From assembly GCA_014584695.1 (NCBI GenBank), contig JACTMI010000015.1, positions 1-64,000 of the forward strand: a stretch of 64,000 bases of DNA. The letters run 5' to 3'. This DNA is from Acidobacteriota bacterium (GTDB lineage: Bacteria; Acidobacteriota; Thermoanaerobaculia; Multivoradales; JAGPDF01). Of this stretch, positions 1 to 64,000 are shown piece by piece. The translations under genes were made by a program, and so were the position numbers. The notes beneath the pieces were generated by a model, which was given only the letters and a program-made list of their open reading frames with translations, was not told where the DNA came from and did no database searches. The stretch's first letter is position 1, and every line of letters starts with the position of its first letter.

Positions 1-135
1 CGGCGGCACCGCGGGCTCGGACGGCGGCGGCAGCCGAGGCGCCCGGCCGGCCCGGGCGCAGCCGGCGAACAGGGCCGCCGCCGCCAGCAGCGCCAGGCCG
101 GCGCCGCCGGTCGTTCGCCGCCGGCGCCGGCTCAC
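1..135 (-). CDS. Lipoprotein, N-terminal part only (runs off the window)
   Basis: Only the first 45 codons are inside the window. The GTG start (135-133) overlaps the TGA of the preceding membrane-protein gene (GTGA), so translation is probably coupled. The peptide begins with a run of five arginines, then a hydrophobic stretch and the lipobox LFAGC (Cys at residue 26), followed by a Pro-rich segment. This is a type II signal peptide, so the product should be anchored to a membrane by lipidation. Function cannot be judged from this fragment. It is the last visible gene of the minus-strand run that starts with ptsN. Confidence 0.6.
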   Translation of the reverse strand, partial: MSRRRRRTTGGAGLALLAAAALFAGCARAGRAPRLPPPSEPAVPP

Positions 136-1100
136 GCCACCGATTCCGGATTCAGGCTGCGGGCGCGCTCGCTGCGGACCAGCGCGATCGAGGCCGCGAG
201 CAGCGCCAGAGTCAGCACCGAATTGACCAGCATGTCGAAGAGAAAGCGCACCAGGGTCAGCGCCCCCACCGCCGCTGGCTGGTCGGCGAGCGCCACGCCG
301 GCCGCCCAGCCGAGGCCGCCGGCGAACAGGCCCCAGGCGGTGAGCGCGCAGAAGAACAAGAACCAGAGGCCGAGCGCGGCGCCCAGCCGCGCGGAGAGGA
401 CGCGGAATCCGACTCCTACCGCCGCTGCCGCCGAGCCGTCGGCGCGGGCGAGGTCCGCCTGGCCGAGGTTCATCGCGAGCGCCATCGCCAGCAGCGAGAA
501 TCCGACCGGCAGGGCGCCGCCGCAGCCGATCGCCAGCGCCGCGCCGCCCCCCCATCGGCTGGCACCCCAGGCGCCGGCCAGGACGACGCCGGCGAGAACC
601 AGCAGCCAGAGAATCCAGAGCCCCAGCCAGAGCGCCCAGAAGCCCAGCACGCGGCCGAACAGGCGCCCCGCCTGGCCGACGAAGTCACGGCCGCTCCAGG
701 TCCGGAAGTACTCCGGCGACCGGCCGGGTCCCGGCGGTGCCTGGGCGTCTCCCGCCGACAGCACGCCGATCGCGCCCGCCTGGAACCAGGCATAGAAGAG
801 CGACGTCACCACCAGGCCGCCGAGCAGGACCAGGAGCCCGACCAGCAGCTGGCTGCCGCTGAAGGCGGTGGGATCGAACCCGCGCAGTTTCTCCACCGCC
901 TGCGGGTCGTCGGCCAGGCGGGCGAGATCGGCGACCTCGAGCCCGGTGGCGAGCAGCAGCGGCACCACCGAGACGACGATGCCGACGGTCAACACCACCA
1001 TGGCCACCACCGAGGCGATCGCCAGCGGCCAGTTGCCGCGCAGATTGGCGAAGCCGCGCCCCAGCGCCTCGAAGGCGGAGAGCCGCGCCGCCGCCGTCAC
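132..1100 (-). CDS. Integral membrane protein of unknown function
   Basis: 322 residues with about six hydrophobic segments (near residues 25-50, 84-106, 152-178, 185-212, 238-270 and 285-307) separated by short Gly/Ala-rich loops. The second loop (about 115-140) is polar and Pro-rich. There is no catalytic motif I recognise. It resembles the generic multi-pass membrane domains (DUF-type, glycerophosphodiester-phosphodiesterase membrane domain-like) that occur as single genes in many bacteria. The ATG overlaps the stop of the upstream ATPase gene (ATGA) and its own stop overlaps the next start, so it sits inside a tightly coupled gene string. Confidence 0.7.
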   Translation of the reverse strand: MTAAARLSAFEALGRGFANLRGNWPLAIASVVAMVVLTVGIVVSVVPLLLATGLEVADLARLADDPQAVEKLRGFDPTAFSGSQLLVGLLVLLGGLVVTSLFYAWFQAGAIGVLSAGDAQAPPGPGRSPEYFRTWSGRDFVGQAGRLFGRVLGFWALWLGLWILWLLVLAGVVLAGAWGASRWGGGAALAIGCGGALPVGFSLLAMALAMNLGQADLARADGSAAAAVGVGFRVLSARLGAALGLWFLFFCALTAWGLFAGGLGWAAGVALADQPAAVGALTLVRFLFDMLVNSVLTLALLAASIALVRSERARSLNPESVA

Positions 1101-1924
1101 GGTCTCGACTCCGCGCGCGACGAGCGCTTCCGGTAGTCCGCGGTGTCGATGTCGACGGGCTTGGCCATCTCGTAGAGGCGGGAGACCAGCCGCGGCGACA
1201 GCCGCTCGGCGAGCAGCTCGTGGCGCGACGGCGCGCCCGCCGAAAGATCGAAGGGCAGCGGCTCGGAGGGTTCGGCGCCCCGCGCCTCCGCGCGCGGCTC
1301 GGCACCCAACCGGAAGTTGGTGGTGAAGATCGTGGCCCGCCGCTCGCTGTAGCGGGTGTTGAGGATCAGGTAGAGCGTGTCCTGGACGAACGGCGTCGGC
1401 TTCTGCGCCCCCAGCTCATCGAAGACCAGCACCTCGGCGCGCAACACGGGATCGAGCACGTCGTGACGCGACTCTTCGCTCGTCGGGTCGAAGGTCGCCT
1501 GAATGCGGCTGATGAAGGAGGTGAAGTCGAGGAAGCGGCCGCGCACCCGGTAGCGCCGGATCAGCTCGGCGAGCACCGCCACCGCGAGATGGGTCTTGCC
1601 CACGCCGGGCGGGCCGATCAGCAGCAGGCCGCGCTCGGAGAAACCGCCGGCGTCGAGCGACAGGAAGCCCTCGACGTAGTTGCGGCAGATCGTCGCGGCG
1701 CGCAGCAGCTTGTTGGTCGGATCACTGCGCAGCCCGGTGCGGAAACCGTCGAGCGTGCACTGCGCGTACTTGGGGGGGATGCCGGCGGCCTCGAGCAGGC
1801 GCGGCACCACCAGCGGCTCGCCGCACGCGCAGGGCCGCGCCGCGCCGGCGCCGCCGTCCGCGACCCGGATCCATCCGGTGCCCTCGCAGGCGGGGCAATC
1901 GGGCTTCGCGGCAGCGAGGCTCAC
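1097..1924 (-). CDS. DnaC/IstB-like AAA+ ATPase with N-terminal zinc finger
   Basis: 275 residues from the chosen GTG start. Two Cys pairs near the N-terminus (C10xxC13 and C32xC34) suggest a small zinc ribbon. The ATPase core has Walker A GPPGVGKTH at about 104-112 and Walker B VLVFDELG about 75 residues later. This matches the DnaC/IstB family of helicase loaders and stand-alone DnaC-like ATPases. No transposase is adjacent, so a transposon helper role is unlikely. A TTG at 2017 would add 31 poorly conserved residues; I prefer the GTG at 1924, just before the Cys motif. A TACGAT box lies 9 nt upstream of it. Confidence 0.75.
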   Translation of the reverse strand: MSLAAAKPDCPACEGTGWIRVADGGAGAARPCACGEPLVVPRLLEAAGIPPKYAQCTLDGFRTGLRSDPTNKLLRAATICRNYVEGFLSLDAGGFSERGLLLIGPPGVGKTHLAVAVLAELIRRYRVRGRFLDFTSFISRIQATFDPTSEESRHDVLDPVLRAEVLVFDELGAQKPTPFVQDTLYLILNTRYSERRATIFTTNFRLGAEPRAEARGAEPSEPLPFDLSAGAPSRHELLAERLSPRLVSRLYEMAKPVDIDTADYRKRSSRAESRP

Positions 1925-2029
1925 GGCGCGCAGATCGTAGCACGCGGCCACCTGCGCGCCGGCTGGGCGCCGGGTCAACCCGGTCCGCTCTGGCCGACAA
2001 GGGCCACCGCCACGCAACGACCCTCGATC

Positions 2030-3388
2030 TCAGGCGAAAAGCCCTTCGAGATTGGCGAGAGCTGCCCGCCGGCAAGCCGCGAAGACCTGGTCGCCGGCCT
2101 GGAACACCGTCGCGCCAGAGACCAGCTCGGCTCGTTCGCGCCGCACCAGCGCGCCGATGATGCAACCGCTGGGCAGCTCGAGCTGGCGCAGCGGCGAGGT
2201 GAGAAGCTCCGACCGTCGCGGCTGATCGGGAACCTCGAAGCTCAGGACTTCGACGTCGTGTTCGCCCAATCGGACCGCGGTTTCCACCCGCTCCGCGCGG
2301 AGAAAGCGGAGGATCGCGTCCGTCATCGCGCGCTGGGGGCTGATCACCGCGTCGATCCCGAGCTGCGTCGCCAAGTGAACGAAGGCGGGCTGGTCGCACC
2401 GCACGATGACCTTCCGCGCTCCGAGCGACTTGGCGAAGATGCCGATCAACACGGCGCTCTCGGCTCCCGGCAGCAGCACGACGGCCGCGTCGATGCCGTG
2501 CTCATCGAGATGGTCGCGCAGTAGATTCGGATCGGCGCCGTCGCCGTGGAGGACCAAGCTGCGCGGCAGCAGTCCGGCCACCAGCTCGCAGCGCTCGCGG
2601 TCGCGCTCCACGACGACGACCGAGAACTCGCGCTCCTCGAGCTGTCGCGCCAGGCTGAGGCCGGTGTTGCCGCAGCCCTCGACGAGCACGCGACGACTGC
2701 TCGCCCAGGGCTGGCCGGAGAGGATCGCGAGCTCGGTCAGGCTCTCGGGCAGGGTCAGAACGAACGCGCGCTCGCCGAGCTTCAGTCGATCCGCTCCGCC
2801 CGGAATGCGCACGCCCTGGGGTCCCTCGATCGCGACCACCACGAAATCGGCCGGGAGATCGCGCCGCAGCTCTGCCAGCGACTCGTGGATCAGGGGCGAG
2901 TCGGCCGTCGGACTGATTCCGGCCAGCACGAGCCGCCCCCCCGCGAGCTCTCGCACCTCGCCACTGCCGACATAGCGGAGCATCTCGACCACCGAAGTCG
3001 CGATCGCCTCTTCGGGCCCGATCAGCGCGTCGAGACCGAGGGCCTCGGCGCTCAATGCCAGATGTCCCGCCACCTGAGGCGTCTGGCGCACCCGGGCGAC
3101 GACGCTCAGCCGCTGCGTTCCCAGCCGGCGTGCGGTCATGCAGGCGATCAGGTTCACCTCGTCGACCGCCGTGACCGCGAGCAAGAGGTCCGCCCGCTCG
3201 ATGCCGGCATTGCATAGCACGGTGGGATCGACTCCCGAACCATGGACCACGAGCGCGTCCAGCGTGGCGTCGAGGCGGCGCGCCAACCGTCCCTCGAGCT
3301 CGACGATGGCCACTTCGTGCCCCTGCTCGACCAGCACGCGGGCGACGTAGCTGCCGACTCGACCCGCTCCGACCACCACCACGTACAT
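2030..3388 (-). CDS. trkA: Trk potassium uptake regulatory protein TrkA
   Basis: 452 residues, the usual length for two-module TrkA. It has two RCK units, each with a Rossmann NAD-binding region ([13 protein letters not shown] at residue 7 onward, and a second starting near [13 protein letters not shown] about residue 233) followed by an RCK-C subdomain. TrkA binds NAD(H)/ATP on the cytoplasmic face and gates the TrkH channel. It lies 4 nt downstream of trkH and is clearly co-transcribed with it. The order ptsN-trkH-trkA fits known EIIA-Ntr control of K+ transport in enterobacteria, though that link is only inferred here. Confidence 0.95.
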
Positions 3389-3392
3389 GGCG

Positions 3393-5015
3393 CTACCTCC
3401 TCCAGATCCCGGCCGCGAATGTCCGCAGCAGCACGAGCACCGGCAGGATCTCGAGTCGGCCGGCCCACATCTGAATCAGGAAGACCGACTCCACGACCGG
3501 TGACATGCCGGGATCGGTGAGCCCGGACGACAGCCCCACCGTGCCCTGAGCCGAGGCGCACTCGAAAATCGCGTCGGCGAGCGTGAAGTCCGGGCCCGCG
3601 AACTGCGCCACCACGACCGTCGAAGCGGCGAGAAGAAGTAGGTAGAGCGTCGTGAAGACCGCAGCGTCCGCGACCTCTCGTTGCAGCTCGGGGGTCGTCA
3701 GCGCCCGCGACCCCATGCGAAACGGGACCACCGCGTCGGCCGGCAGCAGCGCCGCACGAATCCGCCACGCCGACGCGCGCAGGAGCACGACCGCCCGAAT
3801 CAGCTTGATCCCACCCACGGTCGCGCCGGCCGAGCCACCGACCAGCATCGCGCCCCAGACCAGGAGCAACACCGAGGAGTCGTCCCACTCGCCGATCGCC
3901 GAGGTCTGCCAGCCGGTCGTCGACACCGCGCTCACCGCCTGGAAGAGACCCTCGCGGAGCGGATCGGAGACGGCGCCGTTGTCGGCGAGGGTGAGCGCCA
4001 GTACCAACGCCAGGCCCGCGCACAGGGCCACCATGGCGCGAAACTGCGGATCGCGGCCCAGCAGTCGCAAGTCGCGGGCATGCAGCACCGCGTAGTACAG
4101 CGGTAGCGAGATCGCCCCGAGCAGCATCGGCGGAATGTGGACGAGGTCCAGGGCGAAGGAACCGTAGCCGGCGATGCTGTCATCCAGGGTGCTGAAGCCG
4201 CCCGTCGATTGCGCGGTCATGGCGTGATTGACGGCGTCGAACAGGCTGGCCCCGACGCCGTAATCGGGCAAGAGCCATCGGAGCGAGAAATACAGGTATG
4301 CGGTGACCATCAGGGTCAGCGCGGCATAGGTCTTCCAGATGGCGCGCGCCGTTTCGAACACCCGTGGCCGCAGCTTGGTGCCGGTGGCCTCCGACTGGTA
4401 GAGCTCGAGCTCACCCACAGCGCGCGGCCGTGGAATCACTGCCAGCGACAGGACGATGACTCCCGCGCCTCCGATCCACTGCACCAGTGAGCGATAGAAG
4501 AGAAGTCCTCGGCCGATCGACGGCTCGTGCACGGCCATGGTCAGTCCGGTCGTCGTGAACGCGCTCATGCTCTCGAACAGGGCGTGGAGCGGGTTGCGAA
4601 AATGGAGCAGGCTCGAGGTGTAGCTCTGATTGGCCGGAACGAAGGTCTGCGCCACCTCCGGGGGTGTCCACCAACCGGCGAACAAGAAGGGCAGGGCGCC
4701 GAAGGCGGCCGCCGCGAGCCAGCCGGCACCAGCGATCACCAGAGCGTCGCGACGCTTCGGCTCGGGCGCCTCACGGCAAGCCGAGTACGCGAACGCTCCG
4801 ACGCCGCCAGTGACCACGGCCGAGGCGGCCAGCGCAAGCGCGGTATGGACCTCTCGGTAGACCAGGGCGACTGCCAGAGTCAGGAGCATGCCGGCACCGA
4901 CGATCATCTGGATGCCGCCGACGTCGCGCGCGATCGTTCGCCAGCTCGCTCGGCCGACCTCGGCGGCTCCGTGCAGCGAACCTCGAGCGGCCCACCTCTC
5001 GCCCCGGAGTCCCAA
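3393..5015 (-). CDS. trkH: Trk/Ktr-type potassium transporter membrane subunit
   Basis: 540 residues with many transmembrane helices. Selectivity-filter-like segments recur in the four pseudo-repeats: SAFTTTGLTM (about 150-160), AQSTGGFSTLDDS, AVSTTGWQTS and ASAQGTVGLSSG. The central TxG/SxG pattern of these loops is the TrkH/KtrB hallmark. It forms the K+ pore in the inner membrane and pairs with TrkA. It is encoded between ptsN and trkA with gaps of 15 and 4 nt, consistent with one transcript starting at ptsN. Confidence 0.94.
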   Translation of the reverse strand: MGLRGERWAARGSLHGAAEVGRASWRTIARDVGGIQMIVGAGMLLTLAVALVYREVHTALALAASAVVTGGVGAFAYSACREAPEPKRRDALVIAGAGWLAAAAFGALPFLFAGWWTPPEVAQTFVPANQSYTSSLLHFRNPLHALFESMSAFTTTGLTMAVHEPSIGRGLLFYRSLVQWIGGAGVIVLSLAVIPRPRAVGELELYQSEATGTKLRPRVFETARAIWKTYAALTLMVTAYLYFSLRWLLPDYGVGASLFDAVNHAMTAQSTGGFSTLDDSIAGYGSFALDLVHIPPMLLGAISLPLYYAVLHARDLRLLGRDPQFRAMVALCAGLALVLALTLADNGAVSDPLREGLFQAVSAVSTTGWQTSAIGEWDDSSVLLLVWGAMLVGGSAGATVGGIKLIRAVVLLRASAWRIRAALLPADAVVPFRMGSRALTTPELQREVADAAVFTTLYLLLLAASTVVVAQFAGPDFTLADAIFECASAQGTVGLSSGLTDPGMSPVVESVFLIQMWAGRLEILPVLVLLRTFAAGIWRR

Positions 5016-5030
5016 GCCGCTCCCTCTCCG

Positions 5031-5504
5031 CTAGCCGCGATCCGCGTCGCGGAGGACATTGCACAGGTCCTCCGACGTCCCGGCGGCGAGCAGTCGATCC
5101 GCCAAGCCCGCGTCCCGGAACATTCGGCTGATGCGGGCGAGTGCCTTCAGGTGGGTGCCAGCCGAGTCGACCGGCGCCACGAGGGTGAAGAAGAAGTGGG
5201 TCGGGCGGCCATCGACGGCGCCGAAGTCGATGCCCGCGACCGAGCGACCGAAGCATCCGACGAGCTCCGTCAGCGACTCGAGCTTGCAATGCGGTACCGC
5301 GACGCCGTCCGAGATCGTCGTCGCTCCCTGCTCTTCGCGTTCGAGCAGGAGCCGGGCGACCTCGTCGCCGTCGAGTCCGGAATGCAGGTTCGTCAAGTGC
5401 GCCGCGAGCTCGGCGAGTACTCCCTGCCTGCCTTTGGCGCGGAGGCTCGGCAGCACGGACTCCTTCCGGAGGAAACCTCCGATCTCGGCGCTTCCAGCAC
5501 TCAC
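5031..5504 (-). CDS. ptsN: PTS EIIA-Ntr/fructose-type domain protein
   Basis: 157 residues, a single EIIA domain of the fructose/nitrogen class. The phospho-accepting histidine lies in GVAVPHCKL (H72), and a second conserved region FFFTLVAP is present near residue 104. EIIA-Ntr proteins take phosphate from a PTS relay and regulate partners rather than transport sugar; in E. coli the unphosphorylated form binds TrkA. The adjacent trkH-trkA makes that role attractive here. The GTG start is preceded at 6 nt by GATACT and by no Shine-Dalgarno, suggesting a leaderless message. The symbol is by family; no rpoN is visible. Confidence 0.85.
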   Translation of the reverse strand: MSAGSAEIGGFLRKESVLPSLRAKGRQGVLAELAAHLTNLHSGLDGDEVARLLLEREEQGATTISDGVAVPHCKLESLTELVGCFGRSVAGIDFGAVDGRPTHFFFTLVAPVDSAGTHLKALARISRMFRDAGLADRLLAAGTSEDLCNVLRDADRG

Positions 5505-5510
5505 GCTGTA

Positions 5511-5516
5511 AGTATC
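5511..5516 (-). promoter_or_regulatory. Predicted -10 box for leaderless ptsN-trkH-trkA transcript
   Basis: GATACT on the minus strand, followed by 6 nt and the GTG of ptsN. The position matches the -10 boxes of other apparently leaderless genes in this window. The first base departs from TANNNT. Confidence 0.4.
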
Positions 5517-5587
5517 TTCCCGAGACGTGGGGAAAGTCCGGAAGAAGACGTAAAGAAACCGGTCGAACGAGATGTGCTCCGTGGCGC

Positions 5588-5593
5588 TACACT
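5588..5593 (+). promoter_or_regulatory. Predicted -10 box for leaderless histidine kinase mRNA
   Basis: TACACT, then 6 nt, then the ATG at 5600. No Shine-Dalgarno is present. The ptsN and kinase promoters face away from each other within 95 bp. Confidence 0.45.
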
Positions 5594-5599
5594 TCGCGC

Positions 5600-6658
5600 A
5601 TGAGGTGGAGCCGTTCCGAAGCGGCGCGGGCGGCCACGGCCACGCTAGTGGTGCTCGCCTTGACGCTGGCCGCCTCGGCTGCCGGCGCCAACGCCCTGAC
5701 GGCGGCGTTCCTCTATTTTCTCGGGGTCCTGCTGGCGGCGACCTTCGGCGTACTCGCCGCCGCGGCGGCCGCCGTCGCCGCGACCGCCTGCCTGAACTTC
5801 TTCTTTCTGCCGCCGCTGGGAAGCTTGCACCTCGCCGATTCGGCCAATTGGTTCGCCCTCGCGGCCTTCCTGGTCGCCGGTGGCCTGACCAGTCACCTGG
5901 TCTCGCGCGCGCGGGAGGAGGCGCGCCTCGCCCGGGAGCGAGCGCAGGGACTGAAAGACCTGCTCGAGGAGCGCGAGCGCGCCGAAGCGCTTCGGCGAAG
6001 CGACCGGCTGCGCGAGGCGCTTCTACGCGCGGTATCTCACGACCTCGCGAGTCCGTTGACCGCGATGGGTTTCGAGATCGACACCCTGCGGCGCGAGCTC
6101 TCTGGGCTGCCCGCCGCGGCTACCGTCGAGGAGCTCGGGCGCCAGCACGCCCGCTTGCGCCGCCGGATAGAGGACCTGCTCGCGCTCGGTCGACTCGAGG
6201 CCGGAGCGGTCGCGCCTCGGCCCGAGCCCCCGCCACCCGCCGACCTCTTCCGCTCGGCCCGCGAGAGCCTCGCCCCCTGGCGGCGCCCCGTGATCATCCA
6301 GGTCGAGCCGAACTGCCCGGACCTCCTCGTCGACCCGTCGCTGGCGCTCGAGATCATCGTCAACCTGATGGAGAACGCGGATCGTGCGTCGCCGGAGGGG
6401 ACCGCTATCCAGCTCGTCGCCGGCCGGGACGGCGACGGTGTGCGGCTCGGCATTCTGGATCGAGGTCATGGCGTGCCAGGGCTCGCGCCGGGCGAAGTCG
6501 TCGGCGCCGGACAGTTGGCCACCGGCGGGCTCGGACTCGACATCGCCAGCCGCTTCGCCAAGGCGTGCGGGGGCCAGGTCCGTCTCGAGGCGGGCGCCGT
6601 GGAGGGCATCACCGCTTGGGTGACATTGCCGGCTGCGGCCGAACTGGTCGACGCATGA
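5600..6658 (+). CDS. KdpD-like sensor histidine kinase (DUF4118 type)
   Basis: 352 residues. Four hydrophobic segments (about 12-100) form a DUF4118-like membrane sensor. A coiled linker (100-140) leads to HisKA with the phospho-histidine in AVSHDLASPL (H147). The HATPase follows: N box NLMENADRA, G1 LDRGHGVPG and G2 GGLGLD. The N-terminal KdpD and USP domains of canonical KdpD are missing, so this is the short form. Its stop overlaps the next start (ATGA), pairing it with the response regulator. Proximity to the Trk genes suggests K+ or osmotic sensing, which is inference; no kdpABC is visible. Confidence 0.85.
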   Translation: MRWSRSEAARAATATLVVLALTLAASAAGANALTAAFLYFLGVLLAATFGVLAAAAAAVAATACLNFFFLPPLGSLHLADSANWFALAAFLVAGGLTSHLVSRAREEARLARERAQGLKDLLEERERAEALRRSDRLREALLRAVSHDLASPLTAMGFEIDTLRRELSGLPAAATVEELGRQHARLRRRIEDLLALGRLEAGAVAPRPEPPPPADLFRSARESLAPWRRPVIIQVEPNCPDLLVDPSLALEIIVNLMENADRASPEGTAIQLVAGRDGDGVRLGILDRGHGVPGLAPGEVVGAGQLATGGLGLDIASRFAKACGGQVRLEAGAVEGITAWVTLPAAAELVDA

Positions 6659-7344
6659 GCCGCGTCCGAAGGGTGCTCGTGGTCGACGACGATCCGGCGA
6701 TTCGCAAGGCGCTGGAGTCCGAGCTGGCGGCCGCTGGCTGGGCCACTCGCTCCGCCACGGATGGTGCGGTGGCCCTCGAAATCTGCGCGCTCCAGGAACC
6801 CGACCTGGTGTTGACGGATCTCGCGATGCCCAGGGTTGACGGCTTTTCCCTGATCGAGTCGCTGCGCCGAAAATCCAAGACTCCGATCCTGGTTCTGTCG
6901 GTACGGGGAGGCGAGTCGGACAAGGTCCGGGCGCTGGATCTCGGAGCCGACGACTACGTCACCAAGCCGGTTTCCTTGCCCGAGCTGCTGGCGCGGGTGC
7001 GCGCCCTGCTCCGGCGAACCTCGAGCGACCAGGTGGTGTTGCATTTTCCGGACTTGGTCATCGATCTCGAGCGTCGTCGCGTCACGCGAGAAGAACGGGT
7101 TCTCCACCTCACCCCGCGGGAATTCGCGATCCTCGAGCTCCTCGCGACCAGCGCCGGCCGCCCCGTATCGGCCCAGCGCGTGCTCCAGCAAGTCTGGGGC
7201 CGCGACGAAGCCGTGACGCGCGACGCTGTCCGAGTTCATGTCGGTGCCTTGCGGCGCAAGCTCGAGCCCGATCCGGGAAACCCCCGCTACATCGTCACCG
7301 AGCCTTGGATCGGCTATCGCTTCATCGCAGAACCGCTGGGCTGA
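6655..7344 (+). CDS. OmpR/KdpE-family response regulator
   Basis: 229 residues. The receiver domain has acidic pocket D11-D13, phospho-acceptor D55 (LVLTDLAMP) and the conserved Lys in DDYVTKPV. The C-terminal winged helix has the OmpR-type pattern (LTPREFAILELL, then RDAVRVHVGALRRKLE). It is translationally coupled to the preceding kinase gene. The domain layout and the kinase partner make it KdpE-like. Likely targets would be K+ transport genes such as the divergent ptsN-trkH-trkA operon, but no binding site was identified. Confidence 0.9.
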   Translation: MSRVRRVLVVDDDPAIRKALESELAAAGWATRSATDGAVALEICALQEPDLVLTDLAMPRVDGFSLIESLRRKSKTPILVLSVRGGESDKVRALDLGADDYVTKPVSLPELLARVRALLRRTSSDQVVLHFPDLVIDLERRRVTREERVLHLTPREFAILELLATSAGRPVSAQRVLQQVWGRDEAVTRDAVRVHVGALRRKLEPDPGNPRYIVTEPWIGYRFIAEPLG

Positions 7345-7438
7345 GCATTGCCTGAACGGCTTCAGGGACGCCTCCAGCACGCGCTGGGCCGCCCGCCTCT
7401 GGCGGCTTCTCATGGGCGAGGTGGCGCTGGGCGCCGCC

Positions 7439-7822
7439 TCAGCGGCGGACCAGGGCGCGCGGGCCGGTGGGGACCAACGCGCGCTCGCGGTGGACGTCGT
7501 GGCGGTGGCCGCCGAGGTGGCGGCGCAGCTCCTGGGCGGCCTGGTCGAGCTCGGTGCGCAGGCGGTCCAGCTCCTCGCGCAGGCCGAGGATGACTTCGAC
7601 GCCGGCGAGGTTGATCCCCATCTCGCGGGTGAGGGTGAGGATGGCCTCCAGCCGCTGGATCGCCAGCTCGTCGTAGAGGCGGGTATTGCCGGCCGAGCGC
7701 GCCGGCTTGATCAGCCCCTGGCGCTCGTAGAGGCGCAGGGTCTGCGGGTGGACGCCGTACTGTTCGGCGACCACCGAGATCATCACGTAACGCGGCTCGC
7801 TCGTCCGCTTCTTGCGTGGCAT
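7439..7822 (-). CDS. hspR: HspR, MerR-family heat-shock repressor
   Basis: 127 residues. The N-terminal MerR helix-turn-helix includes MISVVAEQYGVHPQTLRLYERQGLI, characteristic of HspR (YGVHPQTLRLYE), and the C-terminal half is a coiled coil. HspR represses dnaK operons and uses DnaK as co-repressor. It lies 55 bp downstream of dnaK on the same strand. In actinobacteria grpE and dnaJ usually intervene; here they are absent, so the operon is a minimal dnaK-hspR pair. The basic tail after the coil is variable in the family. Confidence 0.88.
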   Translation of the reverse strand: MPRKKRTSEPRYVMISVVAEQYGVHPQTLRLYERQGLIKPARSAGNTRLYDELAIQRLEAILTLTREMGINLAGVEVILGLREELDRLRTELDQAAQELRRHLGGHRHDVHRERALVPTGPRALVRR

Positions 7823-7877
7823 GGCGTCCCGTCCGCTCCGGAGCGAGGAGCAAGCCCCGCTCCGGAGTCCCGATCGG

Positions 7878-9770
<1,893 letters not shown>

Positions 9771-9796
9771 GTCCGCCTCCTTCTTCGCCGCCGAGC

Positions 9797-9825
9797 AGGG
9801 TAATTTCTTAGCCGGTCGCTGTCAA
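9797..9825 (-). promoter_or_regulatory. Predicted dnaK promoter
   Basis: On the minus strand TTGACA (9825-9820), a 17-bp spacer and TACCCT (9802-9797). The -35 is perfect and the -10 weak. A leader of about 20 nt would carry the Shine-Dalgarno. Confidence 0.45.
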
Positions 9826-9863
9826 GAACCGGTGTCAGGATCTTTAACAACCATCGGCTAAGA
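9806..9863. repeat. Widely spaced inverted repeat around dnaK promoter
   Basis: TCTTAGCCG (9806-9814) and its exact complement CGGCTAAGA (9855-9863), 40 bp apart. The arms bracket the predicted -35 and one overlaps the -35/-10 spacer. It is not the actinobacterial HAIR consensus (CTTGAGT-N7-ACTCAAG) but is a reasonable candidate for HspR or another repressor. Confidence 0.4.
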
Positions 9864-9979
9864 TTTTCTTCCCGCGGCAAGACAGTCCCTGCCTGGCGGG
9901 GCGCTCGCCGGGCTGGAAGGCGAATTCGAAGCGGAACTCCAGGCGCGAAGACTCGAGCAGCGCGCGGGACGGGTCCCGA

Positions 9980-11314
9980 CTAGTCCAGGAGGACCAGCGG
10001 AACGCCGACCTCTTCCTGGAGCCCGGCGAAGACCTCCGGGTCGAGGAAGAAGTCCCCGACGACGCTCTCCGTGACCCCCGCGCCCTCGGCGCGGCCGTCG
10101 CGCGCGCGGGAGCGGAGCTGGTAGGACTCGCCGGCCGGCAGGTACTCGATCGGAGCGCCGGACGGGCCGCGCAGGGATCGGCTCGCCAGCAGCCCCCGCG
10201 CGGTCAGGCTGTCGAGCGTCTCCGGGTACCTCCCCTCCAGCAGGTAGAAGGTGCGCGCCGCCCGATCGATCGCCAGGTAGCGGCCGACCCGCCGCTGCTT
10301 CTCGAGCGCCGCGCGCTCCTCCTCCAGAGAGGCGAGCGGCAGCAGCAGAGCCGCCGGCCGCCACACCGCGGCGCTCGCCGCGACGAGCCCCAGCGCCAGC
10401 GCCACGGCGGCGATCGCGCGCGCCAGCCGCTCCTCCCGCGAGGCCCAGGGCGAGGCGGCTTCCGGCGGGGCCTCTTCGGCGGCCGCCTCGGGAACTGGCG
10501 GGGCGGGCGGCTCGACGGCCTCGAGCCCGGGCTTCGTGTCGCTGCCCGCGTCGGCGCCGGCGGCGCCGCCGGCGGGGCGGGCCAACCCCAGCTGGATCAG
10601 GCGGAACAGGGCGTAGAGCGTCTTGTACTCGCCGAGCCCCGTCTCGCGGGCCAGGTCGGCGGCGGTCGTCCGGCCGTCGAGGGTACCGAAGATGATCTTC
10701 TCGTCGGGTGAGATCCAGATCTCGTCGGATTGCCGCGAGGTCTCCAGATCGCGCGTGCCGACGCGCACCGGCCGCGACGGCGCCAACGCCTCGTAGGCGA
10801 CGAAGCCGTGGGGGAGCGTGCCGCTCATCGTCCCCTCGCCGACCAGATCGCCGACCGAGCGCAGCAGCACCTCCTCCACCGAGATCGGCGTCATGCCCTC
10901 CTCGTAGGAGACCTCGTCGCCGCTGTAGAACTTGAAGTCCCCGTCGCGCCAGCGCAGCACCTGGAGCAGCAACCGGTAGGTCTGGACGCGCAGCGCCTGG
11001 AGCAGCGTGGCCTCCGTCAGCACCCCACGCCGGAGCAGGAACTCCGAGAAGCGCTCGCCGGAGGACTTGTGCTCGTCGACCAGGCGGCCGAACTCGTCCG
11101 GGCGCAGCACCCCCTGGCTCGCCAGCACCTCGCCCAGGCCGTCCTCGAAATTCTGGTTGAGCGCGTCGGCGGCAACGATCTCGCCGTTCAGGAACGAGAC
11201 CGCGAGGATGTCCTGCTCACCCTGGACGGTGAGGATGCCGGTCTTCTGCTGCTGGGAGACCACCTGCAGGATGTCGGGCAGCGAGAATGTCCGGAGATCG
11301 CCCTCGAGCGCCAT
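9980..11314 (-). CDS. DUF4388 (PATAN-type) domain protein with membrane-anchored C-terminus
   Basis: 444 residues. The N-terminal 100 residues (LEGDLRTFSLPDILQVV...TGILTV) are a DUF4388/PATAN domain, common in cytoplasmic regulators of gliding, type IV pili and two-component systems. A second related helical region covers about 95-215. A Pro/Ala-rich linker, one transmembrane helix (about 303-330) and a roughly 110-residue tail resembling a pseudopilin-like extracytoplasmic domain (YLLEGRYPETLDSL) follow. It is the third gene of a DUF1844-TPR-DUF4388 cluster, 12 nt after the TPR gene. The biological role is unknown; a link to secretion or motility control is speculative. Confidence 0.75.
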   Translation of the reverse strand: MALEGDLRTFSLPDILQVVSQQQKTGILTVQGEQDILAVSFLNGEIVAADALNQNFEDGLGEVLASQGVLRPDEFGRLVDEHKSSGERFSEFLLRRGVLTEATLLQALRVQTYRLLLQVLRWRDGDFKFYSGDEVSYEEGMTPISVEEVLLRSVGDLVGEGTMSGTLPHGFVAYEALAPSRPVRVGTRDLETSRQSDEIWISPDEKIIFGTLDGRTTAADLARETGLGEYKTLYALFRLIQLGLARPAGGAAGADAGSDTKPGLEAVEPPAPPVPEAAAEEAPPEAASPWASREERLARAIAAVALALGLVAASAAVWRPAALLLPLASLEEERAALEKQRRVGRYLAIDRAARTFYLLEGRYPETLDSLTARGLLASRSLRGPSGAPIEYLPAGESYQLRSRARDGRAEGAGVTESVVGDFFLDPEVFAGLQEEVGVPLVLLD

Positions 11315-11326
11315 GGTCCTCGCCCC

Positions 11327-13108
11327 CTAGCCCTGCTCTCGCGCGATCTGGGTCCAGATGCGGAAGCCGGCGTAGAGCAGCAGGCCGCCGAGCGATGCCA
11401 CCGACAGCAGCATCGGGCCGGGCGTCCAGCCGACCGCGAGATCCACGCCGAGCCAGCTCACGGCGGGTAGCAGACAGAGCGCCGTCAGCCCGAGCAGCGT
11501 GCCGAACGCGGCGAAACCCTCGCCGAGCTCGAGCTGCGACAGGGGCGGCACGAGCGCGCGCAGCCAGCGGCCGACCAGACCGGTGTGCCAGGGCAGCCAC
11601 GGCACCGGCTCGCCGTAGCCCCAGCGGCGCCGGACCAGATGCAGGCCGACGGCCGCGAGGGCCGCCAAGGCCGCCGCGGCGAGCGGCAGATAGCGGCGCA
11701 CCGCCGCCGGCACGGTGCCGGCGGCGGCCGGCGCGCCCTCCCAGGCCTGGCGCAGCTTGTTGCGCAGCTCTTCGCCGCGGGCGAGAGAGCCGTTGAAGCT
11801 CAGCACCCGATCGGGATTGGGGGTCTTCACCCACAGATCGACGCGGCCGGCGTCGATCTCGCGCGCGCGATCGAGGGCCTGGCGGGCCTCCTCGAACAGG
11901 TACGACTCCGAGTAGCCGAGGTTGAGGTTGTAGTACGCGGCCGCCGACGGCGGGTCGGCCGCCGCCGCCCTCGAGAAGGTGTCGATGGCGAGCGCGAAAT
12001 CGCCCTTGCGGTAGAAGTAGGCCCCCAGGTTGAGCAGCGCGGTGACGTTGCCCGGCTCGGCCTCGAGCAGCTCGCGGTAGAGCGAGCGCGCCACCTCCCA
12101 CTGGCCGAGCGTCCGGTGCACGTCCGCCATCAGCTCGAGCGCCACCGGCTCGGTCGGCAGGACGCTGCGGACGACGTGCAGGTCGGCGAACAGCGCGCCG
12201 TAGAGACGGCCCTCGCCGAAGGCGGCGAGCGCGCGCAGCGGCGGCAGCTGGGCGAGCGCGATCCGCTCCTGCTCCGCCGCCGCGGCGAGCGGCGCCAAGC
12301 CGACGATCGCCCACACGATACCGGTGACGATCCGCTCGCTCGCGCTCAGATAGCCCCACAGCAGCACCGACCAGATCAGCAGCAGCCAGAACGGCCCGGT
12401 GGGGAGCAGCAGCGGCCCGATCAGCAGCAGGACCAGCACGATGTGCGCGGGTCCGGAGCGGATCCGCCGCGCCAGCCAGCGGTGAAGATCCCGGTAGACC
12501 GCTCCGCCGTGGATCGCTGCCTCGAAGGCGACGAACAGCGCCGAGGCCGCGAGCAGCACGGCGAGACCCCAGAGCCGGAGGTTGGTGGTGGCGAGGTCGC
12601 GGTGCGGAGAGCTCCAGAGCCGGCGGTAGCCCTGCCAGACCGCGCGCAGCTCGGCCGTGCGCTGGCCACCCATCCGCGCCACGCGGGCGCGCGCGAAGGA
12701 GATCTCCGGCCGCCCCGGATCGAGCGCCTCCGCCGCATCGAGCGCCCAGCGGGCGCGCGCGAGATTGCCGCCTGCGGCCGATTCGACCGCGCGCGTCGCC
12801 GCGCCGAGGGCGAGATCGGGCAGACGGGTGAAGCCGACCTGACGCGCGGTGGCGCCGACCTGACGGAGCGCCTCGCCGGCGCGCTGCGGATTGTCCTGAT
12901 AGAAGGCCGTGGTCCATTGCACCCAGTGCTCCTGCAGCCGCTTGAGCGACTGCTGGACGCTGCGGGTGAGCTCGAAGCCGGCCGCCTGGGCGCCGCCGGC
13001 CTGGGCGAGCGCTGCCGGCGCGGGGGCGAGCTGGAACAGAAGCGCCGCGGCCACCGCGGGCGCCCAGCGGCTGGCCCGGCATCTCGCGCTAGCCGCGCTT
13101 CTGGACAT
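11327..13108 (-). CDS. TPR-repeat membrane protein
   Basis: 593 residues with a signal peptide (about 1-35, ending ALAQ). Two transmembrane segments lie around 183-203 and 225-260 and further helices near 270-285. TPR-like repeats occupy about 320-440 (DVHRTLGQWEVARSLYRELLEAEPGN and NLGAYFYRKGDFALAIDTF are typical). More transmembrane helices follow at about 470-490 and 545-585. The start overlaps the preceding DUF1844 gene by 20 bp. TPRs suggest a scaffold role in the periplasm, with partners possibly the adjacent DUF4388 protein. No enzyme motif is seen. Confidence 0.75.
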   Translation of the reverse strand: MSRSAASARCRASRWAPAVAAALLFQLAPAPAALAQAGGAQAAGFELTRSVQQSLKRLQEHWVQWTTAFYQDNPQRAGEALRQVGATARQVGFTRLPDLALGAATRAVESAAGGNLARARWALDAAEALDPGRPEISFARARVARMGGQRTAELRAVWQGYRRLWSSPHRDLATTNLRLWGLAVLLAASALFVAFEAAIHGGAVYRDLHRWLARRIRSGPAHIVLVLLLIGPLLLPTGPFWLLLIWSVLLWGYLSASERIVTGIVWAIVGLAPLAAAAEQERIALAQLPPLRALAAFGEGRLYGALFADLHVVRSVLPTEPVALELMADVHRTLGQWEVARSLYRELLEAEPGNVTALLNLGAYFYRKGDFALAIDTFSRAAAADPPSAAAYYNLNLGYSESYLFEEARQALDRAREIDAGRVDLWVKTPNPDRVLSFNGSLARGEELRNKLRQAWEGAPAAAGTVPAAVRRYLPLAAAALAALAAVGLHLVRRRWGYGEPVPWLPWHTGLVGRWLRALVPPLSQLELGEGFAAFGTLLGLTALCLLPAVSWLGVDLAVGWTPGPMLLSVASLGGLLLYAGFRIWTQIAREQG

Positions 13109-13565
13109 AGCGGAGCCGGAGCCGGTAGAGGACGTCTTCGAGCACCGCCCGCTCCTGCGCGGTGACGTTGCCCGCCGTGCGCTGGCGCAGCAGGTCCAGC
13201 AGGTCGATGTGGAGACGCGCCATCTCGAGGTTCTCCGCGCTCTGCCCGTCGGGCAGCTCCAGTTCCCCGAGGTAGAGGGAGGCCGGCTCGGCCAGGACCG
13301 CGATCAGATCGACGAAGCTCGGCCCGCCGAGCCCGGGCGGGGTTCCGGGCAGCTCGAGCGGCGGCGCGGCCGTCTGGGGAGGCAACTGGGGCTCGGCGAC
13401 GGGGGCCCCGGCAGCCGGCTCGGACGCCACCTCGGGGGCCGGCGGCGAAGCCGGATCGTCGGCCGCGTCCGCCGCCGCATCGATCTCCCGCGCGTACTCC
13501 TCGCGCAGCCGGCCGTCCGGCGTGAACATCCGCTTGTCGGTGACCCTGATCTCGCTCAACGGCAC
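13089..13565 (-). CDS. DUF1844 family protein
   Basis: 158 residues. The N-terminal third is a variable, Pro/Ala/Glu-rich linker. The C-terminal half matches the DUF1844 pattern: SFVDLIAVLAEPASLYLGE, then NLEMARLHIDLLDLLRQRTAGNVT, then LEDVLYRLRLRYV. This family is widespread in Acidobacteria and Deltaproteobacteria, is predicted cytoplasmic and has no assigned function. It starts at a GTG and heads the minus-strand TPR/DUF4388 cluster, divergent from mazG. TATGCT (plus) and TAGCAT (minus) at 13610-13616 could be overlapping -10 boxes of the two transcripts. Confidence 0.8.
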   Translation of the reverse strand: MPLSEIRVTDKRMFTPDGRLREEYAREIDAAADAADDPASPPAPEVASEPAAGAPVAEPQLPPQTAAPPLELPGTPPGLGGPSFVDLIAVLAEPASLYLGELELPDGQSAENLEMARLHIDLLDLLRQRTAGNVTAQERAVLEDVLYRLRLRYVQKRG

Positions 13566-13664
13566 CCTCCGCCGCTTCCCGCACCGCGCTGGGTTTCGCG
13601 ATCGCAGAGTATGCTAACAAGCGCTCTTTCGGACCGGCAAGCCAACGCCGCCCGGACCCCGCCG

Positions 13665-14507
13665 ATGCGCGACGTCAGCCATCTCGCCGCCACCGACCTC
13701 GATCGGCTCTTGGCCCTGGTCGAACGCCTGCGCGCCGCCGACGGCTGCCCCTGGGATCGGGAGCAGACCCTCGGCTCGGTGCGCGCCTACCTGCTGGAAG
13801 AGGCCCACGAGGTGGCCGCGGCGATCGATCGCGGTGATTCGGACGAGCTGTGCGGCGAGCTCGGCGACCTGCTCTTCCAGACCGCTTTCATCGGCCGCCT
13901 GGCCGCGGAGGCCGGCTCGTTCCAGCTCGCCGACGCGGTCGCGCGCGCCGCCGCGAAGATGATCGAGCGCCATCCGCACGTCTTCGGCGAGGAGTCGCTC
14001 GCCACCAGCGAGGAGGTCCGCGCCGCCTGGGAGCGGCGCAAGCTGCGCGCCGCCGGCACCGGCCGCGGCTCGCTGCTCGACGGCGCCGCCGCGGCCTCGA
14101 TGCCGTCGCTGCTCGCCGCCTATCGCCTGACGCAGAAAGCGGCCGGCGTCGGTTTCGACTGGCCGTCGGCGGCCGCGGTCCTGGCCAAGCTCGACGAGGA
14201 GACGGCCGAGCTGCGGGCCGAGCTCGCCGCGGCAGAGGCGCCCGCGGCCCCGGCGCTCGACCGCCTGCGCGACGAGATCGGCGACCTGCTGTTCACGGTC
14301 GCCAACCTGGCGCGCAAGCTGGAGGTCGATCCCGAAGCGGCGCTCGCCGGTACGCTGCTGAAGTTCCGCCGCCGCTTCGGCTACGTCGAGCGCGAGCTCG
14401 CCGAGCGCGGCCGCCCGCTGGCCGACGCGACGCTGGCGGAGATGGATGCGCTGTGGGAGGAAGCCAAGCGCTTGGAGCGCGCGGAGCCGCCTGCGCGCGA
14501 GGGCTGA
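13665..14507 (+). CDS. mazG: Nucleoside triphosphate pyrophosphohydrolase MazG
   Basis: 280 residues with two tandem MazG domains. The first carries the acidic motif LLEEAHEVAAAID and GELGDLLFQ; the second carries LDEETAELRAEL and DEIGDLLFTVANLARK. The N-terminal CPWDREQTLGSVRAYLLEEAHE is the MazG signature. It hydrolyses NTPs to NMP and PPi, housecleaning non-canonical nucleotides and in some species modulating ppGpp signalling. An in-frame ATG at 13611 would add 18 residues but lies inside a probable -10 box, so I use 13665. It is convergent with the GDSL esterase gene, 14 bp away. Confidence 0.93.
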   Translation: MRDVSHLAATDLDRLLALVERLRAADGCPWDREQTLGSVRAYLLEEAHEVAAAIDRGDSDELCGELGDLLFQTAFIGRLAAEAGSFQLADAVARAAAKMIERHPHVFGEESLATSEEVRAAWERRKLRAAGTGRGSLLDGAAAASMPSLLAAYRLTQKAAGVGFDWPSAAAVLAKLDEETAELRAELAAAEAPAAPALDRLRDEIGDLLFTVANLARKLEVDPEAALAGTLLKFRRRFGYVERELAERGRPLADATLAEMDALWEEAKRLERAEPPAREG

Positions 14508-14521
14508 GGCGGCAGCCTCGG

Positions 14522-15307
14522 TTAGGCCGCTGGCTTCTCCCGGCCGGCGCGGCGGGCTTCCAGGAGCGGCTCGAGCGCGTCGGCGACGGTGGCCGCGACG
14601 ATCCGCTGGCCGGCCGGGTTCGGATGGATGCCGTCCGGCAGGTTGAGCTCGGGCCGCATCGCCACCCCCTCGAGCAGGAACGGCAGCAGCGCCGTGCCCT
14701 CTTCGCGCGCCACTCTCGGATAGAGCGCGGTGAACCCCTCGGCGTAGGCCGGGCCGTAGTTGGTCGGGATCCGCTGGCCGGCGAGCAGGACCTCGGCGCC
14801 GGCGGCGCGCGCGCGGCGGACGATCTGGCGCACGTTGGCCTCGGTCGCCTCGAGCGGCTGGCCACGCAGGCCGTCGTTGGCGCCGATCGCGAGCACCAGG
14901 ACGTCGGGCCGGCGGGTCAGCAGCCAGTCGAGCCGCTCGAGCGCCCCGGCGCTGGTGTCGCCGGAGATGCCGCCGTTGACCACCTCGATCGCCAACCCGC
15001 GCGCCGCGAGCAGCTGCCCCGCCACCGCCGGGAACGCCTGCTCCTCCCCGAGTCCGAAGCCGGCGGTCAGGCTGTCGCCGAGGAAGACCACCAGCGGGCG
15101 CGCCGTCCGCTCCTCCGCCGGCGCGCCGCCGCGCGCGGCGTCGCCCCCGATGCCGGAGACTTCGCTCGAACCTGGGGCTGGTGCTCCGCCGGCGGTCGGC
15201 GGCGGACCCGCTGGCTCCTGACGCCCGCAGGCGGAGAGGAAGAGAGCAGCAAGAAAGAAGCTCCCTAGAAGGAGGGACCGGAACGACTCGTGACTTGCCC
15301 GTGCCAT
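14522..15307 (-). CDS. SGNH/GDSL esterase lipoprotein (TesA-like)
   Basis: 261 residues. A lipoprotein signal with lipobox LSAC near residue 27 is followed by a Pro/Gly-rich linker. The SGNH blocks are clear: block I VFLGDSLTAGFG (Ser nucleophile), block II Gly in NGGISGDTS, block III IGANDGLRG (Asn) and block V DGIHPN (Asp/His dyad). This is arylesterase/TesA (lysophospholipase L1) architecture. It should act on acyl esters in the periplasm or at the outer membrane. The start was chosen at the Met preceding the signal peptide (ATG 15307). Confidence 0.9.
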   Translation of the reverse strand: MARASHESFRSLLLGSFFLAALFLSACGRQEPAGPPPTAGGAPAPGSSEVSGIGGDAARGGAPAEERTARPLVVFLGDSLTAGFGLGEEQAFPAVAGQLLAARGLAIEVVNGGISGDTSAGALERLDWLLTRRPDVLVLAIGANDGLRGQPLEATEANVRQIVRRARAAGAEVLLAGQRIPTNYGPAYAEGFTALYPRVAREEGTALLPFLLEGVAMRPELNLPDGIHPNPAGQRIVAATVADALEPLLEARRAGREKPAA

Positions 15308-15439
15308 CGGAATCACCCGTGTCGATGGTTGGTGTGGGTTTCCCGATGGCGGCATGGCGAGAGCGTAGCGGAAGCGGGTCGAAGTCCCAACGGGTGTACA
15401 CTTTCTCGCGTCTGCTGCCGAGTCTCTTGGAGGTGCTGC

Positions 15440-18277
15440 ATGGGAAGTCCTGCCCGGCTCGTCGCCTCGCTCGCCGCCGTGGCCGTCACCTGCCCCGGGG
15501 CGTCCTCCCTGCGCGCCGCTCCCCCCACCGCGACCCTGGTACGCGACATCGGGCAGGGGGTTACTCCGTCGGTCTCGGATTATTTCCTCGCGCCCATGGA
15601 GGGATTCGTACTCTTCGGCGGTTTCGCCTGGTTCTGGGCCGACGACGGCATCCACGGTCGAGAGCTCTGGCGCACCGACGGCACGGCGGCTGGGACGAGC
15701 CTATTCGTCGACCTGTGCCCCGGCGCATGTGGAGCCGTTTCCCTAGGGAGTCAGGTTCGCCTCGCCTCGGCGCTCGGACGTCTCTATTTCGGAGCGGACG
15801 ACGGCGTCCACGGTTCGGAGCTCTGGTCCACTGACGGCACGGTACCCGGGACGCACCTGGTGCGCGACATCACCCCAGGTCTGCGCGGCAGCAGCCCGCA
15901 TGCATTCACGGTCACCTCCACCCACATCTACTTCCGAACTCTGGAACCGGACTTTTCCAGCCGTCTCTGGATCACGGACGGGACGGCGACCGGCACGCGA
16001 CCATTCGACAGTCCACAGCCTTGGTGGTACTGGGGCTCCAGATCGGTCGGGCCCTTGGCGTTCTTCAGCTACTCGGGTTCGTTGTGGCGCAGCGATGGCA
16101 CAGCGGCGGGCAGCTTCGAGCTTTCTTCTCATGCCTCGGGCACTTCGACGCTTTCGAGGGACGCCCCTTTCCAGGTGCTAGGTGAGCGCGTGATCTTTCC
16201 CGCGAATCCTACGGGCGGACCTTCGCAGGGAGAGCTGTGGGCCTCGGATGGCACACCCGAGGGGACGACCGCACTCGCTGCCGGCTTCGAGCCTCGTCAT
16301 GCCTTGCGACGAGGCTCGATGCTCGACGTGGTTGCCATCGATGACCTCAGTCAGTGGTTCGTGACCACGACCGACGGCTTCTCGGCTTCCACCGTACCGA
16401 TCTCCCTGCCGCCGGATCACTACCTGGCGGCGATTTCGGGGCGGTGGGCAACCCTCGGCAACGCCCTCTACTTCTCCGTCTACGATGCAGAACACGGTAA
16501 CGAACCGTGGAAGTTCGAGAACAACGTCGCCTCCAGGATCATCGACCTCTTCCCGGGGCCGGGCTCTTCGATGGGGTTCGATGAAGGGGACATCTGGAAC
16601 GGGAACGAAGAGTTCTTCGTAACGTTAGGCCAGTGGGTCCTCTTCTCAGCCGACGATGGCATCCACGGGCGCGAGCTCTGGAGAACGGACGGAACGGCGG
16701 CCGGCACAACTCTGGTGGCCGACCTGACTCCGGGTCCCGCAGGAACGTCGCTCGACTACTTCAACGCCTGGATCGAGTTCACGGCTCTTGACGGTCGCCT
16801 CCTGTTCAAGACTCGCTCGGCGCCGGAGGGAGTCCGCCTCTGGGCCACGGACGGCACCGCGGCCGGCACCGAGATGCTTGCCGTCATCGACGGATTCCGC
16901 TCGGCGTTCGAGCCGCCGGAGCTCTCGGTGCCGATCTACGGGAGTCCGCCACTCTGGTGCGCGACTCCGGCCGGTCGCGGGCTCTTTTTCGGCGCGGAAG
17001 ACGGCACGACTGGCAACGAGCCCTGGTTCACCGATGCCACCAGCGGAGCGACCGAGCAGGTCGCCGATCTGCTGGCCGGCCGGGATTGGAGCTACCCGCG
17101 AGCCTGCAGCCCCATCGGCGGTCGAGTCGTCTGGACCGCGGGGGCGGGGGAGAGCTCTCCCTGGGGGCAGGGGCCGTTCGCTTCCTCGGGCGCGCCGGGC
17201 GACCTGATTTCTCTGGGCTCGAACGAAGGCGACTCGCAGTCCATGCCGAGAACCTACTTCGGGGAAGAGCTGATTCTGGCGGGAGAGCACCTCCTGGCGA
17301 CCGATGGCACGCTCGAGGGGACGCGGACACTGTCGGCGAACAACGGCTGGGGGTACTTCGAGGAGCCGCTTGCTTTCGGCGGTCAGCTGCTGATGCGCGC
17401 CTGGGGCGGCGAAGGGGAGGGACCGCAGCTGATCACCGTCGACGGCATTACCGGCACGGTCGTACCCATCGAGCCCGAACAGCTCGAGGCGAGCCTTGCG
17501 CCCGAACGGCTGACCGCGGTCGGCGATCTCGTGCTCTTCACCTCCTGGCAACCGGCGCAGGGAAGTGAGCTCTGGCGCACCGACGGCACGCCCGAGGGCA
17601 CTTTCCTGGTGCGCGACATCCTGCCGGGCCCGGGTAGCGCCATCCCCGAGGAGCCGTACTTCATCGCCGAACCACCGCCCGTCGACCGGCTGGTCGTCCT
17701 CGGCGACTTCGCCTACTTCGCCGCCGACGATGGGGTGCGTGGCGCGGAGCTCTGGCGCAGCGACGGGACCTTCGCGGGGACGCAGCTCGTCGCCGACCTC
17801 TTTCCCGGCCCCTACCCGTCACTGCCGCGCGATCTGGTGCGGGTGGGGGACGTGCTGTTCTTCACCGCCGAATCGCCGCAGCACGGGCGCGAGATCTGGC
17901 GGCTCGATGCGTCCGGTCGATCCGGTCCTGCGGTCGCCGACCTGGTGCCGGGGGCCGAGTCCTCGGTGCCGCAAGAGCTGACCGCGGTCGGGGACTTCCT
18001 CTACTTCTCGGCCTGGACGCCGGGATCGGGCCGCGAGGTCTGGCGCCAGCGCGGCAGCTCCTCGGCGCCGTTCGCGCCCGAGCTGTGGGCCGATCTCGCT
18101 CCGGGCCCGCTCTCTTCGAGCCCGCTGGTTTTTCGCGCCGTCGGGGCCGACGTCTACACCGTCGCCAACGACGGCGTCCACGGCTTCGAGCTCTGGAAGC
18201 TGCGCGACCCCGACGTCCTCTTCGCCGACGACTTCGAGTCGAGCGGCTTGGCGCTCTGGGCGGCGGTGGAGCCGTAG
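15440..18277 (+). CDS. Secreted ELWxxDGT-repeat protein, copy 1
   Basis: 945 residues with a signal peptide (about 1-27). The mature part is a string of repeats of roughly 50-70 residues, each containing a variant of ELWRTDGTxxGT usually followed by LVxDLxPG. At least ten clear copies are visible, with degenerate ones near the C-terminus. This is the ELWxxDGT family, probably an extracellular beta-propeller-like or elongated structure of unknown function. It ends with FADDFESSGLALWAAVEP. A Shine-Dalgarno (GGAGG, 15429-15433) precedes the ATG and a TACACT box lies about 40 nt upstream. The gene is followed after 63 bp by a paralogue. Confidence 0.88.
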   Translation: MGSPARLVASLAAVAVTCPGASSLRAAPPTATLVRDIGQGVTPSVSDYFLAPMEGFVLFGGFAWFWADDGIHGRELWRTDGTAAGTSLFVDLCPGACGAVSLGSQVRLASALGRLYFGADDGVHGSELWSTDGTVPGTHLVRDITPGLRGSSPHAFTVTSTHIYFRTLEPDFSSRLWITDGTATGTRPFDSPQPWWYWGSRSVGPLAFFSYSGSLWRSDGTAAGSFELSSHASGTSTLSRDAPFQVLGERVIFPANPTGGPSQGELWASDGTPEGTTALAAGFEPRHALRRGSMLDVVAIDDLSQWFVTTTDGFSASTVPISLPPDHYLAAISGRWATLGNALYFSVYDAEHGNEPWKFENNVASRIIDLFPGPGSSMGFDEGDIWNGNEEFFVTLGQWVLFSADDGIHGRELWRTDGTAAGTTLVADLTPGPAGTSLDYFNAWIEFTALDGRLLFKTRSAPEGVRLWATDGTAAGTEMLAVIDGFRSAFEPPELSVPIYGSPPLWCATPAGRGLFFGAEDGTTGNEPWFTDATSGATEQVADLLAGRDWSYPRACSPIGGRVVWTAGAGESSPWGQGPFASSGAPGDLISLGSNEGDSQSMPRTYFGEELILAGEHLLATDGTLEGTRTLSANNGWGYFEEPLAFGGQLLMRAWGGEGEGPQLITVDGITGTVVPIEPEQLEASLAPERLTAVGDLVLFTSWQPAQGSELWRTDGTPEGTFLVRDILPGPGSAIPEEPYFIAEPPPVDRLVVLGDFAYFAADDGVRGAELWRSDGTFAGTQLVADLFPGPYPSLPRDLVRVGDVLFFTAESPQHGREIWRLDASGRSGPAVADLVPGAESSVPQELTAVGDFLYFSAWTPGSGREVWRQRGSSSAPFAPELWADLAPGPLSSSPLVFRAVGADVYTVANDGVHGFELWKLRDPDVLFADDFESSGLALWAAVEP
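18091..18277 (+). repeat. 3' block nearly identical to 20941-21127
   Basis: The last 187 bp of ELWxxDGT copy 1, including the stop codon, match the last 187 bp of copy 2 with about 8 substitutions by my hand count and no indel. The upstream parts of the two genes are clearly more diverged. This suggests recent gene conversion or strong constraint on the C-terminal tail. Confidence 0.85.
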
Positions 18278-18340
18278 GGGATCTGTCAGGAGAGCCAGGC
18301 CATGGTTCGCGCTGGTCGCATTCTCGCTTGGAGGTGGAGC

Positions 18341-21127
18341 ATGGGAAGCACTCGATTCGTCCCGCTGGCGATGGCGTTCGTGCTCCTCGCTGGTGTCGCC
18401 GCACCCGCTGAACCCCAGGTCGTCGCGACGATGGTCGCGGACGTCGGGCAGGGGATTCCGCGCTCGGACGGCTTCCCCGGCGACCGGCCCGTGACGCTGC
18501 CCGCGGTGCTCGACGGCTGGTCCTATTTCTACGGCAACGACGGCATCCACGGCCTCGAGCTCTGGCGCTCCGACGGCACTCCCGGCGGGACGCACATGGT
18601 GCGGGACATCTGCCCGGGCCGCTGCAGCGCCGCGTCGATTTTCGAGCAACTCGCCATCGCGCGGGCGGGCGACCGGGTCTTCTTCGCCGCCGACGACGGC
18701 GTCCACGGCGCCGAGCTCTGGGTCACCGACGGCAGCGTGAGCGGCACGCAGCTCGTCGCCGATCTCCGCCCTGGGCTGCGCGGCAGCCGGCCGCGCTCGT
18801 TCCAAGAGGTGGGAAATCGGCTCTTCTTCCAGGCCGGGCCCTTCTCCGAGCCGCCGGCGCTCTGGGTCAGCGACGGCACACCACTCGGGACGCTGGAGGT
18901 CAAGCCGGCGATTGGGATCGGCGCCACCGCCGAGTTGGGCGGAAAGCTCGTCTTCGGCGCCGAGCAGCCACAGGACGGCCTCTGGATTTCCGACGGCACG
19001 CCCGCCGGAACGATCCGGATCTCGACCGTGCAGCCCTGGCAGAACAGCTGGCCCGAGGGCGCCGCCTTCCGCGTGCTGGGCTCCTTGCTGGTGTTTCAGG
19101 GTCGGGACACGCCGGGTCCCAGCGAACCGACGCTCTGGGTGACCGACGGCACGGCCGAAGGGACCCAGGAGCTGGCGCCGCTCGCCACGCCGTACGGCTT
19201 CCAGGTCTGCGGCGACCGGCTCTTCTTCACGCTCTTGACCACCAACAGCTGGGAGCTCTGGAGCACGCAGGGAACCCCCGCGACCACGCTGCCGATCCCG
19301 ATGCCCGGCGAAGCTAGCCTGTCTTTCGGCTGGCAGACCTGCGCCGGCGAGATCTTTGTCTTCGTGGGCCACGATCCCGCCACCGGGCACGAGCCTTGGA
19401 GCACGGACGGCGCGAGCGTGGCCCCTCTGGGGGATCTGCGCCCCGGGCCAGACTCCTCGATCGGACTCACCGCGGAGGGCTACTTCCAGGCGAGTGGCCC
19501 CTTCTTCACTTCGCTCGGAGAGCGGGCGCTGCTGCTGGCCGACGACGGCGTCCACGGGCTCGAACCGTGGGTCACGGACGGCACGCCGGGCGGCACGCAG
19601 CTGGTCCTCGACTCGATTCCCGGACCTGTCGGCCTGGTCACCGCTCCCTGGTCGCGCTCTCTGCCCAAGCCCCGTCTCGGCGACTCGGTGCTCTACCAGG
19701 AGCGCGCCGCCGACGGCAGCTTGCGCCTCTGGAAGAGCGACGGCACGGCCGCGGGCACCTCGGTCGTGGACGTACTCGAGAGCCAACCGTCGATGCTCGC
19801 GGTCACTGATGGGGCCTCCCTCTACACCAAGCCTCTGCTCAGCTGTTTCGCGCCGACGGGTGGAGGCCTCGTGTTTTCCGCCGACGATGGCGCCAGCGGC
19901 CGTGAGCTCTGGTTCACCGACGGCACCGAAGCCGGGACCTCGCAAGTCGCCGACCTCCTGCCGGGCCCCCTCGGCAGCTACCCGGGCCTCTGCCGCCCCT
20001 ACGGCGGGCGGCTGCTCTTCACCCATGGAACAGAGGAGCTGCAGGGCTCGGCCAACGACTTGCGCGCGCTCGATCCGGGGACAGCTGGAGTCGAGCTTCT
20101 CGCAAGTGGCGCCGGCGCGGCCCCCGAAGTCGACTCCTCAGCGCCTGTCGAGGGCGAACTCCTGCTAGCGCTGGGGAGTATCGTCCGGACGGACGGGACT
20201 CCCGGTGGCACGCAACTCCTCGGCTCCGCCTCGACCTGGCCGATAGGCGTCGCAACGAGCGGTGAACATTCCTACATCGGCGCGCTCGGGTTGGAGCGTT
20301 ACGACCCAGTCGATGGAACGATCTCCCCGCTCACCGGCGAGGTCGAACCTTGGCGCTTCCCGGTCCGGTTGACCCCCTTCGCTGGCGATCTCCTCTTCTT
20401 CGCCTACGACCCCGCGACCGGCCAGGAGCTCTGGCGCTCCGACGGGACGCCCGAGGGCACCGGGCTGGTCGTCGATCTGCGGCCCGGCCCCAGCTCGGCG
20501 ATCGAAGAGGATGTCGTCGAGCTCACGCGCAGCTCGCTGTCGCGCATCGTGGCGTTCGGCGGCGTCGCGCTCTTCGCCGCCGACGACGGTGTCGCGGGGG
20601 AGGAGGTCTGGCGCACCGACGGCACCGCGGCGGGCACCGCGCAAGTCGCCGACGTCTTCTCCGGGCCCCATCCCTCCTCGCCACGCGAGCTGACGCGCGC
20701 CGGCCAGCTCGTCTTCTGGAGCGCCGAGCACCCCGCGACCGGGCGCGAGCTCTGGTACACCGCGGACGGCGCGAGCGCCCAGCTCGCGGCCGACCTCGTC
20801 CCTGGAGTGGGCTCCTCGGTGCCGCAGAACCTCACGGCGATCCGGGGCGAGCTCTGGTTCAGCGCCTGGACCCCCGCGCACGGCCGCGAGCCCTGGCGCC
20901 TGCGCCCGGGAGCCGGCGGGCTGGTCGCCGAGCGGCTCGCCGACATCGCTCCCGGCCCGCTCTCTTCGAGCCCGCTGGTATTTCGCGCCGTCGGCGCCGA
21001 CGTCTACACCGTCGCCAACGACGGCGTCCACGGCTTCGAGCTCTGGAAGCTGCGCGATCCCGACGTCCTCTTCGCCGACGACTTCGAGTCGAGCGGCTTG
21101 GCGCTCTGGGCGGCGCCGGAGCCGTAG
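18341..21127 (+). CDS. Secreted ELWxxDGT-repeat protein, copy 2
   Basis: 928 residues, colinear paralogue of the preceding gene. It has a signal peptide (about 1-24), then ELWRSDGTPGGT-type repeats through the whole mature chain and the same tail (FADDFESSGLALWAAPEP). The region before the start (CTTGGAGGTG then GCATGGGAAG) resembles that of copy 1, so regulatory and coding sequence were duplicated together. I use ATG 18341 rather than the in-frame ATG at 18302 because of the matching Shine-Dalgarno context. Function unknown; probably exported or surface-exposed. No separate promoter was recognised in the 63-bp gap. Confidence 0.88.
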   Translation: MGSTRFVPLAMAFVLLAGVAAPAEPQVVATMVADVGQGIPRSDGFPGDRPVTLPAVLDGWSYFYGNDGIHGLELWRSDGTPGGTHMVRDICPGRCSAASIFEQLAIARAGDRVFFAADDGVHGAELWVTDGSVSGTQLVADLRPGLRGSRPRSFQEVGNRLFFQAGPFSEPPALWVSDGTPLGTLEVKPAIGIGATAELGGKLVFGAEQPQDGLWISDGTPAGTIRISTVQPWQNSWPEGAAFRVLGSLLVFQGRDTPGPSEPTLWVTDGTAEGTQELAPLATPYGFQVCGDRLFFTLLTTNSWELWSTQGTPATTLPIPMPGEASLSFGWQTCAGEIFVFVGHDPATGHEPWSTDGASVAPLGDLRPGPDSSIGLTAEGYFQASGPFFTSLGERALLLADDGVHGLEPWVTDGTPGGTQLVLDSIPGPVGLVTAPWSRSLPKPRLGDSVLYQERAADGSLRLWKSDGTAAGTSVVDVLESQPSMLAVTDGASLYTKPLLSCFAPTGGGLVFSADDGASGRELWFTDGTEAGTSQVADLLPGPLGSYPGLCRPYGGRLLFTHGTEELQGSANDLRALDPGTAGVELLASGAGAAPEVDSSAPVEGELLLALGSIVRTDGTPGGTQLLGSASTWPIGVATSGEHSYIGALGLERYDPVDGTISPLTGEVEPWRFPVRLTPFAGDLLFFAYDPATGQELWRSDGTPEGTGLVVDLRPGPSSAIEEDVVELTRSSLSRIVAFGGVALFAADDGVAGEEVWRTDGTAAGTAQVADVFSGPHPSSPRELTRAGQLVFWSAEHPATGRELWYTADGASAQLAADLVPGVGSSVPQNLTAIRGELWFSAWTPAHGREPWRLRPGAGGLVAERLADIAPGPLSSSPLVFRAVGADVYTVANDGVHGFELWKLRDPDVLFADDFESSGLALWAAPEP
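20941..21127 (+). repeat. 3' block nearly identical to 18091-18277
   Basis: Partner of the copy 1 block. It encodes the last ELWK-type repeat and the DFESSG tail. Confidence 0.85.
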
Positions 21128-21177
21128 CCGGCTCGCGTCTCGACCGACGGGCGCGCGGGCTCCCCGCCCCGAACACC

Positions 21178-21183
21178 TAGAAT
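21178..21183 (+). promoter_or_regulatory. Predicted -10 box for leaderless amidase mRNA
   Basis: TAGAAT, then 6 nt, then the ATG at 21190. There is no Shine-Dalgarno between the box and the start. Confidence 0.5.
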
Positions 21184-21189
21184 GGCGGC

Positions 21190-22911
21190 ATGCGCTCCCC
21201 GTCGCTTCGATTTCCGCTCGCCCTCGGCCTGCTCACGTCGCTCTCGCTCGCCTCGTTGTCGGCCGCCGCGGACCCGCCGCCGGCCGCGGCGCCGTTCTCC
21301 GTGGTCGAGAAGTCGATCCCCGAGCTGCAGCGGGCGATGGCGGCCGGCGAGGTCACCTCGCGGCGGCTGGTCGAGCTCTACCTGCAGCGGATCGCGATCT
21401 ACGAAGACCGGCTGAACGCGGTGATTTCGATCAGTCCGCGCGCGCTCGAAGAGGCCGAGGCGCTCGACCGCGAGCGTGCCGCGGGCCGGGTGCGCGGACC
21501 GCTCCACGGCATCCCGGTCGCGCTCAAGGACAACATCCACGCCGACGGCATGCCGGTGACCGGCGGCGCGCTCGCCTTCGCCGGTCTGGTCGCCCCCTAC
21601 GAGGCGACGCTGGTCACCCATCTGCGCGCCGCCGGCGCGGTGATCCTGGCCAAGACCCAGATGACCGAGCTCGCCAACTGGATCGCGACCGGCATGCCGA
21701 CCAACTACACGGGTCTGACCGGCTTCGGCTTCAACCCCTACGACCCGCGCCGCGACCCGCGCCCCGAGCCGGGCGACGGCCGCCCGGTGCTCGCCACCGG
21801 CGGCTCGAGCTCCGGCACCGGCACGGCGGCCTCGTTCTGGGCCGCCAACGTCGGCACCGAGACCTCCGGCTCGATCCTCTCCCCGGCGAGCCAGAACCTG
21901 CTCGCCGCGGTCAAACCGACGGTCGGCCGGGTGAGCCGGCACGGCATCATCCCGATCACCGCCGACCAGGACACCGCCGGCCCGATGGCGCGCACGGTGA
22001 CCGACGCCGCGATCCTGCTCGGCGCGCTCGAGGGCGCCGCGCCCGACCCGAACGACGCCGCGACCTCGGCCTGCCCGCGACCGGAGGGCGGCGACTACAC
22101 CCGCTTCCTCGACGCCGGAGCGCTCCAGGGCGCGAGGATCGGCGTGCCGCGCGCCTACTTTCTCGAGCCGATGACGGCGCCCGGCGAGAGCGAGCCGAGC
22201 GGCGGCCTCGACCCGGGGCGGCGCGGGTTGATGGAGGCCGTGATCGCCGCGCTGCGCGCGGCGGGCGCCGTGATCGTCGATCCGGCGGACCTGCCGAGCA
22301 TCGTCACCACGGACGCCAGCGAGAGCCTCCACCACTGGGGGGTCTGCTCGGGCTACGACGACGCCAAGGGGCAGGACGCCGACTGCTCGATCGTCTTCAA
22401 ATACGGCATGAAGCGCGACTTCAACGCCTGGCTCGCGTCGCTCGGCGACGCCGTGCCGGTCGCGAACCTCACCGAGCTGCGCCAGTGGAACGTCGCCCAC
22501 CAGAAGGCGCGAGCGATCTTCTACGGCCAGGCGCTGCTCGACATCTCCGACGAGATGGACGTCACCCGCGACGCCCAGCGCTACCGCGCCGACCGGGCCA
22601 AGGACCTCCGCTTGACCGCCGAGCGCGGGCTCGACGCGCTCTTCGCCGAGCATCGCCTGGACGCGGTGATCTTCCCTGCCAACTGGGGCGCCGGCGTCGC
22701 CGCCAAGCCCGGCTACCCGACCGTGATGGTCCCCGCGGGCTTCTTCCCGAACGAACCGAAGCCCCCCTTGCCGGAGGGCTTCGAAGCCGCGCCGTCGCCC
22801 TTCGGCGTCAGCTTCACCGGCCCGGCTTGCAGCGAGCCCCGCCTGCTCGCCCTCGCCTACGCCTACGAGCAGGCCACCCGCCACCGCGCCCCGCCGCCGG
22901 CGCTGCCGTAG
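21190..22911 (+). CDS. Secreted amidase (amidase-signature family)
   Basis: 573 residues. A signal peptide (about 1-27, cut after SAAA) indicates export. The catalytic triad of the amidase-signature family is visible: Lys113 in ALKDNIH, cis-Ser in GGSSSGTGT (about 206-207) and nucleophile Ser228 in ETSGSILSP. The family hydrolyses carboxamides; substrates cannot be predicted. Close relatives in which GGSS is followed by SGT rather than GG are common among exported bacterial amidases. It stands alone, downstream of the ELWxxDGT pair. Confidence 0.9.
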   Translation: MRSPSLRFPLALGLLTSLSLASLSAAADPPPAAAPFSVVEKSIPELQRAMAAGEVTSRRLVELYLQRIAIYEDRLNAVISISPRALEEAEALDRERAAGRVRGPLHGIPVALKDNIHADGMPVTGGALAFAGLVAPYEATLVTHLRAAGAVILAKTQMTELANWIATGMPTNYTGLTGFGFNPYDPRRDPRPEPGDGRPVLATGGSSSGTGTAASFWAANVGTETSGSILSPASQNLLAAVKPTVGRVSRHGIIPITADQDTAGPMARTVTDAAILLGALEGAAPDPNDAATSACPRPEGGDYTRFLDAGALQGARIGVPRAYFLEPMTAPGESEPSGGLDPGRRGLMEAVIAALRAAGAVIVDPADLPSIVTTDASESLHHWGVCSGYDDAKGQDADCSIVFKYGMKRDFNAWLASLGDAVPVANLTELRQWNVAHQKARAIFYGQALLDISDEMDVTRDAQRYRADRAKDLRLTAERGLDALFAEHRLDAVIFPANWGAGVAAKPGYPTVMVPAGFFPNEPKPPLPEGFEAAPSPFGVSFTGPACSEPRLLALAYAYEQATRHRAPPPALP

Positions 22912-22929
22912 CGACCGGCGAAGCTCGCG

Positions 22930-23589
22930 CTACCGGCGACCCCGACCGCCGCCGCGGCGGTCGTCGCGGCAGTCGTCGTCGCAGCGGTCCTTGCCGCGCT
23001 TGCGCCCGCGATCGTCGCAGCGGTCGTCGCAACGGGACTTCGAGTGCGAGCGGCGGTGGTCGTAGCGGCGGTCGTCGTAGCGGCGATCCCGGCCGCGATC
23101 GTCGTAGCGGTCGTGGCGGGAGTCGCGGCGCACCGGCCGGAAGCAGGAATGCTGGTGCGGGTAGTAGCCGCGGTGGTGGCCGCACCAGGCGCCGTGGTCG
23201 ACGACGCTCCACTCGACCCAGAGGCGCGGCCGCTCGCGCGGGCCGTGGAAGAGCCGGTCGTCGCAGTAGACATAGGGGCGGTAGCTGACGACACCGCCGA
23301 CCACGATCGGGAAGTGGTAGGTGACGTGGTGGTGGCGGTGCGGCGCGTAGTAGGAGCTGCCGCCGAGGAAGACCTGGAGGTGCGCACGGTGGTGGCGCTC
23401 GATCCGGTCCGGAATCCGGTCGAGGTGCCGGAGCACGTCGCGCACGTGGGAGCGCACCTCGCGGTGGAGGCGCAGCGGCGACGGCAGATCGGCCCGAGCC
23501 GCGCTCGCGGTGCCGAACCCGAGCGCTAGGAGCAGCGCGCCGGAGAGTGCAGCCGATCCCCGAATCCGAGTCTGCGGTGCTCGCGTCAT
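22930..23589 (-). CDS. Secreted His/Tyr-rich protein with Asp/Arg/Cys repeats
   Basis: 219 residues with a signal peptide (about 1-33, ending ARA). The mid-region is rich in His and Tyr (YYAPHRHHHVTYHF, GHHRGYYPHQHSC). The last 75 residues are almost only Asp, Arg, His, Tyr, Ser, Lys and Cys in repeats such as RYDDRRYD, CDDRCDDRG and RCDDDCRDD. I do not recognise a family. The composition suggests metal binding or polyelectrolyte behaviour in the periplasm. Upstream GGAGGAACGACG provides a Shine-Dalgarno. It is divergent from the ABC transporter genes across 253 bp. Confidence 0.7.
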   Translation of the reverse strand: MTRAPQTRIRGSAALSGALLLALGFGTASAARADLPSPLRLHREVRSHVRDVLRHLDRIPDRIERHHRAHLQVFLGGSSYYAPHRHHHVTYHFPIVVGGVVSYRPYVYCDDRLFHGPRERPRLWVEWSVVDHGAWCGHHRGYYPHQHSCFRPVRRDSRHDRYDDRGRDRRYDDRRYDHRRSHSKSRCDDRCDDRGRKRGKDRCDDDCRDDRRGGGRGRR

Positions 23590-23716
23590 CGTCGTTCCTC
23601 CTCATGGGCGGGCAGAGCGAGGCGCGTGCCAGACGGCTCCCATCGCCCGCAAGTCCAATCCCTGAAAGCAGTTGGTAAGAGTGACAGCGCTTCGATCGGC
23701 TTCGCTCGGCGGAGCG

Positions 23717-23740
23717 GCCGTCCTCTTCGGAGGACACGGC
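23717..23740 (+). other. Hairpin with UUCG tetraloop in divergent intergenic region
   Basis: GTCCTC-TTCG-GAGGAC, extended by GCC/GGC after a 2-nt bulge. There is no T tract. It lies about 100 bp before the ABC ATPase gene and could be part of a 5' leader; no known riboswitch was recognised in the 253-bp gap. Confidence 0.35.
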
Positions 23741-23842
23741 GCGGGCGACAAGGCAGCTGGAATCCGGCTCCACACCCGCTTTGTTACGCTCTGCGGCCGC
23801 GCCGTGGCAACCGGCCACGCTCCCCGCGCGTAGACCCCTGAG

Positions 23843-24571
23843 ATGACCCCACCCGCCCTCGAACTGCGCCGCCTGACGAAGCGCCTGCCCTCCGGGGATC
23901 GGCTGTTGACGATTCTCGACGCCGTGGACCTGGTGGTGCCGCGCGGCGAGTTCGTCGCCATTCTGGGGCCGTCGGGCAGCGGCAAGTCGACGCTGCTCGG
24001 CCTGGCCGCCGGCCTCGACCGGCCGAGCGAGGGCGAGGTCCGGATCGACGGGCGCGCCATCCACGACCTCTCCGAGGACGCGCTGGCGCGCCTGCGGCGG
24101 GGCCGCATCGGCTTCGTCTTCCAGTCCTTCCAGCTGTTGCCCAACCTGACCGCGCTCGAGAACGTCCTGCTGCCGCTCGAGCTCGCCGGCGGCCGCGAGC
24201 CGCTCGGGCGCGCCCGCGCCATGCTCGCCGACGTCGGCCTCGCCGAGCGCGAGCATCACTACCCGGTCCAGCTCTCGGGCGGCGAGCAGCAGCGCGTCGC
24301 GCTCGCCCGCGCCTTCGCCCCCGAGCCGGCGCTGCTGTTCGCCGACGAGCCGACCGGCAATCTCGACGGCGCCACCGGCGCGCGCGTGCTCGAGACCTTG
24401 ACGGCGCTGCGCGCGCGCACCGGCACGACCCTGGTGCTGGTCACCCACGATCCCTCCGTCGCGGCGCTCGCCGACCGCCGGGTCCACCTGCGCGACGGGC
24501 GGATCGAGCGGATCGAGACCGCCAGCGCGGCGCGCGAGCTCCCCCTCGCGCTCGACCCGGCTCCGGCATGA
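23843..24571 (+). CDS. ABC transporter ATP-binding protein (LolD/MacB type)
   Basis: 242 residues. Walker A GPSGSGKST (42-50), Q loop FVFQSFQLLP, signature LSGGEQQR (144-151), Walker B ALLFADEPTGNLD (163-175) and the H loop VTHD are all intact. The DEPTGNLD form is typical of the LolD/FtsE/MacB/YbbA group, which powers FtsX-like permeases. The next gene, an FtsX-like permease, overlaps it by 4 bp, so the two make one complex. Confidence 0.93.
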   Translation: MTPPALELRRLTKRLPSGDRLLTILDAVDLVVPRGEFVAILGPSGSGKSTLLGLAAGLDRPSEGEVRIDGRAIHDLSEDALARLRRGRIGFVFQSFQLLPNLTALENVLLPLELAGGREPLGRARAMLADVGLAEREHHYPVQLSGGEQQRVALARAFAPEPALLFADEPTGNLDGATGARVLETLTALRARTGTTLVLVTHDPSVAALADRRVHLRDGRIERIETASAARELPLALDPAPA

Positions 24572-27108
24572 CGCCCGGTCACTTCTGGACCCAGCTTCGC
24601 CGCGAGTCGCGCGGCGGTCGCGCGCGCCTCGCCTTCTTCGCCCTCTGCCTGGCGGTCGGCGTCGCCGCGGTGGTCGCGGTCGCCGGATTCTCGGCGAGCT
24701 TGCGCACGGGGCTGCGCACCGAAGCGAAGCGCCTGCTCGCCGCGGACCTCAAGGTCGAGGGGCGGCGGCCGATCCCGGAGCCCGTCTTCGAGCGCCTCGC
24801 CGCCGAGCCGGACGCGGCGGTGACGCGCGTCGCCGAGCTGATCACCGTGGTGGTGGCGCCGGCGAGCGGCCGCAGCCAGGTGGTCGAGCTCAAGGCGGTG
24901 ACGGGCGACTTCCCGTTCTACGGCGAGCTCCTGCTCGAGCCGGCGCGGCCGCTCGCCGAGCTCGTCGCCGGCAGCGGCGCGGTCGCCGCGCCCGAGCTGC
25001 TCGACCGGCTCGGCTTGGCGGTCGGTGATCCCCTCTCGGTCGGCGGCCGGACCTTCGAGCTGCGCGCCGTCGTCCGCTCCGAGCCCGACCGCCTGGGCAC
25101 CGCCTTCGCGCTCGGGCCGCGCCTCTTCGTCGCCGGCGAGGACCTGGCCGCCACCGGGCTCGCCGAGCAGGGCAGCCGGGTCGAATGGCGAGCGCTCGTC
25201 CGTCTGCCGGAGGGGAGCGGCGACGCGCGCGTCGAGGCGCTCGCCGCCGCGTTGCGCGCCGCCCTCCCCGATCCCGCTTACTACCGGGTCGAGACCTCGG
25301 TCCAGGGTCAGCCCGAGCTGCGCCGCGGGCTCGACCGCACCGAGCGGTTCCTGGGCGTGGTCGCGCTGCTGTCGCTGCTGGTGGGGGGCATCGGCGTCGC
25401 CCAGACCGTGCGCACCTGGATGGCCGCGCGGCTGGACTCGATCGCGGTCTGGAAGGCGCTCGGCGGCACGCCGCGCGAGCTCGCCCTGCTCTACCTCGGC
25501 CAGACCGTGCTGCTCGCCCTGGCCGGCAGCGCTATCGGCGTCGCCGCCGGTCTCGCGATCGAGCGCTCGCTGCCGGCGCTGCTCGCCGGGCTGCTGCCCG
25601 ACCTGCCGGCGTCGGCGCCGCGTTGGGGCGCCGCCGGCCGCGGCCTCGCGCTCGGCGTCGGCGTGGCGCTGGTGTTCGCGCTCGGTCCGCTGGTCGCGGC
25701 GCTGCGGGTACCGGCGGCGAGGGTGCTGCGGCGCGACGTCGAGCCGCTGCCGCTGGGCCGCGCGCTCGCGGCGCTGCTCGGCCTCGCCACCTTCGCCGGG
25801 GTGGCGGCGTTCGCCACGCTCCAGGCCAAGTCCGCCGCGCACGGCGCGCTCTTCGCGGCGGGGCTGGCGCTCACCGCCCTCGCGCTCGCTCTCGGCGCGC
25901 GCCTGCTGGTGGCGCTGGCGCGGCGGGCGCCCCGGCTCGCGCTGCCGCTGCCGCTGCGTCATGGACTGGCGGCGCTCGGCCGCCCGGGCTCGGCCTCGAT
26001 CGCCGCCATCGTCGCGCTGGGCCTCGGCACGCTGGTGGTCGTCGGCATGCGGACCATCGAGCAGGGGCTCTCCGACCGGTTGCGCGCCGACCTGCCCACC
26101 GACGCGCCGACCACCTTCCTGATCGACATCCAGCCCTCGCAGTGGCCGGGGGTGCGCGCGGAAATCGAGCGCGCGGGCGCTACCCGCGTCGACTCGGTGC
26201 CGGTGGTGATGGCGCGCCTGGCCGCGATCGACGGCCGCCCGGTGCGCGAGCTGGCCGAGCGCCAGGCCACCGGCGGCGCGCGCGACGAGCGGCGCTGGGC
26301 GCTGACGCGCGAGCAGCGGCTGACCTACCTCGAGCGGCTGCCGGAGGACAACGAGATCGTCGCCGGCCGGCTGTGGGGGGATCCCGAGCTCGCCGAAGTG
26401 TCGATCGAGGAGGAGTTCGCGCGCGATCTCGGGATCCAGCTCGGCGCCCGGCTGGTCTTCGACGTCCAAGGGGTGCCGGTCGAGCTCGCGGTGACCTCGA
26501 TTCGCAAGGTGCGCTGGGAGAGCTTCGGCATCAACTTCTTCCTGGTGGTCGAGCCGGGCGTGCTCGAGCGCGCGCCGCAGATGCGGATCGCGGCGGTGCG
26601 CGTCCCCGCCGGCGCCGAGCGCGAGCTGCAAGACCGGCTGGCGGCGAGCTATCCGAACGTCACGCTGTTCGCCATCCGCGACGTGCTCGAGAAGGTCGCC
26701 GCGGTGCTCGACCGGATCGGCGTCGGCGTCCGCTTCCTTGGCGGCTTCACCGCCGCGGCCGGCATCGCCATCCTGGCCGGGGCGATCGCCGCCGGCGCGG
26801 CGCTGCGCGGCCGTGAGGTGGCGCTGGTCAAGTCGCTGGGCATGACCCGCGGCGGCGTGGCCGCCCTGTTCGCCACCGAATACGCGCTCGCCGGCCTGCT
26901 GGCGGGGGCGATCGGCGCCGCCGGCGGCACCGCGCTCGCGGCCGCGGTGCTCGAGCGCGGCATGGACATCCCCTGGCGAGCGGCGCCGGCGATTCCGCTG
27001 GTCGCGGTCGCCGGCGCGGCGCTGCTGGCGATCGCCGCGGGGCTCGCCGCCAGCCTGCGGCCGCTCGCCGCCCGGCCCCTCGACTCGCTGCGCGCCGAGA
27101 CGGGCTGA
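24568..27108 (+). CDS. FtsX-family ABC transporter permease (YbbP-like)
   Basis: 846 residues. A TM helix near 20-45 is followed by a large extracytoplasmic domain (about 50-255), then three helices around 260-390, additional helices near 400-450, a second periplasmic domain (about 500-700) and three C-terminal helices (about 720-835). This tandem FtsX/MacB-PCD arrangement matches YbbP-like permeases, which pair with YbbA/LolD ATPases and are thought to extract or export lipophilic substrates or esterases. It is translationally coupled to its ATPase gene (ATGA). Confidence 0.88.
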   Translation: MTPGHFWTQLRRESRGGRARLAFFALCLAVGVAAVVAVAGFSASLRTGLRTEAKRLLAADLKVEGRRPIPEPVFERLAAEPDAAVTRVAELITVVVAPASGRSQVVELKAVTGDFPFYGELLLEPARPLAELVAGSGAVAAPELLDRLGLAVGDPLSVGGRTFELRAVVRSEPDRLGTAFALGPRLFVAGEDLAATGLAEQGSRVEWRALVRLPEGSGDARVEALAAALRAALPDPAYYRVETSVQGQPELRRGLDRTERFLGVVALLSLLVGGIGVAQTVRTWMAARLDSIAVWKALGGTPRELALLYLGQTVLLALAGSAIGVAAGLAIERSLPALLAGLLPDLPASAPRWGAAGRGLALGVGVALVFALGPLVAALRVPAARVLRRDVEPLPLGRALAALLGLATFAGVAAFATLQAKSAAHGALFAAGLALTALALALGARLLVALARRAPRLALPLPLRHGLAALGRPGSASIAAIVALGLGTLVVVGMRTIEQGLSDRLRADLPTDAPTTFLIDIQPSQWPGVRAEIERAGATRVDSVPVVMARLAAIDGRPVRELAERQATGGARDERRWALTREQRLTYLERLPEDNEIVAGRLWGDPELAEVSIEEEFARDLGIQLGARLVFDVQGVPVELAVTSIRKVRWESFGINFFLVVEPGVLERAPQMRIAAVRVPAGAERELQDRLAASYPNVTLFAIRDVLEKVAAVLDRIGVGVRFLGGFTAAAGIAILAGAIAAGAALRGREVALVKSLGMTRGGVAALFATEYALAGLLAGAIGAAGGTALAAAVLERGMDIPWRAAPAIPLVAVAGAALLAIAAGLAASLRPLAARPLDSLRAETG

Positions 27109-27127
27109 GAGGCGGTCGCGCCCGCCC

Positions 27128-28066
27128 TCACTCGGGCAGCGTTTCCGGCCGCTCGAGCAGGTAGGACACCGGCACCAGCTCGAAGCCCCGCTCCCGCAGC
27201 GCCGGCAGCTCGCGTTCGAGCAGCTCGAGCGTGACCGCGTGCGGATGGCCGATCGCGATCGCCGCGCCGCGCTCGCTCGCCACCTCCAGCCAGCGCTCGA
27301 ACTGCTCGCGCACGGCCTCTGGGTCCGGATCGGGATCCAGGAAGACGTCGCGGCTCGCCTGCGGCACGCCCATTTCGCGCGCCAGCTCGGCGCCGACGCT
27401 GTCGGCGGTGGTGCGCGAGTCGAGGAAGAAGAGCCGGCGGCGCGCGACCACGTCGAGCACGGTGCTCATCGCCAGGCGGTCGGCGGTCAGCCGGGAGCCC
27501 ATGTGGTTGTTCACCCCGACCGCGCCGGGGACGCCGTCGATCGCGGCGATGGCGAGCCGCTCGAGCTCCGCGGCCGGCATGCCGGCGATGAGCGCGCCGA
27601 TGCCGGGATCGGCGTCGCCCTCGGCCTCCATCGGCAGGTGGCAGAGGATCTCGGCCCCCGCCGCGGCCAGGCGCGCCGCTACGGCGGCGGTGCGCGGCTG
27701 GTGGGGCAGCACGGCGTAGGAGAGCGGCAGCCCGAGCGCCAGCAGGCGCTCGACCGGGCGCAGGTCGGGGCCGAGATCGTCGATCACCATGGCGACGCGC
27801 GCGATCGGCGCCGGTGACGACGCCGGAACCACCCTCGCGCGCGGCTCGGCCGGCCGCGCGGGGGGGCTCGCAGGACGCCCCGGCGCGCCGCTCTCCGGAG
27901 CCACCACGGCTTCGTCCGCCGCGCGCTCCCGCTCGCCACGCCAGGACTCGAACCGCTCCGCCAGGCGGCCGCGCCCCAACAGCAGGCCGAGCGCGAAGAG
28001 CGCGAGCCCGGCCGCCACCAGCGGCAGCCAACGGGGCAGGGAACGACGCTTGCGCCGGCGCGCCAT
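27128..28066 (-). CDS. Divergent polysaccharide deacetylase (YibQ/DUF610-like)
   Basis: 312 residues. One N-terminal TM helix (about 11-30) anchors the protein, followed by a Pro-rich linker. The catalytic-like domain has VIDDLGPDLRPVERLLALGLPLSYAVLP (split here by the linker only in length), CHLPMEA, VGVNNHMGSRLT, FLDSRT and GHPH, the hallmarks of DUF610. In E. coli yibQ lies next to envC; here it is third after envC and the S41 gene, reproducing the conserved envC-ctpA-yibQ order. The activity of the family is unproven. ATG 28066 chosen because it directly precedes the basic stretch and TM helix. Confidence 0.85.
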   Translation of the reverse strand: MARRRKRRSLPRWLPLVAAGLALFALGLLLGRGRLAERFESWRGERERAADEAVVAPESGAPGRPASPPARPAEPRARVVPASSPAPIARVAMVIDDLGPDLRPVERLLALGLPLSYAVLPHQPRTAAVAARLAAAGAEILCHLPMEAEGDADPGIGALIAGMPAAELERLAIAAIDGVPGAVGVNNHMGSRLTADRLAMSTVLDVVARRRLFFLDSRTTADSVGAELAREMGVPQASRDVFLDPDPDPEAVREQFERWLEVASERGAAIAIGHPHAVTLELLERELPALRERGFELVPVSYLLERPETLPE

Positions 28067-28094
28067 CCTCGGGGCTTTCGAGCGGGAACGAGGT

Positions 28095-29285
28095 CTAGGC
28101 GGCACGCTCGACCGCGGCCTCTTCGCCCTCGCCGCGCAGGTAGCGCACGCCGCGCTCGAGGATGAGGTCGCGCAGCTTGCGCTCGCGATCGCCGAAGCGG
28201 ACCTGCAGCTCGTCGACCAGGAGATCCGGCACCAGGCCACTCGAGATCGGCTGCCCGTCGGGACCGCTGTAGAACCCGGTGGTCAGGTGGAGCCGGCCGC
28301 CGCCGGCGAGCTCGATCAGCGAGCGCTCGCCGGCCCAGCCGAACGTCCGCACGCCGACCAGCTTCGCGCCGGCGCGCTCGCGCAGCGCCACCGCGAGCAG
28401 CTCGGCGGCGCCGAGCGTGCCGGAGTCGACCAGCACGGCGAGCTCGCCGCTCCAGAGCGGCGCGGACTCGCCGCGGAACTCCCGCACCTCGCGCCCCTGC
28501 TCGCGCAGCGAACCGAGCGCGCCTTCGGCGAAGAGAGCGGCCACCGGGTAGGCGTCGGCCGGCGCGCCGCCGGCCAGGCCCCGCAGGTCGATCAACAGCT
28601 TGCTCGCGCCGCGGCCGGCGAGCTCGGTGAGCAGCGGCCGTACCGCGGTGGCCGTGCCGGGCTCGAAGCGAGCGAGGTGGAGCATCGGCAGCCCCTCGAC
28701 CTCCTCGAGTCGGGGCGACGCGGTGGCGAAGGCGCCGATCTCGAGGATCAGCTCCTTCGGCTCTCCCCGGCGCAGCACCTCGCACTTGCGCTTGGCGCCG
28801 GCCTCGCCGGTGACCAGCGTCAACAGCTCCCAGGTCGGCATCTCGCGCGTCGAGCGACCGTCGATCTCGGCCAGCAGGTCGCCGGCCTCGAAGCCGGCGC
28901 CGGCGGCCGGGCTCCCCTCCTCGACCGCGACGACGTAGGCGATGCCGCGCTCCTTGGCCACGGTGAGTCCGCTGCGCGGCGCGGCGGGATCGACCGCCGC
29001 GCGGTAGCGTTCGAGCGCCGCCGCCGGCAGGTAGAGCGAGAAGGCGTCGAGCGCCTCGGTGGATCCCTCCATGGCTCCGACCAGCAGGCGGTCGACTTCG
29101 GTCGGGTCGACGTAGCTGTTGCGCACCAGCCCCAGCACCTCGGAGAAGATCGCCAAGTACTTGTAGAGGGAGTCCTCGCCGTCGTCGGCGCCGCGGCGGT
29201 CGGTGGCGCTCCAGAGCACGCCAGCGACCAGCGGTACCAGCACGGCGAGCGAGACGGCGAGAAAGAGGGCGCGGCTCTTGGTCAT
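28095..29285 (-). CDS. S41 (CtpA-like) peptidase homologue lacking the catalytic Ser/Lys
   Basis: 396 residues: N-terminal signal anchor (about 5-26), a helical region, a PDZ domain (about 105-185, GSPAAGAGFEAGDLLAEIDG) and the S41 core. In active C-terminal processing peptidases the Ser and Lys lie 25 residues apart in G-[ST]-A-S-A-S-E-I and T-F-G-K-G. Here the equivalents are GTLGAAEL with Gly292 and TFGWAGE with Trp317, exactly 25 apart. Both catalytic residues are therefore replaced, while the fold-defining residues remain. It is probably a scaffold or adaptor for the neighbouring EnvC-like protein. The frame is intact, so this is not a pseudogene. Confidence 0.85.
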   Translation of the reverse strand: MTKSRALFLAVSLAVLVPLVAGVLWSATDRRGADDGEDSLYKYLAIFSEVLGLVRNSYVDPTEVDRLLVGAMEGSTEALDAFSLYLPAAALERYRAAVDPAAPRSGLTVAKERGIAYVVAVEEGSPAAGAGFEAGDLLAEIDGRSTREMPTWELLTLVTGEAGAKRKCEVLRRGEPKELILEIGAFATASPRLEEVEGLPMLHLARFEPGTATAVRPLLTELAGRGASKLLIDLRGLAGGAPADAYPVAALFAEGALGSLREQGREVREFRGESAPLWSGELAVLVDSGTLGAAELLAVALRERAGAKLVGVRTFGWAGERSLIELAGGGRLHLTTGFYSGPDGQPISSGLVPDLLVDELQVRFGDRERKLRDLILERGVRYLRGEGEEAAVERAA

Positions 29286-29304
29286 GACGAAGCTCGGTGG
29301 ATGG

Positions 29305-30465
29305 TCAACGGATCCAGAGCCGCGGATTCTCCGGGCGGTTCTCGACGCGGATCTCGAAGTAGAGGCTCGCGGCCGCCCGCCCGATCGGCGCGTGCAAGGA
29401 TAGCATGTCGTCGCGCGTCACCCGCAGCTCCGCGAGCCCCGCGTAGAGCGTGAAGACGCGCCCCGCGTGCTGCACCACCACGGTCGGTCCATAGCCTTCG
29501 AACGGCGCCGCGAAGACGACGCGGCCAGGGTAGACCGCGCGCACCTCGGAGCCCTCGCGGGAAGCGATCTCGACGCCGTTGTGCGGCACGCGCGTCCGGT
29601 AGCGCGGATCCAGCCGCGGCCCGAACTCGACCGTCACCCGGCCGGCGACGGGCCAGTCGAGGACGCCGCGGAAGTCCTGGATCGGCAGGCCGGAGAGCGC
29701 CGCGGTGTTGCGGCCGTAGAGGAAGTCGAGGAACGCCGACAGCTTGCGCGCCCGGTCGGCCAGCTCGAGCGCGCGATCCGCGAGCCGGTCGCCTTCGCGC
29801 CGCGCGCCGGCCAGCAGGCGGCTCTTCTCGCGCTCGAGCCGCGCCAGCTCGTCGCGCCGCCGGCCCTGCTGATCGAGCCACGCGTCCGCCTCGCGCCGGG
29901 CCGCGACCAGCTCGTCCCGCTCGACGCTCAGCCGCGCGCGCAGGTCCTCGAAGCGCGCCACCAGCTCGGCGTCGCGCCGCACCAGATAGCGGGTCCAGCG
30001 CACGGCCGGCAAGAGCTCCTCGCCGCGCTCGAGCGCCAGCAGCAGCCGCAGCGGGCCGTGGCGGCCGAGCCGGTAGAGCCCGGAGAGTCTGGCCTCGAGG
30101 CGCTGGCGCTCGCCGGCCAGCCGGCGCTCCAGCTCGGCGATCGCCGCCGCGCTGGTCGCCACCCGCTCGGCGGCGAGCGCCGAGGCGGTGGTGGCTTCGG
30201 CCAGCCGGCGCTCCTGCAGCTCGAGCTCGAGCGTGGTCCGCTCGAGCTCGCCCTCGAGGCCGCGCGCGCGCGAACGGACGCGCTCGACCTGCGCCGTCAA
30301 CCGCGCGATCTCGCCGCGGATCTGCTCGAGCTCGGCCTCGCGATCCTCGACCGGCGCAGCGGGTTGGGCCGCGAGCGAGATCGCGAGCAGGCCGCAAGCC
30401 AACGCCGCCGCCAGCCGACGGCCGGCGACGGCCCCCCGAGCGCTTCCGCCGGCGAGTCGCGGCAT
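29305..30465 (-). CDS. envC: EnvC-like murein hydrolase activator (degenerate LytM)
   Basis: 386 residues with a signal peptide (about 1-38), a long coiled coil (about 40-250) and a C-terminal M23/LytM domain (about 268-386). The LytM Zn ligands are altered: HxxxD is H295-NGV-E299, the YAH motif is YAG (341-343) and the terminal HLH is SLY (367-369). Such degenerate LytM domains are typical of EnvC/NlpD, which activate amidases at the septum instead of cutting peptidoglycan. It is followed 19 nt later by the S41-like gene. The symbol is by domain order and genome context; no FtsEX lies adjacent. Confidence 0.82.
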   Translation of the reverse strand: MPRLAGGSARGAVAGRRLAAALACGLLAISLAAQPAAPVEDREAELEQIRGEIARLTAQVERVRSRARGLEGELERTTLELELQERRLAEATTASALAAERVATSAAAIAELERRLAGERQRLEARLSGLYRLGRHGPLRLLLALERGEELLPAVRWTRYLVRRDAELVARFEDLRARLSVERDELVAARREADAWLDQQGRRRDELARLEREKSRLLAGARREGDRLADRALELADRARKLSAFLDFLYGRNTAALSGLPIQDFRGVLDWPVAGRVTVEFGPRLDPRYRTRVPHNGVEIASREGSEVRAVYPGRVVFAAPFEGYGPTVVVQHAGRVFTLYAGLAELRVTRDDMLSLHAPIGRAAASLYFEIRVENRPENPRLWIR

Positions 30466-30485
30466 CGAGCGCCGAGCCTATCGTT

Positions 30486-32669
30486 CTACCGGCGCAGCAG
30501 GCTCTTGCCGTCGAGCGGGACCGCCGACTCGACGCCGTAGAGATCGAGCAGCGTCGGCATCACGTCCGCCATGTAGGGCTTCTCGGCGAGCGTCAGGTGG
30601 CGGTTGGAGAACAGGATGCCGTCGACCAGCGGCGGATAGACCGAGCAGTGATCCGCGCTCCAGACGTCGAGGTTCGGCTCGACCACCCGCTTGGCGACGA
30701 TGCCGAGCGTGTCCTGCCAGCCGACCCGGTAGCCCGAGGCGTTGGCCGGGAAGAGGTCGGGAATGAGCTCGGGGTCGTAGACGCCGTAGGCCTCGTCGCG
30801 GGTGAAGACGTAGGCCACCGGATGCTCGCCGGTCTCGGGGTCGACATAGCGCGGCAGGCGGTCCTTGATCTCCGCGACCAGCTGCTGGTACGGCTCGCCC
30901 GGCGGCACGATCCCCTGCCCCTCGCGCCCCTGGAGGTTGACGTAGATGTTGCCGAGCCCCATGGCGTAGGCGCGGGTCTTCGACCAGTCGACGCTCTGGA
31001 AGAACGTCCCCTTGTCGAACAGGTCCTCGAGGTTGGCGCGCTGGTCGGACTCGCCCTGGAGCACCAGGTAACCCTCGTGCGCCAGCCAGGTGTTGTAGTT
31101 CATCGTCCGCCGCCAGGGCGCGAAGCCGTGGTCCGAGACGACGAACAGGTACGCGTCCTGCGGCATCCGCTCGAGCACTTCGCCGACGATGCGGTCCATG
31201 TCCTGGTAGGCGCGCAAGATCGAGCCGCCGTACCGGGCGCCGTCCTCGGGCGTGTGGAGCGGGTGCTCGGGGTCGATGTGTCGCCACATCACGTGCTGCA
31301 CCCGGTCGGTGAACTCGAAGTAGTGGAAGTAGACGTCCCAGTCGTCGGCGAGCAGGCCGGCGAGCATTTTCTCGTCGGTCTCGACGGTGAAGTCGGTGTC
31401 CTCGAAGAAGACGTCGTCGTCGATCGTGCCGCCCTTGATCGACCAGGTGTCGACCATCCAGCCGATGGTCTTGAACAGGCCGAACCGCCGGACCAGATCG
31501 CCCGCGAAGGAGCGGGGCGTGGTGACGTCGACGATCGGCGGCAGGTTCTCGGGGTCGAACTGGATCGGCGACAGGTAGACCCTCACCTCGGGCTCGATCG
31601 ACAGCACGCGGAAGCGTCCGATGCCGGTCAGCTTGATCAGCGGGTTGAACGGGAAGACGAAGCGAACCCAGGGGCTCCACTCGCCCGCGGCCAGCGCCAG
31701 CCGGGCGCCGGAGACCTCGATGCCGAGCCGCGACTTGTCCGCCGCGACGTCGAAGCGGATCGGGATCCGGATGTAGTCGGACTGCCCCGGGAAGAGCTTG
31801 TTCGGCGGCCCCTGGAGCGAGGCGTCGATGATGCCCTTGTTGTCGACCAGCTCGACGATCTCGATCGACACCTCGTTGCCGCTGCGCGGCTGGAAGAAGA
31901 GCTCCGAGGTGAAGTAGAACGGCTTGCCGATCCGGAACGACAGATCCGGCGTGCCGAGACCGGCGAGCAGCTCGCCGTGCGGATAGGGCTCGGGTGGGAA
32001 GGTGACCGGCATGCGCATCACCCGCACCTTCTTGCCGGCGGCGCCGAGCACCTCCCAGAAGGTCTCGCCCTGCTGCCGATTGATGGCGAGCGGCCGCTGG
32101 GCGGGCAGCATGGTCGCCGCCACCCAGCCCACGCCGCCGCCGGCCACGGCGCCGAACAGCAGCGCGATCGCCGCGGCCTTGGCGGGGCGGGCGCGGAACA
32201 GCCGCAGCGCCACCAGCACCAGCGCGAAGACCAGGGCTCCCGCGCCGAGGCCGAACACCCAGCCGTTGCGCTCGCCGTAGAGGAAGGGCACCGTGGTCTC
32301 GTCGAACGCCGCGAAGCTCGGCCGGTAGGTCGCGGTGTCGCGCTTGAGGAAGTCGAAGATGGCGTGGCGACCCGGGTTCAGGCCGGTCGAGAAGGTCGAC
32401 CAGGAGACCGGGGTCTGCGAGGGGATCGTCGAGCGCAGCGGCGAGAAGGTCCCCTCGTCCCGCAGCCGGGCCAGATTCGGCAGCTTGCCTTCGTCCATCC
32501 ACTGCGCGGTCATCGCCGCGTCGGCGCCGTCGAAACCGAGCACGACGACGCGCGGGGCACCCCCGTCCGAGGCGGCCGAGCCGGGAGCCGCAGTCGGCCA
32601 GAGGGTCGCGGCGGCCAACGCCAGCGCGGCGGAGAGGGTGCGGCCGGGGGTCCGTCGCTTCGTCGTCAC
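30486..32669 (-). CDS. Membrane alkaline-phosphatase-superfamily phosphodiesterase
   Basis: 727 residues. Signal sequence (about 1-33), first metal-ligand Asp47 (LGFDGAD), nucleophile region TPVSWSTFSTG (81-95), two TM helices inserted at about 137-187, a beta-rich insert (about 240-380), then D455-RVQ-H459 and SDHG (D513, H514), and a last His in SADHCSV. All ligand positions of the type I phosphodiesterase/nucleotide pyrophosphatase group are kept, so it is probably active. The substrate is unknown. GTG 32669 is chosen; GAGGAG lies about 9 nt upstream. It precedes envC on the same strand. Confidence 0.85.
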   Translation of the reverse strand: MTTKRRTPGRTLSAALALAAATLWPTAAPGSAASDGGAPRVVVLGFDGADAAMTAQWMDEGKLPNLARLRDEGTFSPLRSTIPSQTPVSWSTFSTGLNPGRHAIFDFLKRDTATYRPSFAAFDETTVPFLYGERNGWVFGLGAGALVFALVLVALRLFRARPAKAAAIALLFGAVAGGGVGWVAATMLPAQRPLAINRQQGETFWEVLGAAGKKVRVMRMPVTFPPEPYPHGELLAGLGTPDLSFRIGKPFYFTSELFFQPRSGNEVSIEIVELVDNKGIIDASLQGPPNKLFPGQSDYIRIPIRFDVAADKSRLGIEVSGARLALAAGEWSPWVRFVFPFNPLIKLTGIGRFRVLSIEPEVRVYLSPIQFDPENLPPIVDVTTPRSFAGDLVRRFGLFKTIGWMVDTWSIKGGTIDDDVFFEDTDFTVETDEKMLAGLLADDWDVYFHYFEFTDRVQHVMWRHIDPEHPLHTPEDGARYGGSILRAYQDMDRIVGEVLERMPQDAYLFVVSDHGFAPWRRTMNYNTWLAHEGYLVLQGESDQRANLEDLFDKGTFFQSVDWSKTRAYAMGLGNIYVNLQGREGQGIVPPGEPYQQLVAEIKDRLPRYVDPETGEHPVAYVFTRDEAYGVYDPELIPDLFPANASGYRVGWQDTLGIVAKRVVEPNLDVWSADHCSVYPPLVDGILFSNRHLTLAEKPYMADVMPTLLDLYGVESAVPLDGKSLLRR

Positions 32670-32795
32670 GGCTGAGGCTCCTCGGGGTGTCGAAGGGTCG
32701 GTCCCGCGCGCTCGGCTCGGCACGGGTCGGCGGATCCTAGCAAACGGCCCGCGAGGCCGGCCCGCTCTCCCGCTCACCTCCGGCCGGCGCCGACG

Positions 32796-32801
32796 TAGAC
32801 T
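32796..32801 (+). promoter_or_regulatory. Predicted -10 box upstream of sigma-like gene
   Basis: TAGACT followed by 6 nt and GTG at 32808. By the rule seen elsewhere in the window transcription would begin at that GTG, which opens an 18-codon frame overlapping the next gene. Confidence 0.4.
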
Positions 32802-32807
32802 CCCGCC

Positions 32808-32864
32808 GTGCTTCACACCCGAGAGCCTGGGGCGGGCGCCGGCCGGCGGCGGCGGAATGGCTGA
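32808..32864 (+). CDS. Possible 18-codon leaderless leader peptide
   Basis: The GTG lies 6 nt after TAGACT and opens a short frame encoding MLHTREPGAGAGRRRRNG, ending at TGA 32862-32864. The frame overlaps the start of the sigma-like gene (ATG 32857) by 8 bp in another frame. Four successive CGG Arg codons precede the end. The downstream ATG has no clear Shine-Dalgarno, so re-initiation after this peptide is plausible. It may equally be a chance frame. Confidence 0.3.
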   Translation: MLHTREPGAGAGRRRRNG

Positions 32865-33873
32865 AGCTCCGCGACTCGACCCCGCGCTCGGCGCCTTCGT
32901 CGACTCGCGGAGCGAAGCGGATGCCGACGACCGCCTGGGCGCGCTGCTCGAAGAGGTGGCGCGGCCGGTGGTGGCGCGGGTCGTGCGCGCGCAGCTCGCG
33001 GGGGTGCCGGAATCCGACCGCGAGGACGTCGCCGCCGGGGCGCTCCTGCGGTTGACCGAGCGGCTGCGCGCCCTGCGCGCGGGCGAGGCCACGGAGACGA
33101 TCGAGAGCCTGCGCGCCTACGCGATCGTCACCGCCCAGAACGGCTGCCGAGCTTTCCTGCGCGCCCGCCAGCCGGAGCGGACCCGCCTCGGCAATCAGGT
33201 CCGCTACCTGCTCGGGCACGATCCCGCCCTCGCCCGTTGGCCGGGCGCCGACGGCGCCTGGTTGGCCGGTCTGGCCGGCTGGCGCGGCCGCGCCGCCGAG
33301 CGACCCCGCCCCGACCTCGACGGCCTGCCGCTCGAACGCGCCGCGGCCGAGCTCGAGCTCGGCGAGCTCATTCGACGCCTGCTGCTGCTCCGCGGCGGCC
33401 CCTGGCCGGTCCTCGACTTGGTCGCCGCGCTCGCCGAGCTGCGCGGGGTCCGGGACCAACCGCTCGTCTCGCTGACCGAACCCGCCGCCGACGAGGACGA
33501 GGCCGCCCCTGGCCAGGAGCCGGTCGAGACCAGGCCCGGGCCCCTGCGCGAGGCGGAGGACCGTCAGTTCCTGAGCCGGATCTGGGCCGAGGTCCGCGAC
33601 CTCCCCCGGCGCCAGCGGGTGGCGCTGCTGCTCAATCTGCGCGACGCCGGCGGCGGCGACATGCTGTCGCTGCTGCCGGTGACCGGCCTGGCGAGTGCCG
33701 GCGAAGTCGCCCGCGTGCTCGACCTCCCCGCCGCGGAGCTGGCCGAGCTGTGGCCGCGGCTGCCGCTCGAGGACCGCGAGATCGCGGCCCTGCTCCAGGC
33801 GACGCCGAGGCAGGTCATCAACCTGCGCAAGAGCGCCCGCGAGCGGCTCGCCCGCCGGACGCGGCACCCCTGA
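32857..33873 (+). CDS. Atypical sigma-70-like (ECF-like) factor
   Basis: 338 residues. The N-terminal part resembles sigma region 2 (VPESDREDVAAGALLRLTERLRAL). The C-terminal part resembles region 4 (DLPRRQRVALLLNL, then LEDREIAALLQATPRQVINLRKSARERLARR, a helix-turn-helix ending in basic residues). About 190 residues of Ala/Pro/Glu-rich sequence, far longer than the usual ECF linker, lie between them. The next gene, 92 bp downstream, encodes a membrane protein with the size and layout of an anti-sigma factor. Call based on motif placement, not on strong similarity. Confidence 0.6.
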   Translation: MAEAPRLDPALGAFVDSRSEADADDRLGALLEEVARPVVARVVRAQLAGVPESDREDVAAGALLRLTERLRALRAGEATETIESLRAYAIVTAQNGCRAFLRARQPERTRLGNQVRYLLGHDPALARWPGADGAWLAGLAGWRGRAAERPRPDLDGLPLERAAAELELGELIRRLLLLRGGPWPVLDLVAALAELRGVRDQPLVSLTEPAADEDEAAPGQEPVETRPGPLREAEDRQFLSRIWAEVRDLPRRQRVALLLNLRDAGGGDMLSLLPVTGLASAGEVARVLDLPAAELAELWPRLPLEDREIAALLQATPRQVINLRKSARERLARRTRHP

Positions 33874-33965
33874 GCGAGGCCCGTCCAGCCGGCTTCGAGA
33901 GGCTCCAAGGTAACCCGGGGCGCGATTCCGCGTCTCCTCCGGTGGGAGACGACGACGTGCTACGG

Positions 33966-34442
33966 ATGACCCCGAGGAGCGACGTACCCGAGCCGGTCGA
34001 CCTGGCCGCCCAGGCCCGCCTGGCCGCGTTCCTGCGCGGCGAGCTGGCCCAGGCCGAGGTCGAGGCGCCGAGCTACGACGAGCTGGAGGCCTACGTTGAC
34101 GGCCAGCTCGATCCTGCCGACGCCGAGGCGTTCGCCACCCGCCTCGAGGACGATCCGCTGCTCGCCGCCGAAGTCGCCGACCTCGAGCGCCTGCGCGAGC
34201 TACTGGCGCGGCGCCGGGGAGCCGGGGCGGCTCCGCCCAGCCGGGCGGTTCCGCGCTGGTTCTGGGCGGCCGCCGCGACACTCGCGGTCGCCGTGGCCGG
34301 GACGGTTGTCGAGCGCTCCCTCGCGCCGCACCGTCCCGTCGCCTCCCCTCAGATGGCAGCGGTCGAGAGCGAAGGGTCGGCGGAGACGATCTTCGGCGAC
34401 GGCTTCGAATCGGGCGGCATCGACGCCTGGCAGAGTCCCTGA
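33966..34442 (+). CDS. Anti-sigma-like single-pass membrane protein with FESGG tail
   Basis: 158 residues. The cytoplasmic part (1-95) includes DELEAYVDGQLDPADAEAFATRLEDDP, the putative zinc-finger/anti-sigma-type helix pattern seen in RsiW-like proteins but without the His/Cys ligands. One TM helix follows (about 97-116) and then a short extracytoplasmic segment ending TIFGDGFESGGIDAWQSP. That tail closely resembles the ends of the two secreted ELWxxDGT proteins 13-16 kb upstream. Gene order suggests it controls the sigma-like factor before it. In-frame GTG codons slightly upstream are possible alternative starts. Confidence 0.6.
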   Translation: MTPRSDVPEPVDLAAQARLAAFLRGELAQAEVEAPSYDELEAYVDGQLDPADAEAFATRLEDDPLLAAEVADLERLRELLARRRGAGAAPPSRAVPRWFWAAAATLAVAVAGTVVERSLAPHRPVASPQMAAVESEGSAETIFGDGFESGGIDAWQSP

Positions 34443-34467
34443 ACCCGCTCCGCGCCCGCCCCTCCCG

Positions 34468-34489
34468 GCCCCCCTCGCGGGGGCTTTTT
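34468..34489 (+). terminator. Rho-independent terminator after anti-sigma-like gene
   Basis: Stem GCCCCC/GGGGGC with a 5-nt loop followed by TTTTT, 26 bp after the stop codon. It ends the sigma/anti-sigma transcript before the convergent gene. Confidence 0.8.
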
Positions 34490-34515
34490 CGTCTCCGTCG
34501 ACTTCCGTCTCCAGC

Positions 34516-36324
34516 TCAGAGATAGCCGAGCGAGCGCAAGCTCTCGAGGTATTCCTCACCGGCTCCCCCTGGCGCCGGACCGGGCCGCCGCTCGCCGAAG
34601 GTCGCCACCACGGCCGGCGCCGACGGCCAGCGACAGACCGGCGGCGGCTCCGGGAGCTGACGGCTCTGCGGCAGCCCGGCGGCCCGGAGCAACAGGGCTC
34701 CCAAGGCCTCGGGCGCGATCACTCCAGCCGCGACACCCTGGCAGCCCCGCCGCCAGAGGAAGCTTCGCCCCTCTCCACCGCCGCGCCGGCCCGGATCGAA
34801 GACGACCAGGATCGTCGTGACCTCCTCCGAGAGCTCGCCGATCCAGCCGTCGACCTCGTGCAGCTGGATGCGCACCAGATCGGCAAGCGAGACGTCGCCC
34901 CCAGTCCAGTCCTCGGCGAGGATGTCGAGCGACGGCTGGTAGAGGGCGACCACCCGCGGCGTTCCGGTCACCCCCAGGCTCCGGACCGCCGCCGCGCGAT
35001 AGAAACGGTCCGGCAGGATCGCGCGGTCGAGCGCCCGGCGCCAGGCCGCGGGGGGCAGCGCCGCCTCGAGCGGCGCCGCGAACGGCCCGGCGACCGCCTC
35101 CCGCGCCAGACCCTGCAGCTCCACCAGCCGCTCCGGCGGCTCGACCGCCCCCTCCGCGCTCCCCTGCAAGAGCTGGTAGGCGCCGTGGGCGACGACCAGG
35201 CCGGGCAGGGCTTCGGCCGGGTAGGTGGCCCACCAGCCCACCGCCACGACCGGCTCTCCGCCACGGGAGGCGAGCTCCCAGACCGTCGGCGCCCGCCGGC
35301 GATGGGAGAGCAGCGGCCGGTACTCGGCCAGCCCGAGCGGGAGAGCGATCCGCTGCCACCAGGGGCGCCAGGGGCCATTGCGGGCGAGCGGCGTCGCCAG
35401 ACCGAGCGGCCGAAAGGAGTCGAGCGCCACGACACCATGGCCCGACGGCGGCAGCCCGGTGGCGAGGGTGGTCCAGAACGCCGCCGGCGGCGCGGAGGCG
35501 TCGCGCCGGTGGCGTAACGTCACGCCGCCGCGCGCCGCCCGATCGGCGAGCGCCGGCAGATCCCCGCGCTGGAGCAGGTAGTCGATTTCTTCGGGCAGCA
35601 CGCCGTCGACGCCGACCACCACCAGTCGCTCCCCCGGCGCGCGCGGCAGCGACACCGGCGGCCGGGGCTGGTCCGGCTGCGGCACCGCGGCGGCGACCAG
35701 GGCGAGGGCGCCGACGCTGGCGGCGACTCCGAGCGCCAGGTGCCGCCGCGACACGAACCGCTCGGCCGGCGTCCAGCGCGTCAGCCGGATCTCGAAGGCG
35801 AGCAGCGCATCGGCCAGCAGCTTGGCGATCCAGGCTCCGGCGAGCGCGATGGCGAGCACCGCCAGCGCCCGCTCGGGGCGCGGCAGGCCGACCAGCAGCC
35901 GCCAGCCCCGCGCGACGCCCGCCCCCACCGCCAGCGCCGCGGCCACGGTCGCGGTGGCGAGCCGCAGTGGCTCGATGGTCGTCCGCGGCAGCTGCCGCAA
36001 GCCGGCCAGGAAGAGCGCGGCGAGCGCCAGGAAGCCGCTGCCGGCGGCGAGCGCCAGCGGCAAGAACAGGTGGCCGAACAGGACCAGCAGGTCGACCGGC
36101 GCCGCCGCGAACAGGCGGTTGGCCGCGCCCAGGGCCAGTGCGTTGAGCGCCGCCAGGAGGCTCCCGACCAGCAGGCCGACCTTGGCGGCGAGAGAGAGCA
36201 GAGCGCGGAACGGTGGCCTGGGCGCCAGTGCGTCCTGGAGCAGGAGCCGCTCGAAACGGTGCGACAGGTAGCCGAGCCGCTGCAGCTCGCCCCGGACCCG
36301 CGCGAGGTCGGCCGGCTCCTTCAC
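34516..36324 (-). CDS. Membrane alkaline-phosphatase-superfamily homologue, ligands degenerate
   Basis: 602 residues. Six or so TM helices fill residues 40-215. The C-terminal two thirds have the superfamily fold: VVGVDGVLPEEID (D240) and APPAAFWTTLATGLPPSGHG with a Thr near 285. The later metal positions differ: D467-ILA-E471 where DxxxH is expected, and FDPG (509-512) where SDHG is expected. No C-terminal ligand His is apparent. It is therefore probably catalytically inactive or uses another mechanism. The protein ends EYLESLRSLGYL, and LQRLGYL occurs again near the N-terminus. It overlaps the start of nothing and is followed by the terminator of the convergent pair. Confidence 0.7.
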   Translation of the reverse strand: MKEPADLARVRGELQRLGYLSHRFERLLLQDALAPRPPFRALLSLAAKVGLLVGSLLAALNALALGAANRLFAAAPVDLLVLFGHLFLPLALAAGSGFLALAALFLAGLRQLPRTTIEPLRLATATVAAALAVGAGVARGWRLLVGLPRPERALAVLAIALAGAWIAKLLADALLAFEIRLTRWTPAERFVSRRHLALGVAASVGALALVAAAVPQPDQPRPPVSLPRAPGERLVVVGVDGVLPEEIDYLLQRGDLPALADRAARGGVTLRHRRDASAPPAAFWTTLATGLPPSGHGVVALDSFRPLGLATPLARNGPWRPWWQRIALPLGLAEYRPLLSHRRRAPTVWELASRGGEPVVAVGWWATYPAEALPGLVVAHGAYQLLQGSAEGAVEPPERLVELQGLAREAVAGPFAAPLEAALPPAAWRRALDRAILPDRFYRAAAVRSLGVTGTPRVVALYQPSLDILAEDWTGGDVSLADLVRIQLHEVDGWIGELSEEVTTILVVFDPGRRGGGEGRSFLWRRGCQGVAAGVIAPEALGALLLRAAGLPQSRQLPEPPPVCRWPSAPAVVATFGERRPGPAPGGAGEEYLESLRSLGYL

Positions 36325-37118
36325 GTCCGCCCCGGGCGGCCGACCAGCTCGGCGAGCGCGCGCAGGGCCGTGGCGCGCCGGCCGAGCGGCTCGAGCGAGG
36401 CGACCGCGAACGCGAGCAGCTCGTCGGCCAGCGCCCGCGCGCCCGACACTCCGAGCAGCTTGACGAACGTGACCTTCTCGGCGTCCTGCCCCGCGTCCTT
36501 GCCGGTCGCCTCCGGGCTCGCCAGCACGTCGAGCAGGTCGTCCTCGATCTGGAACGCCAGCCCCAGGTTCTTGGCGTAGCGAGCGACCGCGTCCAGGTCC
36601 CGGCGCCGGGCGTCGGCGGCCATCGCGCCCAGCTCGGCCGCGGCCAGGAACAGCGAGCCGGTCTTGTGGCTGTGGATGTACTCGAGCCGCTCGAGGTCGA
36701 GCTCTTCGGGCCGGCTCTCGAGGTCGAGCGCCTGCCCGCCGATCAGGCCGCCGGTGCCGATCGCCGCGGCCAGGTGGTGGACCAGCTCCTCGGCGCCGTA
36801 GCGGCCGCCCCGCAACCGCGGGGCCGCCGAAGCGACGACGCCGAAAGCACGAGTCAGCAGGGCGAACGCGGCGAGCAGCGCCACGTCCTCGCCGAACTCG
36901 CGATGCACCGTCGGGCGGCCACGCCGCAGCTTGGCGTCGTCCATCGCGGGCAGGTCGTCGAGCACCAGAGAGCAGGCGTGCACCATCTCGACGGCGCAGG
37001 CGAGATCGACCACCGGCTCGAGGTCGCCGGCGCCCAGGGCGTCGGCGACCGCCAGGGTCAGCACCGGCCGGACGCGCTTGCCGGGGCCGAGCGCGGCGTA
37101 GAGGAGCGCGCGATGCAC
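36321..37118 (-). CDS. Polyprenyl (farnesyl/geranylgeranyl) diphosphate synthase
   Basis: 265 residues from the first GTG. First Asp-rich motif DDLPAMDD (about 54-61) with the CLD/FPP-type insertion, second motif IEDDLLD, GKRVRP and GQALDLE are all typical of IspA-like trans-prenyltransferases making C15-C20 diphosphates for quinones and undecaprenyl. Family sequence continues upstream of the GTG in the same frame (AEYAGLIEHRLPALLP region), but that frame has no ATG, GTG or TTG before it meets the STAS gene. The true start is probably non-canonical (for example ATC at 37226) or the sequence has an error. The stop overlaps the next gene by 4 bp. Confidence 0.85.
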   Translation of the reverse strand: MHRALLYAALGPGKRVRPVLTLAVADALGAGDLEPVVDLACAVEMVHACSLVLDDLPAMDDAKLRRGRPTVHREFGEDVALLAAFALLTRAFGVVASAAPRLRGGRYGAEELVHHLAAAIGTGGLIGGQALDLESRPEELDLERLEYIHSHKTGSLFLAAAELGAMAADARRRDLDAVARYAKNLGLAFQIEDDLLDVLASPEATGKDAGQDAEKVTFVKLLGVSGARALADELLAFAVASLEPLGRRATALRALAELVGRPGRT

Positions 37119-37245
37119 CCTCTCCGGGCGCTCCCCGGCGGCGGGCAGGAGCGCCGGCAGCCGGTGCTCGATCAGACCGGCGTACTCGGCGAGCCGCGGG
37201 TCGGAGCCCGCGAGAGGGTGGGCGATGGCGGCTGAGGGGAGCGGA

Positions 37246-37581
37246 TCAGAACGAGGTGATCGCCTCGTCCTCGTTGTCGTACGTTTCGAACACGGTGATC
37301 AGCTGGGTGATCTGCAGGATGTCGTTGACTTTCGGCGGCAGGTGGAGCAGCTTCAGCTTGCCCCCCCGGTTGGTCACGGTGGTGAATGCCGAGACCAGCT
37401 CGCCGACCCCCGACGAGTCGATCGTCGAGACGCCGCCGAGCGCGATCAGGATCTTGGTCGCCCCGCCCGCCAGCGCCACGTGGACGGCGTCGCGCAGCGC
37501 GACGTCGCCGCGCCCGATCGTGACCTTGCCTTCGACCTCCAGGATCGTGACGCCTTCGCGGACCCGCCTTTGGATGTTCAT
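37246..37581 (-). CDS. STAS-domain anti-sigma factor antagonist (SpoIIAA/RsbV-like)
   Basis: 111 residues, one STAS domain. The phosphorylatable serine is in STIDSSGVGELVSA (S56 or S57). Such proteins release a sigma factor or another target by binding an RsbW/SpoIIAB-type kinase when unphosphorylated. The preceding gene is such a kinase (12-nt gap), making a partner-switch module. Shine-Dalgarno AGGAGAG precedes the ATG. The target is not identified; the sigma-like gene 3.7 kb away is only a distant candidate. Confidence 0.9.
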   Translation of the reverse strand: MNIQRRVREGVTILEVEGKVTIGRGDVALRDAVHVALAGGATKILIALGGVSTIDSSGVGELVSAFTTVTNRGGKLKLLHLPPKVNDILQITQLITVFETYDNEDEAITSF

Positions 37582-37593
37582 GAGCTCTCCTTC

Positions 37594-38043
37594 CTATCGT
37601 TCCTGCCCGCCGGAAGCCGGCGCGAGGCGTTTGCGCATGACGACGATGGTGCCGCCCCCGGGGCGGAACCCGTAGTGGACGTCGTCCATGAACTTCTTCA
37701 TGTAGAAGATCCCGCGCCCGTCGGCGCGAAACCGGTTCTCCGGGGCCAGCGGGTCCTTCACCTCGTCGGGATCGAAACCACCGCCCTCGTCGGACACTCG
37801 CAGCACCAGCTCGCCGTCCGCCAGGTCCAGGTCGACGTCGACCTGCTTGCCGGTGTCCTGCCGGTTGCCGTGCTTGATCGCGTTGGCCAACGCCTCCCGC
37901 AGGGCCAGCCCGATCCAGTGGCGATGCTCCTCGGTGGCGCCGAGCTCCGCCAGTGTCTCGTCGACGGTCATCTGGACCAGCTCGATGTTCTCGAACCGGC
38001 TCCCGATCGTGAGGTGGAGCTGCCGTTCCGCGGTCGGATTCAT
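37594..38043 (-). CDS. RsbW-like serine kinase (HATPase_c anti-sigma regulatory factor)
   Basis: 149 residues of the GHKL fold: N box ALREALANAIKHGN, G1 box VSDEGGGFDP and G2-like GRGIFYMKKFMD. This is the SpoIIAB/RsbW family, which phosphorylates STAS antagonists and sequesters partners. It lies directly upstream of its likely STAS substrate. The start is ATG 38043; TAGACT lies 20 nt upstream with no Shine-Dalgarno in between. Confidence 0.88.
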   Translation of the reverse strand: MNPTAERQLHLTIGSRFENIELVQMTVDETLAELGATEEHRHWIGLALREALANAIKHGNRQDTGKQVDVDLDLADGELVLRVSDEGGGFDPDEVKDPLAPENRFRADGRGIFYMKKFMDDVHYGFRPGGGTIVVMRKRLAPASGGQER

Positions 38044-38090
38044 GGCGCGCCGAAGCGGCCCGGAGTCTAACAAACCCGCCGTCCCGCGGC

Positions 38091-38927
38091 TCAGCCGCCG
38101 GCCTCCGGAGGGCTCCAGGTCTCGAGCACCGCCGGGATCACGATCAGCAGTTGGACGGCGTCGAACAGCGCGTGGGCCGCGATCGCCGCCCAGACGCTCT
38201 GACGCCACCGCACCAGACCGGCGTAGAGCAGCGAGAGCAGGGTGACGCCGACCAGCAGGAAGGGCTGGCCGTAGGCGGCGTGGGCGAGCGCGAATAGCAG
38301 CGTCGAGAAGCCGATCCCCACCCGCGGCTGCAGGAAACCGCGGAAGAAGATCTCCTCGACCACCCCCGCGGAGAGCGCGATGCCGAGCCGGAGCAGCACC
38401 GGCCGGCCGGCGAGCCAGGGGATCATCTCCGGCGGCTGGGTCGGCAGCCAGCTGTCGCCGCCGAGCGCCGAGATGCCGAGCGCGAGCCCGACCACGCCGG
38501 CCAGCACCAGCAGCCAGGCGCCGATGCCGAACACCAAGCCGATGCCGATCTCGCGCCAGGGCGCGCGGGCGCGCAGGCCGACCTGAGCGGCCAACCCGAC
38601 GGCCGACGCCGGTCCGTCCAAGCCGCCGCGGCCGCCGAAGCCGATCGCGTACCAGCCCAGGACCGTCGCCAGGAGCAGGCCGTGGAGGGCGAACAGCTGC
38701 CAGTCGGCGACCAGACCGAGGTCGATCTCGCCCACGTCCCGAGCGCCGAGCGAAGCGAAGACGGCAATCCAGAAGCAGGTCGCGAGCAGGACCAGCCCGG
38801 CCCACCGGCGCAGAGGCTCCGCGAAGGCCGGCGGATCCAGGCCGGCGCGGCGGCTGCGAAGGTCGAACCAGGCGGCGGCCAGGGCCGCGAGCAGCACCGG
38901 CCCCGCCGACGCCAGCGCGGAGGTCAC
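38091..38927 (-). CDS. CPBP-family intramembrane metalloprotease (Rce1-like)
   Basis: 278 residues with about seven TM helices. The active-site motifs of CAAX-protease/bacteriocin-processing enzymes are present: E191-E192 and R196 in [10 protein letters not shown]216 in FALAHA and H252 in IAAHALFD. The family cleaves within or near membranes; bacterial substrates are mostly unknown. The ATG overlaps the stop of the preceding small gene (4 bp), so they are coupled. Confidence 0.88.
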
Positions 38928-39205
38928 GCGCCGCCGCCCGGACGCTGCCGCTGCTGGTAGCTGCGGAGAATGGTCAGCGCGCCGTTGAGGCGTTGGATCT
39001 TCCGGTTGCGTTGCTGCAGCGCCGCCTGGTCGTCGAGCGGCGGCTGCTGGCCGCGCACCTCGCGCAGGGCGCGATCGATCTCGAAAGCGAGCTGCTGCAG
39101 CTCGCTGGCGAGCAGGCGGGCGTAGGTCCGATCGGTGACGAGCAGGAATCCCTCGCCGATGTCCCGCGCCATCGCGTAGGCGCTGCCGCCCGGAAAGTTG
39201 CCCAC
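38924..39205 (-). CDS. Small hypothetical helical protein
   Basis: 93 residues, no signal or TM. After a Gly-rich start ([22 protein letters not shown]) it is mostly charged helix (about 28-85) with a possible coiled coil around [19 protein letters not shown] do not recognise the family. It starts at a GTG placed 7 nt after TAAGAT, so the mRNA is probably leaderless, and it is coupled to the CPBP protease gene. Confidence 0.65.
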
Positions 39206-39212
39206 GGGCGCG

Positions 39213-39218
39213 ATCTTA
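39213..39218 (-). promoter_or_regulatory. Predicted -10 box for leaderless small-protein/CPBP operon
   Basis: TAAGAT on the minus strand, then 7 nt, then GTG 39205. No Shine-Dalgarno is present. Confidence 0.5.
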
Positions 39219-39365
39219 GCCCGAGCGCGGCGGCCCCGGGAGCCCGTCGCGGCGGCCTTTGGCGCCCGCGCGGAGCGCCGGTCGCGCCGCCTCGCTGTGC
39301 TACCATCCGCGCATTCGGCCGGGCGCTCGTCGCCGGTCTCCTCGCCGCGACCAGGAGGTCCCCCT

Positions 39366-40589
39366 TTGAACCGCTTCCCCGGTGTCGACTACATCGACTT
39401 CGATTCCCTGCTCACCGAAGACCAGCGCCTGGTGCGCGACACCGTGCGCGCCTGGGTCGAGGACAAGATCAAGCCGATCATCGAGGAGTGTCACCGCGAG
39501 GCGCGCTTCCCGATGCACCTGGTTCCGGAAATGGGCGAGATGAACCTGTTCGGGGCCAACCTGAGCGACTACGGCCTGCCCGGCCTCGACAGCGTCGCTT
39601 ACGGGCTCATCATGCAGGAGCTCGAACGCGGCGATTCCGGGCTGCGCAGCTTCGTCTCCGTGCAGTCGTCGCTGGTCATGTACCCGATCTACAGCTACGG
39701 CTCGCCGGCGCAGAAGGACCGCTGGATCCCGCAGCTCGCCTCGGGCGCAGCGATCGGCTGCTTCGGTCTGACCGAGCCCGATTTCGGCTCCAATCCCGGC
39801 GGCATGCGGACCTCGGCCCGCCGCGTCGGCGACGAGTGGGTGCTCAACGGCGCCAAGCAGTGGATCACCAACGGCACCATCGCCGACGTCGCGGTGGTCT
39901 GGGCGCAGACCGAGGAGGGCGTGCGCGGCTTCCTGGTCGAGAAGGGAACGCCCGGCTACACCGCGCCGGAGCAGCACGGCAAGTTTTCGCTGCGCGCTTC
40001 GGTGACCTCGGAGCTCGGCTTCCAGGATTGCCGGATCCCGGCCGACGCGATGCTGCCGGGCGTGGTCGGCCTCAAGGGGCCGCTCTCCTGCCTCTCGCAG
40101 GCCCGCTACGGCATCGCGTGGGGAGGCCTCGGGGCGGCCATGGAGTGCTACTGGACCGCTCTCCAGTACGCCAAGCAGCGGGTGCAGTTCATGGGCCAGC
40201 CGATCGCCTCGCACCAGCTCGTGCAGGAGAAGCTGGCCTGGATGATCAGCGAGATCACCAAGGGCCAGCTCCTGGTCCTCCAGCTCGCGCGCCTCAAGGA
40301 CGCGGGCAGGATCCAGCCGCACCACATCTCGCTCGGCAAGCGCAACAACGTCTGGGTGGCCCGCGAGTGCGCCCGCTTGGCGCGCGAGATCCTGGGCGCC
40401 AACGGCATCGTCGACGACTACCCGGTGATCCGCCACATGCTGAACATCGAGTCGGTCTACACCTACGAGGGGACCCACGACATCCACGGCCTGATCATCG
40501 GCGAGGCGGTCACCGGCATCCCGGCCTACAACCCGCCGATGATCTCCGAGAAGAAGTCCAAGGCGCCGGCGGGAGCGGCGCGGCCGTGA
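39366..40589 (+). CDS. gcdH: Glutaryl-CoA dehydrogenase-type acyl-CoA dehydrogenase
   Basis: 407 residues. The substrate-binding Arg94 ([12 protein letters not shown]) and catalytic Glu368 in [14 protein letters not shown] match glutaryl-CoA dehydrogenase rather than short-chain dehydrogenases. [16 protein letters not shown] is the FAD/substrate region. It oxidatively decarboxylates glutaryl-CoA to crotonyl-CoA in Lys/Trp or aromatic degradation. The start is a TTG (39366) with an AGGAGG Shine-Dalgarno at 39353-39358, which decides the start. A TACCAT box about 55 nt upstream may be the -10. The stop overlaps the glpX start (GTGA). Confidence 0.88.
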
Positions 40590-41572
40590 GGCTCGACCAG
40601 CTCCTCGAAGACGGCTTCGTCCGCGTCACCGAGCAGGCGGCGGTGGCGGCCGCCCACACCATGGGGTTGGGCGACCGCAAGAAGTCGGACCAGGTGGCGG
40701 TCGAGGCGATGCGGCGCGAGCTCGATTCGCTGGCGATGGCGGGCCGCATCGTCATCGGCGAGGGCGAGCGCGACGAGGCGCCGATGCTGTTCGTCGGCGA
40801 GGAGGTGGGCGCGGCGAAGGGGCGGTCGGACGCGGTCGGCGTCGACATCGCCGTCGATCCGCTGGAGGGCACCAACCTGTGCGCCACCGGCGCCCCCGAC
40901 GCCACCGCCGTGCTCGCCGCGGCGGAGCGTGGCGGCCTCCTCCACGCCCCGGACGTCTACATGCAGAAGCTGATCGTCGGCCCCAGCGCGCGCGGCAAGC
41001 TCCACCTCGACGCGCCGGTGGCCGAGAACTTGCGCGCGCTCGCCCGCGCCTTCGACCGCGACGTCGAGGACCTGACCATCATCGTGCTCGACCGGCCGCG
41101 CCACGCCCAGTTGATCGACGACATCCGCGGCGCCGGTGCCCGCATCCGCCTGATCGGCGACGGCGACCTGTCGGCCGGCATCGCGGTGGCCGTGCGCGGC
41201 ACCGGCGTCCACGCCGTCATGGGCGTCGGTGGCGCGCCGGAGGGGGTGATCACCGCCGCCGCCATGCGCTGCCTCGGCGGCGAGATCCAGGCGCGACTGG
41301 TGGCGACCGACGACGGCCAGACCGCGCGGCTGGCGAAGCTGGGATTCCACGATCTCGACCGCCTCTACCTGACCGAGGACCTGGCTCCCGGCGAGGAGAT
41401 CCTGGTCTCCTGCACCGGCGTCACCGACGGCGAGCTGCTGCGCGGCGTCGGCTTCTTCGGCGGCGGCTACCGGACCCACACGCTCTTCATGTCGCTGTCG
41501 CGGCAGCTGATCCGCTTCGTCGACAGCATCCATCGCGAAGACCTGTCGAAGCCGGTCTACTTCGGCGCGTGA
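40586..41572 (+). CDS. glpX: Class II fructose-1,6-bisphosphatase
   Basis: 328 residues. GlpX motifs: [16 protein letters not shown] (metal site), [13 protein letters not shown] (metal/phosphate site), DRPRH and [15 protein letters not shown]. It removes the 1-phosphate of fructose-1,6-bisphosphate in gluconeogenesis. GTG start overlaps the gcdH stop and its own stop overlaps dcd, so gcdH-glpX-dcd is one coupled string. Confidence 0.95.
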
Positions 41573-42057
41573 TCAAGCCCGACCGCTGGATCCGCGAATG
41601 GGGCGCCCGCGGCGGCGTCGATCCCTACGTGCCGGCGCAAGTCAACGCCGCCTCCTACGATGTTCGACTCTCCGACCACTGGATCTGCCCCACCCGCGAT
41701 CCAGAAGAGTTCCGCACCGACCGGATGAAGCTCTTCCCCGGCGAGGTGGTGCTCGCTTCGACGCTCGAGTACGTCCGCATCCCGCGCACCGTGGCGTGCG
41801 ACCTCAAGCTCAAGTCGACCCTGGGCCGGCTCTGGATCAACCACTCGCTGGCCGGCTGGTGCGACCCCGGCTTCGAGGGCAACATCACGCTCGAGCTGCA
41901 GAACCTCGGCCCCACCCCGTTCGTGCTCGAGAGCGGCCGCCGCATCGCCCAGCTGATCTTCGTCGCCATGGAGAGCGAGCCGGAGGTCGCCTACGGCGAG
42001 CCGGGCTCCTCCTCGCACTACCAGGGGCAGCGCGGCACCACGCTCGCCCGCGACTGA
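41569..42057 (+). CDS. dcd: dCTP deaminase family protein
   Basis: 162 residues. Conserved blocks [43 protein letters not shown] (catalytic Glu in GFEGNITLE) and GRRIAQLIF belong to the dCTP deaminase/dUTPase fold. It converts dCTP to dUTP for thymidylate synthesis. The chain is a little shorter than E. coli Dcd (193 residues). GTG start overlaps the glpX stop by 4 bp. Confidence 0.9.
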
Positions 42058-42098
42058 CGGTCGCGGGCGCGACTCGCCCCCCTCGCTCCGCCGGCTGC

Positions 42099-42104
42099 TA
42101 CCAT
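42099..42104 (+). promoter_or_regulatory. Predicted -10 box for leaderless small lipoprotein mRNA
   Basis: TACCAT, 7 nt, ATG 42112; no Shine-Dalgarno. The string TACCATCCG also occurs before the VOC gene at the same spacing. Confidence 0.5.
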
Positions 42105-42111
42105 CCGCGCC

Positions 42112-42435
42112 ATGACGAGACGCGATCGCTGGACGCTGGTCGCAGCGCTGCCGCTGGCGCTGCTGGTCGGCGGCTGTCCCACGCCTTCGGGACCCGAGCC
42201 GGCCGCCGCGCCGCCGGGCCAGCCCGCCGACGGCGGCGAGGCCGCCCGGACCCGCGCCATGGCAGAGCGGGCGAGCGAGATGGACCAGATGGCGCGCGAG
42301 GGCATGGACCCCGACGCCAGCGAGGCGGAGAAGCTGCGCGCCTACGAGGAGTTCGAGCGGGAGCGCCAGCGCCTGAACGCCGAGGCCGAGGGCCGCGCGG
42401 CGCCGGCCGACGAGGAAGAGCCGGCCGACCCCTGA
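42112..42435 (+). CDS. Small lipoprotein with charged helical tail
   Basis: 107 residues. A signal peptide ends in lipobox LVGGC (Cys about 22), followed by a Pro/Ala/Gly linker and a charged helix (about 45-90, ending in acidic residues EEEPADP). No known family. Probably a periplasm-facing lipid-anchored peptide. Confidence 0.65.
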   Translation: MTRRDRWTLVAALPLALLVGGCPTPSGPEPAAAPPGQPADGGEAARTRAMAERASEMDQMAREGMDPDASEAEKLRAYEEFERERQRLNAEAEGRAAPADEEEPADP

Positions 42436-42460
42436 CCGCCCGGCGGCCGCGGCGGCTTCC

Positions 42461-43147
42461 TCAGCCTGGTTCCAGAGGCAGGACCTCGAGCTGCTGGCGC
42501 AGCTTGATCACCACGCCCGCTGGATAGACCCCCGAACGGAGCTGGACTCCGGTGTAGATCTGCGTTCCGGCGCCGACGATCGTCCCCGGGTTGAGCACCG
42601 AGTTGCAGCCGGTCGCGACGCCGTCGCCGAGGATCGCCCCGAGCTTGCGCCGGCCGGTGCGAAGCCGCTCGTCGCGCCACGGGATCGCGATCTCCGCGCC
42701 GTCGTGGCGGAAGTTCGACAGCACCGTGCCGGCGCCGAGGTTGACGTCGCGGCCGAGGACCGAGTCACCGACGTAGTTGAGATGCGGCGCCCGCGCGCCA
42801 GCGAGGAAGATCGCGCGTTTCACCTCGCTCGAGGCCCCGACGATCGCGCCGGGGCCCAGCCAGCAGCCGCCGCGCAGATAGGCGCCGGCGCGGATCTCCG
42901 CGTCCTCGCCGACGTAGATGGGGCCCTCGAGGATCGCGCCGGGCCCGACGCGCGCGCCACGCGCCACGACGATCCGGTCGCCGACGAGGATCGCCCGCCG
43001 GTCGATTCTGCCGGCGAGCTCCGAGCTGGGCAGCGCGGCCAGGATCTCGTCGAGCGGAGCCTCGAGCAGATCCCACGGGCGCGCTGGATCCAAGCGGCCG
43101 TCGAACGGCGCCGGCAACCGGCCGAACAGCGGCGGCAGCTCGTTCAC
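42461..43147 (-). CDS. Left-handed beta-helix (GlmU C-terminal-like) protein
   Basis: 228 residues. From residue 55 there are hexapeptide repeats ([LIV]-G-x4) such as ILVGDRIVVARGARVGPGAILEGP split by short loops, then SVLGRDVNLGAGTVLSNFRHDG and GVATGCNSVLNPGTIVGAG, the pattern of left-handed beta-helix acyltransferases, especially the GlmU/glucose-1-phosphate nucleotidyltransferase C-terminal domain. The N-terminal nucleotidyltransferase domain is absent. Probable role: acyl transfer to an amino-sugar or nucleotide sugar. The GTG start overlaps the TGA of galE (GTGA), so the two enzymes likely act on one sugar-nucleotide route. Confidence 0.75.
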   Translation of the reverse strand: MNELPPLFGRLPAPFDGRLDPARPWDLLEAPLDEILAALPSSELAGRIDRRAILVGDRIVVARGARVGPGAILEGPIYVGEDAEIRAGAYLRGGCWLGPGAIVGASSEVKRAIFLAGARAPHLNYVGDSVLGRDVNLGAGTVLSNFRHDGAEIAIPWRDERLRTGRRKLGAILGDGVATGCNSVLNPGTIVGAGTQIYTGVQLRSGVYPAGVVIKLRQQLEVLPLEPG

Positions 43148-44079
43148 CGGGACGAAGCGCGGCTCCGATACCAGGGCAGCGTGCGCGCGAGCCCCTCCTC
43201 GATCGAGGTCGCGGGACGGTAGCCGAAGGTGCGGTCGAGCTTGCCGGCGTCCAGGCTGTTGCGACGCAGCTCCGCCGCCACCGGCGGCACGTGCCGCGGC
43301 GCGATCTCGACGCCCAGGGCGCTCGTGACCATCGCGTACAGCGCGTTGACGCTGGTCTCGCGGCCGGTGCTGACGTTGTAGGCGCCCGGGACCCAGCGCT
43401 CGCAGACGGCGCGATTGGCGGCGACCACGTCCGCGACGTGAACGTAGTCGCGCGTCTGCTCGCCGTCGTCGAAGATGCGGGGCGTCTCGCCGGCGAGCAG
43501 CTTCTCGGCCAGGATCGCGACGATGCCGGCCTCCCCCTTCGGCTCCTGCCGCGCACCGTAGACGTTCGCGTACCGGAGCACGACCGGCTCGAGGTCGCCG
43601 CTCGCCCGGAACGCCTCGAGGTAGAGCTCCGCCGCCAGCTTGGCGCAACCGTAGGGACTGGTCGGCGCGGTCGGGTGAGTCTCGTCGCAGGGAAAGACCC
43701 GCTGCTCGCCGTAGACCGTGCCGCCGCTCGAGGCGAACAGGAAGCGGCGCACACCGGTTCGGCGGGCGGCAGCGATCAGCTCCAGGGTGCCGAGGACGTT
43801 GATCCGCGCGTCGGCGGCCGGGTCCTCGACCGAGATCCGGACGTTGGCCTGCGCGGCGTGGTGGTTGATGGTGTCGACCCGTTCGTCGGCGAGCAGTTCG
43901 TCGAGGCCCGGATCGAGCAACGAGCGCCGGTGGAAGATGGCCCCCGCGGGCACGTTCTCGCGCTTGCCGGTCGAGAGGTCGTCGAGGACGACGACGCGCT
44001 CGCCGTGCGCGAGCGCGTCGTCGGCGAGGTGGCTGCCGATGAACCCGGCGCCGCCGGTGATCAGAACGGTGCGCGACAT
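43144..44079 (-). CDS. NAD-dependent epimerase/dehydratase (GalE-like)
   Basis: 311 residues, short-chain dehydrogenase extended family. Nucleotide-binding GGAGFIGSHLAD, catalytic Ser/Thr region FASSGGTVYGE and Tyr-Lys pair in SPYGCAKLAAELY. Resembles UDP-glucose 4-epimerase and other UDP-sugar epimerases. ATG 44079 is selected because a TATAAT box lies 7 nt before it; an in-frame ATG at 44103 would place the -10 inside the gene. The stop overlaps the start of the beta-helix gene. Confidence 0.9.
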   Translation of the reverse strand: MSRTVLITGGAGFIGSHLADDALAHGERVVVLDDLSTGKRENVPAGAIFHRRSLLDPGLDELLADERVDTINHHAAQANVRISVEDPAADARINVLGTLELIAAARRTGVRRFLFASSGGTVYGEQRVFPCDETHPTAPTSPYGCAKLAAELYLEAFRASGDLEPVVLRYANVYGARQEPKGEAGIVAILAEKLLAGETPRIFDDGEQTRDYVHVADVVAANRAVCERWVPGAYNVSTGRETSVNALYAMVTSALGVEIAPRHVPPVAAELRRNSLDAGKLDRTFGYRPATSIEEGLARTLPWYRSRASSR

Positions 44080-44086
44080 CGCCGGA

Positions 44087-44094
44087 ATTATAGT
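44087..44094. promoter_or_regulatory. Overlapping divergent -10 boxes for galE-like and mpg genes
   Basis: On the minus strand TATAAT (44092-44087) is followed by 7 nt and the ATG at 44079. On the plus strand TATAGT (44089-44094) is followed by 7 nt and the ATG at 44102. The two boxes share 4 bp and the whole gap is 22 bp. No Shine-Dalgarno fits on either side. Confidence 0.65.
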
Positions 44095-44101
44095 GCCCGG
44101 C

Positions 44102-44797
44102 ATGGCGCGCTTCCGGCCCTTGCCGCTCTCGTTCTATCGCCGGTCCGCCGACCTGGTGGCGCGGGATCTGCTCGGCCGGTACCTGGTGCGGGAGACGGCC
44201 GGCGAGCGGCTGGTGCTGCGCCTGGTCGAGACCGAGGCCTACCTCGGCGAGGACGACCGGGCCAGCCACGCGCGCGGCGGCCACCGCTCGGCGCGCAACG
44301 CCTCGATGTACCTCGACGGCGGGCACGCCTACGTCTACTTCGTCTACGGCATGCACTGGTGCCTGAACGTCGTCTGCGCCACCGCCGGCGTCCCTCACGC
44401 CGTGCTGCTGCGCGCCGGGGAGGCGCTCGAGGGCGCGGCCGCGATGGCGCGGCGCCGGGGACTCCCGCGCGCGGCGCGGCCGGGCGAGCTCGCGGGAGGG
44501 CCGGCGCGGCTCTGCCAGGCGCTCGGCATCGACCGACGTTTCGACGCCGCCGACCTGCGGCGCGGCGCCCTCCGGGTGACCGAAGGTGCGCCCTTGGACG
44601 ACGACGCCGTCGTGGTCTCGCCGCGCGTCGGCGTCGGTTACGCCGGCCCGGCGGCGCGGTGGCCGCTGCGCTTTCAGGACGCGGCGAGTCGTGAAGTCTC
44701 ACGCGCCGCCGTCGTGGCTCAGGCTCGGCCCAGGCGCTCGACGACCCGCGCCACCAGCCGCGTCGCGCGCTCGGGCCGCGGCAGGAAGCAGAGATAG
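44102..44797 (+). CDS. mpg: 3-methyladenine DNA glycosylase (AAG/MPG family)
   Basis: 231 residues. The AAG fold is visible from RSADLVARDLLGRYL, VETEAYLGEDDRASHARGG (catalytic Glu in ETEAY), MYLDGGHAYVYFVYGMHWCLNVV to VGVGYAG. It excises alkylated purines in base-excision repair. The last 30 residues are basic and do not look like the family. Their codons overlap the 3' end of the opposite-strand TIR-like gene by 79 bp, so either extended tail or overlap is unusual. Confidence 0.9.
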   Translation: MARFRPLPLSFYRRSADLVARDLLGRYLVRETAGERLVLRLVETEAYLGEDDRASHARGGHRSARNASMYLDGGHAYVYFVYGMHWCLNVVCATAGVPHAVLLRAGEALEGAAAMARRRGLPRAARPGELAGGPARLCQALGIDRRFDAADLRRGALRVTEGAPLDDDAVVVSPRVGVGYAGPAARWPLRFQDAASREVSRAAVVAQARPRRSTTRATSRVARSGRGRKQR

Positions 44798-45105
44798 AGG
44801 ATGGCCGAGGTCGGATGGTTGTCCGGCTCACCGAGGAAGTCGGACGGCGCGTCCTCGTCCCACCAGGCGAGCAGGACCGGCTGGGCCGCGGCCCGCGCCT
44901 CGGCGAGGGCGGCGAGCAGACCGGGCGTGCTCGTCCAGGCCCGGGTCACCAGGATCAGGCAGAGCCGGGCGGCGGAGCTCTCCACCGACGCCCCACCGAG
45001 ATCGGGCGCGGCGACCGAGACGTTCGCGCCGGCGAGGGCCGCGACGATCTCGCCAGCGAGCTCCCGTTCGCCTGGAGAGCAGCGTAAGAGGACGTCGGGG
45101 GGCAT
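44719..45105 (-). CDS. Small TIR-like domain protein
   Basis: 128 residues, one domain. Pattern: VLLRCSPGERELAGEIVAALAGANVSVAAP, then ARLCLILVTRAWTSTPGLLAALAEARAAAQPVLLAWW. This resembles the beta-alpha-beta arrangement of TIR domains (CSP start, acidic switch, RAWTST before the alpha-C helix). A catalytic Glu as in NAD-cleaving TIRs is uncertain (E69 is the candidate). No partner effector is adjacent; the next gene upstream is mqnC (53-bp gap). Its 3' end lies under the mpg gene on the other strand. Alternative: a receiver-like or toprim-like fold. Confidence 0.5.
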   Translation of the reverse strand: MPPDVLLRCSPGERELAGEIVAALAGANVSVAAPDLGGASVESSAARLCLILVTRAWTSTPGLLAALAEARAAAQPVLLAWWDEDAPSDFLGEPDNHPTSAILYLCFLPRPERATRLVARVVERLGRA

Positions 45106-45158
45106 TTCGGGACCGGGGGCCGGGACCGCGGCGGCGGGGGGAGTGGCGGAGCTCGGCC

Positions 45159-46346
45159 TCAGGCGACCACGGGCAGCAGCGCCGAGGCGAGCTCCCGCTT
45201 CTCTGGCGTCAGGGCGTGGCGATAGCGCGCCGCGAGCTCGGCGGTCTCTTGGCGGGTCACGAAGCGTTCGTAGAGGTTGGTGCGCTGCCGCGGCTGGAAA
45301 CCGGCGGCGCGGATCAGGTGCTCCATCTCGTCCTGGGACATCTTGTAGTGGGCACCGGCCGCCGAGACCACGTTCTCCTCGATCATGATCGAGCCCATGT
45401 CGTCGGCGCCGAAGGCCAGGCCGAGCTGCCCGATCTTCTTGCCCTGGGTGACCCAACTGGTCTGCAGGTGCTGGATGTTGTCGAAGAAGAGCCGGGAGAC
45501 GGCGAGGGTCCTCAGGTACTCGTGGGCGTAGGTCTCCGGCACGTCGGGCAGGTCCGTGTGCTCGTGCTGGAAGGTCCAGGAGATGAACGCGGTGAAGCCG
45601 CCGGTTTCGTCCTGCAGGGCGCGCACGCGCTCGAAGTGCTCGACCCGGGCCGCCAGGTCCTCGCCCATGCCGTACATCATGGTCGCCGTCGTCCGCATGC
45701 CGAGCCGGTGGGCCTGGCGCATGACGTCCAGCCACTCTTCCGGCGACGCCTTGGGATAGGCGAGCACCTCCTTGCGGATGTCGTCCGAGAGGATCTCGGC
45801 GCCGCCCCCGGGGATGGACATCAGACCGGCTTCCTGGAGGATGCCGAGGATCTCGCCGAAGGACTTGCGCTCCTTGCGCGCCAGGAACTTGATCTCCGGG
45901 GGCGAGAAGCAGTGGCGATGGATGGCCGGATACCGGTCGCGCAGGAAGTGGAGCAGATCGACGTAGTAGGAGAGCGGGAGATCGGGGTTGACGCCGCCTT
46001 GCAGCAGGATGCCGGTGCCGTTGAGCGCCAAGGTCTCTTCGACCTTCCGGCCGATCTCCTCGAACGGGACCAGGTAGCCCTCCTCGTGGCCGGGTGGCCG
46101 GTAGAAAGCGCAGAAGCGGCACTTGTAGACGCAGACGTTGGTGTAGTTGATGTTGCGATCGATGTTGTAGCTGGCGACGGCCGGGTCGTTGTGGCGATCG
46201 CGGACCTGCTGGGCGGCGAGGCCCAGGTCGAGCAGGTTGCCGTCGAGCAGCAGCCGGTGGGCCTCCCCCGCCGAGATCCGGCGCCCCGCGAGGGCGTCGT
46301 CGAGAATCTCCGCGGTGGACCGGGGGGAGGGGGCGAAGTGGCTCAT
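45159..46346 (-). CDS. mqnC: Cyclic dehypoxanthinyl futalosine synthase
   Basis: 395 residues, radical SAM enzyme. The [4Fe-4S] motif C72-x3-C76-x2-C79 (CVYKCRFCAF) lies in NYTNVCVYKC, typical of MqnC. Downstream blocks LQGGVNPDLPLSYY, SIPGGGAEILSDD and ASGAAH-like SAAGAHYKM agree. It cyclises dehypoxanthine futalosine in the futalosine menaquinone route, implying MK-based respiration. Start at 46346: TAGAAT lies 7 nt upstream, and the Met eight residues earlier would put the -10 in the coding region. Confidence 0.92.
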   Translation of the reverse strand: MSHFAPSPRSTAEILDDALAGRRISAGEAHRLLLDGNLLDLGLAAQQVRDRHNDPAVASYNIDRNINYTNVCVYKCRFCAFYRPPGHEEGYLVPFEEIGRKVEETLALNGTGILLQGGVNPDLPLSYYVDLLHFLRDRYPAIHRHCFSPPEIKFLARKERKSFGEILGILQEAGLMSIPGGGAEILSDDIRKEVLAYPKASPEEWLDVMRQAHRLGMRTTATMMYGMGEDLAARVEHFERVRALQDETGGFTAFISWTFQHEHTDLPDVPETYAHEYLRTLAVSRLFFDNIQHLQTSWVTQGKKIGQLGLAFGADDMGSIMIEENVVSAAGAHYKMSQDEMEHLIRAAGFQPRQRTNLYERFVTRQETAELAARYRHALTPEKRELASALLPVVA

Positions 46347-46353
46347 CCGGCGC

Positions 46354-46359
46354 ATTCTA
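46354..46359 (-). promoter_or_regulatory. Predicted -10 box for leaderless mqnC mRNA
   Basis: TAGAAT on the minus strand (46359-46354), 7 nt, then ATG 46346. No Shine-Dalgarno. Confidence 0.55.
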
Positions 46360-46396
46360 ACCGGGGCCACGGGCCCCGTGCGGAGGCGAATCGGGG

Positions 46397-46402
46397 CAGA
46401 AT
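46397..46402 (+). promoter_or_regulatory. Predicted -10 box for AsmA-like gene
   Basis: CAGAAT, 6 nt, ATG 46409. The first base deviates from T. Divergent from the mqnC box within the same 62-bp gap. Confidence 0.4.
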
Positions 46403-46408
46403 CCGCCG

Positions 46409-48340
46409 ATGGCTCGGTCCCGCCGCCGCTGGCTCTTCGCGCTCGGAGCCGCCGCGCTCCTCCTCGTCCTGGGCGGCCTCGGGTCGGTTGCCGCGTGGCG
46501 GGCGAAGTTCGCCCAGGTCTCCGCCGACGGGCGCCTCGAGGCCTGGGCCAACCGGCGGCCCGAACGCCTCCGCGTCGAGTGGCGGGAGGTGGAGTCGCGG
46601 TGGCCGGGCCAGCTCGAAGTCCGCGGCCTGCGAGTCGCGGGCCGGACCCAGCGCCAGCTCTGGGAAATCCGGGTCGAGCGGGTCACGGCCCGGATCTCTC
46701 CGCTGCCTCTCCTCGCCCGCGAGTTGCGCTTCACCGGCATCCGGGGAGAGGGCGCCACGATCCGGGTGGCGCGCTTCGAGGTCCCCGAGACCGGCGGTCT
46801 GCTGGCCCGGCTCCCCGCCGGCGAGAAGCCCGAGATCGCGGGGTTCCCGGCGGGACCGGCGCCGCCGCCACCCCCGACGCGTCGCCCCTGGACCTTCGGC
46901 TTCCGGGATATCCAGATCCGGGGAGTCTCCGAGATCCGGGTCGACGATCGCGCCGCGAGCGGCAGCCTCGCCCTGCGAGGGGGGTTCGAAACGAGGCGTC
47001 GGAAGACGGCGCGGGTGTTCGACAGCCGGGTCACCTTCACCGGCCTCGATCTGCTCGCGGGAACGACTTCGCTGGCGAGGAATCTCACCGGCGAGCTCCG
47101 CTTCGAGACCGAGCCCTATCCCTATCGCGGCGCTCGGTTCGAGCAGGTCGTGCGGGTGCTCCATGGCCACCTCGCGCTGCGCGGGGAGGTCGAGGCGGCG
47201 GCGATCGTCGATGCCCTGCTGGCCCCCTGGCCCTGGCTCTCGCTCGAGGGGGGCGCCCTGCAGGCGGACGCCAGGCTCGTGGTCGACCGCGGAGCGCTCG
47301 CCGCGGGCAGCCGGCTCGAGCTCGAGCAGCCGGCGCAACGGCTGGAGTTGCTGGGATTCGAGGCGCGCGGAGATGCCCGCCTGTCCGCATCGATCGTCCG
47401 CGGCGCGGCGGGCGACGAGCTCGATTCCAGGTTGCGCTTGGGCGACTGGCAACTGGGGCGCCCGGGCGAGCGGGCGGTGATGTTCGGTCGGGGACTGATC
47501 CTCCACACCCGCTCGGAGGCGCCGCGCTGGGGCGAGCCGCCCGGCGGCCTGCGGGTCGAGCTGGACCTGGGCGAGGCCCGACTGCCCGACCTTCGCTTCG
47601 TCAACGCCTACCTCCCCCCCGCGGCGGAGACCGCGATCGAGGCGGGCGAGGCGGTCGCGAGCGGCACCTTCCGGTTCACCGGTGCCGGCGAGAGTGGCGA
47701 AGGCGCGCTCGACGTCCGGGCCGAGAAGCTGCGGCTGGTCGCCCGGGGGCAGCGCCTCGCGGGCAAGCTCGAAGCCGACCTGCGCTTGGCCGAGCCGAAC
47801 CTCGACGCACGCACCTTCTCGCTGCTGGGCACCCGACTCGCGCTGCGCGAGGTCGCGGGCGAGACCACCGCGGGCGACAGCGTCGCCGGCTGGTGGGGCG
47901 AGGTGACCATGACTTCCGGCCGCGTCCACCTCGGCCAACCCGTCGACCTGTCGGGCGACTTCCATGCCCGGCTCGCCGACAGCTCGCCCCTGATCGCCTA
48001 CTACGAAATCGAGCGCGACCTGCCCCGATGGGTCGAGCGCCTGCTGCTGGTGCGCGGACTCTCCGCCACCGGCAGGGTCGAGTGGGCGCCGGGCAGGTTC
48101 GAGCTGGTCCGTTCGGAGCTGCCGCTGCCGCACGGCGAATTGCGGGCGCGGCTGCGCATCGAAGACGACCTCCGGCAGGGTCGGCTGCTCGCCCGCTGGC
48201 GGCGGCTGGCGGTGGGCGTCGAGCTCGATGGCGACCAGCGCCGGTTGAAGCTGCGAGACGCGGCGGCCTGGTACGACAGCGACCTCGAGCCGGGGGGCTC
48301 GGACCGAGGCGTTGCCGCCGAATCTTCCAGGCCCCGGTGA
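46409..48340 (+). CDS. AsmA/TamB-like envelope protein
   Basis: 643 residues with a single N-terminal TM (about 9-29). The remainder is beta-rich with amphipathic strands and repeats of the form RLEVRGLRVAGR and LSGDFHARLADSSPL. This resembles AsmA/YhdP/TamB-like inner-membrane proteins that bridge the periplasm and help lipid transport or outer-membrane biogenesis. Pro-rich spacer at about 148-157. Similarity is by composition and topology only. It is followed by the TetR gene after 62 bp. Confidence 0.6.
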   Translation: MARSRRRWLFALGAAALLLVLGGLGSVAAWRAKFAQVSADGRLEAWANRRPERLRVEWREVESRWPGQLEVRGLRVAGRTQRQLWEIRVERVTARISPLPLLARELRFTGIRGEGATIRVARFEVPETGGLLARLPAGEKPEIAGFPAGPAPPPPPTRRPWTFGFRDIQIRGVSEIRVDDRAASGSLALRGGFETRRRKTARVFDSRVTFTGLDLLAGTTSLARNLTGELRFETEPYPYRGARFEQVVRVLHGHLALRGEVEAAAIVDALLAPWPWLSLEGGALQADARLVVDRGALAAGSRLELEQPAQRLELLGFEARGDARLSASIVRGAAGDELDSRLRLGDWQLGRPGERAVMFGRGLILHTRSEAPRWGEPPGGLRVELDLGEARLPDLRFVNAYLPPAAETAIEAGEAVASGTFRFTGAGESGEGALDVRAEKLRLVARGQRLAGKLEADLRLAEPNLDARTFSLLGTRLALREVAGETTAGDSVAGWWGEVTMTSGRVHLGQPVDLSGDFHARLADSSPLIAYYEIERDLPRWVERLLLVRGLSATGRVEWAPGRFELVRSELPLPHGELRARLRIEDDLRQGRLLARWRRLAVGVELDGDQRRLKLRDAAAWYDSDLEPGGSDRGVAAESSRPR

Positions 48341-48378
48341 GGTGATTCGTGTCGGGTCTGGGAGACGGAAATTTCAAG

Positions 48379-48390
48379 ACGACCGGTCGT
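48379..48390. promoter_or_regulatory. Palindromic operator upstream of tetR-type gene
   Basis: ACGACCGGTCGT, a perfect 12-bp palindrome that extends to 16 of 18 bp (AAgACGACCGGTCGTgTT). It lies 13 bp before the ATG at 48403, a position typical for autorepression by a TetR protein. Confidence 0.6.
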
Positions 48391-48402
48391 GTTATTCCCG
48401 CC

Positions 48403-49020
48403 ATGGCCCGTGGACTCCACCGTGAACGACTGCTCGAGACCGGGCTCCAGCTCTTCCTCGAGCAGGGCTACTCCGCCACCGGCGTGGGCGACGTGACCGC
48501 CGCTGCCGGGATTCCAAAGGGCTCGTTCTACAACTACTTCCGCTCGAAGGAGGAGTTCGCGGTCGCGGTTCTCGAGCGCTATCGGGAGGCTGAGGTGGCG
48601 CGCCTGGCCGAGGCGCTGAAGCCCTCCGAGACGAGCCCGCTGAATCGGCTTCGAGCGCTCTTCGAGCACTTCGCGGCCGGCCTGCGGTGCGCGCCGGCCG
48701 TGCACGGTTGCCTGGCGGGTCGCCTGGCGCAAGAGCTGGCCGGCGAGCACCCCACCTTCCGCCAGCCGCTCGAACGCACCTTCCGCAGCCTGGAGACCTC
48801 GCTTTCGCGACTGCTGCGGGAGGCCCAGGAGGCGGCAGAGTTGGACGCGCGGGAGGACCCGGACCGCCTGGCCTCCTTCCTGGTCTCGGCCTGGCAGGGC
48901 ACGCTCCAGCGAGCCAAGTGCGGCGAGGGCGAGGAGCCGGTGCGGATCTTCCTCGACTTGGTGTTCGAGAAGCTCCTGCGGGCTCCGTCCGCGCCGAGCC
49001 GAGAACCGCGACCCATCTGA
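48403..49020 (+). CDS. TetR/AcrR-family transcriptional repressor
   Basis: 205 residues. N-terminal helix-turn-helix (GYSATGVGDVTAAAGIPKGSFYNYFRSKEEF) and a C-terminal ligand domain with HGCLAGRLAQEL typical of the AcrR/NemR-like TetR_C group. I choose ATG 48403 because an upstream GTG (48349) would place a perfect 12-bp palindrome inside the gene and add 18 non-family residues. Probably autorepressed and may control the adjacent barrel protein. Confidence 0.85.
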   Translation: MARGLHRERLLETGLQLFLEQGYSATGVGDVTAAAGIPKGSFYNYFRSKEEFAVAVLERYREAEVARLAEALKPSETSPLNRLRALFEHFAAGLRCAPAVHGCLAGRLAQELAGEHPTFRQPLERTFRSLETSLSRLLREAQEAAELDAREDPDRLASFLVSAWQGTLQRAKCGEGEEPVRIFLDLVFEKLLRAPSAPSREPRPI

Positions 49021-49030
49021 GGACTCTGCC

Positions 49031-49825
49031 GTGATCCCGATCCCCACCCCGGCCCGTCGCTTCGCCTCGCTCCTTCTGCTGGCCCTGGCGACGCTGGGCG
49101 CCTCGTCCGCGCGCGCGGGGGAGCTGCGCCTGACGACCAGCAACGACCTGCTCTCTGGCGGCGGAGCGGGCGACGATCTCTACACCGCCACGGTCGAGGT
49201 GACGCTCGATTCGCACCTCGGCCGGGTGACGTTCGGCGAGCGGATGTTCACCGATCGCGCGCACGCGCGGCGCCACGACGAGACCTATCTCGAGCTCGGG
49301 CGCGAGTTGCCGACCTCCGGCGGCTGGCAGCCCGAGGTCCGCCTGGGAGTCCTCCGGCTCGGCCGCGGCCTGCTCGGCGAGTCGATTCAGAACGAGGTTC
49401 ATCGCTGGGTCGACAGCGAAGCGGTCCACCTGGACTACCGCGAGCAGACCCTCTGGCGCCCGACCGTGGCGGCGAGCGCCACGCGCGAGCTCGGCCGCGC
49501 CGGCGGCTTTTGGTGGTCGGCCGCGGGCGACGCCTTCGCCGCCCCCGACTTCCGCACCTGGGCGCGCCTGGGGGTGGCGGCGGAACGGAGCCTGGGTGGC
49601 GGTCTGGCGGTGCGCGTCGGCCTCGGAGCTCGCGCCGACCGGGTTCGGACGGAGTGGTTGGCAGGCCACGTCCGCGATCAGGGGCTGAGCGGCGAGGTCG
49701 CCCTGAGATGGCAACGCCTGACGCTGCGATGGACCCAGAACGTCGACGGCACCGGCACCGAGCACCTGACCCTCTCGTGGCGTCTGGGCGACGGTGCAGC
49801 GCGGACAGCGGGCGCCCGCCACTGA
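49031..49825 (+). CDS. Secreted outer-membrane barrel-like protein (LpxR-like?)
   Basis: 264 residues with a signal peptide (about 1-30, SARA). The mature part is rich in amphipathic strands alternating with turns (LRLTTSND, GDDLYTATVEVTL, GRVTFGERMFTDR, TLRWTQNVDGTGTEHLTLSW) and ends with strand-turn-strand and a short tail. The YTATVEV region and the ND motif recall LpxR/DUF2219 barrels, which de-acylate lipid A, but conserved catalytic residues were not verified. Starts at GTG 49031, 10 bp after the TetR stop, so co-transcribed. Confidence 0.5.
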   Translation: MIPIPTPARRFASLLLLALATLGASSARAGELRLTTSNDLLSGGGAGDDLYTATVEVTLDSHLGRVTFGERMFTDRAHARRHDETYLELGRELPTSGGWQPEVRLGVLRLGRGLLGESIQNEVHRWVDSEAVHLDYREQTLWRPTVAASATRELGRAGGFWWSAAGDAFAAPDFRTWARLGVAAERSLGGGLAVRVGLGARADRVRTEWLAGHVRDQGLSGEVALRWQRLTLRWTQNVDGTGTEHLTLSWRLGDGAARTAGARH

Positions 49826-49940
49826 GATCCCGCCGCATCTTCGCGGCCGCGAAGGCGCCCCCCCCAACGCTCCACGCCGCGGCGCGCGGCCCTGTGGTAT
49901 ACGTCTCCGAGGCTGCACCCGACCGCGAAAGGAGCGACCG

Positions 49941-50432
49941 ATGGGGATCTTCGATTTCGTCAAGGAAGCTGGCGAGAAACTGTTCGGTAAGGCGGACAAG
50001 GCGCCGGCGCCCACCGCGCGGACGCATCAGGTCGACCCGGCCCAGCTCGAGGCCATGAAGCGCCGCAAGGCGTTGGAGAACCTGGTCGCGAGCTTTGGCC
50101 TCGAGGTCGAAGGGCTCGAGATCGAGGTCACGGGCGACACCGCGATCGTGCGCGGCAAGGTCGACAGCCAGGAGGAGCGGGAAAAGGTCATCCTCGCGGT
50201 CGGCAACGTCCGCGGCATCGCACACGTCGACGACCGGCTCGAGGCGGTGAAGGCCGAGCCGGAGGCCCAGATGCACACCGTCGTCTCCGGCGACACCCTG
50301 TCGAAGATCGCCAAGAAGTACTACGGCGACGCCGGCAAGTACCCCAAGATCTTCGAGGCCAATCAGCCCCTGCTGACCCACCCCGACAAGATCTACCCCG
50401 GTCAGGTGCTCCGCATCCCTCCACTCGGCTGA
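49941..50432 (+). CDS. lysM: BON-LysM protein (Kbp/YgaU-like)
   Basis: 163 residues. A BON domain occupies about 45-105 (VEGLEIEVTGDTAIVRGKVDS, then VRGIAHVDDRL), a LysM domain about 112-160 (HTVVSGDTLSKIAKKYYGDAGKYPKIFEANQPLL and PDKIYPGQVLRIP). No signal peptide. The layout equals E. coli Kbp (YgaU), a cytosolic K+-sensing protein. AAAGGAG lies 7 nt before the ATG. Nothing to do with wall binding is needed for the Kbp role. Confidence 0.92.
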   Translation: MGIFDFVKEAGEKLFGKADKAPAPTARTHQVDPAQLEAMKRRKALENLVASFGLEVEGLEIEVTGDTAIVRGKVDSQEEREKVILAVGNVRGIAHVDDRLEAVKAEPEAQMHTVVSGDTLSKIAKKYYGDAGKYPKIFEANQPLLTHPDKIYPGQVLRIPPLG

Positions 50433-50918
50433 TCCCGCCCAGCCGTCGCGCGGCCGCGAGGCGTCAGGTACCAGGCGCGAGGCGCGAGGTGCCGCGAGGT
50501 GCCAGCCGATCCGCAGATCGTCTCTGCCGGCTCCGGGCGGGGCAGCAACCCCGCTTCCCGCCCGGAGCACGCCGAGCCTGCGAACCCGACGCTCCTCCCG
50601 AGATCCCATTCGGCCATGCCCACGGGTCCCAGGGCGGGGGGCAGACGCCGCCGTGGCAGCCCAGGCAGGAAGAGAGACCCGAGCCAGGAAGAGAGCAGCG
50701 AATCCCCAGGCCAGGGGACGAGGAGGGGCGACTGGAGCGCTCGGCGACCGCCACGCTCTCACCCTCTCCCACCGCCCCTCTCCCCAGGCTCCCTGCTCGC
50801 CTGGAAAGATGGTTTTTACTTTAATTGAAGGCTTTTTTGTTCTTAGACGAACGACGGCTATGCTACTCATGCTAGCGTTGAGTCATCCAAGCAGCACGAT
50901 CCCACAGGAGAACCCCGC
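50433..50918. other. 486-bp gap with A/T-rich promoter island before glnA
   Basis: The first 350 bp are GC-rich, include short direct repeats (GCGAGGTGCC twice near 50485-50504) and no convincing gene or terminator. From about 50810 to 50870 the sequence turns A/T-rich (runs of T at 50813-50838), unusual for this window and matching the glnA promoter. No recognisable riboswitch. Confidence 0.5.
50837..50864 (+). promoter_or_regulatory. Predicted glnA promoter
   Basis: TTGTTC (50837-50842), 16-bp spacer, TATGCT (50859-50864). A roughly 48-nt leader with ACAGGAG before the ATG follows. No sigma-54 TGGCAC-N5-TTGC element was found. Confidence 0.45.
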
Positions 50919-52355
50919 ATGAGCCCCGCGCTTCGCGACTTTCTGGAGATTCCGTACGACCAGCTGGAGGAGATGAACCTGGCGGCCAAGGCCGAACGCC
51001 TCGCGCGCAAGGACCCGAGCAAGATCCGCGAGGCCCGGCTCAAGTACCTCGCCGACGAGAAGCGGATCAAGGCGGTGACCGTCTGCTTCACCGACCTCGA
51101 AGGGCGCTTCCACATGCTGGACTACGACAAGAAGTTCCTGCTCAAGAGCGCGGACAACCTGACCTTCGACGGCTCGTCGATCCGCGGCTTTTCGCAGCAG
51201 CAGGAGTCGGATCTGCGGCTCGAGATCGACTGGCCGGCGTTCTACTGGCTCCCGGCGGATATCTTCGGACCGGGCAAGGTCCTGGTCTTCGGCCAGGTCG
51301 AGGAGCGTGACGGCACCCCCTACCGCGCCGACCTGCGTTCCAAGCTGGGCGCCTACTGCGAACGCCTCTACGCGAAGGACGGCACCGTCGCCCACGTCTC
51401 CAACGAAATCGAGGGCTTCCTGTTCCAGGGCCGCGACGCCGAGCGGCGATACCCCGAGACCGGCCTCTTCGACTACGTCTCGACCGGCGGCTACTACCAC
51501 TCGCTGCCGGGCGACACACTGCGGCGGTTCATCGACGCCGCGGCAGAGGTGCAGCGCGCGCTCGGCTTCGCCAACGAGAAGGACCACCCGGAGGTGGCGC
51601 CCTCGCAGTTCGAGATGAACTACAGCTACACCGAGGCGCTGCTCGCCGCCGACCAGGTTCAGCTCTACAAGCTGGTGGCGCGGCAGGTCGCCGCGCAGAT
51701 GGACCTCACCGCCTCGTTCCTGCCCAAGCCGGTGGCCGGCGTCAACGGCAACGGCATGCACACCAACATGTCGCTCTCACGCAAGGGCAAGAACCTGTTC
51801 TGGGACGGCAAGGGGGAGGAGAACCTCTCGACGGCCGGGTGGCAGTACATCCAGCGTCTGCTCGCCAACGCCAACGACCTCTGCCTGATCCTGAACTCGA
51901 GCGTCAACTCCTATCGGCGGCTCGACCCGCACTACGAGGCGCCCAACCAGATCAAGGCCTCGGCGATCGATCGCGGCGCGATGATCCGCATCCCGCTCGC
52001 CAACGAGCGCTCGGCGCGGGTCGAGATCCGCTCGATCGCGCCGGACGCCAACCCCTACCTGGCGATCTACGCTCTGCTCCGCACCGGTCTCGAGGGCCCG
52101 GTGGCCGAGGACGACAACGACGGCAAGCGGCCGCGGACGCGCTTCCTGCCCGACAACATCTACGACGCGATCCGCCTGTTCAAGTCGAGCAAGCTATCGG
52201 CCGAGCTGCTGGGCGAGGAGGTCCATGCCAAGTACGCCGAGCTCAAGCTCGCCGCCGCCGAGCGCTGCCCGAAGGCGCTCGGCAGCCGCGTCAAGCGCAG
52301 CGAGATCCAGTTCCACCACGAGGTGACCAACCAGTTCCTGTGGTCGAAGTTCTGA
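50919..52355 (+). CDS. glnA: Glutamine synthetase
   Basis: 478 residues. Family blocks: NLTFDGSSIRGF, EIEGFLF (metal Glu), GYYHSLPGD, VAPSQFEMNYSY, GVNGNGMHTNMSLS, NANDLCLILNSSVNSYRRLDPHYEAPNQIKASAIDRGAMIRIP and ARVEIRSIAPDANPYL. It makes glutamine from glutamate, ammonia and ATP. Near the end FLPDNIYDAIRLF occupies the place of the adenylylation loop (NLYxL in enteric GlnA); whether that Tyr is a target is doubtful. No other nif or gln gene is adjacent. ACAGGAG upstream supports ATG 50919. Confidence 0.97.
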   Translation: MSPALRDFLEIPYDQLEEMNLAAKAERLARKDPSKIREARLKYLADEKRIKAVTVCFTDLEGRFHMLDYDKKFLLKSADNLTFDGSSIRGFSQQQESDLRLEIDWPAFYWLPADIFGPGKVLVFGQVEERDGTPYRADLRSKLGAYCERLYAKDGTVAHVSNEIEGFLFQGRDAERRYPETGLFDYVSTGGYYHSLPGDTLRRFIDAAAEVQRALGFANEKDHPEVAPSQFEMNYSYTEALLAADQVQLYKLVARQVAAQMDLTASFLPKPVAGVNGNGMHTNMSLSRKGKNLFWDGKGEENLSTAGWQYIQRLLANANDLCLILNSSVNSYRRLDPHYEAPNQIKASAIDRGAMIRIPLANERSARVEIRSIAPDANPYLAIYALLRTGLEGPVAEDDNDGKRPRTRFLPDNIYDAIRLFKSSKLSAELLGEEVHAKYAELKLAAAERCPKALGSRVKRSEIQFHHEVTNQFLWSKF

Positions 52356-52382
52356 GCTGGGACCCCGAGAGCGAGGCGGGGC

Positions 52383-52398
52383 GGGGCGGGACCGCCCC
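52383..52398 (+). terminator. GC hairpin after glnA (terminator-like, no T tract)
   Basis: GGGGCG-GGAC-CGCCCC 27 bp downstream of the glnA stop. Without a T tract it is only a likely end-of-transcript stabiliser or attenuating hairpin. Confidence 0.35.
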
Positions 52399-52400
52399 CT

Positions 52401-52545
52401 GGGGTGGTGCGCCCGGCGTTCCGCCTGCCTAGACTGCCTTGCATCACCTGTAGGGCGGTTGCCGCCCGGACACACCCGCTCGGTGGCGACACCGAGCCGG
52501 CCCAGGACGTGAGCCTCGCAGTCTCCGTTTCGACGGCCCACCTGA
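52401..52545 (+). ncRNA. Candidate structured RNA between glnA and pgi
   Basis: The convergent gap holds nested complementarity: AGACTGC (52431-52437) with GCAGTCT (52518-52524), enclosing two hairpins, GGGCGG-TTG-CCGCCC (52453-52467) and CTCGGTG-GCGA-CACCGAG (52479-52496, a GNRA tetraloop). GGTGG (52403-52407) can pair with CCACC (52538-52542) outside. The GNRA loop favours the plus strand. Not recognised as a known family. Confidence 0.4.
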
Positions 52546-52620
52546 AGCCTTTCCCGCCCCGATGGTCCCCGGTAGCGTCCTCCGGGGGCCGTCTGTCCGC
52601 TGGCGCGCAGGTGAGGTCGG

Positions 52621-54321
52621 TCAGTCGGCCGCCAGGGCCTGCGCGGCCAGCGCGTCGAGACGTTCGAGTCCCTCGACGGGATCCCCGGCCACATGCACCC
52701 GCAAGGCTCGGCGACCGCGGGCGCGGAGGACCTCGAAGTCCCCGCGCGCCTGCGCCGCGATCACCTGCCCGAAGGTCAGCCGCTGTCCGGGCACCGGCAG
52801 ATCGTCCAGCGGGTCGGCCGTGATCTGGAGAAAGAGGCCCGATGCGGGCCCCCCCTTGTGGGCCTGTCCGGTCGAATGCAGGAATCTCGGCCCGAAACCG
52901 AGCGACGTGGCGACCCGGCGCCTGTCGCGCACCCGGTGCCGGAGGCGCTGCAGGATCGTTTCGTGACGATCGCTCGCCTCCAGGAAAGCCAGGAGCGCGA
53001 AGTAGTCCCCGGGAGCCAGCCGCGCCAGGTGCCGCCTCATCAGCTCCACCGGTGAGACTCCGGGCTCGAGCCCTCGCGCCAACCCCGCGTCGGCGAAGAA
53101 CGACAGCGGGCCGGCGGTCGCGAGCGGTGACTCGAGGGGCAGCGCGCCCGTCGCCTCGACCGCCGCCGTCAGCTTGCGGGCTTCGACTTTCGCAGCCTCG
53201 ACGTCCGGCTGGTCGAAGGGATGGACACCCAGCCAGGCGCCAGCGACCGCGGTCGCGATCTCCCAGCGGTACATCTCGGCGCCCAGGGCCTCGCGCTGGT
53301 CGACGTCGAGCTCGACGATCGGCCGGCGCTCGGCCGCCAGGGCCGCGAGAGCTTCCTCGTCGAGCGCTCCGAGCTGACCCCGGTAGCGCAGCGCGACGAA
53401 CAGCCGATCACCGCCGTAGCGGTCGGAGTCGGCCAGGTGCTCGCCGTCGATCGGCAGCACCGCGCGGCCCGACTTGCCGGTCGACTCGGCGATCAGCTGC
53501 TCGAGCCAAGTGCCGAAACTCGCGAGCTCGGGGGCGGGGACCAGGGTCAGCTTGTCGATGCCGGCGGCGGCCGCCACTCCGAGCAGCAACCCGAGCCGGA
53601 CCGCCGGATTCTCTTCGGGCTCGGCGCGCCGCGCGTCGACCGCCGCCTCGAGCGCCCGACGGAGCAGCCGCTCGACCTCGAGGCCCTGGAGCGCCGCCGG
53701 GACCAGGCCGAACGCCGACAGCGCCGAGAAGCGACCGCCGATGGTCGGCTCGCCGAGCACGACCCGCCGGAAACCGCGCTCGCGCGCCTCCGCTGCCAGT
53801 TTCGACCCCGGATCGGTGACGGCCAGGAAACGGCTCCCGGCGCGACCGCCGAGCTGGCGCCGGAACTGCTCGTGGAAATGCGCGAGCAGCAGGCTCGGCT
53901 CGAGCGTCGAGCCCGACTTGCTGGCCACCACGACCAGCGTCCGCTCGGGCTCGATGCGGCGATCGACGGCACGGATCTGATCCGGGTCGGTCGAATCGAG
54001 CACCAGCGGCTCCGGGTAGCCGGCACGCCGTCCGAACACCCGCCGTTGGACCTCCGCACCCAGGCTCGAGCCACCCATGCCGAGCAGCAGGAACGATTCG
54101 GCGCCGTCGGCGCGAGCCTCGTCGGCGAGCTCCCGCCAGAGTCCGAGCCGCGACAGGCTCGCCTCCGGCGCGTCCAGCCACCCGAGCCAACGGTCTTCGT
54201 CGCCACCGCTCCAGAGACTCGCATCGCGGGCGAAGAGTCGCTCCGTCCCCCGGCGCTGCCGCCACTCGGCGAGCGCCTGCTCGAGCTGCCGCTCCAGCTC
54301 GATCGGCAGCCGCGCCAACAT
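52621..54321 (-). CDS. pgi: Glucose-6-phosphate isomerase
   Basis: 566 residues. SIS-type phosphosugar motifs: LLGMGGSSLGAEV, VVASKSGSTLEPSLLL, GEPTIGGRFSALSAFG and KVEARK / GQAHKGGPASGLFLQ. The arrangement matches the PGI half of fused transaldolase-PGI proteins. It interconverts glucose-6-phosphate and fructose-6-phosphate. The ATG shares one base with the TGA of the upstream tal gene (TGATG), so the two enzymes are separate but translationally coupled. Confidence 0.92.
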   Translation of the reverse strand: MLARLPIELERQLEQALAEWRQRRGTERLFARDASLWSGGDEDRWLGWLDAPEASLSRLGLWRELADEARADGAESFLLLGMGGSSLGAEVQRRVFGRRAGYPEPLVLDSTDPDQIRAVDRRIEPERTLVVVASKSGSTLEPSLLLAHFHEQFRRQLGGRAGSRFLAVTDPGSKLAAEARERGFRRVVLGEPTIGGRFSALSAFGLVPAALQGLEVERLLRRALEAAVDARRAEPEENPAVRLGLLLGVAAAAGIDKLTLVPAPELASFGTWLEQLIAESTGKSGRAVLPIDGEHLADSDRYGGDRLFVALRYRGQLGALDEEALAALAAERRPIVELDVDQREALGAEMYRWEIATAVAGAWLGVHPFDQPDVEAAKVEARKLTAAVEATGALPLESPLATAGPLSFFADAGLARGLEPGVSPVELMRRHLARLAPGDYFALLAFLEASDRHETILQRLRHRVRDRRRVATSLGFGPRFLHSTGQAHKGGPASGLFLQITADPLDDLPVPGQRLTFGQVIAAQARGDFEVLRARGRRALRVHVAGDPVEGLERLDALAAQALAAD

Positions 54322-55490
54322 CAGACCGGGCGCTCCGCCAGCTCGCGGGCACGCCCCTCGACCGCCGCGAGCAGCTTCTGGAAGGGCTGCACGAACTTGG
54401 CGATACCGTCGGCCAGCAGCTCGTCGGTGGCCTGGTCGAGCGAAATGCCGGCCTCCGCGAGCCCCTCCAGCGTGGCGCGGGCGCCGCCCAGCCCGTCGAC
54501 CAGCGTGGCGCGGGCGACGCCGTGATCGCGAAACGCGGCGAGCGTCTCGGGCGGAATCGTGTTGACCGTGTCGGGGCCGATCAGCTCCTCGACGTAGAGC
54601 GTGTCGCGGTAGGCGGGGTTCTTGGTCGAGGTCGAAGCCCAGAGCAGGCGTTGCGCCCGCGCGCCCCGCGCCGCGAGAACGGCGAAGCGCTCGCTCGCCA
54701 CCAGCGCGAGGTAGTGCTGATAGGCGAGCTTGGCGTTGGCGATCGCCACCTGCCCGCGCAATCTCTCGAGCCCCGCCCGCGGGCCGTCGTCTTCGGTCGT
54801 CAGTCGCTCGTCGATCCAGCGGTCGATCAGGGTGTCGATTCGGCTGACGAAGAAGCTCGCGACGCTCGCCACGCCGGCGACGGGCAGGCCCCGCGCGGCG
54901 CGCTCTTCGAGCGCCGCCAAGTGGGCCTCGGCGACCTGCGCGTAAGTCCGCCGCGAGAACAGCAGGGTGACGTTGACGTGGATGCCGTCGGCGAGCAGGC
55001 GCTCTATCGCCGGCAGGCCGGCCGGCGTGCCCGGCACCTTGATCATCAGGTTCGGCCGGCCGACCGCCGTCCAGAGCCGGTGCGCCTCCGCGACCGTCGA
55101 AGCGGTGTCGTCGGCGAGGTCGGGCGCGACCTCCAGGCTGACGAAGCCATCCGCGCCGGCGGTGCGCTCGTAGACCGGCGCGAGGATGTCGGCCGCCCGC
55201 CGGACGTCCTCGACCGCGAGCGCTTCGTAGATCCGGCGTGGATCGCCGCCGCTCGATCCTGCGACCTCGCGGATCTGCGCCGTGTACTCCTCGCCCTCGG
55301 CGATCGCCTTCTCGAAGATCGCCGGGTTCGAGGTCACGCCCGTGACCCCGTCGTCCGCCACCAGCCGCGCGAGCTCGCCCGAGTCGAGCGCACCGCGCCG
55401 GATGTAGTCGAGCCAGACCGACTGGCCCAGCCGGCCCAGCTCGAGCAGCGGGTTCGTACGGGTCGGAGAGGGAGTTGCGGCGCTGGCCAT
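54321..55490 (-). CDS. tal: Transaldolase
   Basis: 389 residues. Conserved blocks VTSNPAIFEKAI (Asp/Asn region), PNLMIKVPGTPAGLPAI with the Schiff-base Lys151, HVNVTLLFS and WASTSTKNPAYRD. This is the long (type 4, tal-pgi) subfamily. It exchanges dihydroxyacetone units in the pentose phosphate pathway. ATG 55490 is used; a further in-frame start lies upstream (55550) but adds 20 non-family residues. Downstream pgi overlaps by 1 nt. Confidence 0.95.
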   Translation of the reverse strand: MASAATPSPTRTNPLLELGRLGQSVWLDYIRRGALDSGELARLVADDGVTGVTSNPAIFEKAIAEGEEYTAQIREVAGSSGGDPRRIYEALAVEDVRRAADILAPVYERTAGADGFVSLEVAPDLADDTASTVAEAHRLWTAVGRPNLMIKVPGTPAGLPAIERLLADGIHVNVTLLFSRRTYAQVAEAHLAALEERAARGLPVAGVASVASFFVSRIDTLIDRWIDERLTTEDDGPRAGLERLRGQVAIANAKLAYQHYLALVASERFAVLAARGARAQRLLWASTSTKNPAYRDTLYVEELIGPDTVNTIPPETLAAFRDHGVARATLVDGLGGARATLEGLAEAGISLDQATDELLADGIAKFVQPFQKLLAAVEGRARELAERPV

Positions 55491-55571
55491 GCTGCGCTCC
55501 TCAGAAGTCGTTCCAGTTCGAAGATATCCGGGGGCGAAATCGCCGTCCATCGGCTCCGGGGAGACCTGCCG

Positions 55572-55976
55572 CTACCGCTCCTCGTCACCCAGCAAGACCT
55601 CCTCGTCCTCCTCGTCCTCGTCGTCTTCGTCCGCCATCTCCTCGTCGACGGTGTCGACCACGCCGGTGATGAAGGCGATCTCGAACCACTCCTGGAGGGC
55701 CGCCAGGTCGCGCTGCCCGGGCCAGCGCGAGGTATCGGTCGACCAGGCCTCGAGCTCCTCCTCGAACAGCATCTCGGCGACCTCCGCCAGCACCCGGGCG
55801 GCCTCTTCCTCCTCGTCGCACGGCGGCACCAGGTAGACCGTCGGCTCGGCGTCGCCGAGCGCTTCGGCCACCTCTTCCGGGGACATCTCCCCCGGATCGT
55901 GGACCTCCTGGGCCCAGGCGATGTAGGGCGCCTTCGGACGGAGCAGCACGGCGGAGCGGTTCACCAAGGGCAGCAT
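55572..55976 (-). CDS. Acidic hypothetical protein
   Basis: 134 residues, no signal or TM. The first 80 residues look globular (AVLLRPKAPYIAWAQEVHD, SPEEVAEALGDAEPTVYLVPPC), the end is a run of Asp/Glu (ADEDDEDEEDEE). I do not recognise the family. A Shine-Dalgarno GGGAGGTGAG precedes the ATG. Perhaps a small regulatory or chaperone-like protein. Confidence 0.6.
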   Translation of the reverse strand: MLPLVNRSAVLLRPKAPYIAWAQEVHDPGEMSPEEVAEALGDAEPTVYLVPPCDEEEEAARVLAEVAEMLFEEELEAWSTDTSRWPGQRDLAALQEWFEIAFITGVVDTVDEEMADEDDEDEEDEEVLLGDEER

Positions 55977-56064
55977 CTCTCACCTCCCGGGTCGGCCCGG
56001 AGTCTGTCACCGATCGGTGGCGGTCGCGCGGGCCACCGTGGTGCCGCCCGGCTCGCCGACCCGA

Positions 56065-56070
56065 TACCAT
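56065..56070 (+). promoter_or_regulatory. Predicted -10 box for leaderless VOC gene
   Basis: TACCAT, 6 nt, ATG 56077. No Shine-Dalgarno. Confidence 0.5.
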
Positions 56071-56076
56071 CCGGCC

Positions 56077-56445
56077 ATGGACGCCGTCGCGATTCCCGTC
56101 CTCCCCTGCCGCGATCTGGACCGCGCCCTCGCCTTCTACGGCGCGCTCGGCTTCCGGCTGGTCTACGAGCAGGGTGAGCCCGACCCGTACGCGATCGTCG
56201 ACTTGCACGGCGCGGAAGTCCACCTCTTCGTCGCGCCGGGGCTCGAGGCGGAGCGCTCGCTCCACGGCTGCTACTTGCGCGTGTTCGACGCCGACACCGT
56301 GCATCGCGAGTGGAGCGCCCGGGGCCTCCCTTCGACGGGACTCCCACGGCTCGGCCCGCTCGGCGACCTGCCGTCGGGCATGCGCGAGTTCGAGCTCGTC
56401 GACCCCGACGGCAACCGCCTCCGCGTCGGCCACCTGATCGAATAG
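56077..56445 (+). CDS. VOC-family protein (bleomycin-resistance-like)
   Basis: 122 residues, one vicinal-oxygen-chelate domain: IPVLPCRDLDRALAFYGALGFRLVYEQGEPD (N-terminal betaalphabeta), VHLFVAPG, and the end FELVDPDGNRLRVGHL (metal/ligand region DPDGN). Typical of bleomycin-binding/glyoxalase-like small proteins. Substrate unknown. ATG 56077 chosen from the -10 spacing and the family N-terminus. Confidence 0.85.
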   Translation: MDAVAIPVLPCRDLDRALAFYGALGFRLVYEQGEPDPYAIVDLHGAEVHLFVAPGLEAERSLHGCYLRVFDADTVHREWSARGLPSTGLPRLGPLGDLPSGMREFELVDPDGNRLRVGHLIE

Positions 56446-56532
56446 CGCCTTCGCGCGGCGCTGGCCAGGAACCGCCGCGTCGCGTGCAAGCCTGGTCCCG
56501 CACGGGGAACCCGCGCGGTCGACCAGCTCGAA

Positions 56533-57138
56533 TCAACGACCGGCGGGGGCGGCCGCCAGGCGCAACAGGTCCTCGACGATCCAGAAGGTCAGGCCCCAGA
56601 TGGCCCGCCCCTGGTAGCGGCAGCAGGGCAGCGAGATCGGCACGCCGCCGTAGTCGTAGGCGAGCGTCTCGCGGCGGCCGGGATCGGCCAGGAATCCGAG
56701 CGGAACCCACAAGGCCTCGGCCACCTCGTGGTTGAGCACGAAGGCCGGATCGGCGTCGGCCTCGAGCGCGAAGCCGAACGGCACGACGCTCTTCGGCAGC
56801 CCGCCGTCGCGCAGGTGGGTGCGGACCTCGGAGAGGCGACCGAGCGGCCGCGCCGTTCGCGCCAGGTCGAGCCCCAGCTCCTCCTGCGTCTCCCGGATCG
56901 CGGCCTCGAGCGGCGACGGATCGGTCGAGTCGACGCGCCCACCGGGCAGTCCCATGTGGCCGGACCAGGGGTCCGACGGATGCTCGGCGCGGCGGATGAA
57001 GAGCAGCTCGAGCCCGTCCCGGCGCTCCCGCAACACGGCCGCCACCGCGGCCTTTTCTCGGGCCGGCCCGGGAACCTCCGCGGGCCGGGCCCGATCGAAC
57101 GCCGACCGCAGCAGCTCGAGGCTCGCTTGCAGACTCAC
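56533..57138 (-). CDS. Nudix hydrolase, CoA pyrophosphatase type
   Basis: 201 residues. Nudix box GGRVDSTDPSPLEAAIRETQEELGL (about 66-90) satisfies GX5EX7REUXEEXGU. The preceding GHMGLPGG and the tail GVPISLPCCRYQGRAIWGLTFWIVEDLL fit the CoA diphosphatase (NudL/YeaB) class, which cleaves CoA or acyl-CoA. The GTG start lies 6 nt after GAGAAT, so a leaderless start is probable. Confidence 0.88.
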   Translation of the reverse strand: MSLQASLELLRSAFDRARPAEVPGPAREKAAVAAVLRERRDGLELLFIRRAEHPSDPWSGHMGLPGGRVDSTDPSPLEAAIRETQEELGLDLARTARPLGRLSEVRTHLRDGGLPKSVVPFGFALEADADPAFVLNHEVAEALWVPLGFLADPGRRETLAYDYGGVPISLPCCRYQGRAIWGLTFWIVEDLLRLAAAPAGR

Positions 57139-57144
57139 CCGGTC

Positions 57145-57150
57145 ATTCTC
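57145..57150 (-). promoter_or_regulatory. Predicted -10 box for Nudix gene
   Basis: GAGAAT on the minus strand (57150-57145), 6 nt, then GTG 57138. First base is G, so this is a weak match. Confidence 0.35.
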
Positions 57151-57235
57151 CCATCAGCACGTCGCCGCCGCGACGGAGCGCGCCGCTGCGCCGCCGGCGC
57201 GCGGCGTCGGCCGACGGAGACCGGGAGCCAGCACT

Positions 57236-59545
57236 TCAGAACCGGTAGCCGAGGGCGGCCGACAGGGCTCGACCCGGCTCCGGAACGCGTACCCCGCTGC
57301 GGAAGGGATCGCGTTGAAAGGACAGGTGCTCGGTGAAATGCCGATCGAACAGATTCGCGACTCCGAGAGTCGCCGTCAGCCTGGCGCCGCGCCAGCCGAG
57401 GCGGGCGTGGGTCGCCGCCCAGCTTGGCGTCTCCTCCTCTCCGAGCGTCGAATCGACCCGGCGCTGGCGGGCGGCCAAGATCTGCTCGAGCTCGGCGAAC
57501 CACCGGCCGTCGTCCCAGCGCGCCGAGAGCCGCGCGGTCGGCGCCGGCATCTCGGCCAGGGCCCCCGCGGGCGACCCGGCACCGGCCAGGCGGCCGCGCT
57601 CGCCTCGGAGCCACGACAGATCTCCCGCCAGGAACAGACGTTCACCCAGGCTCGTCGAAGCCGTGACCTCCACGCCGAAGATCTCGGCGTCGACGTTGGC
57701 GAACGACCGCGCCAGCTTCGGCATCGCCATCATGCCGCCGCCAGCCGCCGGCTTCGCCGCCACCTGGACCACGGTGACGTAGTCCTCGATCCACTGCGCG
57801 TAGACCGCGAGGCCGACTCGCGAGTGCTCGCCCTCCCATCCGAGCTCGACATCGCCTCCGGTATTGCGGCTCGGCTCGAGCTGTGGGTCCCCCACCCAGT
57901 CACTCGCCATGCGGACCAAGCCGAGGTAGCGCTCGGTCGCCTCGGGTACCCGCGCCGCGTGGCCGAGGCCGATCGCGGCGCGCAATCCGTCTCGCTGCAG
58001 GGCCAAGCGCACCTGACCCGCCGGCAGCAGGTCCCGTCGCTCGAGCGAGCGGGTGCCGTGGTACCGCTCGTAGAGCTCGCCCGGAGCGCGGGCCGCGTCC
58101 GCCCGACTCTCCGCGGCATCGAGCCGGGCGCCCGCGGTGAGGGTCGCCCAGGCCGCCAGGCTCCGCGTCGCCTCGACGTACAGGCCCGCGACGTCGACCT
58201 CGACGTCCGGGATCATCGCCTGCTCCGCATAGCCGCCCATCGCCATCCGGTTGCACGCGTCCCAGCTCCGGCGCGAGGTCTCGAGACCCGCGGTCCAGCC
58301 GGCGCCGCTCACCTCGAGAGCCAAGCCCGAAGTCACCGTTTCCGCCCAGGTCGACATCGAGTACGCGCGCGGGCGGCCGAGCGCCGACGTGCGCAGGCGG
58401 TCGTCCATCCCATGCTCGACCGCCGCCCAGCTCGCCTGGGCACCGAGCGACAGGTTGGCCGCGCCCAGGCCCGTCGCCTGGTAGCGCAGCCGCAGCCGAT
58501 CGGCGTCGTCGTAGCGGGCGTCCATGGCCAGGTACGGGTAGAGCACCGTGTCCGACCGCTGGGCGCTGTAGGCCAGGTCGAGCGTCGCCCGATCGGTGAG
58601 CGACGCTCCGAGGCGGGACCAGCCGGTCGTCAGGTCGAAGGCGCGGACCCCATCGGCGACGGGGGCATAGGCGGCGACCTCGGTCACCCGCTCGCCGCGC
58701 CCGTCGCGGTAGGGGTCCGACCGCCGTTGCGAGCCGCCGGCGAGGACCGAGATCCGCTCCCCGCCCCATCCGGCCGACAGCGCGGGATTCCAGAATCCGG
58801 CCGAACCGAGCGCCAGCTCCGGGTGGGCGCTCCAGCCAGGAGAGGGCGCCCGGGTGAGGACGTTCACGGTGCCGCCCAGGGCCCCCTGCCGGCGCAAGTC
58901 GAACGGCCCCTTGGTCACTTCGATCCGTTCGACCTCGGCGAAGTCGACGTGGAACGCGGCGGGATCCATCTTGTTCGGGCACGCGCCATGGAGGGGCTGG
59001 CCGTCCACCAGGATCGCCAGATCCCGGCTCTGGAGGCCGCGCAGCACGACCTCGTTGGCGATTCCCCCCTTTCGCAACTTCCACAGCCCCGGCAGCTCGG
59101 CGAGCGCTTCGCCGACATCGCGCGCGGCACTCTCGCGCAGCCGGCTGGCCTCCAGGCTGTCCCGCGGCATCTCGCCCGCGGCGGTGATCGACTCGGCAAA
59201 GAGGGGCAGCGCGAGTGTCAGTTCGACGCGCTGCTCCTCGCCGGGCGCGAGCGTCACCTCCGCGCGCGCCAGCTCCGGCAGCCCGGGCAGCTCGGCCGTG
59301 ATCCGCCACCTGCCCGCCGCGAGCGGGCCGGACCGGAAGCGGCCGTCCGCGCCCGAGGCGAGACGGCGGGTCTCGGTGCCGCCCTCGGCTTCGAGCACGA
59401 TCGTCACTCCGGGGACGCGCGCGCCGTCGATCGTTCGCACCGTGCCGACCAGCCGGCCTTCGGACGCCGCGACTGCTCCCGCGGGTACCAGCCAGCCGAC
59501 GGTCAGCCCCAGAGCCGCCCAAATCCCAACGCTCCTCCGCCACAT
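57236..59545 (-). CDS. TonB-dependent copper receptor (OprC/NosA-like)
   Basis: 769 residues. Signal peptide (about 1-28), a carboxypeptidase-regulatory-like domain (30-110), plug domain (about 120-235, LAILVDGQPLHGACPNKMDPAAF) and a 22-strand-type beta barrel ending in Phe. The copper ligands of OprC (CxxxM and HxM) are present: C189-PNK-M193 in the plug and H378-G-M380 in an extracellular loop, about 190 residues apart as in OprC (about 180). AAGGAG precedes the ATG. It takes up Cu across the outer membrane; NosA serves N2O reductase. Downstream of a Cys-rich gene (107-bp gap) in one operon. Confidence 0.88.
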   Translation of the reverse strand: MWRRSVGIWAALGLTVGWLVPAGAVAASEGRLVGTVRTIDGARVPGVTIVLEAEGGTETRRLASGADGRFRSGPLAAGRWRITAELPGLPELARAEVTLAPGEEQRVELTLALPLFAESITAAGEMPRDSLEASRLRESAARDVGEALAELPGLWKLRKGGIANEVVLRGLQSRDLAILVDGQPLHGACPNKMDPAAFHVDFAEVERIEVTKGPFDLRRQGALGGTVNVLTRAPSPGWSAHPELALGSAGFWNPALSAGWGGERISVLAGGSQRRSDPYRDGRGERVTEVAAYAPVADGVRAFDLTTGWSRLGASLTDRATLDLAYSAQRSDTVLYPYLAMDARYDDADRLRLRYQATGLGAANLSLGAQASWAAVEHGMDDRLRTSALGRPRAYSMSTWAETVTSGLALEVSGAGWTAGLETSRRSWDACNRMAMGGYAEQAMIPDVEVDVAGLYVEATRSLAAWATLTAGARLDAAESRADAARAPGELYERYHGTRSLERRDLLPAGQVRLALQRDGLRAAIGLGHAARVPEATERYLGLVRMASDWVGDPQLEPSRNTGGDVELGWEGEHSRVGLAVYAQWIEDYVTVVQVAAKPAAGGGMMAMPKLARSFANVDAEIFGVEVTASTSLGERLFLAGDLSWLRGERGRLAGAGSPAGALAEMPAPTARLSARWDDGRWFAELEQILAARQRRVDSTLGEEETPSWAATHARLGWRGARLTATLGVANLFDRHFTEHLSFQRDPFRSGVRVPEPGRALSAALGYRF

Positions 59546-59652
59546 GTCGAGCTCCTTTCGTCCTCGATCGAGTCCCCGCCGGCATCGGCGGTCGACCGGC
59601 CCGAGCGGGCCCACGCGGCCCACCCGGGCGGTGCGACGCACCTGCCGGGAGA

Positions 59653-60045
59653 TCAGACGGGCGAACGGAGCCGGCGAGGGGGGGGCGTCGTCGGGTCGGT
59701 GGAGCGGGTGAGGGGAGAGGGAAGAACTGCCGCGAGCGGGCCATCGCCGGTGACATCCGCGACCAGATTCGTCTCGGTGGGCGGCAGGGCCGGATCGAAG
59801 GTCATCGGCGCTCCCGCCGCGCCATCGTGACCGCCGCAGCGGCAGCTCGCGTAGAGACAGAGGCCGGCGTCGGAGAGGAGCCGCGCGTGACAGCAGCGCC
59901 CGCGCGTGCAGCAGCTCGTCTCGTCGTCGCCGAGCGCCGCAACGACCGGTGTCAGCAACAGCGCGCCGAAGAGGCCGAGCAACGCCAGCGCGACGCCCTT
60001 CGCAACGTCGCCGAGTCCTCCACTCCCGCGCCTCGGCTCTCTCAC
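59653..60045 (-). CDS. Cys-rich small membrane-associated protein
   Basis: 130 residues from GTG 60045. One TM helix (about 17-38) is followed by a Cys cluster (SCCTRGRCCHARLL, CLYASCRCGGHDG) and a Thr/Pro-rich tail. The cluster (seven to eight Cys and two His) looks designed to bind Cu or Zn. No known family recognised; position directly before the OprC/NosA-type gene suggests a periplasmic or membrane Cu carrier. The second GTG is preferred because TAGCGT lies 7 nt before it; an in-frame GTG at 60051 lies closer. Confidence 0.65.
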   Translation of the reverse strand: MREPRRGSGGLGDVAKGVALALLGLFGALLLTPVVAALGDDETSCCTRGRCCHARLLSDAGLCLYASCRCGGHDGAAGAPMTFDPALPPTETNLVADVTGDGPLAAVLPSPLTRSTDPTTPPPRRLRSPV

Positions 60046-60052
60046 GCTCACT

Positions 60053-60058
60053 ACGCTA
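60053..60058 (-). promoter_or_regulatory. Predicted -10 box for Cys-rich/copper receptor operon
   Basis: TAGCGT on the minus strand (60058-60053), then 7 nt and GTG 60045. No Shine-Dalgarno. Confidence 0.5.
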
Positions 60059-60080
60059 GGGGAGCTCGCGACACGCCGAC

Positions 60081-60094
60081 ATGACCGCGGTCAT
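60081..60094. promoter_or_regulatory. FNR/CRP-type palindrome upstream of copper operon (box 1)
   Basis: ATGACCGCGGTCAT, a perfect 14-bp palindrome, centre 60087.5. Its centre lies 42.5 bp before the predicted leaderless start of the Cys-rich gene (60045). TGAC-N4-GTCA is the CRP/FNR superfamily pattern (FNR-, DNR- and HcpR-like sites). Confidence 0.6.
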
Positions 60095-60217
60095 CTCCTG
60101 CAGCCTCCGAGCGCTCAGATTAGAACCAGCGCGTGGGCGGACACCCCACCCCTTCGCGCGGGACGAGCGCCTCGGTCCGCCGCGCGACCGCGCGTTCCGG
60201 CGGCGTCTGGCGGCCTC

Positions 60218-60231
60218 CTGACCGCCGTCAT
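60218..60231. promoter_or_regulatory. FNR/CRP-type near-palindrome upstream of ygbA-like gene (box 2)
   Basis: CTGACCGCCGTCAT, two differences from box 1, centre 60224.5, exactly 42.5 bp before the GTG at 60267. It would overlap the -35 position of that promoter (class II activation). Confidence 0.55.
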
Positions 60232-60253
60232 AGCGCCGCGCGAACCGGCATGC

Positions 60254-60259
60254 TGGAAT
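60254..60259 (+). promoter_or_regulatory. Predicted -10 box for ygbA-like gene
   Basis: TGGAAT, 7 nt, GTG 60267. The weak match to TANNNT is consistent with an activator-dependent promoter. Confidence 0.45.
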
Positions 60260-60266
60260 CGGGGCC

Positions 60267-60635
60267 GTGAACGATCTCGAAACCGGCCGGCTCAGGCGGG
60301 AGTGGCGCACGCTCGAGGCCATGATCGCCATCACTTGCCGGGATCTGCACGACGGGCGCCGCGGGGCGCTCTGTGCCGAGTGCAGCGAGCTGCGCGACTA
60401 CGCCGCGCTCCGGCTCGCCCGCTGCCCGTTCGGCGCCGACAAGCCGACCTGCGCCAACTGCAAGATCCACTGCTATCGGCCGCAGCCGCGCGAACGGGTC
60501 CGGCAGGTGATGCGACACGCCGGACCCCGGATGCTGCTCCGGCATCCGGTGCTCGCCCTGCTCCACCTGCTCGTCGACGAGCGGCGGCCGGCGCCGGAGA
60601 AGCCCCCGCGGCGGCCGGCGACCTCGGCCCCGTGA
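60267..60635 (+). CDS. ygbA: YgbA-like nitrous-oxide-stimulated-promoter family protein
   Basis: 122 residues, no signal peptide. The Cys pattern C-x2-C (LCAECSEL) with later C-P-F-G, C-ANC-K-I-HC-Y (TCANCKIHCY) is that of the YgbA family. The E. coli gene belongs to the NsrR nitrosative-stress regulon; biochemical role is unresolved, perhaps metal or Fe-S binding. The gene is divergent from the Cu receptor operon, with a similar activator box at the same distance. GTG start from leaderless -10 spacing. Confidence 0.85.
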   Translation: MNDLETGRLRREWRTLEAMIAITCRDLHDGRRGALCAECSELRDYAALRLARCPFGADKPTCANCKIHCYRPQPRERVRQVMRHAGPRMLLRHPVLALLHLLVDERRPAPEKPPRRPATSAP

Positions 60636-60673
60636 GCGGCGATTTCATTGGGGGGGGCACGCGGGTCTCATCG

Positions 60674-60699
60674 AAAAGGGGAGGGCATGCGCCCTCCCC
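60674..60699 (-). terminator. Rho-independent terminator after OPT transporter
   Basis: On the minus strand a perfect 9-bp stem (GGGGAGGGC/GCCCTCCCC, 4-nt loop) is followed by TTTT, about 75 bp beyond the OPT stop codon. The plus strand lacks a T tract here, so it terminates the OPT transcript. Confidence 0.75.
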
Positions 60700-60773
60700 T
60701 CGGGCAGCGGAGTGAATCCACTGGTCTCACCCCGCCGCGGTCGCTCGCCTTCCGGCTCGCTCCTCGGGTTCGC

Positions 60774-62777
60774 TCAGCTCTTGGCCGCGCGTCCTTCCTG
60801 GATCGCGCCGCGCCAGACGTAGATGCAGAGCCCGAGGAAGAGGACGATCGACGCCATCTGGGAGAGGGTGGGGTCATCGTAGAAGGGGGTCTTGATCCAC
60901 TCCTCGCTGTAGCTCGGCACCAGCCGTAGCGCCGCGCCGAAGACGCCGCCCAGCGCGCCGCCGGCCATCAGGCCCGAGGCGATCACCACCCCCCGCTCCC
61001 GCATCGACCGCCCGCGCTCGCCCCCCGCCGCCTCGGAGCGCTTGGCGATCCGGTGCGCCAGGAATCCGCCGACCAGGGCCGGCGTGTTCAGCTCGAGCGG
61101 CAGGTACATGCCGAGCGCGAACACCAGCGCCGGCACGCCGAGCATCTCCATCACGACCGCCACCAGCGCGCCGGCGCCGAACAGGATGTAGGCGACCGGC
61201 TGCTGGCTCATGAACCCCTCGACCAGGGCCTTCATGATCGACGCCTGCGGCGCCGCGAGCACGACGCGCGGGTCGCCCGGCACCGCCTCGCCGAACTGGA
61301 AGGTCTTGGCCAGCAGCACGATGGTCAGCGCGGCCGCCACCGCCGATGCGACGATCCCCCAGAACTTGACCCGCTGCTGGGCCGCCGGCGTCGAGCCCAG
61401 CCAGTAGCCGGTCTTGAGGTCGGTGATCGCCTGCCCCGAGACCGACAGCGCGGTGCAGACCATGCCGGCGATCGCCATCACGAAGAACATGCCGGTCGTG
61501 CCGGAGAGCCCGAAGCGGAGCAGCACCACCGAAGAGACGATGATGGTCAGCATGGTCATGCCCGACACCGGGTTGCGCGCCGTGGTCGCGATCGCGTTGG
61601 CCGCCACCGAGGCGAAGAAGAACGAGAACAGCAGCATCAGGCCGAGGCCGACCAGGGTCACCGTGAGCGAGGAACCGAGGCTGCCGAAGAAGATCCCGGC
61701 GCCGAGGGCCGCCAGGACGATGCCGATCAGGACGGTCATCGTCGACAGATCGCGATCGGTGCGCTCCTGGCCGTCGGCCTCGCCGTGCCGGAACGCGTGC
61801 GCGGCGATCTTGAACGAGCCGGCGACGATGCGCAGCGACTTGAGGATGCCGAAGATCCCCGCCGCCGCGATGGCGCCGACGCCCATGAAGCGGACGTAGC
61901 TGCGGAAGATCTGCCCGGCGCCCATCTCGGCGATCGGCACCGTCGCCGGATAGACGGCGTCCGGGAACTCCCTGCCGATCATCCAGATGAGCGGCACCAG
62001 GACGAAGTTCGACAGCACGCCGCCCGCGCAGAGCACCATTGAAGAGCGCAGGCCCATGACGTAGCCGAGACCGAGGATGAAGGCGATGGCGTCGAAGCTG
62101 ACCACCAGCTTGGCCTTCTCCGCCAGCGTCCGCATCTGGGGCAGGAACTGCAGGTCGATGAACTCGCGCCAGACCTGGAAGGTGGTGACGAAGAAGTCGT
62201 AGACGCCCGAGATCGCGGTCGCCTGGAGCAGCAGCTTGGCCTGGGAACCGCCCTTCTCGCCGGTCACCAGCACTTCGGTGATGGCGGTCGCCTCCGGGTA
62301 CGGGAACTGCCCGTGGGTCTCGCGCACGAAATAGCGGCGCAAGGGGATCAGGAAGAGCAGGCCGAGGCAGCCGCCGGCGAGGCTGATCAAGATGGTCTGG
62401 AGCGGATGCGGGTCGAGCTGGAGAATGTAGAGGGCCGGCAGCGTGAAGATCGCGCCCGCGACCATCGCGCCCGAGGTGCCGCCGATGCCGGTCAGGATGA
62501 CGTTTTCGAGCAGCGTCGAGCGCCGCGCGTAGACCCGCGCCAGGCCGATCGCCAAGATCGAGATCGGAATCGCCGCCTCCATGACCTGGCCCACCTTGAG
62601 CCCGGAGTAGGCGGAGGCCACGGTGAAGACGACGCAGAGCAGGATCCCCCACGCCACCGACCGGCCGGTGGCCTCCTTCATCTCGGAGGCGGCGGGCACC
62701 AGTGGCTGGTAGAGCTCGCCCGCGCGCAGCTGGCGGTAGGCGTTTTCGGGCAGCGATTTCGTGTCGGGCGCGTCCAT
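60774..62777 (-). CDS. OPT-family oligopeptide transporter
   Basis: 667 residues with about 15-16 hydrophobic helices. Family features: the N-terminal GYSGLKVGQV-like region (AYSGLKVGQVMEAAIPI), GGTSGAMVAGAIFTLPALY, FPYPEATAITEVLVTG, and a C-terminal helix pair ending in AVPGDPRVVLAAPQASIMK. OPT proteins take up peptides or metal chelates driven by proton gradient. AGGGAGG lies upstream of the ATG. A signal-like transmembrane N-terminus is absent; cytosolic start. Terminator downstream at 60674-60699. Confidence 0.9.
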   Translation of the reverse strand: MDAPDTKSLPENAYRQLRAGELYQPLVPAASEMKEATGRSVAWGILLCVVFTVASAYSGLKVGQVMEAAIPISILAIGLARVYARRSTLLENVILTGIGGTSGAMVAGAIFTLPALYILQLDPHPLQTILISLAGGCLGLLFLIPLRRYFVRETHGQFPYPEATAITEVLVTGEKGGSQAKLLLQATAISGVYDFFVTTFQVWREFIDLQFLPQMRTLAEKAKLVVSFDAIAFILGLGYVMGLRSSMVLCAGGVLSNFVLVPLIWMIGREFPDAVYPATVPIAEMGAGQIFRSYVRFMGVGAIAAAGIFGILKSLRIVAGSFKIAAHAFRHGEADGQERTDRDLSTMTVLIGIVLAALGAGIFFGSLGSSLTVTLVGLGLMLLFSFFFASVAANAIATTARNPVSGMTMLTIIVSSVVLLRFGLSGTTGMFFVMAIAGMVCTALSVSGQAITDLKTGYWLGSTPAAQQRVKFWGIVASAVAAALTIVLLAKTFQFGEAVPGDPRVVLAAPQASIMKALVEGFMSQQPVAYILFGAGALVAVVMEMLGVPALVFALGMYLPLELNTPALVGGFLAHRIAKRSEAAGGERGRSMRERGVVIASGLMAGGALGGVFGAALRLVPSYSEEWIKTPFYDDPTLSQMASIVLFLGLCIYVWRGAIQEGRAAKS

Positions 62778-62841
62778 CCAGCCTCCCTGGTCTCGCGGTC
62801 GATGCTCGTCGTCGCGGGTTTCTCGCGTCTCGAATCGCGCG

Positions 62842-64000
62842 TCAGTCTAGCCGCTCGGGGGCCGATTCTGGCGCCGCCGCCGGTGGCACCTCGTCTCGCC
62901 GGCGGCGGTCGCCACGGGTTCGCAGCTCGGCCACCAGGACGATCGCGGTGACCCAGAGCAGGGGCAGCGCCGGCAGCTGGAAACGGGGCCGGAACTCGGT
63001 CCAGGCGGCGTGGAGGGCGAAGCCCGCGAGCGGCAGCAGATAGAGGGCCAGCTCCGCCCGGTCGCCCCGCCGGAGCGCCCGCAGCGCCCCCGTGCCGGCG
63101 GCGACCAGCAGGAGCGGCCCGATCCAGAGCGCGGCTCCCGCTGACCGCCAGCCGGGCAGCCCCGCCTCGACGAAGAGGCCGCGCCAGGCGACGACGGCGC
63201 TGGTGCGCAGGTGACGCCAGGGCTCGGCGGCGAGCTCGCGGACGGCGGCCGCTCGCACTGCGCCCGCCGCGGCGGCCCGCGAGCCGGCGCGCTCGACCGC
63301 CCGATCCCAGACGCGTTGCGCGCGGCGGTGGTAGTGACGCTCGTCGCGCGGCGAGCCGCCGAGCACCGCCGCCCCCGGATAGCGCCGAACCGCCAGCGTG
63401 CGCCAACTCGGGGGGGGCGCCCAGGCGAGCAGCGCCGCCGGAATCTCCCGGCCCTCGAGCAGCCGGTCGAGCTCCGCGCGCGCGCGCAAGTTGAACGCCG
63501 CCCTGCCCTCGTCGAGGGTGGCCACTCCGAGTTGCAGCTGGTTGCGCCCCACCCAGACCGCCGTGGGCAGCAGCGCGAGTCCGACGAAGAGCGCGGCATG
63601 GCGGCCGCGGCGTCCCCGGGGCGAGCCCCACGCCAGCAGGGCCACGGCGAGCAAGACCAGCGGGAGCGTGCCCAGCCGGGTCAGCGCCAGCAGCCCCCAG
63701 CTGGCGGCGGCCAGGGCCACGCGCCAGCCGCTCGGCGCGCGCGCGGCCCGCTCGAGCGACCAGGCGGCGACGAGCGCCAGCGGGACCGCGACCGCTTCCG
63801 TCCCGAGCGACGCCGCGGCTTCGAGCAGCGCCGGGCTCGCCGCCACCGCGAAGGCCGCCGCCATTCCGAACCCGCGCGAGGCCGTCCGGGTCCACACCAT
63901 CGACCCGGCGAGACCGGCCGTGCCGAGCAGCAGCGCCCACTGCAGCGCGACCACGATCCGCTCCGCCGTGCCGCCCGCCAGCCCAGCGGCGGCGGCGGTC
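62842..64000 (-). CDS. Multi-pass membrane protein, probable glycosyltransferase C-terminal part (5' end outside the window)
   Basis: About 386 residues are visible and the frame stays open to the window edge. At least seven TM helices and an extracytoplasmic region (about 160-250, RYPGAAVLGGSPRDERHYHRRAQ) are seen. TM layout and the tail with FRPRFQLPALPLLW resemble dolichyl-phosphate-mannose/ArnT-type family 39 glycosyltransferases. The catalytic Asp pair near the N-terminus is not in the window, so function is tentative. Ends 64 bp before the OPT gene start. Confidence 0.55.
   Translation of the reverse strand, partial: TAAAAGLAGGTAERIVVALQWALLLGTAGLAGSMVWTRTASRGFGMAAAFAVAASPALLEAAASLGTEAVAVPLALVAAWSLERAARAPSGWRVALAAASWGLLALTRLGTLPLVLLAVALLAWGSPRGRRGRHAALFVGLALLPTAVWVGRNQLQLGVATLDEGRAAFNLRARAELDRLLEGREIPAALLAWAPPPSWRTLAVRRYPGAAVLGGSPRDERHYHRRAQRVWDRAVERAGSRAAAAGAVRAAAVRELAAEPWRHLRTSAVVAWRGLFVEAGLPGWRSAGAALWIGPLLLVAAGTGALRALRRGDRAELALYLLPLAGFALHAAWTEFRPRFQLPALPLLWVTAIVLVAELRTRGDRRRRDEVPPAAAPESAPERLD

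Follow-up and report, generated by a model that had tools for sequence, protein, structure and literature searches.

An apparent C-terminal sorting or anchoring tag on unrelated exported proteins and an anti-sigma-like protein in one order of Acidobacteriota

In one order of Acidobacteriota, between dozens and more than 100 exported proteins per genome share a short peptide at their extreme C-terminus although they are otherwise unrelated, and this peptide is apparently an undescribed sorting or anchoring tag. The sorting or anchoring reading is suggested by the unrelated and exported nature of the carriers, the abrupt limits of the conserved stretch, its fixed distance to the stop codon and its restriction to a lineage. 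We consider it fairly probable that the peptide acts as a C-terminal sorting or anchoring tag, that the occupancy of its receptor is read by an anti-sigma-like protein bearing the same tag and that the tag derives from a jelly-roll domain.

Tagged proteins in the window and anatomy of the tag

Three proteins carry the tail in the window, that is, in the whole stretch of 64,000 nucleotides that was analysed (72% G+C), all encoded on the forward strand. The anti-sigma-like protein, with 158 amino acids, is encoded at 33966..34442 (ATG at 33966, stop codon at 34440-34442) and ends in ...AETIFGDGFESGGIDAWQSP, with the tag IFGDGFESGGIDAWQSP and the stop codon at 34389..34442 (HMM E=1.6e-7). Two secreted ELWxxDGT repeat proteins, both with a signal peptide and a C-terminal tag, are encoded in tandem. 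ELWxxDGT protein 1 (15440..18277; TIGR04534, E=4.8e-149) ends in ...DVLFADDFESSGLALWAAVEP and its tag LFADDFESSGLALWAAVEP plus stop codon spans 18218..18277 (HMM E=8.9e-8), while its paralogue, ELWxxDGT protein 2 (18302..21127), ends in ...AAPEP and carries the tag LFADDFESSGLALWAAPEP, which with the stop codon spans 21068..21127 (HMM E=1.4e-7); the ends of the two genes read FADDFESSGLALWAAVEP and FADDFESSGLALWAAPEP, respectively. The FESGG-x-W-type tail that the original prediction had attributed to these three proteins was confirmed by coordinates, by translation and by a six-frame scan of the window, which returned only the three tag termini and one unrelated chance match.

The carriers had also been described as otherwise unrelated, which holds for the anti-sigma-like protein when compared to the ELWxxDGT proteins but not for the latter two, which are paralogues sharing 45% identity overall. 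Since these two genes are near-identical over the final ~180 bp up to the stop codon (18098-18277 and 20948-21127, with 95-98% DNA identity), the window holds two independent occurrences of the tag rather than three. On the sequence evidence, this is 3'-end gene conversion between the tandem ELWxxDGT genes.

The tag has the consensus LFADGFESGDTSAWSxTVP and can be expressed as the pattern [IL]F-x-DGFE[ST]G-[DN]xxxxW-Sxx(V)P. In a set of 157 distinct tails numbered from the Asp residue, information content stays below 0.3 bits from position -20 to position -4, after which the order is I/L, F, x, D, G, F, E, S/T, G, D/N, T, S, A, W and S, with F, D, F, E, G and W conserved at 99-100%. The conserved stretch covers about 19 residues, nothing is conserved upstream of it, and none of the 157 tails shows a hydrophobic run or a basic end. 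The distance to the stop codon is exactly 16 residues in 85 of 192 matches, and a terminal Pro is found in 102 of the 157 tails. No Pfam or NCBIfam model matched over the tail in the tagged proteins scanned, and a literature search found no paper on a DGFESG-type tag and nothing relevant on choice-of-anchor proteins or on PEP-CTERM in Acidobacteriota. Besides, the Ser codons within the tags are of both AGY and TCN types and the DNA similarity between unrelated tagged genes stops at or near the stop codon, as expected for selection acting on the peptide. The plain spread of a DNA cassette was rejected on these two grounds, even though copying of the 3' end took place in the ELWxxDGT pair.

Occurrence of the tag in the source genome and across the phylum

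A search of the source genome, 4.35 Mb in 48 contigs, with the DNA pattern encoding DGFE[ST]G gave 29 matches against 0 for the reversed-pattern control, and 26 of them lie 12-20 amino acids ahead of a stop codon (binomial ~1e-33, assuming that matches spread evenly over 500-aa proteins); the remaining three comprise two internal matches and one directly after a signal peptide. Chance or composition as the origin of the tag was ruled out by the reversed-pattern controls. A 22-position profile returned 66 matches at E<0.01, a count that is partly circular because the profile was made from the source genome's own tails, which is not the case for the initial pattern search. Reading of 43 further profile matches, some of them weaker, added 36 C-terminal tails to the earlier 30, bringing the genome to about 66 C-terminally tagged proteins, nearly all of them with export signals. 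The phenomenon is far more extensive than the three proteins of the window, and two expectations of the original prediction, namely that the motif would not be rare in the proteome and that it would be tied to exported proteins, were borne out. A Sec-type signal was recognized on nearly all tagged proteins with a placeable start, using a hydrophobicity heuristic instead of a trained predictor, and one tagged protein, which starts with MCDTTRRGFLMG and contains RRGFLMG, appears Tat-like.

The carriers have unrelated folds and include M36, S8 and M12B peptidases, FG-GAP and Calx-beta proteins, ELWxxDGT proteins, MauG-type cytochromes, endonuclease/phosphatase-like proteins and choice-of-anchor Q proteins, several of which bear the tag directly after the domain. 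Moreover, the NCBIfam models closest to the tagged M36 peptidases and to the rhombotarget-like proteins describe families that depend on the T9SS, rhombosortase or myxosortase. The position of the tag on M36, rhombotarget-like and choice-of-anchor Q proteins indicates that it holds the slot of known sorting signals.

Two additional features of the source genome were observed. The motif stands right behind the signal peptide in two proteins that have no C-terminal tag, encoded on contigs L011 (near 4211, reverse strand) and L110 (near 4721, forward strand). In addition, nine of the 13 TIGR02999-type ECF sigma genes have a tag gene less than 5 kb away (p ~7e-6), and the combination of such a sigma gene with a Ser/Thr kinase gene, often located between the other two, and a gene for a tagged secreted protein recurs in several places (e.g., L003:4279-9676, L012:3961-8831 and L025:1428-6268). 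This proximity points to regulation of the tagged proteins and not to machinery.

In a survey of 247 genomes of the phylum, the motif remained near background, mostly with 0-2 occurrences, except in the order to which the window belongs, where the longer pattern was found in 49 of 72 genomes, with up to 143 copies and 0 for the control. Within one family of this order, the 21 genomes of genus g3 (e.g., G089, G108 and G184) have 0 tags, compared to 32-95 in three sister genera; no clear choice-of-anchor Q domain was found in eight genomes of the tagless genus tested. Among the matches listed for GTDB genomes, the C-terminal tag belongs mostly to Thermoanaerobaculia and other Acidobacteriota, while in Chloroflexi, Actinomycetota, Patescibacteria and archaea the motif opens a long domain. 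In two genomes of the window's order (G260 and G303), relatives of the cargo domain are present and tags are absent, and in low-copy families the motif is mostly the start of a complete jelly-roll domain, such that domain history may explain part of the distribution of the tag.

Jelly-roll origin, known sorting systems and alternative explanations

A jelly-roll domain of ~190-260 amino acids opens with the same peptide as the tag, over ~18 residues; the complete domain stands at the C-terminus of proteins in family f75 and is internal in Chloroflexi. An all-beta fold was predicted for this domain (mean pLDDT 87), and it weakly matches Cip1 and a CBM22 xylanase (3zyp, E=0.019; 4xup, E=0.03). 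The N-terminal segments of these jelly-roll modules weakly match DxFESG..W, whereas the window proteins and most tagged proteins stop after the first strand-like segment. Past the stop codons of the source-genome tails, no jelly-roll remainder was found in any frame, although positive controls were detected, which rules out broken jelly-roll genes. The tag is probably a detached N-terminal segment of the jelly-roll domain that has been retained alone.

The PEP-CTERM/exosortase, GlyGly-CTERM/rhombosortase, MYXO-CTERM and LPXTG/sortase systems likewise rely on a short C-terminal homology found on many unrelated exported proteins, and the general hallmark of a C-terminal sorting signal, a location at the extreme C-terminus of many unrelated exported proteins per genome, was also found for the tag. 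PEP-CTERM-like systems even share its cargo families (M36 peptidases, rhombotarget-like and choice-of-anchor proteins), but their signals have a transmembrane segment and basic terminal residues that serve cleavage at the membrane; the tag lacks both, and its last residue is Pro or follows shortly after the Trp. The initial comparison with PEP-CTERM or Por tails is therefore retained in that the tag occupies the slot of a sorting signal, and abandoned in respect of the PEP-CTERM type. The Por secretion tail of the type IX secretion system (T9SS) resembles the tag in being a C-terminal signal without a transmembrane segment, on Sec-exported proteins and with overlapping M36 cargo. T9SS signals are described in two papers as immunoglobulin-like beta-sandwich domains (PMC4804311, PMC11285876), unlike a tag of only ~19 residues. 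SprA (PF14349) was absent from 16 genomes of the order, including the source genome (Flavobacteriales control, E=7.7e-156); on the criterion of SprA, type IX secretion is excluded.

Secretins were also considered in the search for partners. The source genome encodes a T2SS-type secretin (L173:9969-12509) whose C-terminus matches cohesin (E=1.2e-5). Most of the secretin homologues examined within the order are extended at the C-terminus in a similar way, and the tagless genus g3 keeps both this secretin and its extension. The secretin apparently lost along with the tags in that genus is, by its neighbourhood, PilQ of type IV pili and not the T2SS-type secretin. PilQ was missing from the 10 genomes of the genus tested, and G260 and G303 retain PilQ without tags; the joint absence of PilQ and tags in the genus proves little because it represents one evolutionary event. 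A partner search covering SprA, the T2SS, PilQ and the neighbours of the anti-sigma-like gene yielded neither a receptor nor a translocon or processing enzyme, which counts against a sorting pathway. The tagless genomes G260 and G303, the N-terminal motif in L011 and L110 and a degenerate tag on the anti-sigma-like relatives in G253 and G254 also speak against a sorting tag.

The type II secretion system offers an alternative, since a T2SS-like cluster (F, E, secretin and pseudopilins) is present in these genomes and the tag could be its signal. This system exports folded proteins from both the Sec and the Tat routes, which would fit the Tat-like cargo. To our knowledge, T2SS substrates elsewhere have no linear C-terminal motif in common, and together with the retention of the secretin in the tagless genus this makes such a role improbable. 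The cohesin match on the same secretin is one of the observations that would agree with a non-covalent docking peptide, in which the tag, as a detached jelly-roll cap, would insert into a surface-exposed receptor of the cap-less jelly-roll or cohesin-like type. Docking would be a concrete form of anchoring for which a free C-terminus and cleavage are irrelevant, and it is consistent with the identity between the tag and the start of a predicted all-beta domain with weak Cip1/CBM22 similarity, as well as with the L011 and L110 proteins, which have no jelly roll and carry the tag at the N-terminus of their mature form. Nevertheless, the fixed 16-residue distance to the stop codon and the terminal Pro suggest that the very end matters, and the tagless genus likewise keeps the C-terminal extension of the secretin, so that we regard docking as unlikely.

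The same identity with the start of the jelly-roll domain would be expected if the tag were a structural or evolutionary leftover of truncated domains whose first strand persists unrecognised, and 3' gene ends do get copied, as in the two ELWxxDGT genes. Against a leftover stand the near-invariant residues, the fixed end, the unrelated carriers and the lack of a domain remainder downstream, in addition to the persistence of the tag on the anti-sigma-like protein despite a diverging linker and the clean absence from the entire genus g3; we find this explanation very hard to sustain.

The anti-sigma-like protein and a proposed pathway

The anti-sigma-like protein is composed of a putative cytoplasmic anti-sigma domain, one transmembrane helix at approximately residues 95-115 and a periplasmic part of ~42 amino acids. 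It matches zf-HC2 at or just over the Pfam cut-off (E=1.5e-4) and the NCBIfam antisigma model NF052375 under the cut-off of that model (E=1.6e-5). Directly upstream, at 32857..33873 on the forward strand, lies the gene of its probable sigma-factor partner (338 aa, start picked by eye), with a weak Sigma70_r2 match under the cut-off (E=0.11). PF01663 genes (type I phosphodiesterase / nucleotide pyrophosphatase) at 30486-33092 and 34516-36324 flank this pair, an arrangement conserved in several genomes of the family. The sigma-like and anti-sigma-like genes also occur together in unrelated neighbourhoods, and a conserved neighbour as the partner enzyme was rejected, since only the sigma-like gene travels along with the anti-sigma-like gene.

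A search of 72 genomes of the order with residues 1-140 of the anti-sigma-like protein, from which the tail had been removed, recovered relatives in six other genomes, all of family f1. Four of them (G255, G256, G258 and G259) end in a recognisable tag, the tag being degenerate in the other two (G253 and G254). Ends that read DSFESGDLAAW, DSFEGGTTDSW, DSFEGGTTGHW or DGFEAGTSAGW persist among these relatives despite a diverged linker. Because the periplasmic part of the family otherwise consists of a linker variable in length and sequence, the tag is its only conserved sensor candidate. This hints that the anti-sigma-like protein may sense the occupancy of the tag receptor, by which the cell would monitor the sorting pathway. 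A related link is described in a study on Porphyromonas gingivalis, in which PorA, a protein with a secretion-system C-terminal signal, participates in sigma-factor signalling through PorXY-SigP (PMC7712824). The two cases are alike in tying a protein with a C-terminal signal to sigma signalling and differ in that the tag is proposed to be on the anti-sigma-like membrane protein itself, in that there is no common sequence and in that signalling is deduced here.

In the proposed mechanism, tagged proteins would reach the periplasm by Sec or Tat, where an envelope factor would bind the tag by its two Phe residues, its Glu and its Trp, and the bound cargo would be retained at the cell surface or handed to it. 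The anti-sigma-like protein would present this tag on its periplasmic side, as its sole conserved sensor element, and the receptor would be free when cargo is low and saturated or damaged when cargo is high, its occupancy thereby controlling the partner sigma-like factor. The tag itself would have arisen as a detached N-terminal segment of the jelly-roll domain. It is possible, and we propose it tentatively, that this order has an undescribed envelope sorting or surface-anchoring pathway based on a short, soluble C-terminal peptide that stems from the first strand of a jelly roll, in which an anti-sigma factor shows the cargo tag so that sigma activity reports the load.

In a little-cultured order, as many as about 140 proteins per genome bear the tag, peptidases and large repeat proteins of the surface type among them. 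C-terminal tags recognized earlier have repeatedly led to new secretion or anchoring systems, as with exosortase, rhombosortase and the T9SS. Comparing the tagless genus with its tagged sister genera offers a clean way to look for the machinery, and the tag-bearing anti-sigma-like protein supplies a genetic handle.
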